This document shows, in pieces, positions 1 through 64,000 of a stretch of DNA of 64,000 nucleotides (its first letter is position 1; every line of letters starts with the position of its first letter). The stretch comes from Novosphingobium lentum NBRC 107847 (GTDB taxonomy: Bacteria > Pseudomonadota > Alphaproteobacteria > Sphingomonadales > Sphingomonadaceae): the NCBI RefSeq assembly GCF_001590965.1, contig NZ_BCTW01000009.1, positions 62,001-126,000 on the forward strand. The letters are read 5' to 3'. Both the position numbers and the translations under genes were made by a program. Below the pieces are notes generated by a model. It had not been told where the DNA came from and made no database searches. It saw only the letters and a list, made by a program, of their open reading frames with translations.

Positions 1-1
1 C

Positions 2-1606
2 ATTCTCAAGGAAATCAACGAGCGGCTGGGCTTCCTCAACAACGTCGGGCTCGATTACCTCAATCTCGATCGCACCAGCGGCACGCTCTCGGGCGGCGAA
101 AGCCAGCGTATCCGTCTTGCCAGCCAGATCGGCTCGGGCCTGTCGGGCGTGCTCTACGTGCTCGACGAACCCAGCATCGGCCTGCATCAGCGCGATAACG
201 ACATGCTGCTCGCCACGCTGCGGCGCCTGCGCGATCTGGGCAACACCGTGATCGTGGTCGAACATGACGAGGACGCGATCCGCACCGCCGATCATGTCGT
301 TGATCTCGGCCCCGGCGCGGGCGTGCATGGGGGCGAGATCGTGGCGCAGGGCACGCTCGCCGATATCCTCGCCTGCGACGCCAGCCTCACCGGCCAGTAC
401 CTGTCGGGCAAGCGCCGCATCGATGTGCCCGCCACCCGCCGCAAGGGCAACGGCCACAAGATCACGGTCAAGAACGCGCGCGCCAACAACCTCAAGAACG
501 TCACCGCCTCGATCCCGCTGGGCACGTTCACCTGCGTCACCGGCGTCTCCGGATCGGGCAAGTCGAGCTTCACCATCGACACGCTCCACGCCGGCGCCGC
601 CCGCGCCCTGAACGGCGCGCGCGTCATCGCCGGGGCGCACGATGCCATCACCGGGCTGGAACACTGCGACAAGGTGATCGAGATCGACCAGTCGCCGATC
701 GGCCGCACCCCGCGCTCCAACCCCGCCACCTACACCGGCGCGTTCACCCAGATCCGCGACTGGTTCGCCGGCCTGCCCGAAAGCGCCGAGCGCGGGTACA
801 AGCCCGGCCGCTTCAGCTTCAACGTCAAGGGCGGGCGGTGCGAGGTGTGCCAGGGCGATGGCCTGATCAAGATCGAGATGCACTTCCTGCCCGACGTCTA
901 CGTCACTTGCGAGGAATGCAACGGCAAGCGCTACAACCGCGAAACGCTGGAAGTGAAATTCCGCGGCCACTCGATCGCCGACGTGCTGGACATGACGATC
1001 GAGGATGCCGAAGGCTTCTTCAAGGCCGTGCCCCCCATTCGTGACAAGATGCAGATGTTGGGCGAAGTCGGCCTCGGCTACGTCAAGGTCGGCCAGCAGG
1101 CCACCACGCTGTCAGGCGGAGAGGCGCAGCGCGTCAAGCTCGCCAAGGAATTGAGCCGCCGCTCCACCGGGCAGACGCTGTACATCCTCGATGAACCCAC
1201 CACCGGGCTGCATTTCGAAGACGTGCGCAAACTCCTGGAAGTGCTCCACCGCCTGGTCGACCAGGGCAACTCGGTGGTGGTGATCGAACACAACCTCGAC
1301 GTGATCAAGACCGCCGACTGGGTGCTCGATCTCGGCCCCGAAGGCGGCGTGCGCGGCGGCGAGATCGTCGCCGAAGGCACCCCCGAACAAGTCGCCGCCA
1401 GCCCGCGCAGCTTCACCGGCCACTACCTCGCCCCGCTGCTGGAGGTGCAGCGCACCGAACGCGCCGCGCCCAAGCCCAAGCAGAAACAGCTGTTCCCCCA
1501 AACCAAAGCCGCCGCCAAACGCGAACGCGCGGCGGCCCGGGAGAAGGCGGCAGAGGTGAAGGCCGCACCCAAGGCGCGAAAACGCGCTGTAACATCCTCG
1601 TCCTGA
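2..1606 (+). CDS. uvrA: UvrABC excinuclease subunit A, C-terminal part (5' end outside window)
   Basis: UvrA is the damage-recognition ATPase of nucleotide excision repair; it dimerises and loads UvrB. The reading frame is open from the first bases of the window, so the gene starts upstream. Visible in order are the ABC signature [12 protein letters not shown] with Walker B ([10 protein letters not shown]), the second Walker A ([10 protein letters not shown]), a CxxC...CxxC zinc module (CEVC and CEEC), a second ABC signature ([12 protein letters not shown]) and Walker B ([11 protein letters not shown]). The last 50 or so residues are a Lys/Ala/Arg-rich tail beyond the conserved core, which varies between species. 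Repeat-rich DNA follows the stop. Confidence 0.97.
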
Positions 1607-1616
1607 ACCCTTGATC

Positions 1617-1749
1617 GTCATCCTGAACTTGTTTCAGGATCCATCCCTCGCCCCACCCGGAGCAAGCGGTTGCGCGCACCGCAGTCTTGCGCGCCATTCG
1701 ACACGCCGCGCCTGCGTCCCGATGGATGCTGAAACGCGTTCAGCATGAC
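1617..1749. repeat. R1 element, copy a (full length, inverted ends)
   Basis: About 133 bp. It begins GTCATCCTGAACTTGTTTCA followed by GGATCCAT, and ends with the near-inverted ATGGATGCTGAAACGCGTTC followed by AGCATGAC. The interior contains GGAGCAAGCGGTTGCGCGCA. It has no coding capacity. It matches copies b and e over its whole length, so it looks like a mobile or MITE-like palindromic element. Confidence 0.85.
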
Positions 1750-1873
1750 GAGGTTGGTTATGGGTCAAAAAGTGAACGCGCCCCCGTGGCCGACGTCCGA
1801 AACCGCCCCTGCGGTTAAAGCAGGTACCGCGATGCTCGCGTTCGCGGCAGCAATACCAAACCCTACCCCCATC

Positions 1874-2006
1874 GTCATCCTGAACTCGTTTCAGGATCCA
1901 TCCCTCGGCCCACCCGGAGCAAGCGGTTGCGCGCACCGCAGCCTTGCGCGCCATTCGACACGTCGCGCCCGCCGCCCGATGGATGTTGAAACAAGTTCGG
2001 CATGAC
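1874..2006. repeat. R1 element, copy b (full length)
   Basis: Same length and orientation as copy a, with an interior close to identical (GGAGCAAGCGGTTGCGCGCA, then TTGCGCGCCATTCGACAC). The right end is ATGGATGTTGAAACAAGTTC followed by GGCATGAC. The few substitutions between a and b point to fairly recent amplification. Confidence 0.85.
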
Positions 2007-2055
2007 GAGGTTGCGCGCCCACACGAAGCAGGGCATCCCCCGTCGCGGAGGCTCC

Positions 2056-3663
2056 ATGACCAACACGCTCTTTTATGGTGACAATCTTCAGGTGCTGCGC
2101 GAGCATGTGAAGGATGACAGCGTGGACCTGATCTATCTTGATCCGCCGTTCAATTCGAACGCCAACTACAACATCCTGTTCAAATCGCCCGAGGGGCAGA
2201 ACAGCGACGCGCAGATCGAGGCGTTCGAGGATACCTGGCACTGGAACGACACCGCCGAACACGCTTTCGATGAAGTCATGCGGTCGGGCAACACCAAGGC
2301 GTTCGACCTGCTGCGCGCGATGCGCGATTTTCTGGGCGACAACGACATGATGGCGTACCTCGCCATGATGGCGGTGCGGCTGCTCGAACTGCACCGCGTG
2401 CTCAAACCCACCGGCAGCCTGTATCTGCACTGCGATCCGACTGCGAGCCACTACCTCAAGCTGCTGCTGGACGGGGTGTTTGGGGCGGATAAGTTCGTCA
2501 ACGAAATCACTTGGAAGCGGTCACACGCGCATAGCGACGCAAAGCAGGGAGCACAGCATTTCGGTCGTTTGACTGATACGATTTTGTTCTATTCCAAAGG
2601 CTCGAAACGCATTTGGAACGTGCTCTATACGCCATACGATCAGGGATACATTGATCGAGACTATCGTCGCCTAGAACCCGATGGCCGCCGCTATCGCTTG
2701 GATAACATTCAGGGACCGGGCGGAGCAGAAAAGGGCAACCCCTATTACGAAGTGATGGGTGTCTCACGCCATTGGCGATATTCTCGGGAGAAGATGGCCG
2801 CACTCATCGAACAAGGTAGGATTATCCAGACGCAGCCGGGCGCGGTTCCACAATACAAGCGATACTTGGACGAAATGCCGGGAGTGCCGCTCCAGAATCT
2901 TTGGGCAGACCTCCCAATAATCAATAATAGATCAAGTGAGGGCCTCGGCTATCCCACGCAAAAACCGCTGGCGCTGCTCGAACGGATCATCGCCGCCTCG
3001 TCAAACGAGGGCGACGTGGTGCTCGATCCGTTCTGCGGCTGCGGCACCGCGATCCACGCCGCCGAAAAACTCCACCGCCAGTGGATCGGCATCGACGTTA
3101 CCCATCTGGCGATCACGCTGATCGAAAAGCGGATGAAGGATGCCTTCCCCGGCATCGCCATGCAGGTGGAAGGCACGCCCAAGGACCTCAACGCCGCGAT
3201 GGATCTGGCGGCGCGCGACAAGTACCAGTTCCAGTGGTGGGCGTGCAGTCTGGTCGATGCGCACCCCTATGGCGGCAAGAAAAAAGGCGCCGACGGCGGG
3301 GTGGACGGGATCATCTATTTCAAGCCCGACGGCAAGCGCACCGAAAAGGCGCTGGTCTCGGTCAAGGGCGGCGACAACGTGGACGTGAAGATGATCCGCG
3401 ACCTGCATTCCGCGATGGAGCGCGAGAAAGCGCCGATCGGCATCTTCATCTGCAAGGGCCTGCCGACCAAGCCGATGCGCACCGAAGCCGCCGCCGTGGG
3501 CGTGCTCAACAGCGAAGTCACCGGCAAGGCCCACCCGCGCCTGCAAATCCTGACGCTGGCCGAACTGTTCCAGGGCAAAAAGCCCGACATCCCATGGGTG
3601 GACGCCAGCGTGCTGAAAAGCGCCAAGCGCGAGGACCGCAGCCAGCAGGGGACGTTGTTGTAG
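2056..3663 (+). CDS. Site-specific DNA methyltransferase with C-terminal Mrr-like nuclease domain
   Basis: A 535-residue protein. Residues 1-340 form an amino-methyltransferase of the N6-adenine/N4-cytosine class with circularly permuted (beta-type) order: the catalytic motif DPPF (29-32) precedes the SAM-binding motif VLDPFCGCG (about 322-331). Between them lies the presumed target-recognition region. The C-terminal ~150 residues resemble Mrr-type PD-(D/E)xK domains: GADGGVDG with D417, then VSVKGG with K437. I chose the ATG at 2056 because it follows a GCGGAG ribosome-binding site and matches the family N-terminus (MTNTLFYGDNLQVL); an in-frame upstream start would begin inside a repeat. No separate restriction gene is adjacent. 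Whether the nuclease-like domain cuts DNA is unknown. The central third is visibly less GC-rich than the ends. Confidence 0.9.
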   Translation: MTNTLFYGDNLQVLREHVKDDSVDLIYLDPPFNSNANYNILFKSPEGQNSDAQIEAFEDTWHWNDTAEHAFDEVMRSGNTKAFDLLRAMRDFLGDNDMMAYLAMMAVRLLELHRVLKPTGSLYLHCDPTASHYLKLLLDGVFGADKFVNEITWKRSHAHSDAKQGAQHFGRLTDTILFYSKGSKRIWNVLYTPYDQGYIDRDYRRLEPDGRRYRLDNIQGPGGAEKGNPYYEVMGVSRHWRYSREKMAALIEQGRIIQTQPGAVPQYKRYLDEMPGVPLQNLWADLPIINNRSSEGLGYPTQKPLALLERIIAASSNEGDVVLDPFCGCGTAIHAAEKLHRQWIGIDVTHLAITLIEKRMKDAFPGIAMQVEGTPKDLNAAMDLAARDKYQFQWWACSLVDAHPYGGKKKGADGGVDGIIYFKPDGKRTEKALVSVKGGDNVDVKMIRDLHSAMEREKAPIGIFICKGLPTKPMRTEAAAVGVLNSEVTGKAHPRLQILTLAELFQGKKPDIPWVDASVLKSAKREDRSQQGTLL

Positions 3664-3697
3664 GGGGCGTCCCCACACTCATCGCCATCCTCGCACT

Positions 3698-3753
3698 GTC
3701 ATCCTGAACTTGTTTCAGAGTCCATTTCTCGGTCCGCGCGGAGCAAGCGGTGG
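3698..3753. repeat. R1 element, copy c, left half
   Basis: Left end of an R1 element (GTCATCCTGAACTTGTTTCA, then GAGTCCAT, then GGAGCAAGCGGTGG). Homology to the other copies stops where the body of the GIY-YIG gene begins. The stop codon and last codons of that gene lie inside this half element. Confidence 0.75.
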
Positions 3754-4053
3754 CAGGCCCAGCCCCGGAGCCAGATCGTGCCAGTCGGGGTTGTCCGTCT
3801 GGATCAGCGTGATCTTCCACGGCCTGTGCCAGTTCTTCAACTGCTTCTCGCGCGCAATGGCGAGGTCCATGTCGCCGAACAGTTCGTAGCGAACGAGGCG
3901 ATAGATCGCGTAACGGTCAGAGAAGCCCGGCAACGCGCCGTTGCGGTGCTGCCACAGGCGGCGGACAAGATCGGACGTCACCCCGATATACAGTGTGCCG
4001 TAGGGCCTGCTGGCAAGAATATAGGTGCAGGGCTGGCGGTCCGCACGGCTCAT
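3715..4053 (-). CDS. Small GIY-YIG endonuclease-family protein
   Basis: A 112-residue single-domain GIY-YIG protein of the UvrC-N/YhbQ type. The core reads CTYILASRPYGTLYIGVTSD followed by LVRRLWQHR, giving the paired GIY/YIG strands and the conserved Arg. A later Glu sits in the AREKQLKNWHR segment. Families like this are often annotated as putative endonucleases or, wrongly, as excinuclease subunit C; no cellular role is established. The last dozen residues (PPLAPRGPRNGL) are encoded by R1 repeat sequence. The start codon lies a few bases from the matching right half of R1, so the gene sits between the two halves of one element. Confidence 0.88.
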   Translation of the reverse strand: MSRADRQPCTYILASRPYGTLYIGVTSDLVRRLWQHRNGALPGFSDRYAIYRLVRYELFGDMDLAIAREKQLKNWHRPWKITLIQTDNPDWHDLAPGLGLPPLAPRGPRNGL

Positions 4054-4056
4054 GGC

Positions 4057-4102
4057 TTCGGCGCTTGCGGCACGATGGATGCTGAAACAAGTTCAGCATG
4101 AC
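4057..4102. repeat. R1 element, copy c, right half
   Basis: Right end of an R1 element, clearest from GCTTGCGGCACGATGGATGC, then TGAAACAAGTTCAGCATGAC. It is nearly identical to the right end of copy e. With the left half at 3698-3753 it brackets the GIY-YIG gene. Confidence 0.75.
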
Positions 4103-4132
4103 GCCGATTTGGCGGAATCGGTATCCCGCCTC

Positions 4133-4159
4133 GTCACCCTGAAACGCGTTCAGCATGAC
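4133..4159. repeat. R1 fragment, copy d (joined ends only)
   Basis: A 27 bp remnant reading GTCACCCTGAAACGCGTTCA then GCATGAC, in which the left and right R1 ends are fused without an interior. It may be a deletion product or a solo terminal repeat. Confidence 0.6.
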
Positions 4160-4188
4160 GGGGGTCTGGTGTAACTGCCTGTCTCACT

Positions 4189-4321
4189 GTCATCCTGAAC
4201 TTGTTTCAGGACCCATCCCTCCGCCCACGCGAAGCAAGAGGGTGCACACGCCTTTGCCGCGCGCGCTATTCGACGCTCCGCGCGTGCGGCACGATGGATG
4301 CTGAAACAAGTTCAGCATGAC
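4189..4321. repeat. R1 element, copy e (full length)
   Basis: About 133 bp with both ends intact. The interior is more diverged than in copies a and b (GAAGCAAGAGGGTGCACACG). Apart from the small copy d, the stretch between the GIY-YIG gene and the next ORF (4054-4393) contains nothing else recognisable. Confidence 0.82.
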
Positions 4322-4393
4322 GATTTCCATTTTCCTACACGCCCCCACCCCGCTACACCCACCTGTTCCCTTAATGTTCCAAGGAGCAGGCGC

Positions 4394-5890
4394 ATGGTTG
4401 ATCGGGCTGATCGCGGTTTCGGGCGCGGGTGGGTGCCGGAGGAGCGGTTCGACGATGACTGGGGTGCGGCCTCGGCCCCCCGGATCAACAGCAGTGGCAC
4501 CGGCAAGGCGCGCACCCAGACTACGGGTGGGGCAACGGGTGGGGCTGCGGGCGGGCGCAGGCGCAAGCCTTCGGCGCTGGAGCTGGAAGCGGCGGCCGAT
4601 CCGTTCGGCGCGGCGGCGCGCGCGCTGGCGCATGAGGCCGAACTGCTGGGGCATGACGCTGCGGACGCCGATGCGCCGCTGACCGGCCCGCGCGCCGTGC
4701 CGCCGCCGGGGGACTGGCGCGAGCGGTTCCTGAGCGAGACCGATGCGGCGTTCAGGGGTGATGGCGCGGGCCCACCCCCGGCGCCTCCCGCAGGCGGGAG
4801 CGGGGACGATGCCGCGTCTGCGCCTCCCCCGGCGCGCCATGACGGGTGGACGCCGGCGCGGCAGGTGCGGTTTCTGGCAGCGCTGGCGCGCGGCGGCAAT
4901 GTGCGCGTCGCCGCCGCGCGCGTCGCGCTGTCGGCGCAGGCGGCCTATGTCTTGCGCCGCCGCGATCCGGTGTTCGCGCAAGGCTGGGACGGGGCGCTGG
5001 TGCTGGCGCGCGAGGCGGCCGAGCAAGTGCTGGCCGAACGCGCGATCGACGGGGTGGTCGAGACGGTGTTCTATCGCGGCGAGCCGGTCGGCGCGAAACG
5101 GCGCTTCGACGGCAAGCTGCTGCTGGCGCACCTGGCGCGGCTCGATGCGCGCGCGGGCGACGAACTGGCCTGCGCCACCGCCGCGCGGTTCGACGAACTG
5201 CTCGCCGCGATCGCCGATGGCCAGACCGAGTGCGGCGAATATGCCGCGCAAGGCTGGCAACCGGCCACCCCGGCGCGGCCCGAATTCATCCACGATGCGC
5301 TGCTCGATTACTCCGACGCCTGCGCCGGGGCAGAGGATGGCGAGGGGGCGGAGCCGGACGGGGCGGGCGAGCCGGGTGACGCGCAGGATGGCCCCGAAAC
5401 CGGGGATGACGATACCGGGGACGACGATCCGCGCACCGCGCAATTCCGCGCGGTGCAGGATGCCGCCGCCGCGACCTGGGACGCGCGCTTTGCCGCGGTG
5501 CTGGCGCGGGTGGATGCCATCGAGGCGGGCGGGGATGGTGAGGCGGACGGATGGGGGCCGATCGAGTTCAAGTCGTGCGATGCGGGCGGCGATCGGTCAG
5601 AGCGCGATGAAATCGCCCAAACTCCGTTCATGTCGAGCGAAGTCGAGACACGTCTTGCCACCACTGGATGTGGCGCAACATCCCTCGACTTCGCTCTGGA
5701 TGAGCGGAGTGGGGGTGGATCCATCCAATTTCATCGCGATGTAGCGGGGGCTGGGCCGGTTCGGCGGGGGGCCGCGAACTTTGCGACCGGGTGTGTCAAC
5801 TTCGTCAACTTCGCGGCGCCGGCCCGCGCGCGTTGGGGCCATTGGGGTGCTGATCAATGCGCCAGTGGGCGCGGGCGCGCGATGGGGTAG
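4394..5890 (+). CDS. Hypothetical HTH protein with repeat-derived C-terminus
   Basis: A 498-residue ORF starting at an ATG preceded by AAGGAG (4380s). The N-terminal ~110 residues are Gly/Arg/Asp-rich and look disordered. Residues about 150-260 form the only well-ordered part, containing FLAALARGGNVRVAAARVAL followed by SAQAAYVLRRRDPVF. This is a helix-turn-helix resembling phage terminase small-subunit or homeodomain-like DNA-binding modules seen in sphingomonad hypotheticals. An acidic stretch follows (about 315-350). From about residue 402 the frame reads through repeat R2 (MSSEVETR...) and then R4 (CVNFVNF), so the tail was probably gained when repeats displaced the original stop. No phage genes are nearby. 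Function unknown. Confidence 0.6.
   Translation: MVDRADRGFGRGWVPEERFDDDWGAASAPRINSSGTGKARTQTTGGATGGAAGGRRRKPSALELEAAADPFGAAARALAHEAELLGHDAADADAPLTGPRAVPPPGDWRERFLSETDAAFRGDGAGPPPAPPAGGSGDDAASAPPPARHDGWTPARQVRFLAALARGGNVRVAAARVALSAQAAYVLRRRDPVFAQGWDGALVLAREAAEQVLAERAIDGVVETVFYRGEPVGAKRRFDGKLLLAHLARLDARAGDELACATAARFDELLAAIADGQTECGEYAAQGWQPATPARPEFIHDALLDYSDACAGAEDGEGAEPDGAGEPGDAQDGPETGDDDTGDDDPRTAQFRAVQDAAAATWDARFAAVLARVDAIEAGGDGEADGWGPIEFKSCDAGGDRSERDEIAQTPFMSSEVETRLATTGCGATSLDFALDERSGGGSIQFHRDVAGAGPVRRGAANFATGCVNFVNFAAPARARWGHWGADQCASGRGRAMG
5603..5738. repeat. R2 inverted-repeat element inside a coding frame
   Basis: The outer arms GCGATGAAAT and ATTTCATCGC enclose a second inverted pair based on TGTCGAGCGAAGTCGAGACA and CCTCGACTTCGCTCTGGATG. 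The inner motif recurs as a near-perfect hairpin at 36651-36714. Here it is translated as part of the hypothetical HTH protein. Confidence 0.7.
5794..5813 (+). repeat. R4 short repeat, copy 1
   Basis: TGTCAACTTCGTCAACTTCG: two AACTTCG units 9 bp apart. It is nearly identical to copies at 10512-10531 and 49935-49954. This copy is translated as VNFVNF near the end of the preceding ORF. Confidence 0.7.
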
Positions 5891-5998
5891 GTTCGCATTG
5901 CCGGCGGGGGCAGAGACGGGGGCTGCGCTCCGCACGGCTCCGCGCGGTCGATCCGGCGCGGGACCGTTCCCGCAGCGGCCGGACGGAGGGGATGTCCG

Positions 5999-6331
5999 AT
6001 GACTGCATTGTCACCCAAAGTGCTGGGGCTGTTCGCTTTTCTGGTCGTGACCCAAGTGCTCGGCTCGTCGCTGCTGCCGCGCACCGAAGGCTTTCGCAAC
6101 CCCGCCTGGACCGGCGCGTGCCTGGCCGTCTACCTCGTCTCGTTCTGGTCGCTGGCCGAACTGATCCGCGGCGGCGCGCCGCTGGGCACGGTCATCCCGT
6201 TGCTGGCGGCGGTGGTCCCGCTGGTGGTGATCGGCGTGGGCGTGACGATCTACCACGAACCGGCGTCGTGGGCGCGGATCGGCATCCTGTCGGTCGCCTG
6301 CCTGCTGGTGGGGTATGCCAGCACGGTGTGA
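5999..6331 (+). CDS. SMR-like small membrane protein lacking the key glutamate
   Basis: A 110-residue protein with four predicted membrane helices, the size and layout of small multidrug resistance (EmrE/SugE) transporters. It aligns along its length: VVTQVLGSSL in helix 1, EGF, SFWSLAELI in helix 2, IYHEPASWARIGIL before helix 4. In EmrE the helix-1 residue aligned to Gln19 is Glu14, the residue that binds both proton and drug. Its replacement by Gln argues against normal proton-coupled export. It could be a divergent lipid or metabolite carrier or a non-transporting relative. The start is the ATG following GGAGGGG (5980s). Confidence 0.7.
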   Translation: MTALSPKVLGLFAFLVVTQVLGSSLLPRTEGFRNPAWTGACLAVYLVSFWSLAELIRGGAPLGTVIPLLAAVVPLVVIGVGVTIYHEPASWARIGILSVACLLVGYASTV

Positions 6332-6447
6332 CGGGGCGCGGGTCGGGTTTGAAGTGCGGGCGGGGCGGGTGTAGCCTGCCGGGCGGAACGGGGGGTGCGA
6401 ATCCGCCCCGTCCGTCCGGGACTGCGATGCTTTCGAGGAGATCCGTG

Positions 6448-6873
6448 ATGAACCGTTTGTTGTCGTCGATGACCCTGCCGCTGGCCACGGTGCTGCTGCC
6501 GGCCAGCGCCCTGGCGGCGCCGGTGGTGCTCACCGCCACGCTGACCGGCGCGGCGGAAACCGCCGGCGGCGATGCCGATGGCGCCGGCACTTTCCGCGCC
6601 GAGGCCGATCCCGATTCGGGCGATTTCTGCTACAAGCTCACCGGCGACAAGATCGCCAAGCCGACCATGGCGCATGTCCACACCGGCGCGGCGGGCGCCG
6701 ACGGCCCGCCGCTCGCCACGATCGACGTCACCGGCCCCAAGGACGACGAATGCGTGGCGATGGAGCCCGCCAAGATCAAGGACATCGTCGCCAATCCGGC
6801 CGGTTACTACGTCAACATCCACACCGCCGACTACCCCAAGGGCGCGCTGCGCGGCCAGCTGGCGAAGCAGTAG
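6448..6873 (+). CDS. Secreted CHRD-domain protein
   Basis: A 141-residue protein with an N-terminal signal peptide (hydrophobic to about residue 24, cleavage near ALAA-PVV) followed by one CHRD domain. Domain hallmarks are the opening LTATLTGAAET, the central MAHVHTGAAG and the closing YYVNIHTADYPKGALRGQL. CHRD domains, first named from chordin, occur singly in many bacterial exported proteins of unknown role. I chose the ATG at 6448 because it follows GAGGAGA; an in-frame ATG at 6427 lacks such a site. Two Cys residues (FCYKL and DDECVAM) may pair. Confidence 0.88.
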   Translation: MNRLLSSMTLPLATVLLPASALAAPVVLTATLTGAAETAGGDADGAGTFRAEADPDSGDFCYKLTGDKIAKPTMAHVHTGAAGADGPPLATIDVTGPKDDECVAMEPAKIKDIVANPAGYYVNIHTADYPKGALRGQLAKQ

Positions 6874-6929
6874 CGGGAGGCGTTATTGAGCGGAAGGCGG
6901 GGAATGACCGGAAAGTGGGGGAGCCCAAC

Positions 6930-6959
6930 GAAAATGAGGGCCGGCATCGCTGCCGGCCC
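6930..6959 (-). terminator. Terminator-like hairpin ending the candidate RNA
   Basis: A perfect 9 bp stem (GGGCCGGCA/TGCCGGCCC) with a GCGA loop on the minus strand, followed by TCATTTT. It would end minus-strand transcription coming from argG or from the candidate RNA. It could also stop readthrough from the CHRD gene on the plus strand, although no T run is present there. Confidence 0.55.
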
Positions 6960-7540
6960 CCACGCTCGCCCACCACTGGCGGATTGCCACTTTGCCTGCA
7001 CCGATGTCCGTGTGCGGATTGCCTTCGGGGCACGAAGCCCCTGGGCCGCTGCCGTCCGGGTTTTCAAGCCGTCGGGCCGCTATCCGCTTCGGTTCAACCG
7101 GCTGCCGGTCTTGCGACCGGCGCGGCGAAGCGCGTTTCACCGGCCTCTCGGCCTGGGGTTGGCGTCGATCTTTTTCCCGCAGCACCGCTCCTGCTGTCAC
7201 GACACCTTGCGGCGCCTTTCGGGCAGACGGCCTTCCACGAGGAAAGGATCGCTTCGGTTCTGGTTTTCGGGCCTGTTCCGCCATTGTCAGGATGATCGAA
7301 ATCATCCTGCCGACCGGCGTTCGAAAGTCCGCGTTCCATGGCCGTCCGGCACCAGCTTTTCCGTTGATTCTCTGGCCGTGAAGTTCGTGCCGGAACACGA
7401 TTTTCAGGGCCGTTGAAGACGGTTGACTTGTACCGCATCGATGCGAAAATTTCGCTGTAAGTTCAGTGGTTTGCACCTCGATCTTCAGTTCGGTTTCTCG
7501 CTCCGACACAGGAATGCTGCGCTCTGTTGACGAGTCGTGC
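6930..7540 (-). ncRNA. Candidate large structured RNA downstream of argG
   Basis: This ~600 bp stretch between argG and the CHRD gene has no convincing ORF: the longest minus-strand frame lacks the G/C-rich third positions of neighbouring genes. It contains a series of short stable hairpins whose loops are standard RNA tetraloops only when read on the minus strand: UUCG at 7288-7309 (9 bp stem), GCAA at 7201-7216, GAGA at 7142-7153, GCAA at 7105-7120, UUCG-like at 7027-7041 and GCGA at 6938-6959. The 7201-7216 stem needs two G-U pairs that exist only on the minus strand. The last hairpin is followed by TCATTTT and looks like a terminator. No RNase P, tmRNA or SRP RNA hallmarks were found. The 5' end is a guess. 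Confidence 0.5.
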
Positions 7541-7620
7541 AAGCAGAAAATGCGCGCACTTATCCACAGGCAGTCCGATTGCGGTGGACAACCGTTTTGA
7601 TGCGTTGATTCGAGTGGAAT

Positions 7621-8838
7621 TTACCGGTCGCGCTGGGCCAGCAGGCGCAACCGCAGCGCGTTAAGGCGGATGAAGCCCGCCGCGTCCTTCTGGTCGTAGG
7701 CGCCGGCGTCATCCTCGAACGTCACGTGGCGCTCGGAGTACAGGCTGTCGGGCGATTTGCGGCCGACCACTTGCGCCATGCCCTTGTACAGCTTGAGCCG
7801 CACGGTGCCGTTGACCCCGGCCTGGCTGTGATCGATCGCGGCCTGCAGCATCTCGCGCTCCGGAGCGAACCAGAAGCCGTTGTAGATCAGCTCGGCATAC
7901 TTGGGCATCAACTCGTCCTTGAGGTGCGCGGCCCCCCGGTCGAGCGTAATCTGTTCGATACCGCGATGGGCGCGGGCGTAGATTTCGCCGCCCGGCGTCT
8001 CGTACATGCCGCGGCTTTTCATGCCGACGAAGCGGTTCTCGACCAGGTCGAGCCGGCCGATGCCGTGCTTGCGGCCAAGCTCGTTGAGCGCGGTGAGCAG
8101 CGTTGCCGGGCTCATTGCCGTGCCGTTCAACGCCACGCCGTCGCCGCGTTCGAAATCGACCGTGATGTATTCGGGCACATCCGGCGCGTCCTCGGGGTTG
8201 ACCGTGCGGCTATAGACGTAGTCGGGCACTTCCTCCCACGGATCCTCGAGCACCTTGCCCTCGGACGAGGTGTGCAGGAGGTTGGCGTCGGTCGAGAACG
8301 GGCTTTCGCCGCGCTTGTCCTTGGGCACGGGGATCTGATGCTGTTCGGCCCAGGCGATCAGCGCGGTGCGGCTGGTGAGATCCCATTCACGCCACGGTGC
8401 GATGACCTTGAGATCGGGCGCCAGCGCGGCGACGCCAAGCTCGAAGCGAACCTGATCGTTGCCCTTGCCGGTAGCGCCATGGGCGACCGCGTCGGCGCCG
8501 GTCTCGCGGGCGATCTCGACCAGCCGCTTGGAGATCAGCGGGCGGGCGATCGAGGTGCCGAGCAGATAGTCGCCCTCATAACGGGCGTTGGCGCGCATCA
8601 TCGGGAACACGAAGTCGCGCACGAATTCCTCGCGCACATCGTCGATGTAGATATGCTCGGGCTTCACCCCCATCAGCACCGCCTTCTCGCGCGCCGGTTC
8701 CAACTCGCCTTCCTGGCCGAGATCGGCGGTGAAGGTCACCACCTCGCAATTATAGGTGACCTGCAGCCACTTGAGGATGACGGAGGTGTCGAGGCCGCCC
8801 GAATAGGCAAGGACGACACGCTTGATCGGCTCGGACAT
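7621..8838 (-). CDS. argG: Argininosuccinate synthase
   Basis: A 405-residue cytosolic enzyme that joins citrulline and aspartate using ATP, the penultimate step of arginine synthesis. The N-terminal PP-loop ([15 protein letters not shown]) binds ATP. Other family blocks are [14 protein letters not shown] and the [18 protein letters not shown] segment. I took the ATG at 8838 ([15 protein letters not shown]), the normal family start; the longer frame upstream is an Arg-rich, non-conserved extension. No other arginine genes are adjacent. The gene is followed on the same strand by the candidate structured RNA. Confidence 0.97.
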
Positions 8839-8956
8839 CGTGGGCAGGCTCCGGCAGGAAAAGGGCGCCCTTCCGGCAACGGAACGGCGCGCGCCGCCTA
8901 ACAGCCCGCTTCCAACATCGCAACCGCTGGCGGTGCGTGCGGCAGTCCCGTTGGCG

Positions 8957-10261
8957 CTATTCTGCCGCCTCGCGCACGTCGGCGGCAAGGTGCCAGGCGG
9001 GCGCGACGTCGGCGGCGCGCAGGCGGGCGCTTTCCTCGACGATCCAGTCGCGCGTCATCGGAATGGCGTCGCGCCGCTTCACGTACTGGATCTGCCAGTT
9101 GACCAGCCCGCCGTAGCGGAACGCCTGCTGGGCGCCGGCGAGGTAGAATTCCCACATCCGGTAGAACCGCTCGTCATACAGCGCGGTGATCTCGGCGCGG
9201 TGCTGCTGGGTGCGGTTGTACCATTCCTCCAGCGTCAGCGAATAGTGGAAGCGCATCGCCTCGACATCGGTGACTTCCCAGCCGTACTTCTCGCTTTGCC
9301 CGACTAGTTCGGACAGCGCGGGAATATAACCGCCGGGGAAGATGTACTTGCGCGTCCAGGCGTCGGTCACCCCGGGCGGGCCGGCGCGGCCGCAGCAGTG
9401 CGAAAACATCACCCCGTCGGGCTTGAGCAGCCGCGCGGTGGTTTCGTAGAACGCGGGATATTGCGGCGTGCCGACATGTTCGAGCAGGCCGACCGAAGTG
9501 ATCCGGTCGAACTGCCCGGTCACGTCGCGGTAGTCCATCAGCTCGAACTTCACGCGATCGCTGACCCCGGCCTGCACGGCGCGTTCGCGGCAGAATTCGA
9601 TCTGGTCGGGCGCCAGCGCCACGCCCAGCACATCGACGTCGTAATGCTTGTGCAGGTACAGCGCGAGGCCGCCCCAGCCGCAGCCAATATCGAGCACGCG
9701 CTTGCCGGAGCTGGTGGCGCGGTCGAGATACAGCTTGGCGGCGATGTGCGCCTTCTTGTCGAGCTGCGCCTGTTCCAGGCTCATCGCCGGATCGCGGTAA
9801 TAGGCCATGGTGTACTGGCGGTCCTCGTCGAGGAACAGCTCGTACAGCTGGCGGGTGAGGTTGTAGGTGTATTCGGCATTCCGGCGCGCCGAACGCTGGT
9901 TGTTGAAGCTGTCGATCTTGGCGGCGGTGCGATCGACCAGCTTGCGCAGCGGGCCCTTGGCGTTGAAATGCTTGTTGTGCTCGCCCTCGGCATTGGCGGC
10001 CACGAACAGGATCAGGTCGCGGATGTCGTGCGGGGGTTCGATTACCAGCCGCCCGTCCATGTACGCCTCGCCCGCGCCGACGCGGGGGTAGCGGGCGATG
10101 TGGTTTCCGGCGCCCTTGTCGGTCAGCCGCGCACGGATGGGGCCGCGCGAATCCATGCCTTCGGGTCCGGGGCCGAACGTGGCCACCTTGCCGTCATGAT
10201 CGGTAATGATGAGCTGTCCTTTGCGGATCGCCCGGCGAAGCATCTGTTCAAGCAGCCACAT
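8957..10261 (-). CDS. cfa: Cyclopropane-fatty-acyl-phospholipid synthase family protein (first copy)
   Basis: A 434-residue SAM-dependent methyltransferase of the CFA synthase/mycolic acid methyltransferase group, which methylenates double bonds of membrane phospholipid acyl chains. The SAM-binding motif is [17 protein letters not shown]; later conserved blocks are [27 protein letters not shown] and [12 protein letters not shown]. The start is the ATG at 10261 ([16 protein letters not shown]). A second homologue lies at 12605-13906 in the same orientation, with an S46 peptidase gene between them. The two are clearly diverged, so this is not a recent duplication. Confidence 0.92.
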
Positions 10262-10511
10262 GGGTGTGCAGACTATGGACGCAATCGAGTGTTGCAAGTC
10301 CAAATCGCAAGTCGAACCGGGGCGGGCCGGAGACGGGCGGAAAATCGGTTTCCTACAGGCGCCTGACGTGGCAGTCCTTGCGCCATGCCCGCCGCATGTA
10401 ACCCGCACCAACGACCAAGCCGCCGCTTGCCCTTTGCGGGATGCGACGCGGCTTTTCGAAAAACGCCGGTGTCGTTTGCGCGCCGGGACCCGGACTGCCC
10501 GGCGAAGGGTG

Positions 10512-10531
10512 TGTAAACTTCGTCAACTTCG
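10512..10531 (+). repeat. R4 short repeat, copy 2
   Basis: TGTAAACTTCGTCAACTTCG, 22 bp before the S46 peptidase start codon. It differs at one base from copy 1 and is identical to copy 3. The position close to a start leaves open a regulatory role, but it may be only a dispersed repeat. Confidence 0.7.
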
Positions 10532-10552
10532 TTTCGTTTCAGGATCTTCGCC

Positions 10553-12619
10553 ATGCGCATCAGCCTTCCGAATCTTCGCAACCTGCTGCTTGCCTCCGCG
10601 CTGCCGATGGCGGCGGCACTCAGCTCCGCCCCTGCGCTTGCCGACGAGGGGATGTGGACGTTCGATGCGTTTCCCGCCGAGCAGATGCGCAAGGATTATG
10701 GCTTTGCGCCCGACCGGCAATGGCTCGACCGGGTGCGCGCCTCGGCAGTGCGGCTGACGGGCGGCTGTTCGGCCAGCTTCGTGTCGCCGGCCGGGTTGAT
10801 CCTGACCAACCATCACTGCGTCGTCGATTGCGCGCAGAACCTGTCGACGCAGGACAAGGATCTGGTCGCCAGGGGCTTCATCGCCGCCACCCGGACCGAG
10901 GAACGCAAGTGCCCCGGCCAGCAGGCCGAAGTGGTCACCGCGATCAGCGACGTCAGCGGCGCGGTCAAGGGCGCGATGGGCACGCTGGAGGGTGAGGCGC
11001 GGATCAAGGCGCGCGATGGCAAGATCGCCGAAATCGAAAAGGCCGGCTGCACCGATACCGCGACCACGCGCTGCCAGGTGGTGACGCTGTTCGGCGGCGG
11101 GCAGTACAAGCTGTACACCTACCGCAAGTATTCCGACGTGCGGCTGGTGTGGGCGCCCGAATTCCAGGCGGCGTTCTTCGGCGGCGATCCCGACAACTTC
11201 AACTACCCGCGCTATGCGCTCGATGCCTCGTTCCTGCGCGCTTACGAGAACGGCAAGCCGGTGAAAGTCGCCAGCTTCCTCAAGTGGAGCCCGCGCGCGC
11301 CCAAGGTAGGCGAGGCGACGTTCGTGGTCGGCAACCCCGGCTCGACCCAGCGGTTGTTCACGTCCGACCAGCTGGCGTTCCAGCGCGAGGTGTCGCTGCC
11401 GATCACGCTGGCCGTCTATTCCGAACTGCGCGGCCGGCTGCTCACCGCGATGGAGCAGAGCGCGGAGAAAAAGCGCGAGGGCGCCGACACGCTGTTCGGC
11501 ATCGAGAACAGCCTGAAGGTGTTCATCGGCCGCCAGAAGGCGCTCAACGATCCCGGTTTCGTCAAGACGCTGGCCGACAACGAGGCGACGCTGAAGCAGC
11601 GCAGCGCGGGCAATGCCGCGATCGGCGATCCGTGGGGCGATGTCGCCAAGTCGGTGGGCGCCTACCGCGAGGTCTACCTGCCCTACCGCTTCATCAACCC
11701 GCAGAGCGACCTTTACGATTATGCCCACACGCTGGTGCGCGTCGCGATCGAGCGGACCAAGCCCAATGGCGAACGGCTGCCGGGCTACACCGATTCCGCG
11801 CTGCCGCTGCTGGAAAAGCAGTTGCTCGACGAGCGGCCGATCTATCCGTGGCTCGAACAGCTGCGATTGGAGTGGAGCTTTTCCAAGGCGCGCGAATATC
11901 TGGGCGCCGACGATCCGGATACCAGGCTGATGCTGGGCAGCGAATCGCCCGAAGGCCTGGCCGAACGGCTGGTCGGCGGCAGCACGCTGGCCGATCCGGC
12001 GGTGCGCAAGGCGCTGCTGGAAGGCGGAGAAGCGGCGATCGAGGCGTCGAAGGATCCGTTGATCGTTTATGCGCGGCTGATCGAGGCGCGTGACCGGGCG
12101 TTGCAGAAGCTGGTCGACGAGCGCTACCAGGGCCCGCTAAGCGCCGCCGGGGCCAAGCTCGCCGACGCACGCTTTGCCGCTTATGGCGACACGCTCTACC
12201 CCGACGCCACGTTCACGCTGCGTGTCAGCTACGGCAAGGTGCAGGGCTGGAAGGAACGCGGGCAGGAGGTCACGCCGGTGACCACGATGGGCGGCGCGTT
12301 CGAACGGGCCACGGGCAATGAACCGTTCGTGCTGGCCAGCGCGTTCACCGCCAACGCGGCGAAGATCGACAAGGCCACGCCGTACGATTTCGTGACCACC
12401 AACGACATCATCGGCGGCAATTCGGGATCGCCCGTGGTCGATCGCACCGGCGCGGTGATCGGCGCGGCGTTCGACGGCAACATCCACTCGCTGGGCGGCA
12501 ACTATGGTTATCAGGGCGACGTCAACCGCACCGTGGTGGTCAGCACCGCTGCGGTCGAACAGGCGCTTGAGACCATCTATCCGGCGCCGGCGCTGGTCCG
12601 CGAGCTAAAAGGTCGCTGA
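10553..12619 (+). CDS. S46-family dipeptidyl peptidase (DPP7/DPP11-like), exported
   Basis: A 688-residue secreted serine peptidase. A signal peptide covers about residues 1-30 (cleavage near ALA-DEG). The chymotrypsin-type catalytic residues are visible: His88 in LTNHHC, an Asp in GGDPDNFNYPR, and Ser624 in GGNSGSPVVD. Members of this family remove dipeptides from the N-termini of periplasmic peptides and help bacteria feed on oligopeptides. The length is close to the usual ~700 residues. I cannot assign the P1 specificity (hydrophobic versus acidic) by eye. The 3' end overlaps the convergent second CFA-like gene by 15 bp. Confidence 0.94.
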   Translation: MRISLPNLRNLLLASALPMAAALSSAPALADEGMWTFDAFPAEQMRKDYGFAPDRQWLDRVRASAVRLTGGCSASFVSPAGLILTNHHCVVDCAQNLSTQDKDLVARGFIAATRTEERKCPGQQAEVVTAISDVSGAVKGAMGTLEGEARIKARDGKIAEIEKAGCTDTATTRCQVVTLFGGGQYKLYTYRKYSDVRLVWAPEFQAAFFGGDPDNFNYPRYALDASFLRAYENGKPVKVASFLKWSPRAPKVGEATFVVGNPGSTQRLFTSDQLAFQREVSLPITLAVYSELRGRLLTAMEQSAEKKREGADTLFGIENSLKVFIGRQKALNDPGFVKTLADNEATLKQRSAGNAAIGDPWGDVAKSVGAYREVYLPYRFINPQSDLYDYAHTLVRVAIERTKPNGERLPGYTDSALPLLEKQLLDERPIYPWLEQLRLEWSFSKAREYLGADDPDTRLMLGSESPEGLAERLVGGSTLADPAVRKALLEGGEAAIEASKDPLIVYARLIEARDRALQKLVDERYQGPLSAAGAKLADARFAAYGDTLYPDATFTLRVSYGKVQGWKERGQEVTPVTTMGGAFERATGNEPFVLASAFTANAAKIDKATPYDFVTTNDIIGGNSGSPVVDRTGAVIGAAFDGNIHSLGGNYGYQGDVNRTVVVSTAAVEQALETIYPAPALVRELKGR

Positions 12620-13906
12620 CCGTTCGAGCACGGGCGCAGGCCCGGCGGAGTGCTGGCGGGCAGTGCGAAAGCCGGCCTCGTTCGCGGCTATGTAGTCACG
12701 GGTCAGCGGCAGCGCCCAGCGCGAGCGGACGTACTGCAGCTGGAAGTTGACCAGCCCGCCATCCTCGAACGCGGTGGCGGCACCGGCGAGGTAGAACAGC
12801 CACATGCGGTAGAACCGCTCGTCGTAGACCTCCACGATGCGGCGCTTCTGCGCCACGCAGCGGCGATACCATTCGAGCAAGGTCTTGGCGTAGTGGACGC
12901 GCAGAATCTCGACGTCGGACAGCATCAGCTTGTTGGGCTCGCTCGCCGCCACGGTCTCGCTCAGCGCGGGGATGTAGCCGCCGGGGAAGATGTACTTGCG
13001 GGTGAAATCGTCGGTGGCGCCGGGCGGGTCGGCGCGACCGATGGTGTGCAGCAGCATCACGCCGTCGTCGGCGAGCAGATCGTGGCACTTGGCAAAGAAC
13101 GCGCCGAAATTGGGAGCGCCGACATGTTCGAACATGCCGACCGAGACGATGCGATCGAACCGACCGCCATCTTGAGTTCCGGGCACGTCGCGGTAGTCGG
13201 TAAGCCCGAACGTGACTTTGTCCGCCACGCCTTCCCGGCTCGCCCAGGCCTTGGCGTAGGTGATCTGCTCCTTGCTCAGCGTCACGCCGTGCACTTCGAC
13301 CCCGGCGATGCGGTGGAGATGCAGCGCCATCCCGCCCCAGCCGCAGCCGATATCGAGCACGCGCATCCCCGGCTCCAGCTGCAACTTGGCGGCGATGTGG
13401 TCCATCTTGGCGATCTGTGCGGTGTCGAGATCGGTGACCCCGTCCTCCCAGTAGGCGCAGCTGTACTGGCGGTTGGCGTCGAGGAACAGGTCGTAGAGCC
13501 GGTCGTCGAGATCGTAGTGGTGCGCGACGTGGGCGCGGGCGGCGTTGCGGCCATTGAACTGGTCGAGCCGGCTGGCGATCAGCTTGGTGGTGCGATGCAG
13601 CCAGCCCGGCGGATCGATGTCGCCGGGCTGTTCCCACGGCGTGTTGCGACGGATGAACCGGATGAAGTCCATGATGTCGCCGCCCTCGATCTCGACGCGG
13701 CCGTCCATGAACGCCTCGCCCATGCCGATGCGGGGGTGGAGCGCCAGGAAGCGCGTGACCTTGGTGTCGTTGATCCGCAGCCCCAGGTCGGGCCAACCGG
13801 GCTGCGCCACCCCGTAGTGCCAGGTGCGGCCCGACGGTTCATGAACCGTCAGCGTGCCGTGCCGGACCAGCCGCTTCAGCGTCCGGTCGAGAAGGTGCAT
13901 GGACAT
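12605..13906 (-). CDS. cfa: Cyclopropane-fatty-acyl-phospholipid synthase family protein (second copy)
   Basis: A 433-residue homologue of the gene at 8957-10261, with the same motif order: SAM site [49 protein letters not shown] and FYRMWLFYLAGA. I chose the ATG at 13906 (MSMHLLDRTLKRL), preceded by GGGAGA. Whether the two paralogues differ in substrate (cyclopropanation versus another mid-chain methylation) cannot be read from the sequence. Confidence 0.9.
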   Translation of the reverse strand: MSMHLLDRTLKRLVRHGTLTVHEPSGRTWHYGVAQPGWPDLGLRINDTKVTRFLALHPRIGMGEAFMDGRVEIEGGDIMDFIRFIRRNTPWEQPGDIDPPGWLHRTTKLIASRLDQFNGRNAARAHVAHHYDLDDRLYDLFLDANRQYSCAYWEDGVTDLDTAQIAKMDHIAAKLQLEPGMRVLDIGCGWGGMALHLHRIAGVEVHGVTLSKEQITYAKAWASREGVADKVTFGLTDYRDVPGTQDGGRFDRIVSVGMFEHVGAPNFGAFFAKCHDLLADDGVMLLHTIGRADPPGATDDFTRKYIFPGGYIPALSETVAASEPNKLMLSDVEILRVHYAKTLLEWYRRCVAQKRRIVEVYDERFYRMWLFYLAGAATAFEDGGLVNFQLQYVRSRWALPLTRDYIAANEAGFRTARQHSAGPAPVLERSATF

Positions 13907-13996
13907 GGCCAAATCTCCCGTCGCCAGAATTCGCGACGAAAACGCAGACGGCCGTCCGGCGTTCCCGCCGCTCGCAAACTGTCCCCTGCGCCGCGC

Positions 13997-15244
13997 TCAG
14001 TCCAGCGCGGCCTGCTTTTCCTCGGCCAGCCGGTCGAGCTCGGCGCGGCTCTTCTTTTCCGCCGCCGTCTTGAGCTGGCCGCAGGCGGCGTCGATGTCGC
14101 GACCGCGCGGCGTGCGCACCGGTGCGCTGATGCCGCCGTCGAACACGATCTGGGCAAACGCCTTGATCCGTTCGGGGCTGGAACATTCATACGGCGCGCC
14201 GGGCCAGGGGTTGAACGGGATCAGGTTGACCTTGGCCGGCAGGCGGTATTGCTTGATCAGCCGCACCAGTTCGCGCGCGTCGGCATCGCTGTCGTTCTTG
14301 CCGTCAAGCATGACATACTCGAACGTGATCCGCCGCGCGTTGGAGGCGCCGGGGTAATCGGCGCAGGCCTGGAGCAGTTCCTCGATACCGTACTTGCGGT
14401 TGATCGGCACGATCTCGTCGCGCACGTCCTTGTTGGTGGCGTGGAGCGAGACCGCCAGGTTCACGCCGATTTCCTCGCCGGCGCGGGCCATCATCGGCAC
14501 CACGCCGCTGGTCGACAGGGTGATCCGCCGCTTCGACAGCGCCAGCCCGTCGCCGTCCATCACCAGCTTGAGCGCGTCGCGCACATGCTCGAAATTGTAG
14601 AGCGGCTCGCCCATGCCCATCATCACGATGTTGGTCAGCAGGCGCCCGTCGGAGGTGTAGTCGCTTTCGCTTTCCTCCTCGGCGACGTCCATCCGGCCCT
14701 TGGGCCATTCGCCCAGCGCGTCGCGCGCCAGCATGACCTGGCCCACGATCTCGCCCGGGGTCAGGTTGCGCACCAGCCGCATCGTGCCGGTGTGGCAGAA
14801 CCGGCAGTTGAGCGTGCAGCCGACCTGGCTCGACACGCACAGCGTGCCGCGATCGGCGTCGGGGATGAACACCATCTCGAAGTCGTGCGCGTCGGCGGTG
14901 CGCAACAGCCACTTGCGCGTGCCGTCGGTGGAAACTTGCGCCTCGACCACTTCGGGCCGGCCAATCACGAACCGCTCGGTCAGCCACGGCCGCATCGGCT
15001 TGGCGATGTCGGTCATCGCCTCGAACTCGGTCACGCCGCGATGGTACAGCCAGTGGTACACCTGCCGCGAGCGCAGCTTGGCCGCCTTGGCATCGAGCCC
15101 GGCCTCGGCGAACAGCGCGGCGATGGCGGCGCGGGGCAGGCCGATCAGATCGACGCGGCCATCGTCGCGCGCGGTGATCGCATCGCGGGGTACGGTCACG
15201 GGATCGACGTGGCCGGGAATGGTCATCAGGGAGGTGGCGCTCAT
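13997..15244 (-). CDS. rlmN: 23S rRNA (adenine2503-C2)-methyltransferase
   Basis: A 415-residue radical-SAM enzyme that methylates C2 of A2503 in 23S rRNA and A37 in some tRNAs. The [4Fe-4S] motif CxxxCxxC is [14 protein letters not shown]. Other family blocks are [27 protein letters not shown] and [15 protein letters not shown]. The methyl-accepting Cys near the C-terminus is in [10 protein letters not shown]. The protein carries a short N-terminal extension relative to E. coli RlmN. It stands alone on the minus strand. Confidence 0.97.
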
Positions 15245-15479
15245 CGCCGCGATATAGGCAGCCGCGCCCCCAAGCGCAAAGGATACGCGCGAACGGCGCG
15301 CTCATCGCCGGGTTCCCGCCGCCGGTCGGCTTGAAAGCCGCGCTCCATCGCAACGATGTTGCAGAAATACATCAACTTTTTCGTTGTGTGAGGTTCATGA
15401 AACCAGCCGCGCTCCCAGCCATTCTGAGGGTCCTGTCGGGTCGCAAAGCCGACAGCATAATGGTTGATTGGAGTATTTT

Positions 15480-16154
15480 ATGAAGACGATTCTCGCGATC
15501 CTCGCCGCCGGCACTGCGCTGGTGGCCGTTCCCGCGATGGCGCAAGGCGCCCCCGACGATGCCGGCTCAACCTTCACCGGTCCGCGGGTTGGCGCCATCA
15601 TCGGCTACGACAAGAGCAAGTCGGGCAGCAGTGTCGACAACGATGCGTTGCGCGACCGCGACCAGTCGATCGATGGGCTGCTGTACGGCGGCGACATCGG
15701 TTACGACGTCCCGCTCGGCCAGAACCTGCGGCTTGGTGCAGAAGCCGAACTGACCGGCAGCACCGCCAAGGTGAACAACGCGGTCAACGCCGCCAGCTTC
15801 AACCTCGGTCGGGTGAAGGCGGGCCGCGACATCTATGCCGGTGCGCGCCTTGGTTACGTCATCTCGCCGCGCACGATGCTCTACGTGAAGGGCGGCTACA
15901 CCAACGCGCGGTACAATCTGCTCGGCACCGACGGCACCACCAACCTCAACCAGCGGCTCGACACCGATGGTTACCGGGTGGGCGCGGGCGCGGAAATGGC
16001 GCTGAGCCGCAACGCCTATGCCAAGGTGGAGTACCGCTATTCGAACTACCGCCGCGCCGAGTTCGATTTCAACGGGCAGACGCCGGACAGCAGCCGCTTC
16101 CGGATCGACACCGACCGTCACCAGGTCGTGGTCGGCGCGGGTGTGCGCTTCTGA
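15480..16154 (+). CDS. Outer-membrane beta-barrel protein (porin-like, OmpA/opacity family)
   Basis: A 224-residue exported protein. The signal peptide covers residues 1-22 (cleavage after AMAQG or AMA-Q). The remainder alternates polar and hydrophobic residues in typical barrel strands (IYAGARLGYVISPRTMLYVK, YAKVEYRYSNYRR) and ends in Phe (VVVGAGVRF), the usual outer-membrane insertion signal. This fits the eight-stranded barrel family used as small surface or porin-like proteins. The ATG at 15480 sits 6 bp after GGAG. The AT-rich stretch upstream (15355-15400) probably carries its promoter. Confidence 0.88.
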   Translation: MKTILAILAAGTALVAVPAMAQGAPDDAGSTFTGPRVGAIIGYDKSKSGSSVDNDALRDRDQSIDGLLYGGDIGYDVPLGQNLRLGAEAELTGSTAKVNNAVNAASFNLGRVKAGRDIYAGARLGYVISPRTMLYVKGGYTNARYNLLGTDGTTNLNQRLDTDGYRVGAGAEMALSRNAYAKVEYRYSNYRRAEFDFNGQTPDSSRFRIDTDRHQVVVGAGVRF

Positions 16155-16185
16155 TCGGGCGTTGCGTCTGACGATCAACTGACGA

Positions 16186-16220
16186 ACGGCGGGCCGGAGA
16201 GCGATCTTCGGCCCGCTTCG
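16186..16220 (+). terminator. GC-rich hairpin after the barrel gene
   Basis: GCGGGCC...GGCCCGC stem shortly after the stop codon of the outer-membrane protein and before the convergent IalB-like gene. There is no clear T run, so it is only a probable terminator. Confidence 0.4.
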
Positions 16221-16238
16221 CGTCCAGTCTCGCACGGC

Positions 16239-16748
16239 TCAACCTTGCGCGCAGCCCAGACTGGCGGCGTCGATCGCGCTGCCCGCGCCCGACAGGCGGT
16301 AGCTGTCGCGCACCGCGCGGCCATCCGCCGCACGTGCGGTCACGGTCATGCCGGTGGCCGATCGCATGGCGGCGACGATCGCTGCGTCCATGCGCTTGTC
16401 CTGCGCCCAGGCGTCGCCCTGTCCGGTGGCGAGATCGAAGCTCTGGTCGCCGATGCGCAAGCGGGCCGGCGATCCGGCGGCCAGGCGGCGTGACAGGCGG
16501 AAATGGACTTCGTTGCGCAAGCCCTGCTTCGGCCACAGGCCGACCGTGGCGAAAGGCTGGAAATCGTTCTTCCGCCCGCGCGATCCGGCCGCCATGGCGA
16601 TGGCATAGCAGCGCGGCACATTCGGATCGCGAAACGCACCCCAGTCGTCGAAAATGCCCAGTCCGTCGCGCGCCAGCGCAGGGGTTGCGGGCAGGGCGCA
16701 CAGGGCCAGCAGCGCGGTCGCGAAACGAAAGTGACGCACCACCCTCAT
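16239..16748 (-). CDS. Exported IalB-like (invasion-associated locus B family) protein
   Basis: A 169-residue protein with a signal peptide (cleavage near ALARDGLG). The pattern FDDWGAFRDPNVPRCYAIAM and the later GDAWAQDKRMDAAIVAAMR match the IalB-like family, named from a Bartonella invasion gene. In free-living alphaproteobacteria its role is unknown. Two Cys residues (RCYAI and LGCAQG) could form a disulfide. It is the last gene of a run of overlapping genes; its start codon overlaps the previous stop as ATGA. Confidence 0.75.
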   Translation of the reverse strand: MRVVRHFRFATALLALCALPATPALARDGLGIFDDWGAFRDPNVPRCYAIAMAAGSRGRKNDFQPFATVGLWPKQGLRNEVHFRLSRRLAAGSPARLRIGDQSFDLATGQGDAWAQDKRMDAAIVAAMRSATGMTVTARAADGRAVRDSYRLSGAGSAIDAASLGCAQG

Positions 16749-16948
16749 CCGTCGATCAGGGCGAGATAGGCGACCACGTCGTTATCGGTGGCGATGAACA
16801 GGCCGTCCTGCACCTCTTCGGGCTGCTCGGCGGCGATGCGCAGCGCTTCGGTCAGCGGACCGTAGAACAGCGTGGCCGCCGCCCCGCCTTCGGGCGTGGC
16901 ATCGAGATGGTAGAGCCGCACGGTGGCGCCGTCGAACGTGGTGCGCAT
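16745..16948 (-). CDS. Small conserved-looking hypothetical protein (67 aa)
   Basis: Sixty-seven residues beginning MRTTFDGATVRLYHLDATPEG, with no signal peptide or membrane helix. Its position supports it as a real gene: the start shares one base with the upstream stop (TGATG) and its stop overlaps the IalB-like start (ATGA). No motif points to a function. Confidence 0.7.
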   Translation of the reverse strand: MRTTFDGATVRLYHLDATPEGGAAATLFYGPLTEALRIAAEQPEEVQDGLFIATDNDVVAYLALIDG

Positions 16949-17145
16949 CAGTCCCGTTCCGCCTCTGGCGCCACACGTTGCGCGCCGTCGATCAGCCGGT
17001 CGGCGAGGTCGCGGGCTTGTTCGTCGCGCTGCTTTTCGGCCGTGGTCCGCCCGAACCTGGCGCGGTTGGTCGCGGCCAGCGCTTGCGCCGCGTTGCGCTG
17101 GCGGGCCTTGCGGGCGGTGCGCAAGTTGATCACATCGCCGCTCAT
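16948..17145 (-). CDS. DUF4169 family protein
   Basis: A 65-residue, highly charged protein. The opening MSGDVINLRTARKARQRNAA and the RFGRTTAEKQRDE block are characteristic of DUF4169, a short alphaproteobacterial family of unknown function. It is predicted to be cytoplasmic and helical. Its ATG overlaps the stop of the phosphatase gene (ATGA), so it is probably translationally coupled. Confidence 0.82.
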   Translation of the reverse strand: MSGDVINLRTARKARQRNAAQALAATNRARFGRTTAEKQRDEQARDLADRLIDGAQRVAPEAERD

Positions 17146-17792
17146 GCGTGTTCGATCCCGCGTTCGGCGCCCAGCAGCACCGTCTCGCGCCCGTTCTCGA
17201 CGCCCACCTCGATCATCGCGATCGAGCCTTGCACCAATGACGGCGCGATCGGCACGCCGTATGTCGGATGGACCGGATAGCGCGCCATCATCCCGCGCAG
17301 CACCCGGCTGGAAATGCCGTGCATCACTACGATGTGATCGCCGCCGGCAAGTTGAGCATCGGCGACGGAGCCAAGCCAGCGCGCCAGCCGCGCGGCGATG
17401 GCGGGGTAATCTTCGCCGTCGGGCGCGGGGGTGAGCAAGTGGTCGGCGTCCATGATCGGGCCGAACTCGGCCTCGACATCGCCGTAACTGCGGCCGCACC
17501 AGCTGCCCATGTCGATTTCCCACAGCGCCACATCGCGGCGCGCGGCGAACCAGTCGAAGTCCAGTTCCTGGCACAGCAGCGACGCCGTCTGCAACGTGCG
17601 CCCGGTTTCCGAGACGTGGAGGGCAGCCTGCGGGGCAGGGCCGAGCGCAGCGCGCAACGCCACGCCCATCGTCACCGCCTGCGCGCAGCCCAGCGCGGTC
17701 AGCGGCGTGTGCATGGTGTTCGACTGCAGCCGGTGCGTTGCGTTGTACACGGTCTCGCCGTGGCGCATGATGAAGAAGCGGCCCGTGGTCAT
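17142..17792 (-). CDS. Histidine phosphatase family protein (phosphoglycerate-mutase-like)
   Basis: A 216-residue protein with the catalytic RHG motif (FIMRHGETVYN), a second conserved His in VVMHGISSRVL, and the acid WEIDMGSWCG. The fold suits phosphatases or mutases acting on small phosphate esters; the substrate cannot be told. I chose the ATG at 17792 (MTTGRFFIMRHGE), 13 bp after the greB stop; a TTG 36 bp further upstream would overlap greB. Confidence 0.9.
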   Translation of the reverse strand: MTTGRFFIMRHGETVYNATHRLQSNTMHTPLTALGCAQAVTMGVALRAALGPAPQAALHVSETGRTLQTASLLCQELDFDWFAARRDVALWEIDMGSWCGRSYGDVEAEFGPIMDADHLLTPAPDGEDYPAIAARLARWLGSVADAQLAGGDHIVVMHGISSRVLRGMMARYPVHPTYGVPIAPSLVQGSIAMIEVGVENGRETVLLGAERGIEHA

Positions 17793-17805
17793 CGCCGCGC
17801 TGCTA

Positions 17806-18348
17806 TCAGGCCGCGCCGCCCAAGCCAACCTCGACCGCCACTCCGTCGTCCGCAGGCACCGCGCCCGCTAGCGGATAGGCGATGGCCACGACTTCCCATT
17901 CCTTCTCTCCGCCGGGCAGCGTCACCCGCCGCACGTCGCCCACCGCCGCGCCGCGCAAGCCCCGCGCGAGTGGAGAGCTCCAGCCGATGCGTGCCGCCGT
18001 GGCGTCCTGCTCGTCGTCGCCCACCAGCGTGACCGTGCGGTGGTTGTCGTCGTCGTCGGCCACGGTGACGGTCGCACCGAAAAACACGCGCGTGCGGTCG
18101 GGCTGCTGCGCCGGATCGAGCACGCGCGCCGCTTTCATCCGCTTGGCCAGCCATGTCAGTTCGCGGTCGATCTCGCGCGTCCGCTTGCGGCCATAAAGGT
18201 AGTCGCCGTTCTCCGACCGGTCGCCATTGCCCGCCGCCCAGCTGACGATCTCGGTGATCGCCGGCCGCTCGGTGCCGAGCAGATGGTCGTAGCGCGCACG
18301 CAGCGCGGCGAACCCCGCCGGGGTGATCGGGTTGCCGTCGGGCTTCAT
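17806..18348 (-). CDS. greB: Transcription elongation factor GreB
   Basis: A 180-residue Gre factor. The N-terminal antiparallel coiled coil reaches into the secondary channel of RNA polymerase and stimulates cleavage of backtracked RNA. The acidic tip is GDRSENGDYLYGRKR; the C-terminal FKBP-like domain includes VGDVRRVTLPGGEKEWEVV. The basic segment and overall form fit GreB rather than GreA. It leads the overlapping cluster running down to the IalB-like gene, 12 bp downstream of the lytic transglycosylase stop region on the opposite side. Confidence 0.9.
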   Translation of the reverse strand: MKPDGNPITPAGFAALRARYDHLLGTERPAITEIVSWAAGNGDRSENGDYLYGRKRTREIDRELTWLAKRMKAARVLDPAQQPDRTRVFFGATVTVADDDDNHRTVTLVGDDEQDATAARIGWSSPLARGLRGAAVGDVRRVTLPGGEKEWEVVAIAYPLAGAVPADDGVAVEVGLGGAA

Positions 18349-18360
18349 GTCTGCCGCTAT

Positions 18361-20388
18361 CTAGCCCGGGGTGCGCTTGCCAAGGAAATGGCTGAGCGGA
18401 TTGGGGCCGTTGTACGTGGCATGATCAGGGTTCATCGCTTCATAGACCACCGCGTTTTCCATCACGTGCTGGACGTAGCCGCGCGTCTCGGTGATCGGGA
18501 TGCGCTCGACCCATTCGATCCAGCCGATCCCGCCATTGCGCGGATCGCCGTTGCTGCGCAGCCACTTGTTCACGTTGCCCGCCCCGGCGTTGTAGGCCGC
18601 GACAGCCAGCGGCAGGCTGCCGCCGAAGTAATCGACCAGCCGCTGGAAATAGGCCGATCCGACGCGGATGTTGAATGTGGGATCGTCCATCAGCGCGTTC
18701 GAACTGTACGAAAGGCCCAGCTTGTTGGCCTGTTCGTTGGCGGTGCCGGGCATCAACTGCATCAGCCCGCGCGCGCCGGCGTGGCTCAGCGCGTTCTGCG
18801 CGAACTGGCTTTCCTGCCGGGTGATGGCGTGGACCATCGTCCAGTTGTTCTGCGCATCGGCAGGCACCGGGATCAGCGGGAACGCGATGTGCTGGAAATC
18901 GAGGTAGCCGCGCGCACCCGCCGCGCCGCCCACGATCACGCCCAGATCGCGCCTGCCCAGGTTGCGGGCCAGTTCGGCCACCAGCAAGTGCTGGCCCTCG
19001 GTCACCTGACGCTCCGATATCTCCTTGAAGAAGCGGATGCTGGTCTTCCAGTCGGCGCTGCGCGCCACTTCGCGCACCGCTTGCGTCAGCGGAGCGGCCT
19101 GGAACGCGGCCCGTTCCTCGGGCGTCGGGGTGACCGTTGGCTGCGCGGTGAAGTGCGGCACCGGCTGGCCCAGCCGTTCGAGCGAAAGCTGGCCGTAGAA
19201 CTGGTCGCCATAGCGCGCTGCGGCGGCGAAATAGCCCTGTGCATCGGCGCTGCGCCCGGCTTGCGCCGAGGCATAGCCCGCCCAGTAGAACCCTTTCGAC
19301 TTCGTGCCCGGCGTGCGCGCGGCGGCGCCGTAGCGATAGAACAGCGGCGCGGCATCGGCGGGCGAACCGGCCTGCCACAGCGCCTGCGAGCCGCCCAGCC
19401 ACATCAGTGAGGTGTAGTCGTCGCGCAAGTCGAACGCCATCTGGCTGATATCCTCGCCCGGCGAGAACGCGTCGTCGATGCTCGCGGCGATGCGGATCGC
19501 GCTGCGGGCGCTGCCCGACGCTGCCGCCGAACGCGCGTTGACCAGCAGCTCATCGACCCACTTGTCGCGGTTGAGCGGCTGGCGCGCCAGCCGGGGCCGC
19601 GTCGCCAGCAGGCTTTGCGCGGCCATGCCCTGGCCGGTCTTGCGCAGCTGCCGCACGCGCAGATATATATAGCCTGGATCGCTGTTGAGCGCGGTGGCGT
19701 CCACCGGCGTACCGGTCGAAAACGGATCGGCGCCCGCCAGCGTGGCCAGGCGCGCCGCGTCGATCCCGCGCCGCGCGGGCGAGACGAGGCCCAACTGGCG
19801 TTCGGCCTGCGGCTGCGCGCCCGCCCACAACAGCGCGTCCATCCGCGCGTCCTGATCGTCAGGGGTGAAGCTGGCGCCATACGTGGAGACGAGCGCAGCT
19901 TCGGCGGTATCGCTCATCGGCCCGCCGCGCCACGCCGCACGCGCCACGCTGGCAGCCTCGGGTCGGCCCATCGACCGCAGCGCCAGCGCATATTGCGCGC
20001 GCGCCGGGTTGGTCAGCGGCGGCGCGCGGTCGAAGAAGGCGACCAGCCGGCTGGGCTGGGTGGTGCCCGTGTCCAGCGCGGCTTCGGCATTGCGGCGCAG
20101 CTTGTCCTCGTCGGGAAAGCCGGGGTAGGCCAGCACGAACCCGGCATAGTCATCGAACGAGAAGCGGTTGGAACTGGTCAGCAACTGCCAGCGCTGAACC
20201 GCCTGGCCCATCGCGCCGGGCTGCGAGGCGATCAGCGCGTTGCGCGCCCGGTCCCACTCGCTGCCGTCGCTGGCGTGGCAGGCGACCGACGCCAGCAGCG
20301 AGGGCAGCAGCACCATGGCAAAAGCCAGCGCGCGGCCGCTGCGGAACAACGGGCGCAGTACAGGCGGGTTCACGTCCATGCTGGACAT
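18361..20388 (-). CDS. Soluble lytic murein transglycosylase (SLT70-like)
   Basis: A 675-residue exported protein with a signal peptide (about residues 1-40, containing a Cys in SVACHAS). A long helical superhelix domain follows, then a C-terminal SLT domain. The catalytic Glu526 lies in ITRQESQF, followed by SHAGARGLMQLMPGTA and the AYNAGAGNV block. Such enzymes cleave peptidoglycan glycan strands to 1,6-anhydromuropeptides, which an AmpG-type permease (a homologue is at 52925) would import. The start at 20388 (MSSMDVNPP) is favoured; a second ATG three codons on is possible. It is divergent from dapA. Confidence 0.93.
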   Translation of the reverse strand: MSSMDVNPPVLRPLFRSGRALAFAMVLLPSLLASVACHASDGSEWDRARNALIASQPGAMGQAVQRWQLLTSSNRFSFDDYAGFVLAYPGFPDEDKLRRNAEAALDTGTTQPSRLVAFFDRAPPLTNPARAQYALALRSMGRPEAASVARAAWRGGPMSDTAEAALVSTYGASFTPDDQDARMDALLWAGAQPQAERQLGLVSPARRGIDAARLATLAGADPFSTGTPVDATALNSDPGYIYLRVRQLRKTGQGMAAQSLLATRPRLARQPLNRDKWVDELLVNARSAAASGSARSAIRIAASIDDAFSPGEDISQMAFDLRDDYTSLMWLGGSQALWQAGSPADAAPLFYRYGAAARTPGTKSKGFYWAGYASAQAGRSADAQGYFAAAARYGDQFYGQLSLERLGQPVPHFTAQPTVTPTPEERAAFQAAPLTQAVREVARSADWKTSIRFFKEISERQVTEGQHLLVAELARNLGRRDLGVIVGGAAGARGYLDFQHIAFPLIPVPADAQNNWTMVHAITRQESQFAQNALSHAGARGLMQLMPGTANEQANKLGLSYSSNALMDDPTFNIRVGSAYFQRLVDYFGGSLPLAVAAYNAGAGNVNKWLRSNGDPRNGGIGWIEWVERIPITETRGYVQHVMENAVVYEAMNPDHATYNGPNPLSHFLGKRTPG

Positions 20389-20491
20389 TGTGTGGCGTCG
20401 CTCCTTATCAGGCGCTGAATGAAAGGCCCCCCGGTGGGCAGCGCGATGGCGCGCTGGTTCCACCTGTGCGGCAGATTGAGGGATATTGTCC

Positions 20492-21373
20492 ATGTTCTCG
20501 GGCTCGATACCGGCTCTCGTGACTCCTTTTCGCGATGGAGCGATCGACGAAAAGGCGTTTCGCCGGCTGGTCGACTGGCAGATCGACAACGGATCGAAGG
20601 CGCTGGTGCCGTGTGGCACCACCGGCGAGGCTTCGACGCTGAGCAATGCCGAGCACCATCGCGTGATCGAAATCTGCGTGGAACAGGCGGCGGGCCGGGT
20701 GCCGGTGATTGCCGGCTGCGGCAGTAACGACACCATGAACGCGCTGCTCCACATGACATTCTCTAAGAAGTGCGGCGCGCAGGCCGTGCTGTGCGTCGCG
20801 CCTTACTACAACCGGCCCAATCAGGAAGGCCTGATCGCGCACTATTCGTACCTGGCCACGCACAACGACCTGCCGATCGTGCTCTACAACGTGCCGGGTC
20901 GCACGGTAACCGACATCAAGCCCGAAACGGTGTGCGAACTGGCCACGCGCTTTCCCGACAAGATCATCGGCATCAAGGACGCGTCGGGCGATCTCAGCCG
21001 CGTGACCGACCACCGCATGGGCATCGGCAAGCAGTTCTGCCAGCTTTCGGGCGATGACGAACTGGCGCTGCCGTTCAACGCGGCGGGCGGGGTCGGCTGC
21101 ATCTCGGTCACCGCCAACGTCGCCCCGGCGCTGTGCGCGGAATTCCAGCAGGCCTGCGCCGACAACGACATCGCCCTGGCGCGCGACTTAAACGACAAGC
21201 TTTATCCGCTGCACTACGCGATGTTCGAGGATGCCTCGCCCGGCCCGGTCAAGTACGCACTGACCTGCGTCCACGACTGGCTGACCGAGGACATGCGCCT
21301 GCCGCTGACCCCGTGCAGCGACGCCGCGCGCAAGGCCGTGGACGCGGCGCTGGTGCATGCCGGACTGGTGTGA
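20492..21373 (+). CDS. dapA: 4-hydroxy-tetrahydrodipicolinate synthase
   Basis: A 293-residue TIM-barrel class I aldolase condensing pyruvate and aspartate semialdehyde, the first committed step to diaminopimelate and lysine. The Schiff-base Lys162 lies in IIGIKDASGD, the catalytic Tyr in VAPYYNRPNQEG, and the pyruvate-binding motif is PCGTTGEAST. The ATG at 20492 follows GAGGG. Its last codon and stop overlap the GTG start of the next gene (GTGA). Confidence 0.96.
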   Translation: MFSGSIPALVTPFRDGAIDEKAFRRLVDWQIDNGSKALVPCGTTGEASTLSNAEHHRVIEICVEQAAGRVPVIAGCGSNDTMNALLHMTFSKKCGAQAVLCVAPYYNRPNQEGLIAHYSYLATHNDLPIVLYNVPGRTVTDIKPETVCELATRFPDKIIGIKDASGDLSRVTDHRMGIGKQFCQLSGDDELALPFNAAGGVGCISVTANVAPALCAEFQQACADNDIALARDLNDKLYPLHYAMFEDASPGPVKYALTCVHDWLTEDMRLPLTPCSDAARKAVDAALVHAGLV

Positions 21374-21810
21374 CGCTGGGGCGGTTTGCCCAGATCCTGT
21401 CCCTGCTGGCGGCGCTTGCCGGATGCAGCGACGGCCCGGGCCACTACGCGAAGGACTGCCACTTCCCGCCCGCGCGCTGGCACTATCCGGCGGGCCAGCC
21501 CGGGCTGCTGGTGATCCAGGTGCGGATGCTGGCGGACGGGCACATCTTCTACGGTGATCGCCCGTCGAGCGCCGACGACATCGCCGGGTTCGCGAAGATC
21601 GCCTCGACCTTCAACCCGGTGCCGATGCTGCTGCTCCATGTCGATCCGGCCGCACCGTGCGACGCGGTGACCGCGCTGCGCCGCAAGATGAACGAGGCGC
21701 CGATGTGTGCGCCGGGCAGCAACTGCGCCGAAGGGCCCTTGTATGTTTCGTCGTATGTTTCCTCGCATGTTTCCGCGCCAGCGCCCGTGCAGAGCGCCCC
21801 GCCACAATAA
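21370..21810 (+). CDS. Small putative lipoprotein coupled to dapA
   Basis: A 146-residue protein starting at a GTG that overlaps the dapA stop. A lipobox (LAALAGC) near residue 19 predicts a lipid anchor. The following region ([17 protein letters not shown], then [20 protein letters not shown]) has the strand-helix pattern of periplasmic ExbD/TolR domains, but the similarity is only by eye. Two further Cys pairs near CAPGSNC could be oxidised. The C-terminal Ser/Val/Pro tail is low complexity. Function unknown. Confidence 0.65.
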
Positions 21811-21862
21811 CCTGACATGGTCCTTTCGCTTCGCATCGCAACACCCTACATCCGCGTTCACC

Positions 21863-22345
21863 ATGGCCCGTCCCAAACTCCCCGAATTCGACAAGCAGAA
21901 GACCGTCGCCGAAAACCGGCGCGCGCGGTTCGAGTATTTCATCGAGGACGTGTACGAGGCGGGCATCGCGCTGACCGGCACCGAAGTGAAGTCCTTGCGC
22001 TTCGGCGAAGGCTCGATCGCCGAAAGCTATGCCGAAGTGAAGAACGGCGAAGTCTGGCTGGTCAACGCCAACGTCCCCGAATTCAGCCACGGCAACCGCC
22101 ACAACCATGTGCCCAGGCGCCCGCGCAAGCTGCTGCTGCGCGAGCGCGAGATCGCCCGCCTGCACGGCGCGGTGGAGCGCAAGGGCATGACGCTGGTGCC
22201 GCTGTCGGTCTATTTCAACGGTCGGGGCCGCGCCAAGGTCGAGCTCGCGCTCGCCAAGGGTAAGAACAACGCCGACAAGCGCCAGACGGTCAAGGATCGC
22301 GACTGGCAGCGCGACAAGGCCCGAATCATGCGCGACAATTCATGA
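21863..22345 (+). CDS. smpB: SsrA-binding protein
   Basis: A 160-residue partner of tmRNA in trans-translation; it binds the tRNA-like end and rescues stalled ribosomes. Family blocks are [20 protein letters not shown], the [11 protein letters not shown] segment, [19 protein letters not shown] and the basic C-terminal tail [19 protein letters not shown]. The ATG at 21863 matches the usual start. It overlaps the next gene by four bases. The tmRNA gene itself is not in this window. Confidence 0.97.
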
Positions 22346-22926
22346 CCACGTTTGCCGATCGCTCCCTGGCGTGGGCGCAAAGCCACGTGCCGACCCGCGA
22401 AAAGCTGGAGCAGAACCGCTTCGTCAAGCCGTTCGCGCATCTCATCCTGCGGTCCGAACTGTGGCGGTTCACGCGCCGCTCGGTGCCGCGCGGGGTGGCG
22501 CTGGGGCTGTTCGTGGGGGTGATGATCCCGCTGGCGCACTTCGTCGTCGCCGCGTTCCTGGCGGTGTTCGTGCGCGCCAACATTCCGGCGGCGCTTGCCG
22601 CCACGTTCGTCGGCTTTCCGGTGATCTACATCGCGCTGGTCGCGCTGGCGTACAAGATCGGCAACGCGCTGCTGCACGTCGATGCGATGACCGCAATCCA
22701 GCCGATCTCGCACACCATGCAGACCACGCAGACCGACCACCTGCTGCAGCAGATCACCGGCAAGGGCCTGTCCACCGCGTTTGGCCTGTTCGTGATCGCC
22801 ACGGTGCTGTCATCGATCGGCTATCTCGCGTCGAGCTTCTTTCTGCGCTGGTGGATCCCGCGCAAGCGGCGGATGCGGCTGGCCCGCGCCCGTGCCCGTG
22901 TGATCGACCAGACGACTGCCGGCTGA
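22342..22926 (+). CDS. DUF2062 membrane protein
   Basis: A 194-residue inner-membrane protein with a [20 protein letters not shown] segment, a second hydrophobic pair around [19 protein letters not shown], and a final helix before [10 protein letters not shown]. This pattern is DUF2062, found beside glycosyltransferases or alone; its role is unknown. The ATGA overlap with smpB and 2 bp gap to cckA suggest one transcript. Confidence 0.85.
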
Positions 22927-22928
22927 CC

Positions 22929-25358
22929 ATGGCAGTGACGGAAAGTACGGCGTCCACCGGCGCGGGTGACCATGTTCCCGTGCGCGAATGGGCGTTCGCC
23001 GCCGCAGCGGTGCTGGTTACGGCGCTGGCGCTGTGGCTGGTGTCGCGCCAGCCGCTGCTGGCGGTCGCGTTCGTGGGCAGTTTCGCCGGGCTGGGGCTGC
23101 TCGCGCGGATCGTGATCCGCGCGCGTCCCGATGCGGCGGTGGCCGATTTCGCCGCGCCTGACTGGTCGGTGACCCACGCCGCGATCCAGCGCACCGACAT
23201 GGCGATGGCCATCACCGATCGCGCCGGGCGGCTGGTCTGCGCCAATTCGCGCTTCGGCGAATGGTTCGGTGCCGGTACAGTGCCGCCACGCCTGCCGTTC
23301 GACCCGGCGTCGCTCGAACGGCTCGAGTCTGCGGGCCGCGCGGCATGGCGCGACGGGGCAGGCGCTGCCGAAAACCTTGATTCCGCCGACCGCCGCTGGC
23401 GTGCCGACGTCAGCCGTGCCGGGCGCGCGGAGGATTACCTCGTCTGGCGCATTGCCCCGCTGGTCGCCGGAAACCTGCTGGCCGACATGGCCGGCCATGT
23501 CGGCGGCAAGCTGGGCCGGGCGCTGGCCCGCGAGGGCATTCAGGCGGCGGTGGTCGCGCCCGAAGGCACGATCCACGCCGCCAACTCCGCGTTCGCATCG
23601 CGCGCCACGGGGGACGAGTTCGGACCGGTCGCGGGCAGCGATTTCGTCGCGTTCTTCCGCTCGGACGATCAGGAGCGCGTCTACTACTCCCGCGAAGGCC
23701 GCAAGGGCGTGCCCTTGCGCATCGTCCATCTGCCCGTGACCGATCCCGACGATCCGGTCCGTGCCGATCCCGCGCAAGTTCCGTCGCTGTTCCTGCTGCT
23801 CGACAACGAGGGCGGCGTCGGCGATGCGCGCACCGGCCTGCCGCAGATCGAGGCGTTGCTGTCGCGCCTGCCGCTCGGCCTCGCCATGACCGACCGCGAC
23901 GGGCGCTTCCAGTTCGCCAACGAGGCATTCCTGCGCGCCGCCGGGCATGATGACAACACCCCGCCGCCCTATCCGTCGGACCTCGTCATCCGCGAGGACA
24001 AGGGCGCGCTGGCCGATGCGGTGCGCCGTTACGCGCAAGGCGCGCCGACCGCCGGCGATGTCGCGGTGCGGCTGCGCAGCGCGCCCGAAGAACCGGTATC
24101 GCTGAGCCTGGCCGGGGTGCGCGGGCTGGGCGAGGGTGCGGTGCTGCTCAGCCTCAAGGATTCCTCGGAGGAAACCCGGCTCAAGCGCGAGATCGCGCAA
24201 GCCACCAAGATGCAGGCGGTGGGCCAGCTGGCCGGCGGCGTGGCGCACGATTTCAACAACGTGCTGACCGCAATCATCGGCTATTGCGACCTCATGCTGA
24301 TGCGCCACACGCCGGGCGACAGCGATTACGACGATATCCAGCAGATCCGCGCCAATTCGAACCGCGCCGCCTCGCTCACCCGCCAGCTGCTCGCGTTCTC
24401 GCGCCAGCAGACGCTGCGGCCCGAAGTGCTGCAACTGCCCGATGTGGTGTCCGAAGTTTCGACCCTGCTGAAGCGCCTGCTGGGCGAAAAGGTCGGGCTG
24501 GTGGTCACGCACGATCGCGATCTCGGGCTGGTACGCGCCGACCCGACCCAGCTCGAGCAGGTTCTGCTCAATCTGGCGGTCAACGCGCGCGATGCGCTCG
24601 CCGGGCGATCGGGCGGCCAGCTGCGCATCATCACCCGCCGCATTTCCGCTGCCGACGTGCGCGCGATGAAAAGCGAGATCCTGCCCGAAGGCGACTACAC
24701 CGCGCTGGTGGTCGAGGATAACGGGCAGGGCATCAAGCCGGCGCTGCTCGGCAAGATCTTCGAACCGTTCTTCACCACCAAGGAAAAGGGCAAGGGCACC
24801 GGGCTCGGCCTGTCGACCGTTTATGGCATCGTCAAGCAATCGGGCGGGTTCATCTTTGCCGAAAGCGAGCAGGCCAAGGGCACGCGGTTCACCATCTACC
24901 TGCCCGTCCATGTGCCCGATGCCGCCGAAGCCGCAGCGATCGCGCAACTGCCCGACAAGGCCTCGCGCGTCGAACCGTTGCGCGAATGGTCGGGCGGCGG
25001 CCGCATCCTGCTGGTGGAGGACGAGGACACCGTCCGCGCCGTGGCCGAACGCGCGCTGGCGCGGCAGGGCTACGAAGTGACCGCCACCGCCGATGGCGAG
25101 GAAGGGCTGGAGGCGATCGTCAACGGCGGCGAATTCGACATGGTGGTCAGCGACGTGGTCATGCCCAGCATGGACGGCCCGGCGATGGCGCGCGAGATTC
25201 GCAAGCTGCGCCCCACGCTGCCGGTGCTGTTCATGTCGGGCTATGCCGAGGAACAGCTGCGCCGCGACATCGATATCCCCAACATGCACTTTCTCGCCAA
25301 GCCGTTCTCGGTGCAGCAGATCGCGGATGCCGTGGAACACGTTTTGCGGTCGAAATAA
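22929..25358 (+). CDS. cckA: Hybrid histidine kinase CckA
   Basis: An 809-residue membrane-bound kinase/phosphatase. Two N-terminal transmembrane helices (about residues 24-65) are followed by PAS-like sensor regions (AMAITDRAGRLVCANSRF at about 90, and LGLAMTDRDGRFQFANEAF at about 320). The dimerisation domain carries His440 in GGVAHDFNNVL. ATP-binding boxes are NARDAL, DNGQGI and GTGLGLSTVYG, and the receiver domain has Asp742 in VVSDVVMPSMDG. In the alphaproteobacterial phosphorelay it phosphorylates ChpT, which passes phosphate to CtrA and CpdR; cpdR lies at 39248. The assignment rests on overall architecture and the H-box. Confidence 0.94.
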   Translation: MAVTESTASTGAGDHVPVREWAFAAAAVLVTALALWLVSRQPLLAVAFVGSFAGLGLLARIVIRARPDAAVADFAAPDWSVTHAAIQRTDMAMAITDRAGRLVCANSRFGEWFGAGTVPPRLPFDPASLERLESAGRAAWRDGAGAAENLDSADRRWRADVSRAGRAEDYLVWRIAPLVAGNLLADMAGHVGGKLGRALAREGIQAAVVAPEGTIHAANSAFASRATGDEFGPVAGSDFVAFFRSDDQERVYYSREGRKGVPLRIVHLPVTDPDDPVRADPAQVPSLFLLLDNEGGVGDARTGLPQIEALLSRLPLGLAMTDRDGRFQFANEAFLRAAGHDDNTPPPYPSDLVIREDKGALADAVRRYAQGAPTAGDVAVRLRSAPEEPVSLSLAGVRGLGEGAVLLSLKDSSEETRLKREIAQATKMQAVGQLAGGVAHDFNNVLTAIIGYCDLMLMRHTPGDSDYDDIQQIRANSNRAASLTRQLLAFSRQQTLRPEVLQLPDVVSEVSTLLKRLLGEKVGLVVTHDRDLGLVRADPTQLEQVLLNLAVNARDALAGRSGGQLRIITRRISAADVRAMKSEILPEGDYTALVVEDNGQGIKPALLGKIFEPFFTTKEKGKGTGLGLSTVYGIVKQSGGFIFAESEQAKGTRFTIYLPVHVPDAAEAAAIAQLPDKASRVEPLREWSGGGRILLVEDEDTVRAVAERALARQGYEVTATADGEEGLEAIVNGGEFDMVVSDVVMPSMDGPAMAREIRKLRPTLPVLFMSGYAEEQLRRDIDIPNMHFLAKPFSVQQIADAVEHVLRSK

Positions 25359-25412
25359 CGCCTATCATTCAATGCCATGGAGAAACTTCTGCCGATGTGG
25401 TGGAATGTTGGA

Positions 25413-25427
25413 GTTCTCCTCTTGTTC
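25413..25427 (+). promoter_or_regulatory. LexA SOS box upstream of recA
   Basis: GTTCTCCTCTTGTTC fits the alphaproteobacterial LexA operator GTTC-N7-GTTC exactly and lies 75 bp before the recA start. An overlapping GTTCTTACGGAAC palindrome (25424-25436) is also present. It predicts induction of recA by DNA damage. Confidence 0.85.
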
Positions 25428-25501
25428 TTACGGAACAAAGTGAATACAAAGCTGCCTGTTGACGGTTCATACCACCCATCACTAGGCAAGGGATCACAGC
25501 C

Positions 25502-26581
<1,080 letters not shown>

Positions 26582-26643
26582 TCCTCAACCGCATCGCGCC
26601 GGGGTGTTCCAGGTCTCCCCGTCCGCGGTACGCTAAGCAACGG

Positions 26644-26682
26644 AACGGCGCGCTCCCCGGCAGGAGCGCGCCGTTTCCCTTT
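26644..26682 (+). terminator. Rho-independent terminator of recA
   Basis: A 13 bp stem (AACGGCGCGCTCC/GGAGCGCGCCGTT) with a short loop, followed by TTCCCTTT. It separates recA from the convergent EF-G-like gene, whose stop lies just beyond. Confidence 0.8.
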
Positions 26683-26687
26683 GGCGA

Positions 26688-28766
26688 TCAGGCGGCCGCC
26701 ATCGCCCGCGACTTCACCACCTCGTCGGCCTGCTTGCCCGCCAGCTCCGCCAGATGATCGAACGCGGCGGTAAAGCTTGCCAGCCCCTGGCTCAGCGAGC
26801 GCAGTTCGGCATCGAGCCCATGCAGCCCCGCCTCGGGCAGCGTCGCCTCGATCCGTTCCCAACGGTCCCATTCGGGGTGCGGACCCAGCCCCAGGATCTG
26901 GCCCCGGCGCGCAGACAGCACCGATCCCGCCTTCGATCCGGTTCCGGCGGGGGTATCGATGGCGATCCGGCAGACCGGCTCGAGCAGGTACGCCGCCGCC
27001 TTGTCGAGCGCTTCGGCCATCGCCAGCCGCCCCGCGACACGAAACGCCAGCTCCGAACTGTCGACCGAATGGTACGAACCGTCGATCAGGCTGACCGCGA
27101 CGTCGACCACGGGAAAACCCAGCGGGCCTTTCTCCATCGCATCGCGCAGACCTGCCTCCACCGCCGGAATCCATTGGCGGGGAATGACGCCGCCGGTGAT
27201 GCGATCCTCGAACGCGAAGCCTTCGCCGCGCGCCAGCGGGCGGATCTCGATCACCGCATCGCCGTACTGGCCATGGCCGCCCGACTGCTTCTTGTGCCGC
27301 CCGCGCGCCGATGCCGGCCGACCGATTGATTCGCGATAGGCAATGCGCGGCGCGCGTGCTTCCACGGCCACGCCATAGCGCCGCTGCAACCGCGCGATCA
27401 CCACCGAAAGGTGCTCGTCGTTGACCCCGCGCAGCAGCGTTTCGTGCGTCGCATCGTCCTGCGTCCATGCGAGCGCCGGGTCCTCCTCGCACAGGCGGTG
27501 CAGCGCGGTGGACAGCTTGACGTCGTCCTTGCGGTCGCGCGTGGTGATCGCCAGCGTCGCATTGCGCGCCGGATAGACCGCCGGCGACGGCTGACCTGCC
27601 GATGCGCCGCGCATCGTCAGCATCATGCCGCTGCGTGCCGCGTCGATCTTGGCGACCGCCACCACATCGCCGGGCTGCGCAACAGACTGCTTCACGGTCT
27701 TGTCCCCCTGGAGAAAAAACAGCGATCCGGTCCGCGCCGGCTCGCCGCCGATGACCAGTTCATCGCCTTCGCTGATCGGCGAGCCGAGCACGCGGCCCAG
27801 CGCCAGCCGCCCCATCGCGCCGCCATGCACCACCTTGAACACGTGCAGCGCGCGGCTGTCCGCAACGCCCAGTCGCTCCTGCGCGGCATCGGCGGCGGGC
27901 GCTTCATGGCGCAACAGCTTGAGCAGCCGCCGGATCCCGCCATCGTGGAGCGCCGACCCGAACAGCACCGGCACGACCTTGTTGCCGGCCGTATCGGCGG
28001 CAAGGTCGGCCAACACCACGTCCTGCCCCGGCTCCTCGTCCATCAGCAGCGCTTCCATCAGCGCGTCGTCGAAATCGGCGAGTGTTTCCAGCAGGTGCCG
28101 GCGTTCATCCTGCTCGCGCGCCGCCAGCTCGGGCGGAATGGCGATCAGTTCGGACGGTCGCCCGGGCTTGTAGCGAAACGCGCGTTCCAGGGCGACGTCG
28201 ACATAGCCGATCACCGCATCGCCCTGGCGGATGGGGAATTGCCGCAGCGCCAGCGGTTCGCGGCTCAGCGGCTGCAGCGCGGCAAGCAGGTCGCGCATCG
28301 AACCGGCACGCGCGCCGTCCATCTTGTTGACGAAAATCGCGTGCGGCAGCCCCAGTTCATCGAGCCGCCGCAGGATCGGCCCGGCCAGCGCGGCGCGGTC
28401 GGGGCCGGGATCGACCACCACCACCGCCATGTCGCAGCTGGCCAGCGCGACGAACCCGTCGGCGGAAAATCCGACGCCGCCGGGGGTGTCGATCAGAGCG
28501 AAGCGATCGCCCAGGTAACTGAAGTGGCTGAGGTTGATCTCGGTCGATCCGCGCCGGTGGCGCGCTTCGGGACTGGCGTCGCCCACGGTCGTGCCCGCTT
28601 CGACGCTGCCTTGTCGGGGGATGGTGCCGCTGGCGAACAGCAGCGCTTCGGCCAAGCTGGTCTTGCCCGTGCCCGCCGGCCCGACCAGCGCAATCGCGCG
28701 AGTGTGCGGGGCACGGGACGCCTCATTGCCGGCGGGATTGTTGCCCTTGTTGCTTGCGTTGCCCAT
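26688..28766 (-). CDS. EF-G-like translational GTPase (FusA2 type)
   Basis: A 692-residue protein with EF-G domain order. The P-loop is GPAGTGKTSL, G3 is DTPGGVGF (DTPGHVDF in canonical EF-G) and G4 is NKMD; EF-G domains II-V follow (for example the SGGHGQYGDAVIEI and LDGSYHSVDSSELAF-like stretches). The altered G3, including loss of the EF-G His, marks this as the accessory EF-G-like branch rather than the main translocase. Its function is unsettled. The start is the second of two adjacent ATGs (28766), 6 bp after GGAAGG. Confidence 0.85.
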   Translation of the reverse strand: MGNASNKGNNPAGNEASRAPHTRAIALVGPAGTGKTSLAEALLFASGTIPRQGSVEAGTTVGDASPEARHRRGSTEINLSHFSYLGDRFALIDTPGGVGFSADGFVALASCDMAVVVVDPGPDRAALAGPILRRLDELGLPHAIFVNKMDGARAGSMRDLLAALQPLSREPLALRQFPIRQGDAVIGYVDVALERAFRYKPGRPSELIAIPPELAAREQDERRHLLETLADFDDALMEALLMDEEPGQDVVLADLAADTAGNKVVPVLFGSALHDGGIRRLLKLLRHEAPAADAAQERLGVADSRALHVFKVVHGGAMGRLALGRVLGSPISEGDELVIGGEPARTGSLFFLQGDKTVKQSVAQPGDVVAVAKIDAARSGMMLTMRGASAGQPSPAVYPARNATLAITTRDRKDDVKLSTALHRLCEEDPALAWTQDDATHETLLRGVNDEHLSVVIARLQRRYGVAVEARAPRIAYRESIGRPASARGRHKKQSGGHGQYGDAVIEIRPLARGEGFAFEDRITGGVIPRQWIPAVEAGLRDAMEKGPLGFPVVDVAVSLIDGSYHSVDSSELAFRVAGRLAMAEALDKAAAYLLEPVCRIAIDTPAGTGSKAGSVLSARRGQILGLGPHPEWDRWERIEATLPEAGLHGLDAELRSLSQGLASFTAAFDHLAELAGKQADEVVKSRAMAAA

Positions 28767-28923
28767 CATCCACCTTCCCAAGTCCTGTTGGAAAGCGCGC
28801 CGGGCGGCCATGCGCCTGACGCGCAAGATGTTGGCGATGGTCTGCCTCACCCGACCGAGTCGCAAGGACAATCTGAACCATCCGTAACTTGCCGGGAACG
28901 CCCCGCCGCCCTAGCGAGGGGGC

Positions 28924-29781
28924 GTGACGGGTCTCGATGAATGGCAGGGTGGGGTCGGCCGCAACTGGGCGACCCAATGGCGACGCACCGATCGCAGCTT
29001 TGCCGCGCTCACCAAACGGCTGATCGCGCGCATCGCCGAACTGCCGGGCAACCGTGTGCTCGACATCGGTTGCGGCGCGGGCGAGCTATCGCTGGCGATT
29101 GCGGGGGCCCGGCCGGGCGTGCGGGTCACCGGGGTGGACGTGTCGGATGATCTGGTCGAGGCCGCGCAGGCGCGCGCGCACGCCGGTTCGCTGGCCAACG
29201 TCGAATTTCTGGTCGAGGATGCGGCACGGTGGAGTGACCCGCAATCGCCGCCCAACCTGGTCGTATCGCGCCACGGGGTGATGTTCTTCGACGATCCGCC
29301 GGCCGCCTTTGCCCACCTCGCCACGACGGTGCGCCCCGGTGCGCAGCTGGTGTTTTCGTGCTTTCGCGCGGCGAGCGAAAATCCTTGGGCGAGCGAGATC
29401 GCCGGGCTGATTCCGCAGGCATCGGTGACGACCCCTCCCGATCGCTTTGCGCCGGGCCCGTTCGCGTTCGCCGATCCGGCGCATGTCGAGGCGGTGCTGG
29501 CGGCGGGCGGGTGGCAGGGCATCGCGTTCGAGCCGGTCGATTTCACTTACGTTGCGGGCGAGGGCGCCGATCCTGTGGCCGACGCACTTGCGTTTTTCTG
29601 CCATATCGGCCCCGCCGCCGCAGCCCTGCGCGCGCTGGCGACCGGCGATCGACCGGGGATCGATGGGCGCCGGGAGATCGAGGAACGCCTGGTCGAACTG
29701 CTCGAACGCCGTCGCGAAGGGTCGCGCGTGAGCTTTCCGGCGGCGGCGTGGATCGTGACGGCGCGGCGCGGCGCCGATTGA
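28924..29781 (+). CDS. Class I SAM-dependent methyltransferase
   Basis: A 285-residue enzyme starting at GTG after GCGAGGGGGC. Motif I is VLDIGCGAGELSLA, followed by VTGVDVSDDLVEAA. Later VSRHGVMFFDDPPAAFAHLA resembles the ubiquinone/sterol-type methyltransferase superfamily. The substrate is not evident. The stop overlaps the lipid-kinase start (TGATG), so the two are co-translated. Confidence 0.85.
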   Translation: MTGLDEWQGGVGRNWATQWRRTDRSFAALTKRLIARIAELPGNRVLDIGCGAGELSLAIAGARPGVRVTGVDVSDDLVEAAQARAHAGSLANVEFLVEDAARWSDPQSPPNLVVSRHGVMFFDDPPAAFAHLATTVRPGAQLVFSCFRAASENPWASEIAGLIPQASVTTPPDRFAPGPFAFADPAHVEAVLAAGGWQGIAFEPVDFTYVAGEGADPVADALAFFCHIGPAAAALRALATGDRPGIDGRREIEERLVELLERRREGSRVSFPAAAWIVTARRGAD

Positions 29782-30713
29782 TGGCGCACAAGATCCCGGT
29801 CATCGTCAATTCCAGCGGCGGCACCGCGCGCAAACTGGGGGACAAGCTGGAACCGCAACTGCGGGCGGCGTTCCAGGCCGCCGGCGGTGAACCCGATCTC
29901 GCGCTGGTCGAAGGCGGCGACATCGCCAAGGCGATCGAGCGCGCACGCGGCGCAGCAGTGGTGGCGGTGGGCGGCGGCGACGGTACGCAAAGCGGCGCGG
30001 CGCAAGTGCTGGCCGGCAGCGATACCGCGCTGGCCGTGCTGCCGCTGGGCACATTGAACCACCTGGCCAAGCAGATCGGCGTTCCCGCAGACCTTGAAGG
30101 CGCCGTGAAAGTCGCGGTGTCGGGCCGGGTCGAGCGGATCGACGTGGCGCGCGTGGGCGACATCGTGTTCGTCAACAATGCGTCGATCGGGCTCTACACG
30201 CGCATGGTGCGGCACCGCGACGCAAGCCGGCTGCCCAAGTGGCTGGCCACGCTGCCGGCGGCGTGGACCGTGCTCGCCCAGATGAAGCTGAAGCCGATCT
30301 GCATCGACATCGGCGATGGCCCGCAAGAGATCGTCAGCCCGCTGCTGTTCGTGGGCAACAACCGCTATTCGTATGAGGGCCGCACGCTGGGCCAGCGTGA
30401 ATCGATGACCGACGGGGTGCTCTCGGTGTACGCCGTCGCGCCCAAGACGCGAGCGCAGCTGTTCGGCTTTGCCATGCGCGCGCTGGTCGGCCGCGCCGAT
30501 CCGGAACATGATTTCGAAGCGCTGGCCGAAGTCGAGCATTTCACCGTGAGCGGCGAGGGCTCGATCTGGGTGGCGCACGATGGCGAGGTGGAGCGCATGG
30601 CGCTGCCGCTCGAATTCCGGATCATGCCGCGCGCGCTGGCGGTGATGGTGCCGGCCGATGCGCCTGCAACGTCGGGAGCGGCAATCGAGCAGCCCGATCA
30701 GGCGAATCGCTGA
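29781..30713 (+). CDS. Diacylglycerol-kinase-family lipid kinase
   Basis: A 310-residue cytosolic kinase of the DagK/YegS/LCB5 superfamily. The nucleotide-binding GGGDGT motif is in [18 protein letters not shown], with [12 protein letters not shown] following. It phosphorylates a lipid such as diacylglycerol or a sphingoid base; the latter is worth considering in a sphingomonad, but nothing here decides. It overlaps the preceding methyltransferase gene by one base. Confidence 0.88.
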
Positions 30714-30756
30714 AACGTGCTTGTTCCGCGCCGAACGCTCGCCTAATTCGCCCAAT

Positions 30757-33438
30757 ATGATATCGAACGCCCTGACATCGACCAACGACATCCGCCGGTC
30801 CTTCCTCGATTATTTCGCGGGCCACGGCCACGAAGCTGTGCCCTCGGCACCGCTGGTGCCGTACAACGATCCCACGCTGATGTTCGTCAACGCCGGGATG
30901 GTGCCGTTCAAGAACGTGTTCACCGGGCTGGAAACGCGCGCCACGCCGCGCGCCGCCTCATCGCAAAAATGCGTACGGGCCGGGGGCAAGCACAACGATC
31001 TCGACAACGTGGGTTATACCGCGCGTCACCATACGTTCTTCGAAATGCTCGGGAATTTCTCGTTCGGCGACTATTTCAAGGAACAGGCGATCACCCACGC
31101 CTGGACCCTGCTGACCAGGGAATGGGGCCTGTCGCCCGACAAGCTGACCGCCACCGTCTATCACACCGATGACGAAGCGTTCGAACTGTGGCGCAAGATC
31201 GCCGGGCTGCCGGAAGAGCGGATCATCCGCATCCCCACCTCGGACAACTTCTGGTCGATGGGCGATACCGGGCCGTGCGGGCCATGCTCGGAAATCTTCT
31301 ACGATCACGGCCCGAACATCCCCGGCGGGCCCCCGGGCAGCCCGGACGAGGACGGTGATCGCTTCATCGAGATCTGGAATCTCGTGTTCATGCAGTTCGA
31401 ACAGGCCGTCGATGGCAGCCGCACGAACCTGCCCAAGCCGTCGATCGACACCGGCATGGGGCTGGAACGCATCGCGGCGGTGATGCAGGGGGTGCACGAC
31501 AACTACGACATCGACACCTTCCGCGCGCTGATCGCGGCGTCGGAAAGCCTCATCGGGGTAAAAGCCGCAGGCGCCACGCAGGCCAGCCACCGCGTCATCG
31601 CCGATCACTTGCGTTCGACCAGCTTCCTGCTCGCCGATGGCGTGCTGCCGTCGAATGAAGGGCGCGGCTATGTGCTGCGCCGGATCATGCGCCGCGCGAT
31701 GCGCCACGCGCATCTGCTGGGCGCGAAAGACCCGTTGATGCACCGGCTGGTGCCCGCGCTGGTGACCGAGATGGGCCAGGCCTATCCCGAGCTTGGCCGC
31801 GCGCAGCCGCTGATCGAGGAAACCTTGCTGCGCGAGGAAGTGCAGTTCCGGCGGACGCTGCAGAATGGCCTCAAATTGCTGGATGAAGCCGTCAGTTCAA
31901 TTGAAGAGCATAACAGCCCTGGCGAACTCATGACTCTCAGCGGCAATGTCGCGTTCAAGCTCTACGACACGTTCGGCTTTCCCTACGATCTGACCGAAGA
32001 CGCCTTGCGCGCGCGGGGCATTGGCGTCGATCGCGCCGGGTTCGATGCGGCGATGGCGCAGCAGAAGGCCGCTGCGCGCGCCGCGTGGAAGGGTTCGGGC
32101 CAGGCCGCCGACGGCGAAGTGTGGTTCGACATCGCCGAACGCGAGGGCGCCAGCGAATTCACCGGTTACAACGCCACCAGCGGCGAGGGCCGCGTCGTGG
32201 CGCTGGTCATGGGCGGCAAGGAAGTCGCCTCGGCCTCGGCAGGCGACGAGGTGGTCGTGCTGACCAACCAGACGCCGTTCTACGGCGAAAGCGGCGGGCA
32301 GGCGGGCGACGCCGGCACGATCACCGGCACCGACGGACTGGTGCTGACGGTGACCGACACCGCCAAGCCGCTGGGCCGGCTCCACGCGATGCACGCCACA
32401 GTATCGGCCGGGCAGATCGCGACGGGCGATGTGGTGCATCTGGCGGTGGACGTGGCGCGCCGCGATGCGATCCGCGCCAACCATTCGGCCACGCATTTGT
32501 TGCACGCCGCGCTGCGCCACCGGCTGGGCGGGCATGTGACGCAGAAGGGTTCGCTGGTTGCGCCCGACCGCCTGCGCTTCGACTTCTCGCAGCCGGTCGC
32601 ACTCACCGCCGAGGACATCGCGGCGGTCGAGGCCGAAGTGAACGCCGAAATCCGCGCCAACGAGCCGGTCACCACGCGGCTGATGAGCCCCGACGATGCG
32701 ATCGAGGCGGGCGCGATGGCGCTGTTCGGCGAAAAGTACGGCGACGAAGTGCGGGTGCTCAGCATGGGCCGGCTGACCGACGGCTACTACTCTGTCGAAC
32801 TGTGCGGCGGCACCCACGTGCGCGCGCTGGGCGACATCGGCGTGTTCCGCATCGTGTCCGAAAGTGCGGTGTCCTCGGGCGTGCGCCGGATCGAGGCGCT
32901 GACCGGCGAAGCCGCGCGGCGCTGGCTGGTGAACCGCGAGGATGCGCTGAAGGGCGCTGCCGGGCTGCTGCGCACCACGCCCGACGACGTCGAGGCGCGC
33001 GTCGCCGCGCTGCTCGACGAACGCCGCAAGCTGGAACGCGAACTAGCCGAGGCGAAGAAAGCGCTGGCACTCGGTGGCGGCGGCGGAGCGAAAGCCGAAG
33101 CCGCCGACGAGGACATCGGCGGGGTCACGTTCTCAGGCCAGGTGATCGAGGGGCTCGATGCCAAGGAACTGCGCGGGTTGCTCGACCAGGCCAAGCAGCG
33201 CATGGGTTCGGGCGTGGCGGCGATCTGCGCAGTCAACGACGGGCGCGGCGCGTTCGCGGTGGCAGTGACCGACGATCTGACATCGCGGTTCAGCGCGGTC
33301 GATCTGGTCAAGCTTGGCGTCGAAACGCTGGGCGGCAAGGGTGGCGGCGGGCGCCCCGACATGGCGCAAGGCGGCGGGCCCGATGGCACGAAGGCGGCAG
33401 ACGCGATCGCGGCGGTAAGGGCCGCGCTGGCTGGGTAG
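30757..33438 (+). CDS. alaS: Alanyl-tRNA synthetase
   Basis: An 893-residue class II synthetase. The catalytic core opens with [20 protein letters not shown]; motif 2 includes [20 protein letters not shown]. The editing domain has the zinc site NHSATHLLH with the later [13 protein letters not shown], and the C-Ala domain closes the protein. The ATG at 30757 adds a few residues before the common [10 protein letters not shown] start. The recA-alaS-icd neighbourhood is typical of alphaproteobacteria. Confidence 0.97.
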
Positions 33439-33450
33439 ATCCAACGCTGA

Positions 33451-33535
33451 TCCCCCGCGAAGGCGGGGGTCTCGGAATGATGCGCTGGACGCTTGTGCTT
33501 GACCGCCCGAGGTCCCCGCCTGCGCGGGGACGCAA
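33451..33535. repeat. R3 palindromic repeat, copy 1
   Basis: CCCCCGCGAAGGCGGGGG and GGTCCCCGCCTGCGCGGGGA bracket about 40 bp. It recurs at 46021-46098 with a different interior. It lies between two convergent genes, where such extragenic palindromes often sit and may stop transcription. Confidence 0.75.
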
Positions 33536-33542
33536 GTACCTG

Positions 33543-35330
33543 CTAAACCGTCTTCTCGCGCAGTTTGCTCGTCTTCAGCTTGGGCATTTCGGTCAGCTGG
33601 CCTTCCTCCATGATCTGCGCGCGGAATTCGTCGCGCTTTTCGTGGATCGAGGCGATCACCGGGCCCATCGCAAAGCCGAGATCGACCAGCACCGCTTCGG
33701 ACAGCTGGAGCGAGCTTTCCAGCGTTTCGGGCACGGCATGGCTCGCGCCGATGCGATAGAGTTCGGCGGCGTGGCGGGTGTCGCGCGCGCGCACGATGAT
33801 CGGCAGGTTGGGCAGTTCCGCGCGCAGCTTCTTGACCACGCGGCTGACCAGCACCGGCTCGTCCATCGTCACGATCAGCGCGCGCGCCTTGGGTAGCTCC
33901 AGCTTGTCGATCATCGCTTCGTTGGCGACATTGCCGAACATCACCGGGAACCCTTCGGCGCGGCCTTCCCCGACCAGCGTCGGGTCCGAATCGATCGCCA
34001 CGAACGGGGCGCCGTGGACGTTGAGCATTTCCCCGATCAGCCGGCCGACGCGGCCGAAGCCGAAGATCACCGCGCGGTCGGCATCGTCGGCAGCGTCGGG
34101 CGCATCGGCACGCGCCGATTCCACGCCTTCGATCCGCCGCGCCACATTGTGCCCCAGCTTGGCCAGCATCGGCGTGATCGTCAGGCCGATGGCGGTCACG
34201 ATCTGCCAGAACTGCGCGGTGGCGGGCTGGATCAGCTGCGCCTCGGTCGCCGCCGCCAGCACGATCAGCGTGGTTTCGGACGGGCTGGACATCAGGATGC
34301 CGGTTTCGGTCGCGGTGCCCCGGGTTGCTCCGGTCACGCGCAGCAGGAAGCCGGTGACCAGCGCCTTGATCACGACCACGCCGATCACGCCTGCCGCCAG
34401 CGGCCCGGCGTTCTGCCACACCACGCGCAAGTCGATGCCCATGCCGATGGTGATGAGGAACACGCCCAGCGCCAGGCCCTTGAACGGCGCGGTGATGACC
34501 TCGACCTCGCCATGGTATTCGGTCTCGGCGATCAGCAGCCCGGCGAGCAGAGCTCCCATGATCGGTGAGAGGCCGACGGCCGAGGTCGCCAGCGCGGCGG
34601 CGATCACCACCAGCAGCGTCGCGGCGAGGAACAGTTCTGGGCTTTTGGTCCGCGCCGCCTGGCTGAACAACCGGGGCAGGGCAAAGCGCCCGAACACCAG
34701 CATCACCAGGATCACCAGAGCGCCGCTCCACAGCGTGTCGAACAAGCTCGGCGTGCCTTCGGCCGCCGCATAAGGCGCCAGTGCGCCCAGCAGGAAGATG
34801 ATCGGCACCAGCGCGATATCCTCGAACAGCAGCATGCCCAGCGCGGCCTTGCCGACCGGCGTGTGCGTGCCCGCGATCGGCAGCACCAGCGCGGTGGACG
34901 ACAGCGCCAGCGCCAGCCCCAGCCCCGCCGCGCCGGCCAGCGGCTGGCCCATCATCATCAGCACCAGCCCGAGCAGCGCGGCGGCGGTGAACAGTTCCAG
35001 CGCACCGATGCCGAACACCAGCCGCCGCATCGCCCACAGCCGGTCGAACGACAGTTCCAGCCCGATCTCGAACAGCAGCAGGATGATGCCGAATTCGGCG
35101 AACGGCGCGATCGCATCGGGGTTGGTGATGGTGACGTAGCCCAGCCACGGGGTGCTCTCCACCATCGCGCCAAGGCCGTACGGGCCGACCAGCAGGCCGA
35201 CCAGGATAAACCCGATCACCGGGGTGATGCGGAACCGCGCGAACGCCGGGATCACGATCCCCGCCGCGCCGAGAATCACCAGCGCATCAGACAGGGCGGA
35301 GGCGGGCGAAAGGGTGCTGGGGCCGGACAT
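33543..35330 (-). CDS. CPA2-family cation:proton antiporter with RCK domain (Kef type)
   Basis: A 595-residue inner-membrane protein. About twelve transmembrane helices (residues 15-400) form the antiporter domain, with motifs such as RFRITPVIGFILVGLLVGPYG and ALALSSTALVLPI. A cytosolic TrkA-N/RCK nucleotide-binding domain follows (AVIFGFGRVGRLIGEML). The architecture fits KefB/KefC potassium efflux systems; without the glutathione-site evidence the exact ion is open. The start at 35330 is close to the divergent monooxygenase start. Confidence 0.9.
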   Translation of the reverse strand: MSGPSTLSPASALSDALVILGAAGIVIPAFARFRITPVIGFILVGLLVGPYGLGAMVESTPWLGYVTITNPDAIAPFAEFGIILLLFEIGLELSFDRLWAMRRLVFGIGALELFTAAALLGLVLMMMGQPLAGAAGLGLALALSSTALVLPIAGTHTPVGKAALGMLLFEDIALVPIIFLLGALAPYAAAEGTPSLFDTLWSGALVILVMLVFGRFALPRLFSQAARTKSPELFLAATLLVVIAAALATSAVGLSPIMGALLAGLLIAETEYHGEVEVITAPFKGLALGVFLITIGMGIDLRVVWQNAGPLAAGVIGVVVIKALVTGFLLRVTGATRGTATETGILMSSPSETTLIVLAAATEAQLIQPATAQFWQIVTAIGLTITPMLAKLGHNVARRIEGVESARADAPDAADDADRAVIFGFGRVGRLIGEMLNVHGAPFVAIDSDPTLVGEGRAEGFPVMFGNVANEAMIDKLELPKARALIVTMDEPVLVSRVVKKLRAELPNLPIIVRARDTRHAAELYRIGASHAVPETLESSLQLSEAVLVDLGFAMGPVIASIHEKRDEFRAQIMEEGQLTEMPKLKTSKLREKTV

Positions 35331-35368
35331 GCGTGCAACTAACCGCAGGTCGCACTATTTGTCACGGC

Positions 35369-36604
35369 ATGGAACACGAACAGGCAGGCAATATGGCCGA
35401 CCATCGGTCTGGCAATGTGGTCATCGTCGGTGGCGGTCCGGCGGGGATGATGGCGGGTTTCCTGCTCGCACGCGCCGGTGTCGCGGTCACGGTGCTGGAA
35501 AAGCACGCCGATTTCTTCCGCGATTTTCGGGGCGATACCGTCCACCCCTCGACCATGCAGGCCTTGAGCGAACTTGGGCTGCTGGAGCGTTTCCTCGCCC
35601 GGCCGCACCACCGTATCGATGGCGCGGAAATATCGTACAACGGCACGCTGTTGCAGATCGGCGATCTGTCGCACCTGAACATGGCGGCGCCGTTCATCGC
35701 GATGATGCCGCAATGGCATTTCCTCGATTTCCTGCGCGACGAGGCCGCCGCATTTCCCGCGTTCGACTTGCGCATGAACGCGCCGGTGGCGGCGTTTGTC
35801 GAGCGCGACGAGCGAATCGCCGGGATTCGACTCGAAGACGGCACCACGCTGGATGCGCGGCTGGTGATCGCAGCGGACGGGCGCGATTCGATCGTGCGAC
35901 GCACCAATGCGCTGCCACTGGAAGACCTTGGCGCGCCGATCGACGTGTTCTGGTTCGCGGTGCCCAAGGCCGAGGTCGGCAACCGCCTGCGTGGCGCCAT
36001 TCGCGGCCACCGCCTGATCGTGCTGATCGACCGGGGCGATTACTGGCAGTGCGCGTTCGTGATTGCCAAGGGCAGCGCGACCACGGTGATCGCGCGCGGG
36101 ATCGCGGCCTTCCGCGATGATGTGCGCGCCGCCGCGCCCGACTTGCCCGATCTTGCGGCCGCGCTGCCCGATTTCGATGCGGTGAAACTGCTGTCGGTGT
36201 CGCTCGACCGGCTGACGTCATGGCACCGTCCGGGCCTGCTGGCGATCGGCGATGCGGCGCACGCGATGAGCCCGGTGGGCGGGATCGGCATCAACCTGGC
36301 GATCCAGGACGCGGTCTGCGCCGCCAACACGCTGGCCGCGCCGCTGGCGGCGGGCGAGGACGTCGATGCACTGCTGCACAAGGTCCAGGACCGGCGGATG
36401 CTGCCCACGCGCCTGATTCAGGGCGCGCAACGCCAGGCGCACGAACGGATACTGCAGCCGTTGATCGCAGGGAACGGCGGGCTTCCGGGTGAACCGCCAG
36501 CACTGCTGCGCCTGCTGAACCGCTTCCCGCTGCTGCGCCAGATTCCGGGCTACCTGATCGGCCACGGCATCCGCATGGAACACGTCCGCTCGCCGATTGG
36601 CTGA
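35369..36604 (+). CDS. FAD-dependent monooxygenase (aromatic hydroxylase family)
   Basis: About 411 residues. The N-terminal Rossmann motif is VVIVGGGPAGMMAGFLLARA. The DG motif is VIAADGRDSIVRR and the GD motif is LLAIGDAAHAMSPVGGIGIN. These define the p-hydroxybenzoate-hydroxylase/UbiH superfamily. The substrate is unknown, with no catabolic genes adjacent. Start codons at 35369 or 35393 are both possible; neither has a strong ribosome-binding site. Confidence 0.88.
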   Translation: MEHEQAGNMADHRSGNVVIVGGGPAGMMAGFLLARAGVAVTVLEKHADFFRDFRGDTVHPSTMQALSELGLLERFLARPHHRIDGAEISYNGTLLQIGDLSHLNMAAPFIAMMPQWHFLDFLRDEAAAFPAFDLRMNAPVAAFVERDERIAGIRLEDGTTLDARLVIAADGRDSIVRRTNALPLEDLGAPIDVFWFAVPKAEVGNRLRGAIRGHRLIVLIDRGDYWQCAFVIAKGSATTVIARGIAAFRDDVRAAAPDLPDLAAALPDFDAVKLLSVSLDRLTSWHRPGLLAIGDAAHAMSPVGGIGINLAIQDAVCAANTLAAPLAAGEDVDALLHKVQDRRMLPTRLIQGAQRQAHERILQPLIAGNGGLPGEPPALLRLLNRFPLLRQIPGYLIGHGIRMEHVRSPIG

Positions 36605-36650
36605 TTGGGGGGAGGCCTGACCGGGCGCTGATTGAACGACACACCAATTG

Positions 36651-36714
36651 CCGTTCGTGTCGAGCGAAGTCGAGACATGTCGCGCGGTGTCTCGACTACG
36701 CTCGACACGAACGG
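36651..36714. repeat. R2 palindromic repeat, hairpin copy
   Basis: A near-perfect inverted repeat: CCGTTCGTGTCGAGCGAAGT on the left and its complement on the right around a short centre. It has the same core as the R2 copy inside the ORF ending at 5890. It lies between two convergent genes. Confidence 0.8.
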
Positions 36715-36770
36715 ACGCAGGGTCTCAGACTCAATCTGAAACAGGAAATCGTGGGTTGAAGCGCAACAGT

Positions 36771-36796
36771 CGGGCTGCCCGGTTAAGGGCAGCCCG
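36771..36796 (-). terminator. Probable terminator of icd
   Basis: A 10 bp perfect stem (CGGGCTGCCC/GGGCAGCCCG) with a 6-base loop, 7 bp past the icd stop. There is no T run on the minus strand, so intrinsic activity is uncertain. Confidence 0.5.
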
Positions 36797-36802
36797 CGTT
36801 TG

Positions 36803-38017
36803 TCAGTCGGCCATCGCGGTTTCGAGGTTCTCGACGATCGCGTCGAAGAACTTCTCGGTGGTCATCCACGGCTGGTCGGGACCAATCAGGATCGCGAGAT
36901 CCTTGGTCATCTTGCCGCTTTCGACGGTATCGACGCAGACCTTTTCGAGCGTTTCGGCAAAGCGCACCACTTCGGGCGTATCGTCGAACTTGCCGCGATA
37001 GATCAGGCCGCGCGTCCACGCGAAGATCGAGGCGATCGGGTTGGTCGAGGTCGCCTTGCCCTGCTGGTGCATGCGATAGTGGCGCGTCACGGTGCCGTGC
37101 GCCGCTTCGGCCTCGATCGTCTTGCCATCGGGCGACAGCAGCACCGAGGTCATCAGGCCCAGCGAGCCGAAGCCCTGCGCCACGGTATCGGACTGCACGT
37201 CGCCGTCGTAGTTCTTGCACGCCCACACGAACTTGCCGCTCCACTTCAGGGCGGAGGCGACCATGTCGTCGATCAGGCGGTGTTCGTAGGTGATGCCGGC
37301 AGCCTTGAACTTTTCGGCGAATTCGTTCTCGAACACTTCGGCGAACAGGTCCTTGAAACGCCCGTCATAGGCCTTGAGGATGGTGTTCTTGGTCGAAAGG
37401 TACAGCGGCCAGCCGCAATCGAGCGCGTAGTTCATGCTGGCGCGGGCGAAATCGGCGATTGAATCGTCGAGGTTGTACATCGCCAAAGCCACGCCGGACG
37501 AGGGGAACTGGAACACTTCCTCGTCGATCACGGTGCCGTCGTCGCCTTCGAACACGAGGCGCAGCTTGCCGGGGCCGGGTACGCGATAGTCGGTGGCCTT
37601 GTACTGATCGCCAAACGCATGGCGGCCGACCACGATCGGGTCGGTCCAGCCGGGCACCAGCCGGGGCACGTTCTGCATCACGATCGGTTCGCGGAACACC
37701 ACGCCGCCCAGGATGTTGCGGATCGTGCCGTTCGGGCTCTTCCACATTTTCTTGAGCTTGAATTCCTCGACCCGGGCTTCGTCGGGGGTGATCGTGGCGC
37801 ACTTCACGCCCACGCCGTACTGCTTGATCGCGTTGGACGCATCGACCGTGATCTTGTCGTTGGTTTCGTCGCGCTTTTCGACCGAGAGATCGTAATACTT
37901 CAGGTCAACATCGAGATAGGGCAGGATCAGCCGCTCGCGGATCCATTCCCAGATGATGCGCGTCATCTCGTCGCCATCGATTTCGACGATCGGGTTTTTC
38001 ACCTTGATCTTGGCCAT
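36803..38017 (-). CDS. icd: NADP-dependent isocitrate dehydrogenase
   Basis: A 404-residue TCA-cycle enzyme converting isocitrate to 2-oxoglutarate. The sequence is of the homodimeric eukaryote-like (subfamily II) type found in alphaproteobacteria: [20 protein letters not shown] at the start, KSPNGTIRN for the substrate site, and [12 protein letters not shown] with [20 protein letters not shown] for metal and substrate binding. The ATG at 38017 is the canonical start. Confidence 0.97.
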
Positions 38018-38181
38018 GTCCGTCCTGTCTCTTGCCCCGGGGATTACCGCCGCTTTAGCACGCGAGCGTCGCCTTGCAAGGCGGGGCGGCGCGAGAAATC
38101 GCGGCATTTCGGGCTGGACAGGCGCGGCGGATCGCGTGCAAGGTTTAACCGATCGATTAAACCGACGGCGTGGGAGTGGAC

Positions 38182-38949
38182 ATGATGAGCGAACCCGAAG
38201 TGCTAACCGAAGTTGCCGACGGTGTCCTTATCGTCACCATCAACCGCCCCGAAGCGAAAAACGCGATGACCAAGGCTGCGGCCGAAGGAATCTCGGCGGC
38301 AATGGACCGGCTTGAGGCGGATGCCGATCTGCGCGTTGCGATCCTCACCGGCGCGGGCGGCACATTCTGTTCGGGCATGGACCTCAAGGGCTTCCTGCGC
38401 GGTGAATCGCCGGTGGTCGAAGGGCGCGGGTTCGGTGCGCTGTCATCATGGACTCCGCAGAAGCCGGTGATCGCGGCGGTCGATGGCTTTGCGCTGGCGG
38501 GCGGCATGGAACTGGCGCTGTCGTGCGACCTGATCGTCGCCAGCGCGGGCGCGAAGTTCGGCATCCCCGAAGCCAAGCGCGGGCTGGCAGCGGCGGCGGG
38601 CGGGCTGATCAAGCTGCCGCGCCAGATTCCCCCGCGCATCGCGATGGAACTGGCGCTGACGGGCGATTTCATCGACGCGCGCCGCGCTTATGAACTGGGC
38701 TTCGTCAACCGCGTGACCGAAGGCCCGGCGCTCGAAGGTGCCATGGAACTGGCCGCGCGGATCGCCCAGAACGGGCCGCTGGCGCTGATCGCCGCCAAGG
38801 GCGTGATCCGCGATTCGCACACGTGGTCGGATGCCGAGATGTGGACGAAGCAGGACGAATACATCCGCCCGGTGTTCGCCTCGGCCGACGCGCGCGAAGG
38901 CGCCACCGCCTTTGCCGAAAAGCGCAAGCCGAACTGGTCGGGGCAGTAG
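38182..38949 (+). CDS. Enoyl-CoA hydratase/isomerase family protein (crotonase)
   Basis: A 255-residue crotonase. The oxyanion-hole segments are [15 protein letters not shown] and [16 protein letters not shown]. Both catalytic Glu positions of true hydratases seem present (PEAKRG and AMELALTGD). The reaction is probably hydration of a trans-2-enoyl-CoA in fatty-acid breakdown, though the superfamily is broad. The ATG at 38182 follows GGGAG; the next codon is also ATG. Confidence 0.9.
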
Positions 38950-38996
38950 CGCCGGGGCCATGGCGTGCAGGCGGCGAGGGCCCCTGCCGCGCAACG

Positions 38997-39025
38997 AAAA
39001 AGGCCCCGCAGTGCGGGGCCTTTTC
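38997..39025. terminator. Bidirectional terminator between the crotonase and tRNA-Val
   Basis: AAAAAGGCCCCGCAGTGCGG then GGCCTTTT: a GC-rich stem flanked by A and T runs, so it can act on both strands. It would stop transcription from the crotonase gene (+) and from tRNA-Val (-). Confidence 0.85.
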
Positions 39026-39049
39026 TTCAACCGTTGCCGGTCTTGCGAA

Positions 39050-39124
39050 TGGTGGGCGTAGCAAGGATTGAACTTGCGACCCCTACGATGTCAACATAGT
39101 GCTCTACCACTGAGCTATACGCCC
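39050..39124 (-). tRNA. tRNA-Val (anticodon GAC)
   Basis: A 75-base cloverleaf on the minus strand. The acceptor GGGCGTA pairs with TACGCCC, the D arm is GCTCAGTGGTAGAGC, the anticodon loop TTGACAT (anticodon GAC) sits on a CTATG/CGTAG stem, and the T arm is GCAAGTTCAATCCTTGC. CCA is encoded. Confidence 0.96.
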
Positions 39125-39206
39125 GAACCAGTCGCGTCGCGACGCCTTCCGGCGCGGCGAAGCAGCCCCTTAGCGAGCGGGAAGCAAGCTTGCAAGGGCG
39201 CTTGGG

Positions 39207-39241
39207 TGCCGTCAAATGCGCCTGCAGCGCATTTGACGGCA
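39207..39241 (-). terminator. Long hairpin after cpdR
   Basis: A perfect 15 bp inverted repeat (TGCCGTCAAATGCGC and its complement) with a 5-base loop, 6 bp past the cpdR stop. No T run follows. It also stands just upstream of tRNA-Val on the same strand. Confidence 0.5.
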
Positions 39242-39247
39242 ATCCCG

Positions 39248-39625
39248 TTAAATCGACCCCGTCATCGCCTGGTCCTCGAACACACGTTCCACTTCCAGCA
39301 CCAGGTCGCGCAAGTGGAACGGCTTGGACAGCACCCGCGCACGCGGCGCCTCGCGGTTGGCCTTCAGGGTTACCGCTGCAAAGCCGGTGATGAACATGAC
39401 TTTGGTCGATGGGCTGATCTCGGCACAGCGCTGCGCCAGCTCGATGCCATCCATTTCGGGCATAACGATGTCGGACAGCAGCAGGTCGAAATGCTCGGCC
39501 TCGAGCAGCGGCACGGCCGCGGTCCCGCGATCGACCGCCGTCACGCTATAGCCGGCGTTCTCCAGCGCGCGTGCCAGGTAGGCCCGCATGGCCTCTTCGT
39601 CTTCGGCGAGAAGTATCCGCAGCAT
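39248..39625 (-). CDS. cpdR: Single-domain response regulator CpdR
   Basis: A 125-residue receiver-only protein. The acidic pocket is LLAEDEEAM, the phospho-acceptor is Asp52 in LLLSDIVMPEMDG, and the signature STKVMFITGFAAVTLK with RVLSKPFHLRDLV is the CpdR pattern. In Caulobacter, unphosphorylated CpdR primes ClpXP to degrade CtrA and other regulators; phosphate comes from CckA via ChpT. The ATG at 39625 (MLRILLAEDEE) is the family start. It is divergent from an N-formylglutamate amidohydrolase gene, a pairing I recall from other alphaproteobacteria. Confidence 0.92.
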   Translation of the reverse strand: MLRILLAEDEEAMRAYLARALENAGYSVTAVDRGTAAVPLLEAEHFDLLLSDIVMPEMDGIELAQRCAEISPSTKVMFITGFAAVTLKANREAPRARVLSKPFHLRDLVLEVERVFEDQAMTGSI

Positions 39626-39820
39626 TGGCACCCTGCATTGTTGGTTTGGCGTGTTGGTCGGGCGGCGAAGCACGGCATCGGGCGCGTAGCGGGCGATCGA
39701 TTCCGGCTGGTTCGAAACGTCATACACCTGTTGAAGTTAAAATTCTGCCATCTTGGTTATAGTGTCGGTGTGACGGTGGCCATCTTTGACACGGGCGCGA
39801 ATCATCGGCAGCGTCGGTCC

Positions 39821-40786
39821 ATGACCAAGGCGAGTGACAACGCGGACGATTCGCAGCTGGTGCAGGGCGGTATCGTCCCCGGCCATCCCGGCGTTCCCGC
39901 CTACTCGTTGCGGCGCAGCGCGGCATCGCCGATCCCGGTGCTGATCGCGGTGCCGCACGCGGGCCGCGCCTATGCCTCCACGCTGCTCGACCGGATGCGC
40001 AATCCCGCGTTCGCCGCGCCACGGCTGGAAGACCGCTTTGTCGATCTCCTGGCCGATGCTGTGGCGCGCCGCACCGGGGCGGCGCTGCTGGTCGCCCATG
40101 CCCCGCGCGCGCTGATCGACCTCAACCGCGCGACCGACGATATCGACTGGGACATGATGGGCATGCCCGCGCCCGATGCCTCGGCTATGCCCGTCGCCTC
40201 GTTCGGCCGCCGCGCGCGCAGCGGGCTGGGGCTGGTGCCGCGCCGGCTGCCCGGTCTGGGCGAGTTGTGGAAGCGCCGCATGGACCACGCCGAGCTCGAC
40301 GATCGCATTGCCGGCGTCCACGTTCCCTATCACGCCGCGCTGGCCGAAACGCTGCACGCGCTGCATGCGCGCTGGGGCGCCGCGTTGCTGATCGACCTGC
40401 ATTCGATGCCGCCGCTGCCCGCGCGTAGCAACGAACCGTCGCCCGAATTCGTCGTGGGTGACCGATTCGGCGTGGCCTGCGACGGCGCCCTGATCGCCGA
40501 GGCATTTTCCTATTTCGCCGAGATTGGCCGCCGCGCGGCGCACAACCGGCCGTATGCCGGCGGATATGTGCTGGAACGCCATGCCCGGCGCGGCGAGGGC
40601 GTCCATGCGTTGCAGCTGGAGATCGATCGCCAGTGCTATCTCGATTCGCGGCTGGCCGAGCCGGGCCCGCGCTTTGCCGAAATGGTCGATCTGCTGGTGG
40701 GGCTGGTACAGCGGCTGGCGGGCGATGTCGCAGCGCTGGGTGGCGACGCTGGCGGCGCGCCCATGATCCGCGACGCCGCAGAATAA
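39821..40786 (+). CDS. N-formylglutamate amidohydrolase family protein
   Basis: A 321-residue FGase-family hydrolase. Typical blocks are LIAVPHAGRAY, EDRFVDLLAD, LLVAHAPRALIDLNRATDD, LLIDLHSMPPLP and LQLEIDRQCYLD. The named reaction hydrolyses N-formylglutamate in histidine breakdown, but no hut genes are near, so the substrate is uncertain. I chose the ATG at 39821; GTG codons further upstream are alternatives. The ORF is followed by the candidate small RNA on the other strand. Confidence 0.87.
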   Translation: MTKASDNADDSQLVQGGIVPGHPGVPAYSLRRSAASPIPVLIAVPHAGRAYASTLLDRMRNPAFAAPRLEDRFVDLLADAVARRTGAALLVAHAPRALIDLNRATDDIDWDMMGMPAPDASAMPVASFGRRARSGLGLVPRRLPGLGELWKRRMDHAELDDRIAGVHVPYHAALAETLHALHARWGAALLIDLHSMPPLPARSNEPSPEFVVGDRFGVACDGALIAEAFSYFAEIGRRAAHNRPYAGGYVLERHARRGEGVHALQLEIDRQCYLDSRLAEPGPRFAEMVDLLVGLVQRLAGDVAALGGDAGGAPMIRDAAE

Positions 40787-40862
40787 CACTGCGGCGCCCT
40801 GCAATCGGGCGAGTCGCGAGCGTGATCGAGGTGAACGGTCCCGCCGTCCCCGGCCAGTACCA

Positions 40863-40966
40863 AGAAAAAACCACCTGGTGCGTTAACACCAGGTGGCCAA
40901 GGTTCAGGGAGGAGGTGCACAAAGTGCACCAGTCACACCGGGCCATGAGGGGAGCACCGGCGCAAC
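40863..40966 (-). ncRNA. Candidate small RNA with CCUCCUCCC anti-Shine-Dalgarno motif
   Basis: On the minus strand a promoter-like pair (TTGCGC, 17 bp, TATCTA) is followed by about 100 bases ending in a textbook terminator. Within the RNA a hairpin GGTGCAC-TTT-GTGCACC is followed at once by an unpaired CCTCCTCCC stretch (40907-40915). This is complementary to ribosome-binding sites. Alphaproteobacterial small RNAs of the cuckoo (CcsR) and alpha-r14 types expose the same kind of motif. No ORF of note. It lies between two convergent genes, so it is not a leader of either. Confidence 0.65.
40865..40896 (-). terminator. Rho-independent terminator of the candidate small RNA
   Basis: A 10 bp perfect stem (CCACCTGGTG/CACCAGGTGG) with loop TTAACG, followed on the minus strand by TTTTTTCTT. 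It is one of the cleanest intrinsic terminators in the window, and no protein gene ends just before it on that strand. Confidence 0.88.
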
Positions 40967-40972
40967 ACCCAC

Positions 40973-41001
40973 TAGATAGTCCGGCGTATCTGCCGGCGCA
41001 A
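40973..41001 (-). promoter_or_regulatory. Predicted sigma-70-type promoter of the small RNA
   Basis: TTGCGC (41001-40996) and TATCTA (40978-40973) with 17 bp between them. Transcription would begin near 40966. This is a sequence match only. Confidence 0.45.
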
Positions 41002-41092
41002 GGGGTCAATTGTCACTGTTCGTCGCAAGCGAAACTTGTTGGCGGCCAATACCGACAATGTTCGTGCTTGATACGATTGTGAACTTTTTGTT

Positions 41093-41875
41093 TCAGACGG
41101 TTTCGGGGATCACGATCTGCGGCACGGGGCCGGTGCCCTGGGCCACCTGCATGCCGAAGATGTTGCTCATCAGCTCAAGCGAGAAGATGTGCGCATACAG
41201 CAGCGGCAGCAGCCCGCTTTGCGACCAGCCGCGCAGGACGTCGCCGCGCATCTCGCGCAGCTTGTCCTGGTTCACCATCTGGAACCCGCGATAGATGTAG
41301 GGCTGTTCGATGCCGGGCTGCTGGATGGCGACTTCGCCTTCCATCAGCAGGTCGTGCTTGACCAGTTCGTCGATGAACGCCTGCGTGCGCTGGCCAGCCT
41401 GTTCGAACTGTTCGCAGAACGCCAGCGCGCTCTTGGTCGCTTCGGACGGCTGGTCGCCGTCAAACAGCGCCTCGCCGTCACCGCCTTCGCCGATCAGGTT
41501 GGTGGTGGGATCGAAACACAGCGAAAGCTCGTCCGATTCAGGGTTCAGCTTGGCCAGCAGGAACGGATAGCGGCGCGCGTAAGCGGGCAGGTACACGGGC
41601 TGCGTCACCTTGCCAGTGGCATCGACGAACACGTTGACGCCTTCGTTGAGGCCCATCAGGCCCAACGGCACCGGGTTGTCGCCGCTGGCGAAGATGATCG
41701 GGAAGTGACGGCCTGCCTGCGGAAATTCTTCGGCGGTGAGCGGGATGGCGTGAAAGCCGACCAGCCACGGGGCGGTTTCGCTGCCCTGCATCTTCCAGTT
41801 CGCGTGATCGCGGCTGTTGAGCGGCATCAGGTCGTTATAGAACATCGGCAGGTTGGCTTGCGGCGCGCTGGCCAT
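41093..41875 (-). CDS. SapC family protein
   Basis: A 260-residue protein of the SapC family, recognisable from PMFYNDLMPLNSRDHANWK, HAIPLTAEEFPQAGRHFPI then IFASGDNPVPLGLMGLNEG, and RYPFLLAKLNPESDELSLCFD. The name comes from a Campylobacter surface-layer-linked protein. In sphingomonads SapC genes often occur near TonB-receptor or tryptophan-halogenase-type genes, but none are here. No signal peptide. The start at 41875 follows GGAGAGACGAC. Confidence 0.88.
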   Translation of the reverse strand: MASAPQANLPMFYNDLMPLNSRDHANWKMQGSETAPWLVGFHAIPLTAEEFPQAGRHFPIIFASGDNPVPLGLMGLNEGVNVFVDATGKVTQPVYLPAYARRYPFLLAKLNPESDELSLCFDPTTNLIGEGGDGEALFDGDQPSEATKSALAFCEQFEQAGQRTQAFIDELVKHDLLMEGEVAIQQPGIEQPYIYRGFQMVNQDKLREMRGDVLRGWSQSGLLPLLYAHIFSLELMSNIFGMQVAQGTGPVPQIVIPETV

Positions 41876-42042
41876 TGTCGTCTCTCCGGAAAAATCAGCA
41901 TCGCGACCAGCATGGCGTTTCGCTGGCGGACGGGGAGCGGCGGCTATTAGGGATATGGCGGGCCTAGCGCAAGGTTTGCGCGGTGCGCGCCTGTTTCAGC
42001 CAAGCTGACATGCTGCCGTTTTCCCCACCTGCGGAAACATCG

Positions 42043-43458
42043 CTACAGCAGCTTGCCCGGGTTGAGCAGCCCCTGCGGGTCGAGCGCGGCCTTCACGCGG
42101 CGCATCAGCGACAGCGCCACCGGATCGCCCAGCCGCGCCAGTTCGTCGCGCTTGAGCTGCCCGATGCCATGCTCGGCGGAAATCGAGCCGCCCCACTGGG
42201 TGACGATGTCGTGCACCTCCCGGCTGATCGCCTTGCCGTCGCCTGCCTGCCACGCGACCGGATCGGCACCCAGCGGCGCGATCACATGGAAGTGGATGTT
42301 GCCGTCGCCAAGATGGCCGAAGCCGACCGCGCGCGTCCCCGGCCACGCCGCCTCGATCGCCGGGACCGCGGCGTCCACGAACGCGGGCATCCGGTCGACC
42401 GGCACGGAAATGTCGTGCTGCACCGCCGGGCCCTGCGCGCGTTCGGCGGGCGCCACGCTTTCGCGCAGCAGCCACAGGCGCTCGGCCTGGTCCTCGCTCG
42501 CCGCGATCGTGGCGTCGGCAATCAGGCCTTGCTCGAACGCGGTTTCGAGCAACTGTTCGGCGCGGGCCGGCAGCACATCGCCGCCATCGGCATCGGCGAC
42601 CAGTTCAATCAGCGCGTGCCAGTTATGCTCGCCCGCCAGCGGCGCGCGCGCGCCGGGAAGGTGGGCGATCACCGCCGCCAGGCTATGCGCCGGCATCACT
42701 TCGAACCCTTCGAGCGCCGGGCCCGCCTGCCGCTGTGCCAGCAGCAGCAGCTCGCGCGCCTTGGCCAGCGAATCGAGCCCCGCCCACAACACGGCGCGCG
42801 CGGCGATCGCCGGTTCCAGCTTGAGCGCGGCGGCGGTGACGATGCCCAGCGTGCCTTCGGACCCGATCAGCAACTGCTTGAGATCGAACCCGCGATTGTC
42901 TTTCTTCAGCGGCACCAGCGCATCGAACACCGCGCCATCGGCCAGCACCGCTTCCAGTCCCAGCACCAACGCGCGCATCGATCCATGGCGCAGCACTTGC
43001 GTGCCGCCGGCGTTGGTCGAGATCAGGCCGCCGACGGTGGCCGATCCCTTGCCGCCCAGCGACAGCGGAAAGCGCAAGCCTTGCGCCTCGGCTGCTTCGT
43101 GCAGCACTTGCAGGATTACGCCCGCTTCGCAGGTTGCGGTCCGCGCTGCCGGGTCGATCTGCCGAATCGCCGCCATGCGCCGCAGCGATACGATCAACGC
43201 GACACCGCTCTCATCCGGCGTTGCTCCGCCCGACATGCCGCTGTTGCCGCCTTGCGGCACGATGGGCACGCCATGGCTGGCGCACAGTTTGACCAGCGCG
43301 GAAAGCTCGGCGGTGCTGGCGGGCGAGGCCATCGCCAGCGCCCGCCCGGTGAAGCGCCCGCGCCAGTCGGTCAGCCACGGCGCCATCGCATCGGCATCGT
43401 CGGTCAGACCCTTGGGGCCAAGCAGCGCCGCTGCCTGTTGAAGAAACGCCTCGCGCAT
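42043..43458 (-). CDS. FAD-binding oxidoreductase (GlcD/D-2-hydroxyacid dehydrogenase type)
   Basis: A 471-residue flavoprotein of the vanillyl-alcohol-oxidase/PCMH fold. FAD-binding segments are VPQGGNSGMSGGATPDE and GGKGSATVGGLISTNAGGT, with LLIGSEGTLGIVTAA. The C-terminal half has GFGHLGDGNIHFHV, WGGSISAEHGIGQLK and the closing LDPQGLLNPGKLL. Relatives oxidise D-lactate, glycolate or D-2-hydroxyglutarate; the exact substrate is not deducible. Confidence 0.9.
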   Translation of the reverse strand: MREAFLQQAAALLGPKGLTDDADAMAPWLTDWRGRFTGRALAMASPASTAELSALVKLCASHGVPIVPQGGNSGMSGGATPDESGVALIVSLRRMAAIRQIDPAARTATCEAGVILQVLHEAAEAQGLRFPLSLGGKGSATVGGLISTNAGGTQVLRHGSMRALVLGLEAVLADGAVFDALVPLKKDNRGFDLKQLLIGSEGTLGIVTAAALKLEPAIAARAVLWAGLDSLAKARELLLLAQRQAGPALEGFEVMPAHSLAAVIAHLPGARAPLAGEHNWHALIELVADADGGDVLPARAEQLLETAFEQGLIADATIAASEDQAERLWLLRESVAPAERAQGPAVQHDISVPVDRMPAFVDAAVPAIEAAWPGTRAVGFGHLGDGNIHFHVIAPLGADPVAWQAGDGKAISREVHDIVTQWGGSISAEHGIGQLKRDELARLGDPVALSLMRRVKAALDPQGLLNPGKLL

Positions 43459-43617
43459 TGGGGATGGCTACGGTCACGTCGTGCCGGCGGCAATTCCTTT
43501 TTATTCCGCGCGAAGTTAAGCGGGTGTTCAAGCGCACGATGTATGCGGGCAGCTTCGCATGCGAACCGTAAGGGGCGGTTCGCGCGACATGAATCGAGAA
43601 GAGCCGCCAGAGCACCG

Positions 43618-44250
43618 ATGCCCAGCCTTGTCCACTTCCTTGCGCCGCTGGCGCTGCTGCTGCCGGTTCCGCCCGGCGACGGGGCGACGACTCCGGGTGC
43701 CGGGATCGCGTTGGGTGGCGGGCTGCTGGACCAATCGGACGACGCATCGCTGGTCGATCCGTGGCCGGGCGCGAGCGAGGCCGATGGCCCGCCGCTGGCT
43801 TCGCCCGATGGCCCGGCGCGGGGCATGATGTCGGACGCGATGGCGCAGGATCGCTGGGACCAGGTCCGCATCGAACAGCGCATGATCATCCGCATCGCCC
43901 CGCGCGGACCCGGTGGACCGGGCTTCCCGATGCGCGACATGTTCGCCGGCATGCCCGATCTGCCGTCCGGTCCCCGGTTCTACGAACGCAAGACCGCAAA
44001 ATGCCTGTCGGTGGGCGGCATCGCCGGGGTGCAGATCGGTGAGAACGACCGGCTCATGCTGTTTATGCGCGACCAGCGCACGATCGGCGCCAGCCTGGAA
44101 AAAAGCTGCAACGCCCGCGACTTCTATTCGGGCTTTTACCTTGAGCGCACCGCCGACGGGATGTTGTGCGCCGGGCGCGACATGCTCCATTCACGCGCCG
44201 GGGCCAGCTGTTCGATCAGCCGCTTCCGCGAACTGATCCCCGGCGACTGA
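43618..44250 (+). CDS. Exported hypothetical protein
   Basis: A 210-residue protein. The N-terminal segment LVHFLAPLALLLPVPPGDGA looks like a signal peptide. A Gly/Asp/Pro-rich linker follows, then an ordered C-terminal half with four Cys (KCLSVGGIAGVQIGENDRL, SCNARDFYSGFYLE, LCAGRDML and SCSISRFREL), which could form two disulfides. It resembles conserved sphingomonad hypotheticals, but I cannot name a domain. It lies upstream of the DEAD-box helicase on the same strand, separated by about 170 bp. Confidence 0.65.
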   Translation: MPSLVHFLAPLALLLPVPPGDGATTPGAGIALGGGLLDQSDDASLVDPWPGASEADGPPLASPDGPARGMMSDAMAQDRWDQVRIEQRMIIRIAPRGPGGPGFPMRDMFAGMPDLPSGPRFYERKTAKCLSVGGIAGVQIGENDRLMLFMRDQRTIGASLEKSCNARDFYSGFYLERTADGMLCAGRDMLHSRAGASCSISRFRELIPGD

Positions 44251-44419
44251 ACCGGCGCATGGTGCGTGGTCCGGATCGGCGGCAACCGCGCCCGCTTCCT
44301 TGACTTTCGCGCGATAATCGTCATAGCGCGCAATTGAAGCGCTGCGGTCTTTATCCGCAGGCGGCGGGCATGCGCGAACCGAATTGCGCGCGACCTGTCC
44401 ATTCCGGAAATACTAGCAC

Positions 44420-45997
44420 ATGAAATTTGCCGATCTCGGCCTGTCAGACGAATTGCTCAAGTCGGTTACCGATGCCGGCTATGAAACGCCCACGCCGATC
44501 CAGGCGCAGGCGATCCCCAGCGTGCTGATGATGCGCGACATCATCGGCATCGCGCAGACCGGCACGGGCAAGACCGCCAGCTTCGTGCTGCCGATGATCG
44601 ATGTCCTGTCGCACGGCCGCGCCCGCGCGCGCATGCCGCGCTCGCTGATTCTCGAGCCCACGCGCGAACTTGCGGCGCAAGTTGCAGAGAATTTCGAGAA
44701 GTACGGCGCCAACAGCAAGCTGTCGATGGCGCTGCTGATCGGCGGCGTGCAGATGGGCGACCAGGTCAAGGCGCTGGAAAAGGGCGTCGACGTGCTGATC
44801 GCGACGCCGGGCCGGCTGATGGACCTGTTCGGTCGCGGCAAGATCCTGCTCAACGACTGCAATCTGCTGGTGATCGACGAAGCCGATCGCATGCTCGACA
44901 TGGGGTTCATCCCCGATATCGAGGAAATCTGCACCAAGCTGCCGGCCAACCGCCAGACGCTGCTGTTCTCGGCCACGATGCCGCCGCCGATCAAGAAGCT
45001 GGCGGACAAGTTCCTCAGCAACCCCAAGTACATCGAGGTCTCTCGTCCGGCGAGTTCGAACCTCAACATCGCCCAGCACAAGGTCAAGGTCACCTCGCGC
45101 GGCAAGCGCGATGTGCTGCGTACGCTGCTCAAGACCGACAACGTCACCACCGCGATCGTGTTCTGCAACCGCAAGACCACGGTGCGCGAACTGGCCAAGA
45201 GCCTGAAAAGCTACGGCTTCATGGCGGGTGAAATCCATGGCGACATGGACCAGTCGTCACGCATTGCCGAACTGAACCGGTTCAAGGACGGCTCGATCAA
45301 CATCCTCGTCGCGTCCGACGTCGCCGCGCGCGGGCTGGACGTGAAGGGCGTGAGCCACGTGTTCAACTTCGACACGCCGTGGCACCCCGACGACTACGTC
45401 CACCGCATCGGCCGCACGGGCCGGGCCGGGGCCACCGGTCGCGCGTTCACGTTCGTCGCGCCTGAAGATGCCGAAGCGATCGACAATGTCGAAAAGCTGA
45501 CCGGCGGCAAGATCCCCGAATACACGCTCGGTGGTTCTGGCGACGGCGCGGCTGCTGCCGAACCGGCATCGGGCGACAGCGAGCGCGAAAAGCCCGCCCG
45601 CAGCGCCCGCGCCCCGCGTGAACCCCGCGCGCCCAGGGCTGAAAGAGAACCAAGGGCCGAGCGCGAGCCTCGGGCTGAACGTGAACCGCGTGCCGAGCGC
45701 GAACCCCGGCCAGAACGTGCACCGCGTGCCGAACGTGCGCCGCGCGCTGCCGATGTCGAGGCCGATCTGGTGATCGACAGCCCGGTCGATCGCCCCATGG
45801 AAAACATCGAGCCTGAACTCGTGACCGCGCAAGCGTCAGCCGAACGTCCCCGCCGCGCACCGCGCGCCGATCGTCCGCGCCGTGACGCGATCATCGCCGA
45901 TGCCGTACCCGCGCCGCGTCCCGCTGCCAGCATGGTGGCCGATACCGAGACGTGGAACGGCCCGGTCCCGGGCTTCCTCAACGTCTCGGCGCTGTAA
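44420..45997 (+). CDS. DEAD-box RNA helicase (RhlE-like)
   Basis: A 525-residue helicase. The Q motif region is ETPTPIQAQAIP, Walker A is AQTGTGKTASF, motif II is VIDEADRMLDMGF, motif III is SAT (LLFSATMPPP), and motif VI is HRIGRTGRAG. It unwinds RNA duplexes, probably in ribosome assembly or mRNA decay at low temperature. After about residue 385 comes an Arg/Glu/Pro-rich tail with five or six tandem copies of EPRAER, a disordered RNA-binding extension common in this subgroup. The specific paralogue name is not certain. Confidence 0.92.
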   Translation: MKFADLGLSDELLKSVTDAGYETPTPIQAQAIPSVLMMRDIIGIAQTGTGKTASFVLPMIDVLSHGRARARMPRSLILEPTRELAAQVAENFEKYGANSKLSMALLIGGVQMGDQVKALEKGVDVLIATPGRLMDLFGRGKILLNDCNLLVIDEADRMLDMGFIPDIEEICTKLPANRQTLLFSATMPPPIKKLADKFLSNPKYIEVSRPASSNLNIAQHKVKVTSRGKRDVLRTLLKTDNVTTAIVFCNRKTTVRELAKSLKSYGFMAGEIHGDMDQSSRIAELNRFKDGSINILVASDVAARGLDVKGVSHVFNFDTPWHPDDYVHRIGRTGRAGATGRAFTFVAPEDAEAIDNVEKLTGGKIPEYTLGGSGDGAAAAEPASGDSEREKPARSARAPREPRAPRAEREPRAEREPRAEREPRAEREPRPERAPRAERAPRAADVEADLVIDSPVDRPMENIEPELVTAQASAERPRRAPRADRPRRDAIIADAVPAPRPAASMVADTETWNGPVPGFLNVSAL

Positions 45998-46020
45998 GGC
46001 CTAGCGAGGCGTTTGCTGCG

Positions 46021-46098
46021 GCCCCCGCGAAGGCGGGGGCGTCAGGCGGAAACGGGCTTCAAATGCCTGAGGTCCCCGCCTTCGCGGGGACGCATGAC
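46021..46098. repeat. R3 palindromic repeat, copy 2
   Basis: GCCCCCGCGAAGGCGGGGGC and GGTCCCCGCCTTCGCGGGGA about 40 bp apart, as at 33451-33535. It again lies between convergent genes (DEAD-box helicase and UvrD). Confidence 0.75.
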
Positions 46099-46122
46099 AC
46101 GTCGGTCAAGTCCGCACGGGTG

Positions 46123-48405
46123 TCACGCCAGCTTCACGAAGCTGTCGATCACGCGCTTGCGGCCGGCGCTTTCGAAGTCGATCTCCAGCTTGTTGCCTTC
46201 CTGCGCCGCGACGGTGCCGTACCCGAACTTGTCGTGGAACACGCGCGCGCCCACCGCGATGTCGGCCCGTGGCTTGGCGGCGAAGCTGGCGGCGCTGCGT
46301 CCGGGTTCGGCCAAGCGTTTGGGCGTGGCATCGTAGCCGGTCGCGACCGCGCGCTGCCAGCCCGGACCGCGCGTTTGCGTGCGACCCGGTGCGTCGCGGG
46401 CAAGGTGCGCGAACGGATCGCCCTGTTCGGACCAGTTGGCGCGCCATAGCGATGCCCCGCCCGACAGCGTGGTCTCCTGCTCGACATGGTCCTGCGGCAA
46501 TTCGGCGATGAAGCGCGAGGGGATCGAACTGGTCCACTGGCCATAGATGCGGCGGTTGGCCGCGTGCAGGATCGTGCAGCGCCGCCGCGCGCGGGTGATC
46601 GCGACATAGGCGAGGCGGCGTTCCTCCTCGAGGCTGGCGAGGCCGCCTTCGTCGAGCGCGCGTTGCGACGGGAACACGCCCTCTTCCCAGCCGGGCAGGA
46701 ACACGTGGTCGAACTCCAGCCCTTTGGCGGCGTGGATCGTCATCACCGTGATCCGTTCGGCGCTGGCGTCGGCCTCGTTGTCCATCACCAGACTGACGTG
46801 TTCGAGAAAATCGCCCAGCGTTGCGTATTCCTCCATCGCGCGCGCGAGTTCGGACAGGTTTTCCAGCCGTCCCGACGCCTCCACGCTGCGCTCAGCCTGC
46901 AATGCGGTGGTGTAGCCGCTCTCGTCGAGGATCGTGCGCACCAGTTCGGCGGGGACCAGCGTGGCGGCGGCATCGCGCCAGCGCAGGAAGTCGCGCATCA
47001 GCGCGCCCAGCGTGTTGCGCGCGCGCGTCGGCAGTTCATCGGTGTCGCACAGTTCGAGCGCTGCGGCGGCCAGCGGCATCTGCCGCGCGCGGGCGTGGCG
47101 GTGCATCTTTTCCAACGTCTTGTCGCCCAACCCGCGCTTGGGGGTGTTGTAGATCCGCTCGAACGCCAGATCGTCGGCGGGCTGCGCCACCAGCCGCAGA
47201 TAGGCCAGCGCATCGCGGATCTCGGCACGTTCGTAGAAACGAAAACCACCTACTATCCGGTAGTTGAGGCCGATTTGTATGAAACGATCTTCGAACTCGC
47301 GGGTCTGGAACGAGGCGCGCACGAGGATCGCCAACGCATCAAGGCTGGCGCCTTCGCGTTCGAGCCGCTCCATCTCCTCGCCCACCCGGCGCGCTTCCTC
47401 CGGGCCGTCCCACACCCCGATCACGCGGACCTTGTCGCCGCCGCTCGCCTCGGTCCACAACGTCTTGCCGAGCCGTTCCGAATTGGCCCCGATCAGGCCG
47501 GAGGCCGCCGCCAGGATATCGGGCGTGGAGCGGTAGTTCTGTTCCAGCTTGACCACCTTGGCGCCGGTAAAATCCTTTTCGAACCGCAGGATATTGGCCA
47601 CTTCTGCGCCGCGCCATGAATAGATCGACTGGTCGTCGTCACCCACCACGCAGATGTTCTTGCGCGCCTGCGCCAGCAGCCGCAGCCACAGGTACTGCAC
47701 CGCGTTGGTGTCCTGGTATTCGTCCACCATGATGTACTTGAAGCGCTGCTGATATTGCTCGAGCACGTCGCGGTGGGTGCGGAAAATGTTGAGCATGTGC
47801 AGCAGCAGATCGCCGAAATCGCAGGCGTTGAGCGTCTTGAGCCGGTCCTGGTACAGGCGATAGAATTCCTGCCCGCGCCCGTTGGCATACGCCTCGTTCT
47901 CGCCCGCATCGAGATCGGCGGGATTGAGCCCGCGGTTCTTCCAGCGATCGATCAGCCCGGCCAGCTGCTTGGGCGGCCAGCGCTTTTCGTCCAGCCCTTC
48001 GGCCTGGATCAGCTGCTTCAGCAGGCGCAGCTGGTCGTCGGTGTCGATGATCGTGTAGTTGGACTGCAAACCGACCAGTTCGGCATGGCGGCGCAGCATC
48101 TTGGCGGCGACCGAGTGGAACGTGCCCAGCCACGGCACGCCTTCCACCCCCGGGCCGATCAGCCGGCCCACGCGCTCGCGCATTTCGCGCGCCGCCTTGT
48201 TGGTGAAGGTCACGCACAGGATCTCGCTCGGCCAGGCGAGGCGCGAGCGCAGGATGTGCGCCAGCCGTGCGGTCAGCGCGGCGGTCTTGCCGGTGCCCGC
48301 GCCCGCCAGCATCAGCACCGGGCCTTCGGTGGCGAGCACGGCGTCGCGCTGCGGCGCGTTCAGTCCCGCGATCAACGGGTCGGTCTGTTCTGCAGGTAAA
48401 GTCAC
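46123..48405 (-). CDS. uvrD: ATP-dependent DNA helicase UvrD/PcrA
   Basis: A 760-residue SF1A 3'-5' helicase of excision and mismatch repair. The Q motif LNAPQRDAV is followed by Walker A (LAGAGTGKTAAL), motif II (YIMVDEYQDTNAVQYLWL), motif III (VVGDDDQSIYSWRG), motif IV (LEQNYRST), motif V (TIHAAKGLEFDHVFL) and motif VI (YVAITRARRR). The C-terminal region ending in GTVAAQEGNKLEIDFESAG is the Tudor-like RNA-polymerase-binding domain. It partners with UvrA, whose 3' end is at 1606. Confidence 0.95.
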   Translation of the reverse strand: MTLPAEQTDPLIAGLNAPQRDAVLATEGPVLMLAGAGTGKTAALTARLAHILRSRLAWPSEILCVTFTNKAAREMRERVGRLIGPGVEGVPWLGTFHSVAAKMLRRHAELVGLQSNYTIIDTDDQLRLLKQLIQAEGLDEKRWPPKQLAGLIDRWKNRGLNPADLDAGENEAYANGRGQEFYRLYQDRLKTLNACDFGDLLLHMLNIFRTHRDVLEQYQQRFKYIMVDEYQDTNAVQYLWLRLLAQARKNICVVGDDDQSIYSWRGAEVANILRFEKDFTGAKVVKLEQNYRSTPDILAAASGLIGANSERLGKTLWTEASGGDKVRVIGVWDGPEEARRVGEEMERLEREGASLDALAILVRASFQTREFEDRFIQIGLNYRIVGGFRFYERAEIRDALAYLRLVAQPADDLAFERIYNTPKRGLGDKTLEKMHRHARARQMPLAAAALELCDTDELPTRARNTLGALMRDFLRWRDAAATLVPAELVRTILDESGYTTALQAERSVEASGRLENLSELARAMEEYATLGDFLEHVSLVMDNEADASAERITVMTIHAAKGLEFDHVFLPGWEEGVFPSQRALDEGGLASLEEERRLAYVAITRARRRCTILHAANRRIYGQWTSSIPSRFIAELPQDHVEQETTLSGGASLWRANWSEQGDPFAHLARDAPGRTQTRGPGWQRAVATGYDATPKRLAEPGRSAASFAAKPRADIAVGARVFHDKFGYGTVAAQEGNKLEIDFESAGRKRVIDSFVKLA

Positions 48406-48451
48406 CTGGAACGATTAGGGAACGTGGGCGCGCTCTACAAGGGGCGTGCGA

Positions 48452-48709
48452 TCAATAGTTTTGGTCGTAGTCCCGCACATAATCGTCGCGCGTGTGCACG
48501 CTGGCCTCGCGATTGGCGATCTCGTTGTGCTGTTTCAGCTCGTATTCGTCGGCGCGCTTGCCGACACGGTGGGCCAGTTCCGACTTGCTTGCGGCATCCA
48601 CCGCATATCCGGCGCCCGCGCCCAGCAGCACGCACGATCCAATGGACAGCAGCCACACCAACGCGATCGCGGCGAACATGTACCTGGCAATCTGTCTTAC
48701 GATGTCCAC
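48452..48709 (-). CDS. Small single-pass membrane protein, hypothetical
   Basis: About 85 residues with one transmembrane helix (MFAAIALVWLLSIGSCVLLG) near the N-terminus and a charged C-terminal half (HRVGKRADEYELKQHNEIAN). I chose the GTG at 48709 because GGCGGGGG precedes it; a TTG eight codons earlier is possible. No family recognised. Confidence 0.5.
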   Translation of the reverse strand: MDIVRQIARYMFAAIALVWLLSIGSCVLLGAGAGYAVDAASKSELAHRVGKRADEYELKQHNEIANREASVHTRDDYVRDYDQNY

Positions 48710-48937
48710 CGACGCCCCCGCCTTTTCGAACAAGCCCGATCTAGTGCGCAGGGTTTAATTTTTGGTACCCGCATTGGATGCCAATCTGGTTCGGGTCGGA
48801 CCTCGGACTGAAGTCATTTCGTCCCGATCGACCACTGCAGCTGGTCGCGACGATCCACCGGTCCGCCGAGAACGCGGAACCGTACCGCTTGCCCAGCGTA
48901 TTTCGTGCAAATCCTCAGATCGCATGGAGATTAAAAA

Positions 48938-49735
48938 ATGCGCAAATTTCTTTGCGTGAGCGCGCTTGCGCTCGCCGCAGCCACCCTGCCGTCGGTCGCC
49001 GGCGCCCAGTCTTCTTCCCCCGCGCCGGCCGCTGCCGCCGCACCCGCCATGACGGCGGCGCAGAAAGCGACATACAGCGGTTGGCCGGCGGACCTCAAGG
49101 CCAAGTACGATGCCTGGCCGGCGACCTATCAGGGCTATTTCTGGACGCTTTCGGCCACCCAGCAGAAAGGCTGGTGGGCGCTGACCGATGAACAGCGCGG
49201 CCAGATATATGCCATGACGCCCGATCAGCGCACCACGACGTGGACGTCGATCGAGGCGCAACTTGCCGGATCGCCGCCGCCCGCCGCAGCTGGTGCCGCG
49301 CCCGCTGCCAGCGCCGCCGCTGCGCCGGCCCCGGCTGCCGGTGCCGACGCTGCCGCAACGCCGCCGGGCTCGGCGCCGATGGCCGACAGCACCGCTCCGG
49401 TGCCAGCAGCGCCCGACAGCGCCGCACCGACCGAGATGGCTTCGAACGATGCCACACCGCAAATGCAGGCCAACCCGGTGGGATCGGACCAGGCGGCCAC
49501 GGCTACCCCGCCTGCTCCGGCGACCGCTGACAGTGCTGTGCCGCCCGCCCAGCCTGCGGACCCCGGCTATGCCGCCGGGCCTTACAAGGGCGCGCTGACG
49601 CAGGCTCCGGCCGAAGCGATGAACAAGAGCTATCCGATCTGCACCAGCAAGGGGCAGGACAATTGCCAGAACCCCGGTGAAGGGGGCGCGCCCGGCAAGA
49701 GTCGCGCCGTCAATCACAAGCGGCACAGGGCGTAA
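48938..49735 (+). CDS. Secreted Ala/Pro-rich protein with Trp-rich N-terminal module
   Basis: A 265-residue exported protein with a clear signal peptide (residues 1-23, VAGA-QSS). An ordered, aromatic-rich segment follows (WPADLKAKYDAWPATYQGYF, then QQKGWWALTDEQRGQIYAMT). The rest, about residues 105-215, is a disordered Ala/Pro/Ser/Thr linker, and the C-terminus is basic (KSRAVNHKRHRA) with two Cys. It may be a periplasmic or cell-wall-associated protein, but no function is known. The start follows GGAGA in an AT-rich stretch; a terminator follows the gene. Confidence 0.75.
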   Translation: MRKFLCVSALALAAATLPSVAGAQSSSPAPAAAAAPAMTAAQKATYSGWPADLKAKYDAWPATYQGYFWTLSATQQKGWWALTDEQRGQIYAMTPDQRTTTWTSIEAQLAGSPPPAAAGAAPAASAAAAPAPAAGADAAATPPGSAPMADSTAPVPAAPDSAAPTEMASNDATPQMQANPVGSDQAATATPPAPATADSAVPPAQPADPGYAAGPYKGALTQAPAEAMNKSYPICTSKGQDNCQNPGEGGAPGKSRAVNHKRHRA

Positions 49736-49780
49736 AACCTCCTGAAGCTGATGTAAGAGCCCTTCACAGGGTCGCAGGGA

Positions 49781-49808
49781 AGGGCGTCGGGCAACCGGCG
49801 CCCTTTTC
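49781..49808 (+). terminator. Rho-independent terminator after the Ala/Pro-rich protein
   Basis: GGGCGTC/GGCGCCC-type stem with a GGGCAACC loop, followed by TTTTCGCT, about 45 bp past the stop codon at 49735. Confidence 0.7.
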
Positions 49809-49934
49809 GCTGTCCTACTCGCCGTGCCGCTGCCAAGGTGGCGGGATGCATGATCGTCTTTCGCCTGTTCGACACGCGCCGCACGGCCCCGGAATGGGCG
49901 GTTCGGGGGAGGGCTCGATCGCTGGGCAGGGGTG

Positions 49935-49954
49935 TGTAAACTTCGTCAACTTCG
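49935..49954 (+). repeat. R4 short repeat, copy 3
   Basis: TGTAAACTTCGTCAACTTCG, identical to the copy at 10512-10531 and 56 bp upstream of the MFS start. The rest of 49809-50009 shows nothing recognisable. Confidence 0.7.
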
Positions 49955-50009
49955 ACGCAATTGCGCGGTTTGTGGCGATCCGATTGCCGGGTATCGGGGC
50001 GCGCCGGTG

Positions 50010-51317
50010 GTGACCGATTCGCCGCGCGGACCGCTGCGCACCCACGCCCGTATCCTTACCGCCAGCCTCTCCGGGACGGCGGTGGAGTTCTACGATTTCT
50101 ATATCTACGCCACCGCCGCCGCGCTGGTGTTCGGGCCGCTGTTCTTTCCGGCGGAATCGGCCCAGGCGCAAAAGCTGTTCGCGTTCATGAGCTTTGGGCT
50201 GGCGTTCGTCGCCCGTCCGGTGGGGGCGATCGCGTTCGGCCATTTCGGCGATCGCATCGGGCGCAAATCGACGCTGGTCGCCTCACTGATGCTGATGGGC
50301 GGATCGACGCTGCTGATCGCGTTCCTGCCGACGTATGCGATGGTCGGCGGGCTGGCGCCGCTGCTGCTGTGCGTGCTGCGCTTCGGGCAGGGTTTCGGGC
50401 TGGGTGGCGAATGGGGCGGCGCATCGCTGCTCGCGGTGGAAAACGCGCCGCCGGGCTGGGAAAACCGGTTCGGCTCGGCCCCGCCGCTCGGCGCGCCGGT
50501 GGGGTTCCTGGCTGCCAATGGCTTGTTCCTGCTGCTCGGCGCCTGCTTGAGCGAAGCGGACTTCGCGGCGTGGGGCTGGCGCATCCCGTTCCTCGCCAGC
50601 GCGTTGCTGGTCGGCCTGGGGCTGTGGGTGCGGCTGCGCATCGCCGAAACGCCCGCGTTCCGGGCAGCGCTGGCGCACGAGCCGCCGCCGCCCGTACCGC
50701 TCGGCCGCGTGCTGCGCGATCATCCGCTGGCGCTGCTGGCGGGCAGCGCGGGCGCGATCGCCGCCTTTGCGATCTTCTACCTCTCGACCGCGTTTGCGCT
50801 GTCGTATGGCACGACGACGCTGGGCTATCCGCGTGAGAGGTTTCTGGCGGTGCAGCTGGCAGCCAACCTGTTCCTCGCGCTGGGTATCGTGGTGGCCGGG
50901 ATCACGGCCGATCGCATCAGCGTGCGACGCGTGCTCATCGCCGGCGCGGTGCTGACGATCGTGCTGGGGCTGGTGTTCGGCAGCGGCCTGTCGAGCGGAT
51001 CGCTTGGTGCGGTGTTCCTGACGCTGGCGGGTGCGTTGTTCGTGATGGGCATGGTCTATGGCCCGCTGGGTGCGTGGTTGCCCACGCTGTTTCCGGTGCC
51101 GGTGCGCTACACCGGCGTATCGATCGCGTTCAGCGCGGGCGGGATCGTCGGCGGCGGGCTGGCGCCGATCGCGGCGCAAGTGCTGTCGGTGCAGGGTGGG
51201 GCGGGGCCCGTCGGACTGCTGCTCAGCGCTGCCGGGGTGATGACGCTGGCGGGCGTGCTGCTGGCGCGCCCCTTTGCGACAAGGATCAGGCCTTCGGTTT
51301 CAGCCGCAACAGGCTGA
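50010..51317 (+). CDS. MFS transporter, metabolite:H+ symporter type
   Basis: About 435 residues with twelve predicted membrane helices. The N-terminal GTAVEFYDFYIYATAAALVF segment and the loop motif GHFGDRIGRKSTL mark the metabolite:proton symporter (MHS) branch, whose members import substrates such as proline, betaine, citrate or shikimate. The substrate here is unknown. The start is probably a GTG at 50010 (another GTG directly precedes it). The 3' end overlaps the convergent rsmD gene by 32 bp. Confidence 0.85.
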   Translation: MTDSPRGPLRTHARILTASLSGTAVEFYDFYIYATAAALVFGPLFFPAESAQAQKLFAFMSFGLAFVARPVGAIAFGHFGDRIGRKSTLVASLMLMGGSTLLIAFLPTYAMVGGLAPLLLCVLRFGQGFGLGGEWGGASLLAVENAPPGWENRFGSAPPLGAPVGFLAANGLFLLLGACLSEADFAAWGWRIPFLASALLVGLGLWVRLRIAETPAFRAALAHEPPPPVPLGRVLRDHPLALLAGSAGAIAAFAIFYLSTAFALSYGTTTLGYPRERFLAVQLAANLFLALGIVVAGITADRISVRRVLIAGAVLTIVLGLVFGSGLSSGSLGAVFLTLAGALFVMGMVYGPLGAWLPTLFPVPVRYTGVSIAFSAGGIVGGGLAPIAAQVLSVQGGAGPVGLLLSAAGVMTLAGVLLARPFATRIRPSVSAATG

Positions 51318-51837
51318 TCCTGGCCTTGCCCACCTTGCGGTCCGCCTCGATCGTGAATGACTTGGTATCGACCACTTCGTCGATATGCGTTTCCAGGCTG
51401 ACCCAGGTCGCCTCGCCGATCCAGCCGAGCCGGGCCAGCCGATCGATCGCCACCAGTCCGGCACCGCTGCCGTACGGCGGATCGAGCAGCATCAGGTCAA
51501 CCGGCGCCTTGGCCGGGCCGAGCGCGAGCACCGACGTGGCCCGCACATCGCTGCGATCCTGCGCCTGCAGGCTGGCGATGTTGGTGCGCAGGCTGCGGAT
51601 CGCGGCGGGGTCCTGCTCGACGAACAGCGCCGATGCGGCACCACGTGACAAGGCTTCAAGCCCCAGCGCGCCCGATCCGGCAAACAGATCGGCCACGCTC
51701 AGCGCTTCGAGCGTGCCCAGCCGACTGACCAGCATAGAGAACAGCGTTTCGCGGGTGCGGTCGGCAGTGGGGCGAGTCACGTCCCCGTCGGGCGCCCGCA
51801 ATTTGCGGCCACGCCATTCCCCGGCAACGATTCTCAT
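51286..51837 (-). CDS. rsmD: 16S rRNA (guanine966-N2)-methyltransferase
   Basis: A 183-residue enzyme. The family opening is MRIVAGEWRGRKLRAPDG, then TRPTADRTRETLFSML. The SAM site is VADLFAGSGALGLEALSRGA, and the N-methyltransferase catalytic motif DPPY is in LMLLDPPYGSG. It methylates G966 of 16S rRNA in the 30S subunit. Its ATG overlaps the rluB stop (ATGA), so the two rRNA-modifying enzymes are coupled. Confidence 0.94.
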   Translation of the reverse strand: MRIVAGEWRGRKLRAPDGDVTRPTADRTRETLFSMLVSRLGTLEALSVADLFAGSGALGLEALSRGAASALFVEQDPAAIRSLRTNIASLQAQDRSDVRATSVLALGPAKAPVDLMLLDPPYGSGAGLVAIDRLARLGWIGEATWVSLETHIDEVVDTKSFTIEADRKVGKARISLLRLKPKA

Positions 51838-52763
51838 TCCGCGCCCAGACCCTTGCGGAACCGCTCGACATCGACCTGCCGCACTTCTTCGGCAGCGCCA
51901 CGGGGCAGGTCTTCCAGATGGAACGGACCATACGCCAGCCGCAGCAGCCGCGACACTTCGAGCCCGAGAAATTCCAGCACGCGCCGCACTTCGCGGTTCT
52001 TGCCCTCGGTCAACGTCAGTTCGATCCACTGGTTGCGCCCGGTGCGCCGCTCCATGTTGGCGTCGATCGGACCATAGCGCATGCCCTCGATCTCGATCCC
52101 GTCCATCAGGTCTTCGAGCTGCGACTGGGTGACATCGCCATAGGTCCGGGCGCGATAGGTGCGGGGGATGCCGCTGGCGGGCAGTTCCATCGCCCGTTTC
52201 AGCTCGCCGTCATTGGTCAGCAGCAGCAGGCCTTCGGTGTTGAGATCGAGCCGGCCGACCGGCATCATGCGCGGCGTGCCAGTGGGCAGCGCGTTGCGCA
52301 GCGCATCGTAGATCGTCGGCCGCTTCGCCGGATCGCGCTCTGCCGTGATCAGGCCCGCCGGCTTGTGAAACCGGAACAGGCGGGCAGCAGCGGGCGGGGC
52401 GACCGGCTTGTCATCGACCGCGACGCCGCGCAAGTTGAGCAGCACCGTGGCGGGCGTATCGATCACCGTGCCATTGAGCTTGACCCGGCCATCGGCGATC
52501 ATCCGCTCGACCTCGCGGCGCGAGGCGATCCCGGCGCGAGCGAGCAGCTTGGCGATACGCTCGCCATCCCGGGGCGGCAGGCTGGCATCCTTCGGCGTGG
52601 CCGGGGCACGTGGCCCGGATGTCGGAACGCGCGGCTTGTAGCGTTCGCCCGGCACGGTTTCGCCGCGTTCGGGCAGCTTGCGGCGGCGGCTGGCGTCCTC
52701 GTTGCGGGACGGGGAGCGCGAAGGCGTGCGCGAGGGCGGCTTGGATGGCGGTCTGGCGGGCAT
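51834..52763 (-). CDS. rluB: Pseudouridine synthase, RluB/RsuA family
   Basis: A 309-residue protein. A disordered basic N-terminus (about 60 residues, Pro/Ser/Arg repeats) precedes an S4 RNA-binding domain (RIAKLLARAGIASRREVERM). The synthase domain follows, with the catalytic Asp in VGRLDLNTEGLLLL and the NREVRRVLEFLGLEVSRLLR block. The family modifies U2605 of 23S rRNA (RluB) or U516 of 16S rRNA (RsuA); the choice of RluB is by overall likeness. Confidence 0.88.
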   Translation of the reverse strand: MPARPPSKPPSRTPSRSPSRNEDASRRRKLPERGETVPGERYKPRVPTSGPRAPATPKDASLPPRDGERIAKLLARAGIASRREVERMIADGRVKLNGTVIDTPATVLLNLRGVAVDDKPVAPPAAARLFRFHKPAGLITAERDPAKRPTIYDALRNALPTGTPRMMPVGRLDLNTEGLLLLTNDGELKRAMELPASGIPRTYRARTYGDVTQSQLEDLMDGIEIEGMRYGPIDANMERRTGRNQWIELTLTEGKNREVRRVLEFLGLEVSRLLRLAYGPFHLEDLPRGAAEEVRQVDVERFRKGLGAE

Positions 52764-52924
52764 GGACGGGCCTTACGCCGCCTGCTCGCCCGCGTCACCT
52801 GATCTTCGCGCGACGGTGGCGGGCGATCTCATAGGGGCTGTTCACGCCCCATTTCCCCGCTAGTCTCACGCCAAAATGCGGTGCCCCCAAACGGCGCCGA
52901 TGCAGGAAAGAAGGGTCACGCTCC

Positions 52925-54619
52925 ATGGCATCAGCCGCCGCCGAACCGGCACCGCGCCCCAAGGGGTTCCGGTTGCTGAAGATCGCGCTGCAATCGCGCA
53001 AGTCGGCGACGATGCTGGGCTTCGGGTTCTCATCAGGCCTGCCTTACGCGCTGCTGATCGGCACGCTGAACGCGTGGCTGGGCGAAAAGAAGATCGATCT
53101 GGCCACGATCGGCGTGCTGTCGTGGATCGGCCTCAGCTATTCGTTCAAGTTCCTGTGGTCGCCGCTGGTCGACCGCGCGCGGCTGCCGCTGCTGGACAAA
53201 CTGGGTCGCCGCAAGAGCTGGATCCTGGCGTGCCAGGCGGTGCTGGTGCTGGGCTTCGCCGGGCTCGCCGCGACCGATCCGGCGACGAATATCGGCACGT
53301 TCGCGCTGTTCGCGTTCCTCGCCGCGTTGGCGTCCGCGACGCAGGACGTGGCGGTCGACGCGTGGCGGATCGATGTCGCCGATGCCGATACCCCGGTGGA
53401 ACTGCTCTCTGCGATCTACCAGTTCGGCTACCGCATTGCGTCGATCGTCGGCGGAGCGCTGGCGCTGGTATTGGCGGCGCGGATGGACTGGGGGCTGGTC
53501 TACCTGCTGATGGGCGGGCTGATCGTGCTGATGGGGCTGGTGACGCTGCGCGCGCCCGATACCCCGCGACCCGAGAAAGGCCTGCTGTATGACGCGCTGG
53601 CGCAGCCGGGTGCCTTGTCGCCCGGTGCGCGGATGGTCGCGCTGGCCATCGTCGGGGTCAGCTGGGCTTGGGCGATCGCCTCGATCATCGGGTTCATGGT
53701 GTCGATGCTCGCGCCGGCCGTACCCGGCCAGCCACATCCTTCGGTGGCCGATTTCCTGAAGGGCCACGGCCCGTGGATCATCTTCGCGACGGTGGCGGTG
53801 CCGCTGATCGTCGCGGCCACGACCAACTGGATGATGGCGCGCGGGCGCGGCGTGATGACCGCGCCGGACGACCACGTCTCGCCGCTGCGCACCGCTGCCA
53901 ACCATCTGTATGTCGCGTTGGTCTCCCCGCTCGCCGAACTGTCCGCCCGGCTCGGCTGGGGCGTGCTGGTGGTGATCGGCATGATCCTGACCTACACGCT
54001 GTGCTACAACATCTGGTCGAGCTTCGCCTTCCCGTTCTACCTCGATTTCCTGCACTACACCAAGGACGAGGTGGCGTTCGCGTCCAAGCTGTTCGGCATT
54101 TTCATGACGATCCTGGGCATCAGTCTGGGCGGCTACCTGTTCGCCCGGCTGGGCCGGATGCCCACGATCCTGATCGGCGCGATCCTGCCGATGCTGGGCA
54201 ATTTCGTTTATGCCGACCTCGCCGAAGGGGCGGTGCACATCGATGCGGTGGGCAGCGCGATCGGGCTGAAAGCACTGTTCGCCGCGTTCGGGTTCGATGA
54301 ACGGATGGTGCGGCTGCTGCTGGCGATTAGCTTCGAGAACGTGTCCACGGGCATCGCGGGTGCCGCGTTCGTGGCGTATCTTTCGGGCATCGTCAGCAAG
54401 AACTACACCGCCGTGCAATACGCGCTGCTGTCGTCGCTCACATTCCTGATCGGCTCGCTGGGCCGGGGTATCGCGGGCGAGGCGTTCGACACGTTCGGCT
54501 ATGCCACGGTATTCCGCTGGACCGCGGCGGCAGGGCTGGTGGCGGTGGTGTTCGTGCTGATGGAATGGCTGCGCAGCAGTCGCGTGGATGCCCGCGCCCG
54601 CGCCGCAACCGCGCCCTAA
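52925..54619 (+). CDS. AmpG-family muropeptide permease
   Basis: A 564-residue MFS protein with 12-14 helices. The AmpG pattern is visible in MLGFGFSSGLPYALLIGTLN, the SYSFKFLWSPLVDR segment, and LGRRKSWILACQAVLV. AmpG imports anhydromuropeptides released by lytic transglycosylases (one is at 18361) for cell-wall recycling. The last codon region overlaps the convergent folC stop by four bases. Confidence 0.9.
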   Translation: MASAAAEPAPRPKGFRLLKIALQSRKSATMLGFGFSSGLPYALLIGTLNAWLGEKKIDLATIGVLSWIGLSYSFKFLWSPLVDRARLPLLDKLGRRKSWILACQAVLVLGFAGLAATDPATNIGTFALFAFLAALASATQDVAVDAWRIDVADADTPVELLSAIYQFGYRIASIVGGALALVLAARMDWGLVYLLMGGLIVLMGLVTLRAPDTPRPEKGLLYDALAQPGALSPGARMVALAIVGVSWAWAIASIIGFMVSMLAPAVPGQPHPSVADFLKGHGPWIIFATVAVPLIVAATTNWMMARGRGVMTAPDDHVSPLRTAANHLYVALVSPLAELSARLGWGVLVVIGMILTYTLCYNIWSSFAFPFYLDFLHYTKDEVAFASKLFGIFMTILGISLGGYLFARLGRMPTILIGAILPMLGNFVYADLAEGAVHIDAVGSAIGLKALFAAFGFDERMVRLLLAISFENVSTGIAGAAFVAYLSGIVSKNYTAVQYALLSSLTFLIGSLGRGIAGEAFDTFGYATVFRWTAAAGLVAVVFVLMEWLRSSRVDARARAATAP

Positions 54620-55923
54620 TCGGGCAGTTCGCCATTGAGCCGCAGCACTTCGCCGGCAAGATACAGGGAGCCGGCGACCAGCACTTCGCCGCCCGGCGGC
54701 AGGGTGCGCAAGGCAGACGGCACGGTGGCGGATGCGCGCGGACCCACCGACGCGTGCGGCACGAACGCCTCGATGCCATGTGACGCGTGGCCTGCGATCG
54801 GCACCACGGTCACGCTGGCAAGGCGCCCAGCCAGCGGTGCGACTATGGCGGACGGGTCCTTGTTGGGGAGCATTCCGATGATGAGGTGAACGTCATTCCT
54901 GGCCGCGAAAAACTGTGCGATCGCTGCGCCCGCATCGGGGTTGTGCCCGCCGTCGAGCCACACGGGGCGGCCTTGTGCCAGCGCGGTCAGCGGACCTTCG
55001 CCAAGCCGCTGCAACCGCGCCGGCCAGCGCGCGGCGACGATCCCGGCGGTCATCGCTTCGGGCGAAACCGCGATCGCCTGCTGGTGTCGCAACATCGCCA
55101 CCGCCAGCGCGGCGTTGTCGGCCTGGTGCTTGCCGGGCAGCGAGGGCAGCGGCAGGTCGAGCGCGCCCGCCGCGTCGCGATAGGCAATCGTTTCGCCAGC
55201 GTCGGCCCACCAGTCGCGACCGCGAGCGATGACCGTCGCGCCGATCTGCCGGGCGGTCGCATCGACGGCTTCGCTCGCTACCTGCGGATACGCCATCGTC
55301 ACCAGCGGCACGCCGGGCTTCGCGATCGACGCCTTTTCGAACGCGATCCGCGCCAGCGGTTTGGTGGGCACGCCGTCTTCGGGCGAGAGCAGGAACGCTT
55401 CGTGGTCCAGCCCCAGCGTGGCGATGCCGCACACCGCCGGGTCATCGATCACATTGGTCGCGTCTAGCCGTCCGCCAAGCCCGGTCTCGATGATGCAGGC
55501 ATCAGCCGGAATCCGGGCGAATGCGAGGAACGTCGCCGCCGCCGTCACCTCGAAGAAGCTGGGGGAGAGGTCCTTGGCGGCGTTGAGCACTTCCTTCAAC
55601 AGCGCCGCCAGCAGCGCATCCTCGATCAGCCGCCCGGCGATGCGGATACGCTCGTTGTAGCGCACCAGATGCGGCTTGGTCGCGGCGTGGACGGTGAGCC
55701 CCTGCGCCTCCAGCATCGCGCGCAAGTACGCACAGGTCGAGCCTTTGCCGTTGGTCCCAGCGACATGGAACACCGGCGGCAGGAACCGATGCGGGTTGTC
55801 GAGCCGGTTCAGCAGCGTGCGGATCGTGTCGAGGCTCAGCCGCCCTTGCGGCAGCGACAGCGCGGCGAGCCGGTTGAGCTGGCCCTGTACGGCCGGATTG
55901 TCGGAAATGGCGAAGTCGCGCAA
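54616..55923 (-). CDS. folC: Dihydrofolate synthase/folylpolyglutamate synthase
   Basis: A 435-residue Mur-ligase-like enzyme. The P-loop is VAGTNGKGSTCAYLRAML, with the KPHLVRYNERIRIAG, ETGLGGRLDATN and VWLDGGHNPDAG blocks. It adds glutamate to dihydropteroate and folates. The best start is a TTG at 55923 (LRDFAISDNPAVQGQL), preceded at 4 bp by GAGGGG. It ends the lapA-pyrF-trpF-trpB-trpA-accD-folC run, a common alphaproteobacterial order. Confidence 0.92.
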   Translation of the reverse strand: MRDFAISDNPAVQGQLNRLAALSLPQGRLSLDTIRTLLNRLDNPHRFLPPVFHVAGTNGKGSTCAYLRAMLEAQGLTVHAATKPHLVRYNERIRIAGRLIEDALLAALLKEVLNAAKDLSPSFFEVTAAATFLAFARIPADACIIETGLGGRLDATNVIDDPAVCGIATLGLDHEAFLLSPEDGVPTKPLARIAFEKASIAKPGVPLVTMAYPQVASEAVDATARQIGATVIARGRDWWADAGETIAYRDAAGALDLPLPSLPGKHQADNAALAVAMLRHQQAIAVSPEAMTAGIVAARWPARLQRLGEGPLTALAQGRPVWLDGGHNPDAGAAIAQFFAARNDVHLIIGMLPNKDPSAIVAPLAGRLASVTVVPIAGHASHGIEAFVPHASVGPRASATVPSALRTLPPGGEVLVAGSLYLAGEVLRLNGELPD

Positions 55924-55927
55924 ATTA

Positions 55928-56057
55928 CCCCTCCGTCAGTTCCTCCCGGAACTGCCACCTCCCCATCGCAAGTCGATGGAGAGGAACTTGAATGTTGCGA
56001 CCCTCACCATGGACTGGCGATGGGGAGGTGGCTGGCGCGAAGCGTCAGACGGAGGGG
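55928..56057. repeat. R5 long inverted repeat between folC and accD
   Basis: CCCCTCCGTCAG and CCACCTCCCCATCGC on the left are mirrored by GCGATGGGGAGGTGGC and GACGGAGGGG on the right, enclosing about 50 bp. It lies between accD and folC on one strand, and could reduce transcription into folC. Only one copy was seen in this window. Confidence 0.7.
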
Positions 56058-56061
56058 CCAA

Positions 56062-56913
56062 TCAGGCCGCCTTGGCCGCCGTCAGGTAATCGATCAGCCG
56101 GGCCAGTGTGGCTTTGAGTTCATGCCGGTGCACCACCATATCGACCATGCCGTGATCGTGTAGGTACTCGGCGCGCTGGAACCCTTCGGGCAGCTTTTCG
56201 CGGATGGTGTCCTGGATCACGCGTTGCCCGGCAAAGCCGATCAGCGCGCCGGGCTCGGCAATCTGCACGTCGCCCAGCATGGCATAGCTGGCGGTGACGC
56301 CGCCCGTGGTCGGATCGGTCAGCACGACGATATAGGGCTGTCCCGCGCGGCGCAGGCGGCTGATCGCGACGGTGGTGCGCGGCATCTGCATCAGGCTGAG
56401 AATGCCCTCCTGCATCCGTGCGCCGCCCGCCGCCGTGACGGCGACGTAAGGGCACTTCTCCTTGATCGCCCGCTCGATCCCGGCGACGAAGGCGCTGCCC
56501 ACGGCCATGCCCATCGATCCGCCCATGAACGCGAATTCCTGGACGCCGACCACGGCCTTGTGCCCGCCGACTTTGCCCAGACCGTTGGTCAGCGCATCGG
56601 CATGCGGATTGGCGGCGCGCGCGGCTTTCAGCCGGTCGGGGTACTTCTTGCTGTCGCGGAACCTGAGCGGGTCTTCCTTGACCTTGGGCGCCGCCAGCAC
56701 CTCGTACCCGCCATCATCGAACAGCTGGGCCAACCGCGCGTCGGCGCCGATCCGGCCATGGTGTTCGCAGCGCGGGCAGACCGACAGGTTCTCCTCGTAC
56801 TCGCGCGTGAACAGCATCTCGCTGCACCCCGGGCACTTGATCCACAAGTTGTCGGGCGTCTCGCGCTTGGGCGCGAACGGCAGCGCGTTGCGGACGCGGT
56901 TGATCCAGCTCAT
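56062..56913 (-). CDS. accD: Acetyl-CoA carboxylase carboxyltransferase subunit beta
   Basis: A 283-residue subunit of the carboxyltransferase half of acetyl-CoA carboxylase, which makes malonyl-CoA. An N-terminal zinc ribbon has Cys27, Cys30, Cys46 and Cys49 (CPGC and CPRC). The crotonase-fold core includes [20 protein letters not shown] and [17 protein letters not shown]. It overlaps trpA by four bases (ATGA). Confidence 0.97.
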
Positions 56914-57709
56914 GCGGTCACCTCGCGGGCATGATGGACGGCAGCGGAAAGCGCGGCGGTCAGTTCGCGCACTGGACCGGCGGCCTTGGCGCCGTGCTTG
57001 GCGACCAGATCGACGAACGCGGAACCCACGACCACGCCATCGGCCACCCGCGCGATGGCGCGCGCCTGATCGGGCGTGCGCACGCCGAAGCCGACCACGA
57101 CTGGAATGTCGGTCGCCGCCTTGAGCCGCGCAACCGCGCTTTCGATCGAACCGAGCTGTGCCTGCTGCTTGCCGGTGATGCCCGCGACCGAAACGTAGTA
57201 GAGAAAGCCCGACGAGCCTTCGAGGATGGTCGGCAGCCGCGCGGCGTCGCTGGTTGGCGTGGCCAGCCGGATCGGCGAGATACCGTGCGCGCGCAAGTTG
57301 GGGCCGAGCGCGTCGTCCTCCTCGGGCGGAATGTCGACGCAGATCACCCCGTCGACCCCGGCAGCGGCAGCCTGTTCGGCAAACCATTCCGGCCCGCGCC
57401 GCACCATCGGGTTGGCGTAGCCCATCAGCACCAGCGGCACGTCGGGGTGCCGTTCGCGAAAGCCCTTGGCGATCGCGAGAATGTCCTTCGTTTTCGTACC
57501 TGCGGCGAGTGAGCGCAAATTGCCTGCCTGGATCGCCGGGCCATCGGCCATCGGATCGGTGAACGGCATGCCCAGCTCGATCACGTCCGCGCCGCCGGCA
57601 ACCAGCGCATCGAGGATCGCGGGCGTGGCGGCCGGTGTGGGATCACCCGCCGTGACGAAGCACACGAGCGCGGGGTGGCCCTTGGCGAAAGCGGCGGAGA
57701 GACGTGCGC

Positions 57710-57713
<4 letters not shown>
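56910..57713 (-). CDS. trpA: Tryptophan synthase alpha subunit
   Basis: A 267-residue TIM barrel that cleaves indole-3-glycerol phosphate. The catalytic Glu46 ([11 protein letters not shown]) and Asp57 (PMADGPAI) are present, with the phosphate-binding [10 protein letters not shown] and VVVGSAFVD. Indole passes through a tunnel to TrpB. ATGA overlaps join it to trpB upstream and accD downstream. Confidence 0.97.
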
Positions 57714-58957
<1,244 letters not shown>

Positions 58958-59071
58958 GCCCGGCGCTTGGCAGACGGGGTGCGGATTGTCCAGATTCGCG
59001 CGCGTCGCGGCGCATCGTGTTCAGGCGGCGTTTATCCGCGAGCCGTAAAGACCGCCACGCAACGTCGTGAG

Positions 59072-59101
59072 GGCGGCTTCTTTCGGGAGGCCGCCTTCTA
59101 G
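59072..59101 (-). terminator. Hairpin between trpF and trpB
   Basis: A GGCGGC...GCCGCC stem between the trpF stop and the trpB start on the minus strand. It may be an intra-operon attenuating hairpin. No leader peptide rich in Trp codons is visible. Confidence 0.4.
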
Positions 59102-59122
59102 CGTTTTGGGCGAGCCGATTCG

Positions 59123-59767
59123 TCAGGCGCTGCGCGCGGCCTTGCAGAATGCGGCGATCAGCGCGGCGTCCTTCACCCCTGGCGCGCTTTCCACACCGGA
59201 CGAGACATCGACCAGCGGCGCACCGGTCAACCGAACCGCGTCGGCGACGTTCGTTGGGCCAAGCCCTCCCGCCAGCCCCCACGGCAGGCCGATCCGCAGC
59301 CCCGCCAACAGCGTCCAGTCGAAAACCAGTCCCATTCCGCCGGGCAGGTCCGCGCCCGCAGGCGCCTTGGCGTCGAACAGCACCAGATCGGCGGCACCGG
59401 CATAGGCCTGAGCGCGCGCCACATCGGCCGAGCCGGCAACGGGCACCGCCTTCCACACCGGCAAGCCGAACCGCGCGCGCAGTTCGCCCGCGCGATCGGG
59501 GGATTCGGTGCCGTGGAGCTGGAGGATGTCGAGCCGTCCGGCGGTGATGGCGTCGGCGATCTTGCCATCGCTCGCATCGACAAACAGACCCACCGCGCTG
59601 ACCCGGCCAGCGTTGCGCTCGGCCAAAGCGGCGGCATCGGGAGACGTCACGTTGCGGGGAGAGCGCGCGAAGAACACAAACCCCACATGGTCGGCGCGCG
59701 CGGCAATGGCTGCGTCCAGAGCGGCCGGGGCGTTGATACCGCAGATCTTGATGGCGGGTTGGGACAT
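59123..59767 (-). CDS. trpF: Phosphoribosylanthranilate isomerase
   Basis: A 214-residue TIM barrel catalysing the Amadori rearrangement in tryptophan synthesis. The catalytic Cys is in IKICGIN and the Asp in LFVDAS; LQLHGTE and GLAGGLGPTNVADA are family blocks. The ATG at 59767 follows GGGAG at 6 bp; an in-frame ATG four codons earlier is less likely. Confidence 0.95.
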   Translation of the reverse strand: MSQPAIKICGINAPAALDAAIAARADHVGFVFFARSPRNVTSPDAAALAERNAGRVSAVGLFVDASDGKIADAITAGRLDILQLHGTESPDRAGELRARFGLPVWKAVPVAGSADVARAQAYAGAADLVLFDAKAPAGADLPGGMGLVFDWTLLAGLRIGLPWGLAGGLGPTNVADAVRLTGAPLVDVSSGVESAPGVKDAALIAAFCKAARSA

Positions 59768-59861
59768 GGGCACTCCCATAGCGCAGGCGGGCGCGGGAGA
59801 AAGGGGGATGTGCGGCGAGCTGGGTCGAAAGCCGAGCCCGGGCGCCCGCGTTACGCCCCGG

Positions 59862-60548
59862 TCAAAGCGTCGCTTCGATTGCGCGCGCGGCGGCGACCGG
59901 GTCTTCCGCGCGTGCGATCGGCCGGCCGATCACCAGCACGCTGGCGCCGGCATGGCGCGCCTCGCGCGGGGTGACGGTGCGCTTCTGGTCGCCCGCTGCC
60001 CTGTTGGCCGGGCCATCGACCGGGCGCAGGCCGGGCACGACGAAGAACCCGTTCTTCCACTGGCGATGCACCGCCGCGACTTCGTGGCCCGAGCAGACGA
60101 TGCCGTCGAGCCCGGCTTCCTCGGCCAGCGCGGCCAGCCGCAGCACCTGGTCATGCGCGCTGCCGCCCACGCCGGTGCGCGCCAGATCGCTTTCATCGAG
60201 GCTGGTCAGCACGGTAACGCCCACGACCTTGCAGTGTTCGCCGGCCGCCGCCTTGGCATCTTCCATCATCGCGCGCCCGCCGGCGGCATGGACCGTGACG
60301 ATCGCCGGTTCGAGCACGTGGATCGCCTGCATCGCGGCGGCGACGGTGTTGGGAATGTCGTGCAGTTTGAGGTCGAGGAAGATCGGCAGGCCGATCTTGG
60401 CCAGTTCGTGCACGCCGTGGTGGCCGTGGGCGCAGAAGAATTCGAGCCCCAGCTTGATCCCGCCGACATGGCTGCGCACTTTCTGGGCCATCGCCACCGC
60501 GGCATCGAGGCGCGGCATGTCGAGCGCGAGATAGATCGGGTTGGTCAC
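59862..60548 (-). CDS. pyrF: Orotidine 5'-phosphate decarboxylase
   Basis: A 228-residue enzyme making UMP, the last step of pyrimidine synthesis. The catalytic Asp/Lys network is FLDLKLHDIPNTV, with Lys61. The phosphate-binding loop is VPGLRPVDG and the last block is VIGRPIARAEDP. Its ATG overlaps the lapA stop. Confidence 0.96.
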   Translation of the reverse strand: MTNPIYLALDMPRLDAAVAMAQKVRSHVGGIKLGLEFFCAHGHHGVHELAKIGLPIFLDLKLHDIPNTVAAAMQAIHVLEPAIVTVHAAGGRAMMEDAKAAAGEHCKVVGVTVLTSLDESDLARTGVGGSAHDQVLRLAALAEEAGLDGIVCSGHEVAAVHRQWKNGFFVVPGLRPVDGPANRAAGDQKRTVTPREARHAGASVLVIGRPIARAEDPVAAARAIEATL

Positions 60549-60856
60549 GCTGCCGGATTGCCCGGCGTCGCCGCGTCGAACTGTGTCGTCGTGCCCAGCG
60601 GCGGGGCGGGGGTGCGTGACAGCAGCGAGTTTTCCAGGCTCATGATCCGCCGTCCCAGCCGCCAGCGGGTGGTGCGGTAAAGCAGCCAGCTGGGCAGCAG
60701 GCCCAGTCCGAACGCGCCGATCACCAGCGCGGGCAGCTTGGTTTCCAGCACCAGCCCCTGCCAGATGTGCACCGTCACCGGTTGCCAGTTGGCCAGCGTG
60801 AACGCCGCCAGCACGACGGCCACCAGCACCCAGACAATCGTGCGCACAACTTGCAT
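60545..60856 (-). CDS. lapA: LapA-domain (DUF1049) membrane protein
   Basis: A 103-residue inner-membrane protein with two helices (VWVLVAVVLAAFTLANW and LPALVIGAFGLGLLPSWLLY) and a basic cytoplasmic segment (RTTRWRLGRRI), the LapA pattern. In E. coli LapA/LapB adjust lipopolysaccharide synthesis, though lapB is not here. It precedes pyrF with a four-base overlap. Confidence 0.85.
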   Translation of the reverse strand: MQVVRTIVWVLVAVVLAAFTLANWQPVTVHIWQGLVLETKLPALVIGAFGLGLLPSWLLYRTTRWRLGRRIMSLENSLLSRTPAPPLGTTTQFDAATPGNPAA

Positions 60857-60926
60857 TCGGTCTCTCCGTGGCTTCCCGTCGCGATGCTAGGGCGTCTTGG
60901 CGCGCTTGGCCAGTGTCGCCCCGTTT

Positions 60927-62255
60927 CTACTTCCCGAACACCCGGGCAAAGATCGTGTCGACTTGCGCCAGGTGGTAATCGAGGTTGAAGCTCGCCTCCA
61001 GATCGGCGGCGGCGATCTTGCCGGTCACTTCGGGATCGGCCTTCAGCAGATCGAGCAGCGACAGCGCGCCGTCCGATTGCCACACTTTCATCGCGTTGCG
61101 CTGGACGATGGCATAGGCATCCTCGCGGCTGACCCCGGCTTGCGTCAGCGCCAGCAGCACGCGCTGCGAGTGGACCAGCCCGCCCATCCGGTCGAGGTTC
61201 TTCTGCATCCGTTCGGGGTAAACCAGCAGCTTGTCGATCACGCCGGTCAGTCGGCCCAGCGCGAAATCGAGCGTGATCGTCGCATCGGGGCCGATGAAGC
61301 GCTCTACCGACGAGTGCGAGATGTCGCGCTCGTGCCACAGCGCCACGTTTTCCAGCGCCGGCACCACCGCCGAACGCACCATCCGCGCCAGCCCGGTAAG
61401 GTTCTCGGTCAGGATCGGGTTGCGCTTGTGCGGCATCGCCGACGAGCCTTTCTGACCCGGCGAGAAATACTCTTCCGCCTCCAGCACTTCGGTGCGCTGC
61501 AGGTGGCGCACTTCGACCGCCAGCCGTTCGATCGATCCGGCTATGACGCCCAGCGTGGCGAAAAACATCGCGTGGCGATCGCGCGGGATGACCTGGGTGG
61601 AGACCGGCTCCACCGCCAGCCCCAGCTTGGCCGCGACATGCGCCTCCACCGCCGGGTCGATATTGGCGAAGGTGCCCACAGCGCCCGAAATCGCGCAAGT
61701 CGAGATTTCCTCGCGCGCCGCGATCATCCGCGCCCGGCAGCGCGAAAACTCGGCGTAGGCTTGCGCCAGCTTCAATCCGAACGTGGTCGGCTCGGCGTGG
61801 ATGCCATGGCTGCGGCCGATCGTGGGGGTGTACTTGAACTCCATCGCCCGGCGCTCGATCGCCGCCAGCAACGCGTCGAGATCGGCAATCAGCAGGTCGC
61901 TCGCCTGCCGCAGCTGGACCGACAGCGTGGTGTCGAGCACGTCGGAGCTGGTCATGCCCTGGTGCATGAACCGCGCCAGGTCGCCGCCGGAATGTTCGCC
62001 CACCCGGTCCGCCACCCAGGTCAGGAATGCGATGACATCGTGCTTGGTCACCGCCTCGATCGCGTCGATCGCGGGCACGTCGATTACCGGCGCTGTGGCC
62101 CACCAGTCCCACAGCGCCTTGCCTGCAGCAGCAGGGACGACGCCGAGTTCGCCCAGCTTGTCGGTGGCGTGGGCCTCGATCTCGAACCAGATGCTGTAGC
62201 GCGCTTCGGCTTCCCAGATCGCGGTCATCGCGGGGCGGGAATAGCGGGGGACCAT
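60927..62255 (-). CDS. purB: Adenylosuccinate lyase
   Basis: A 442-residue fumarase-superfamily enzyme that acts twice in purine synthesis (SAICAR to AICAR and adenylosuccinate to AMP). The lyase signature is GSSAMPHKRNP. Other active-site blocks are MTSSDVLDTTLSVQL and TIGRSHGIHAEPTTFG. The start MVPRYSRPAMTAIWEAEARY is the family start. It lies upstream of lapA with a 70 bp gap, so it may or may not share the transcript. Confidence 0.96.
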   Translation of the reverse strand: MVPRYSRPAMTAIWEAEARYSIWFEIEAHATDKLGELGVVPAAAGKALWDWWATAPVIDVPAIDAIEAVTKHDVIAFLTWVADRVGEHSGGDLARFMHQGMTSSDVLDTTLSVQLRQASDLLIADLDALLAAIERRAMEFKYTPTIGRSHGIHAEPTTFGLKLAQAYAEFSRCRARMIAAREEISTCAISGAVGTFANIDPAVEAHVAAKLGLAVEPVSTQVIPRDRHAMFFATLGVIAGSIERLAVEVRHLQRTEVLEAEEYFSPGQKGSSAMPHKRNPILTENLTGLARMVRSAVVPALENVALWHERDISHSSVERFIGPDATITLDFALGRLTGVIDKLLVYPERMQKNLDRMGGLVHSQRVLLALTQAGVSREDAYAIVQRNAMKVWQSDGALSLLDLLKADPEVTGKIAAADLEASFNLDYHLAQVDTIFARVFGK

Positions 62256-62624
62256 GGTTCGACTCCGGGCAAGAACGTGGTGGACGGTTGCGGTGGCCGC
62301 TAGGGGCGGGGCGGCGCGAAGGCAAGGGCGGCGGGCCGTTTTGGGGCTGGTTTGGCGCCTTCGTCCTTCGGCCGGGTTTTCTAACTTCTCTAACATTGCC
62401 CGAGTGCGTGCCGAATGGTTTGCGCGAGCGAGTCGCCTCGGTCAGCGCGATTGCCGATGCAAATCAGGGGGTTGCGACAATGTCAAAGAGCGCACGGAGT
62501 CTAGGCGCGGACGCGGCGTGTAGGACAGGGGAAACTTCGGATGACGACACGACACGTCACCGCCCCCGACTGGGGCGAGGTAGGTCGTGCCCCGGTTTGG
62601 CAGCGTCAGTATTGTGCTCCCGGC
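62256..62624. other. Gene-free stretch upstream of purB
   Basis: No ORF here has gene-like codon use. A TAACTTCTCTAACATTG segment near 62387 resembles the 9-bp periodicity of repeat R4 but differs in sequence. The purB promoter should lie at the left end. I see no riboswitch-like structure. Confidence 0.5.
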
Positions 62625-63296
62625 TTACCGAACCCGGGGGGCTTCCTTGACCTTGCCGACCTTCACGGCGTCCTTGCCGGAACTGCCACCGCCCGTACCG
62701 CTACCGCCCGTACCGCTACTTGCAGTTGTGCCTGCCGATGACGCGCTGGCGCTACTGGCCCCTACGCCGATCTCGCTGCTGCCCAATGAATTTGTGCCAC
62801 TTGTCCCGCCTGATCCGGTGTCGGTGGAGTTGTGCTGCCCGCTGTCGATCCCGCCCGAGCCGATCTCGCTGCCGTGCGACGAACCCGTTTCGCTGGTCCC
62901 ACCCGAACCGGCATCGCTGCTGGGCGTTGAACCTGTGTCGCTAGACCCGTGCTGGCCGCTGTCGACGCCACCCGATCCAGTGTCGCTCTCTCGGGGCGTG
63001 CCGTTGTCGATGGGCTGTTTGCCCGAACCCGGATCCGGGTTGTCGTGCGATCCGACTTCCCCAGTTCCGGGCGTGCCGGAATCGGTGCCGCCATTGCCCG
63101 GCTCGACAGTGTCGTGACCACGTCCATCCTGCTGATGCGCGTCTCCGCCCGATTTGGCGAAGGCCGACGTGGCCAGCGAGGTCGAGAGCAGCACCGTCAT
63201 CGCCGGCGGCATCACGACCGCGAACTTTCCGCAGGCTTCCATGAACGCCCTGCGATCCGCGTCCCCGATTGTAAGTTCTCTGTTGGCCGGTTTCAT
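62625..63296 (-). CDS. Exported Ser/Gly/Thr-rich protein with Tat-like N-terminus
   Basis: A 223-residue protein. The N-terminus has DRRAFMEACGKFAVVMPPAM (residues 14-33), then TVLLSTSLATSAFAKS, so it looks like a twin-arginine signal followed by an AxA cleavage site near 45-47. The rest is low complexity: degenerate Gly/Ser/Asp/Thr repeats containing TGSGG and SGQH units, ending in a Lys-rich patch. It is paralogous to the shorter gene upstream over the first 50 residues. The ATG at 63296 follows GAGAAGG. Function unknown. Confidence 0.6.
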   Translation of the reverse strand: MKPANRELTIGDADRRAFMEACGKFAVVMPPAMTVLLSTSLATSAFAKSGGDAHQQDGRGHDTVEPGNGGTDSGTPGTGEVGSHDNPDPGSGKQPIDNGTPRESDTGSGGVDSGQHGSSDTGSTPSSDAGSGGTSETGSSHGSEIGSGGIDSGQHNSTDTGSGGTSGTNSLGSSEIGVGASSASASSAGTTASSGTGGSGTGGGSSGKDAVKVGKVKEAPRVR

Positions 63297-63381
63297 GGCG
63301 ACGCCTTCTCTATCTTGCTCTGTCGGCTTGGGATTTGAAGGCAACTTTCGATCCTGAACCCGCCTCCGCAATGGCGCCGCG

Positions 63382-63624
63382 TCAACCCGGCAGGCGCCGT
63401 TCCTTCGGCTTGTGATGCCGATCGCGCTTGTCGTGTCCGCCGGTGAAGTGCTGGCCGTTGGATGACTTCGCAATCGCCGGCGATGCCAGCGACGTCGATA
63501 ACAGCACGGTCATCGCCGGCGGCACCAAGACGGCGAGCTTGCCGCACGATTCCAGAAACGTCCGCCGGTCTTCGCCGCCCGGTGAAATTCCGGAATTTGC
63601 AATATCGGTGTGTTCGGGGTCCAC
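63382..63624 (-). CDS. Small exported protein with Tat-like N-terminus (paralogue)
   Basis: Eighty residues from a GTG preceded by AAAGGA at 7 bp. Residues 19-53 (DRRTFLESCGKLAVLVPPAM, then TVLLSTSLASPAIAKS) closely match the next gene. RRxFLE plus an AIA site suggests Tat export, leaving a very short His/Lys-rich mature peptide (FTGGHDKRDRHHKPKERRLPG is its end). The two genes are 85 bp apart on one strand and probably arose by duplication. No function recognised. Confidence 0.6.
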   Translation of the reverse strand: MDPEHTDIANSGISPGGEDRRTFLESCGKLAVLVPPAMTVLLSTSLASPAIAKSSNGQHFTGGHDKRDRHHKPKERRLPG

Positions 63625-63777
63625 GATCAGTCCTTTCGCAACAGTCTGCGATCACTTGACATCAACGTGTTCCGACATTCAACCACCGAGCCGTAATTTC
63701 CGGATGTATATAATTGAAATTCAAATAGATTATCGATTTTGGATTATGTCATTGGGCCGCCCTGCATTCAACTTAAG

Positions 63778-64000
63778 TTAGACGACTGCCCGGCAGCGGC
63801 GTTCCTTGGCGAAGGTGGCATCGAGCCTGATCTTCAATTCTGCAAGCGTGTCGGCGCAGAGCTGTTTCAAGCCTGCGGCATCGAAGGGAAAGATCGGTGT
63901 CGCGAAGGGCTTGAGCCCAACAAAATACAGGTCGCAAGAATCCCGATTGACCCCGGCATCAGTATCGCCAGCCTTCACGCCGCAACCGCCCTGCTGACGA
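63778..64000 (-). CDS. ORF cut by the window edge, hypothetical
   Basis: The frame is open from the right edge down to a TAA at 63778-63780. The visible part ends DLYFVGLKPFATPIFPFDAA, then GLKQLCADTLAELKIRLDAT. A GTG at 63978 could be a start, but the frame continues upstream without a stop, so the gene probably begins outside the window. No family is recognisable. AT-rich sequence (63700-63775) lies just beyond its stop. Confidence 0.4.
   Translation of the reverse strand, partial: RQQGGCGVKAGDTDAGVNRDSCDLYFVGLKPFATPIFPFDAAGLKQLCADTLAELKIRLDATFAKERRCRAVV

Follow-up and report, generated by a model that had tools for sequence, protein, structure and literature searches.

A candidate gene for a large structured non-coding RNA behind argG in Novosphingobium and related sphingomonads

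Introduction

What occupies the gap between argG and the convergent CHRD-domain gene in the window, the whole stretch of 64,000 nucleotides of Novosphingobium lentum DNA that we analysed? A preliminary description had pointed to about 600 bp lacking any recognisable gene and holding at least six stable hairpins, and had suggested either a conserved RNA gene or a long 3' region of argG. The emptiness of the gap is borne out, as four open reading frames tested from it (two per strand) have no match in Pfam, and the hairpins are there too: the best fold of the minus strand contains eight with stems of at least 3 bp. The question is what such a structure would be for, and whether it belongs to argG or to a gene of its own.

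To address this question, we compared the locus with its counterparts in other genomes of the genus and family. We find that a structured region is kept behind argG, with abundant covariation, a promoter-like motif ahead of it and no conserved reading frame, which argues for the RNA gene. The long argG 3' region is the poorer fit, because the promoter-like motif precedes the RNA and because, in two loci, argG is first followed by a separate terminator-like hairpin.

Results

Layout of the locus

The features of the locus, in the order of the plus-strand coordinates, are as follows.

6448..6873, plus strand: CHRD-domain gene (Pfam PF07452), the convergent neighbour, outside the proposed unit
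6930..7507, minus strand: proposed structured RNA of about 578 nt (window fold and loops, orthologue structure; 5' end placed from the promoter-like motif)
6930..6963, minus strand: putative intrinsic terminator, a 13-bp GC-rich stem at 6934-6963 with a GCGA loop, then TTTT (best fold; similar hairpins in orthologues)
7104..7121, minus strand: hairpin with a 7-bp stem and a GCAA loop (best fold)
7201..7216, minus strand: hairpin with two G-U pairs and a GCAA loop (best fold)
7288..7309, minus strand: hairpin with a 9-bp stem and a UUCG loop (best fold)
7437..7507, minus strand: 5' domain, stacked helices in one long hairpin with a GCAA cap at 7468-7477 (fold and comparison with relatives)
7519-7514, minus strand: proposed -10, CAGCAT
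7517..7543, minus strand: promoter-like motif CTTGCACGACTC-N9-GCGCAG (fixed spacing in 27/27 argG-linked Novosphingobium loci picked by RNA similarity; also in other genera)
7532..7536, minus strand: GACTC, a methylation site of the GANTC (CcrM) type, lying between the proposed -35 and -10 (GANTC in 28/31 cluster genera)
7542-7537, minus strand: proposed -35, TTGCAC
7560..7568, plus strand: perfect DnaA box TTATCCACA, here box III, inverted relative to box II (conserved in relatives)
7583..7591, minus strand: DnaA-box-like site TTGTCCACC, here box II (sequence reading; cluster kept in relatives)
7621..8838, minus strand: argG, argininosuccinate synthase, 405 aa (Pfam PF00764 and PF20979), the conserved upstream neighbour in orthologous loci

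Read along the minus strand, the gap thus runs from DnaA-box-like sites through the promoter-like motif and the structured region to the terminator, with a distance of only 77 nt between the argG stop and the promoter-like motif. Elsewhere in the window, a tRNA gene (39053-39124, minus strand) is the sole Rfam match at threshold. In the rest of the N. lentum genome, a 42-base stretch (G000:C1:211592-211633) resembles the RNA region (83% match, E 8e-4), probably by chance.

The minus strand folds with stable loops

In the best fold of the minus strand from 7507 to 6930, the eight hairpins are accompanied by two with 2-bp stems. Their loops are GCAA (7468-7477), UCCG (7385-7400), UUCG (7288-7309), GCAA (7201-7216), GCAA (7104-7121), UUCGU (7027-7041), AAUCC (6977-6989) and GCGA (6934-6963). 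Thus, six of the eight are closed by GNRA or UNCG loops, compared with a mean of 0.375 in eight dinucleotide shuffles and with 0/10 on the plus strand. The preliminary description was right that standard tetraloops mark the minus and not the plus strand, and right about the two G-U pairs in the stem at 7201-7216; some of its details had to be redrawn. A true UUCG tetraloop exists at 7288-7309, and the loop of hairpin 7027-7041 is instead the pentaloop UUCGU. The 3'-most hairpin, placed by that description at 6938-6959, does stand before a T-run, with a longer stem than described (13 bp, 6934-6963), and a proposed GAGA hairpin (7142-7153) is absent from the full-length best fold.

The same strand preference is found in relatives. 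Of the 72 orthologues in which a terminator was recognised, we counted loops in 40, the window and 39 others drawn at random: stable loops average 3.65 in the sense strand, 0.24 in shuffled sequences and 0.08 in the antisense strand, and the sense strand exceeds the antisense in 40/40. The stretch 6930-7620 is also more stable than shuffled sequence (z -4.8 for the minus strand and -3.2 for the plus strand, 20 shuffles each). That the plus strand beats its shuffles too, as it does in 40/40 orthologues, follows from the palindromic nature of the stems, which must fold on both strands.

The unit is kept behind argG

In many of 99 genomes of the genus (N. lentum included), a DNA search returned pieces that are collinear and lie on the same strand. 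Among the 31 loci taken from this search (L001-L031), 27 contain argG, the window's own included; in the other four (L002, L025, L026 and L029) the stretch examined holds no argG. The motif CTTG..CGACTC-N9-GCGCAG stands behind argG in all 27 argG-containing Novosphingobium loci, a count that gives no prevalence because the loci were picked by RNA similarity. When a slightly longer exact motif was searched, at least 57 of 117 stretches among the matches listed had a same-strand argG at a distance of 101-404 nt upstream; these include stretches from Novosphingobium (most of the named records), Erythrobacter, Parerythrobacter, Tsuneonella and Pontixanthobacter. Three further loci (L055, L124 and L139) look like true copies whose argG falls outside the stretch. 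Most other stretches among the matches listed belong to unrelated bacteria, such as Massilia and Arthrobacter, and were rated as chance.

At the level of the family, the exact motif occurs in 39 of 397 genomes, against 3 of 397 for the motif read backward, and argG lies upstream in 29 of the 30 exact-motif family loci fetched. The genome of N. lentum has a single site for the exact N9 pattern. In fact, in true orthologues argG is the upstream neighbour on the same strand wherever the neighbour can be read.

We then sampled the family with one genome per genus (96 genomes, 95 genera). All 96 have argG, and the stretch downstream of it was read in each, one contig ending at argG and another after 943 nt. 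A regular expression drawn from known members found the DnaA-box-like cluster in 31 of the 96, no further than 330 nt behind argG, and was unmatched there in the remaining 65. For the RNA, 31 of 96 is a lower bound, since three loci (L200, L216 and L227) keep the promoter-like motif with 0-2 mismatches yet escape the cluster expression. In two divergent genera (L273 and L275) a box cluster follows argG and the promoter-like motif is altered; these are possible distant forms of the RNA. In four loci lacking the cluster (L198, L199, L205 and L224), argG is closely followed by what by eye appears to be one shared type of secreted-protein gene, and this gap downstream of argG may be where a gain or loss of the RNA took place.

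As for its place on the chromosome, the distance between the locus and rsmG, which we take as a proxy for the origin, is about 0.6-0.8 of a half-chromosome in 9/9 genomes, by arithmetic with partly rounded genome sizes.

Base pairs covary while the sequence diverges

The strongest comparative evidence comes from erythrobacter-type orthologues. From the loci at hand we dropped incomplete ones (L056, L071 and L096) and duplicates (L165, L179 and L186), and from the 23 unique sequences two that were too divergent (L083 and L162). On the 21 that remain, RNAalifold gives a consensus of 95 pairs; for 54 of these, one or more sequences show a change of both partners. The consensus energy is -92.7 kcal/mol, against -25.1 +/- 3.9 for 60 column-shuffled alignments and -48.7 for the reverse strand. 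Cells of the alignment that should pair do so in 92.6% of cases, against 82.2% when partners are shuffled and 30-44% when the register is slid, and all five pair measures exceed 500/500 shuffles and the six slid registers, the pair counts ignoring kinship.

Three Novosphingobium groups, none of which includes the window, were aligned separately. With 8, 7 and 15 sequences they yield z-scores of -9.7, -14.0 and -7.5 (30 shuffles each) and 19, 49 and 16 double-changed pairs, respectively. The window itself was aligned with three relatives over the 5' 123 nt, where the consensus has a z-score of -4.8, 5 of its 25 pairs are double-changed, and the helices follow each other in the order of the erythrobacter consensus. 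It is for this 5' domain that the window's hairpins were followed individually into other genomes, and its inner helices can be seen by eye in eight of nine single Novosphingobium folds (missing in L020).

How, then, are the window's RNA and that of the erythrobacters connected? Joint alignments with MAFFT, whether they took in 60 Novosphingobium 5' regions, a subset of 12, or 21 erythrobacter and 9 Novosphingobium hairpins, gave no consensus fold beyond a trivial one, the sequences being too divergent for this program. A model of the erythrobacter 5' domain (R1) found no match in the window's RNA and reached E < 0.1 in 6 of 25 other Novosphingobium loci. Over the 96 family genomes it matched 35 at E up to 0.5, and the 19 matches of at least 37 bits all adjoin argG by coordinates, several being training sequences of the model. 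A weaker match away from argG, at 28.4 bits the best of those in G151, G107 and G143, looks coding-like by eye, has neither motif nor boxes and is probably due to chance. A second model (R2) does match the window, at 6932-7064 and 27.3 bits; we dropped this match as proof because it is probably carried by the terminator hairpin, a palindrome that R2 also scores on the wrong strand, at 15.5 bits. Given that R1 misses the window and joint alignments fail, the view that the two are one RNA rests on the shared locus, promoter motif, terminator and 5' hairpin. In certain Novosphingobium loci (L009, L027, L030, L031 and others) a similar internal block, GGCAG(C/T)GATGCCCGCAG.AG..GTCGGAAAAC, lies about 80-110 nt behind the promoter-like motif; the window's RNA does not have it.

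Both ends carry transcription-like signals

Of 29 loci of erythrobacter type, a script recognised terminator-like hairpins in 26, and the remaining three are stretches that stop too soon. It did so in 49 of 60 loci of Novosphingobium type, where some are doubtful (L005, L134), and missed the window's own hairpin, which is evident in the fold. The 72 orthologues delimited in this way measure 442 to 854 nt, mostly 450 to 700, with a median of 577. At the other end, that the proposed -10 is far from the E. coli form is no objection, since more than 80% of N. aromaticivorans promoters lack the -7 T (PMC8407463). In two loci, L005 and L014, a strong terminator-like hairpin followed by a T-run stands directly behind argG and ahead of the promoter-like motif. 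The expressions applied found no DnaA-box-like cluster in these two, and the promoter-like motif is kept.

DnaA-box-like sites and a GANTC site accompany the promoter-like motif

In erythrobacters the cluster reads TTATCCAC-N-GTCCAC-N-GTGGATAA. It consists of three DnaA-box-like sites at near-constant spacing, two of them co-directional and one opposite. The exact three-box pattern occurs in 14 of the 96 family genomes, at one site in each, and all 14 sites lie behind argG by coordinates; the reversed pattern occurs in 0/96. Outside the family it was found in 0 of 285 genomes (from a class sample of 289, in which the sole match is a family member, G112). It is absent from the genome of N. lentum, which keeps two boxes and lacks the erythrobacter box I, and many Novosphingobium loci likewise have two boxes only.

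The sequence GANTC is the site of the methyltransferase CcrM. It is found 12-30 bp after the cluster in 28 of the 31 cluster genera, a count that ignores kinship, where the local frequency would predict 0.047 per locus. Across the 31 loci the variants are GACTC (21), GAATC (5) and GATTC (2). Where the usual site is lost, in L209, L222 and L238, another stands 6-7 bp further on; L212 has GAATC at the usual place, and L223, L262 and L273 have no GANTC in the range tested. In Caulobacter, a GANTC between -35 and -10 marks a group of promoters whose activation comes at 40-60 minutes, within a defined interval of the cell cycle (PMC4287350). The argG-linked motif shows this same arrangement of CcrM/GcrA promoters, a conserved GANTC between the -35 and -10 that we propose, and conserved boxes lie upstream of it, to which DnaA binding can be predicted from likeness to the box consensus.

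No Rfam family accounts for the proposed RNA

Rfam 15, searched at the locus and in 15 relatives, returned sub-threshold matches only. RNase P RNA, which the preliminary description had failed to recognise here, is indeed not at the locus: RF00010 has no match there, and the genome's copy is found at G000:C14 with 260 bits. A riboswitch or leader was set aside as well, because the CHRD gene is convergent and the RNA would end in a terminator, which leaves no same-strand gene behind the RNA in the window. We found no description of an RNA behind argG in sphingomonads in the open-access papers searched; in text searches, "Sphingo" has 0 mentions in PMC11109978 and 1 in PMC8632094, on another motif.

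Discussion

A proposed RNA gene with its own promoter and terminator

What comparison across genomes brings out as conserved is the predicted structure, its strand, the promoter-like motif, the GANTC, the box cluster and the terminator-like hairpin. To explain these results we propose that a large structured non-coding RNA, of a new family outside Rfam, has its own independent gene here, is controlled by DnaA and by CcrM/GcrA and acts in trans, an explanation that we hold to be the probable one, with room for doubt. From these features we infer transcription, control by DnaA, GcrA and CcrM, and action in trans. RNA polymerase would initiate some 7 nt downstream of CAGCAT, the -10-like element, and stop at the GC-rich terminator, both signals being read from sequence. 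DnaA bound to the cluster, at roughly -50 to -95, would tie synthesis of the RNA to chromosome replication, and methylation by CcrM of the GANTC between -35 and -10, read by GcrA, would do so as well; it is these sites that suggest a link to the chromosome cycle. The RNA would fold into several hairpin domains and act in trans, as an RNA or as an RNA-protein particle. Its structure and its terminator suggest this mode of action, as does the fact that in the window no gene on the same strand follows it.

A more specific version of this proposal is that the RNA belongs to a new ornate class and is gated by replication: through the DnaA boxes and the CcrM site it might be made in one burst per chromosome cycle in Novosphingobium and the erythrobacters and help to control replication or division. 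We offer this as a tentative idea, somewhat less likely to be right than wrong.

Alternative explanations

The alternative that survives best keeps the RNA gene and changes its control: the promoter would be an ordinary housekeeping one, the cluster would be bound by another regulator, and the GANTC would belong to an extended promoter element. In fact, CTTG...CGACTC...GCGCAG is long and nearly fixed, as such an element would be, and the case for DnaA is likeness to the box consensus. Yet G, A, T and C of the GANTC are kept while the N varies (21/5/2 of 31), and replacement sites appear elsewhere in the spacer in L209, L222 and L238, a pattern that fits methylation better than a fixed element. 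We therefore regard this alternative as unlikely, though it deserves to be kept in mind.

Could the structure be the 3' end of the argG mRNA, stabilising or processed, with no gene of its own? It does lie on the same strand, behind argG wherever the neighbour can be read, and at a short distance from the argG stop in the window (77 nt). However, a conserved promoter-like motif of fixed spacing, with box cluster and GANTC, precedes the RNA, and it is for this reason that we prefer an RNA gene over a 3' region. A cis role in the argG mRNA is made less likely by the conservation of this promoter-like region and by L005 and L014, which would terminate argG before the motif is reached; with several domains and 440-850 nt, it would in any case be an unusual 3' region. 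This explanation seems to us improbable.

Scarcely better, and in our estimate slightly worse, is the possibility that the locus is in the first place a DNA site for handling DnaA, by titration or by reactivation as at DARS, with the RNA as a by-product or structural spacer. Such a site would account well for three DnaA-box-like sites, one of them opposite, at near-constant spacing and, in the exact form, once per genome in 14 genomes; the core of E. coli DARS also has three boxes with one opposite (PMC5742627). It would leave unexplained why the RNA structure covaries and is strand-specific, and why there are a promoter-like motif and a terminator; moreover, the motif persists where the window and many Novosphingobium loci have two boxes and L005 and L014 none.

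Finally, an unrecognised or decayed protein-coding gene is very hard to credit: the stretch does hold GC-rich frames of up to 219 aa, and the median longest sense frame of 99.5 aa exceeds the 69 aa of mononucleotide shuffles (72 sequences), but the four frames have no Pfam match, the longest sense frame ranges from 32 to 201 aa among the 72 orthologues and drifts in position so that no reading frame is conserved among them, only 44 of 359 gap runs have a length divisible by three, and 7 of 21 sequences have a sense frame that stays open over 70% of their length.

Comparison with known systems

Large structured RNAs are uncommon in bacteria, and finding new classes has led to new biology. The proposed RNA gene is retained by roughly one in three genera in a family that has been studied well, its sequence diverging fast while its fold is kept, and the sites at its locus point to the chromosome cycle. 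With regard to DnaA, DARS1 and DARS2 of E. coli have three DnaA boxes, one inverted (PMC5742627), and the erythrobacter cluster has three DnaA-box-like sites, one of them opposite; unlike them, the argG cluster stands just upstream of a promoter-like motif and a proposed RNA, and has two boxes in the window, and any activity of it on DnaA would be putative. With regard to the cell cycle, CcnA is described as a non-coding RNA of the Caulobacter cell-cycle network (PMC8959179). CcnA shares the alphaproteobacterial cell-cycle setting that we propose, and the argG-linked RNA is set apart from it, by description, as large, structured and located at argG.

Among RNA families, the best sub-threshold Rfam match at the locus is to asX1, an sRNA of Xanthomonadaceae (RF02235), which covers two hairpins including the terminator and scores 25.3 bits against a threshold of 70. 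RNase P RNA (RF00010) is large and has GNRA loops, as does the argG-linked RNA, but it has no match at the locus. The closest in kind are OLE, GOLLD, ROOL and the raiA motif, families present in Rfam that measure several hundred nucleotides, with many covarying helices, stable tetraloops and no open reading frame. The argG-linked RNA is likewise large, with many covarying helices and stable tetraloops and no frame of its own; unlike these families, it has no Rfam match, was found here only in sphingomonads and beside argG, and has DnaA-box-like sites and a GANTC in its promoter-like region. As an RNA family it would be new; by loose kind alone, it would be a new member of the large structured bacterial RNAs. 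If our proposal is true, it would be, to our knowledge, the first large structured RNA under epigenetic, replication-coupled control.
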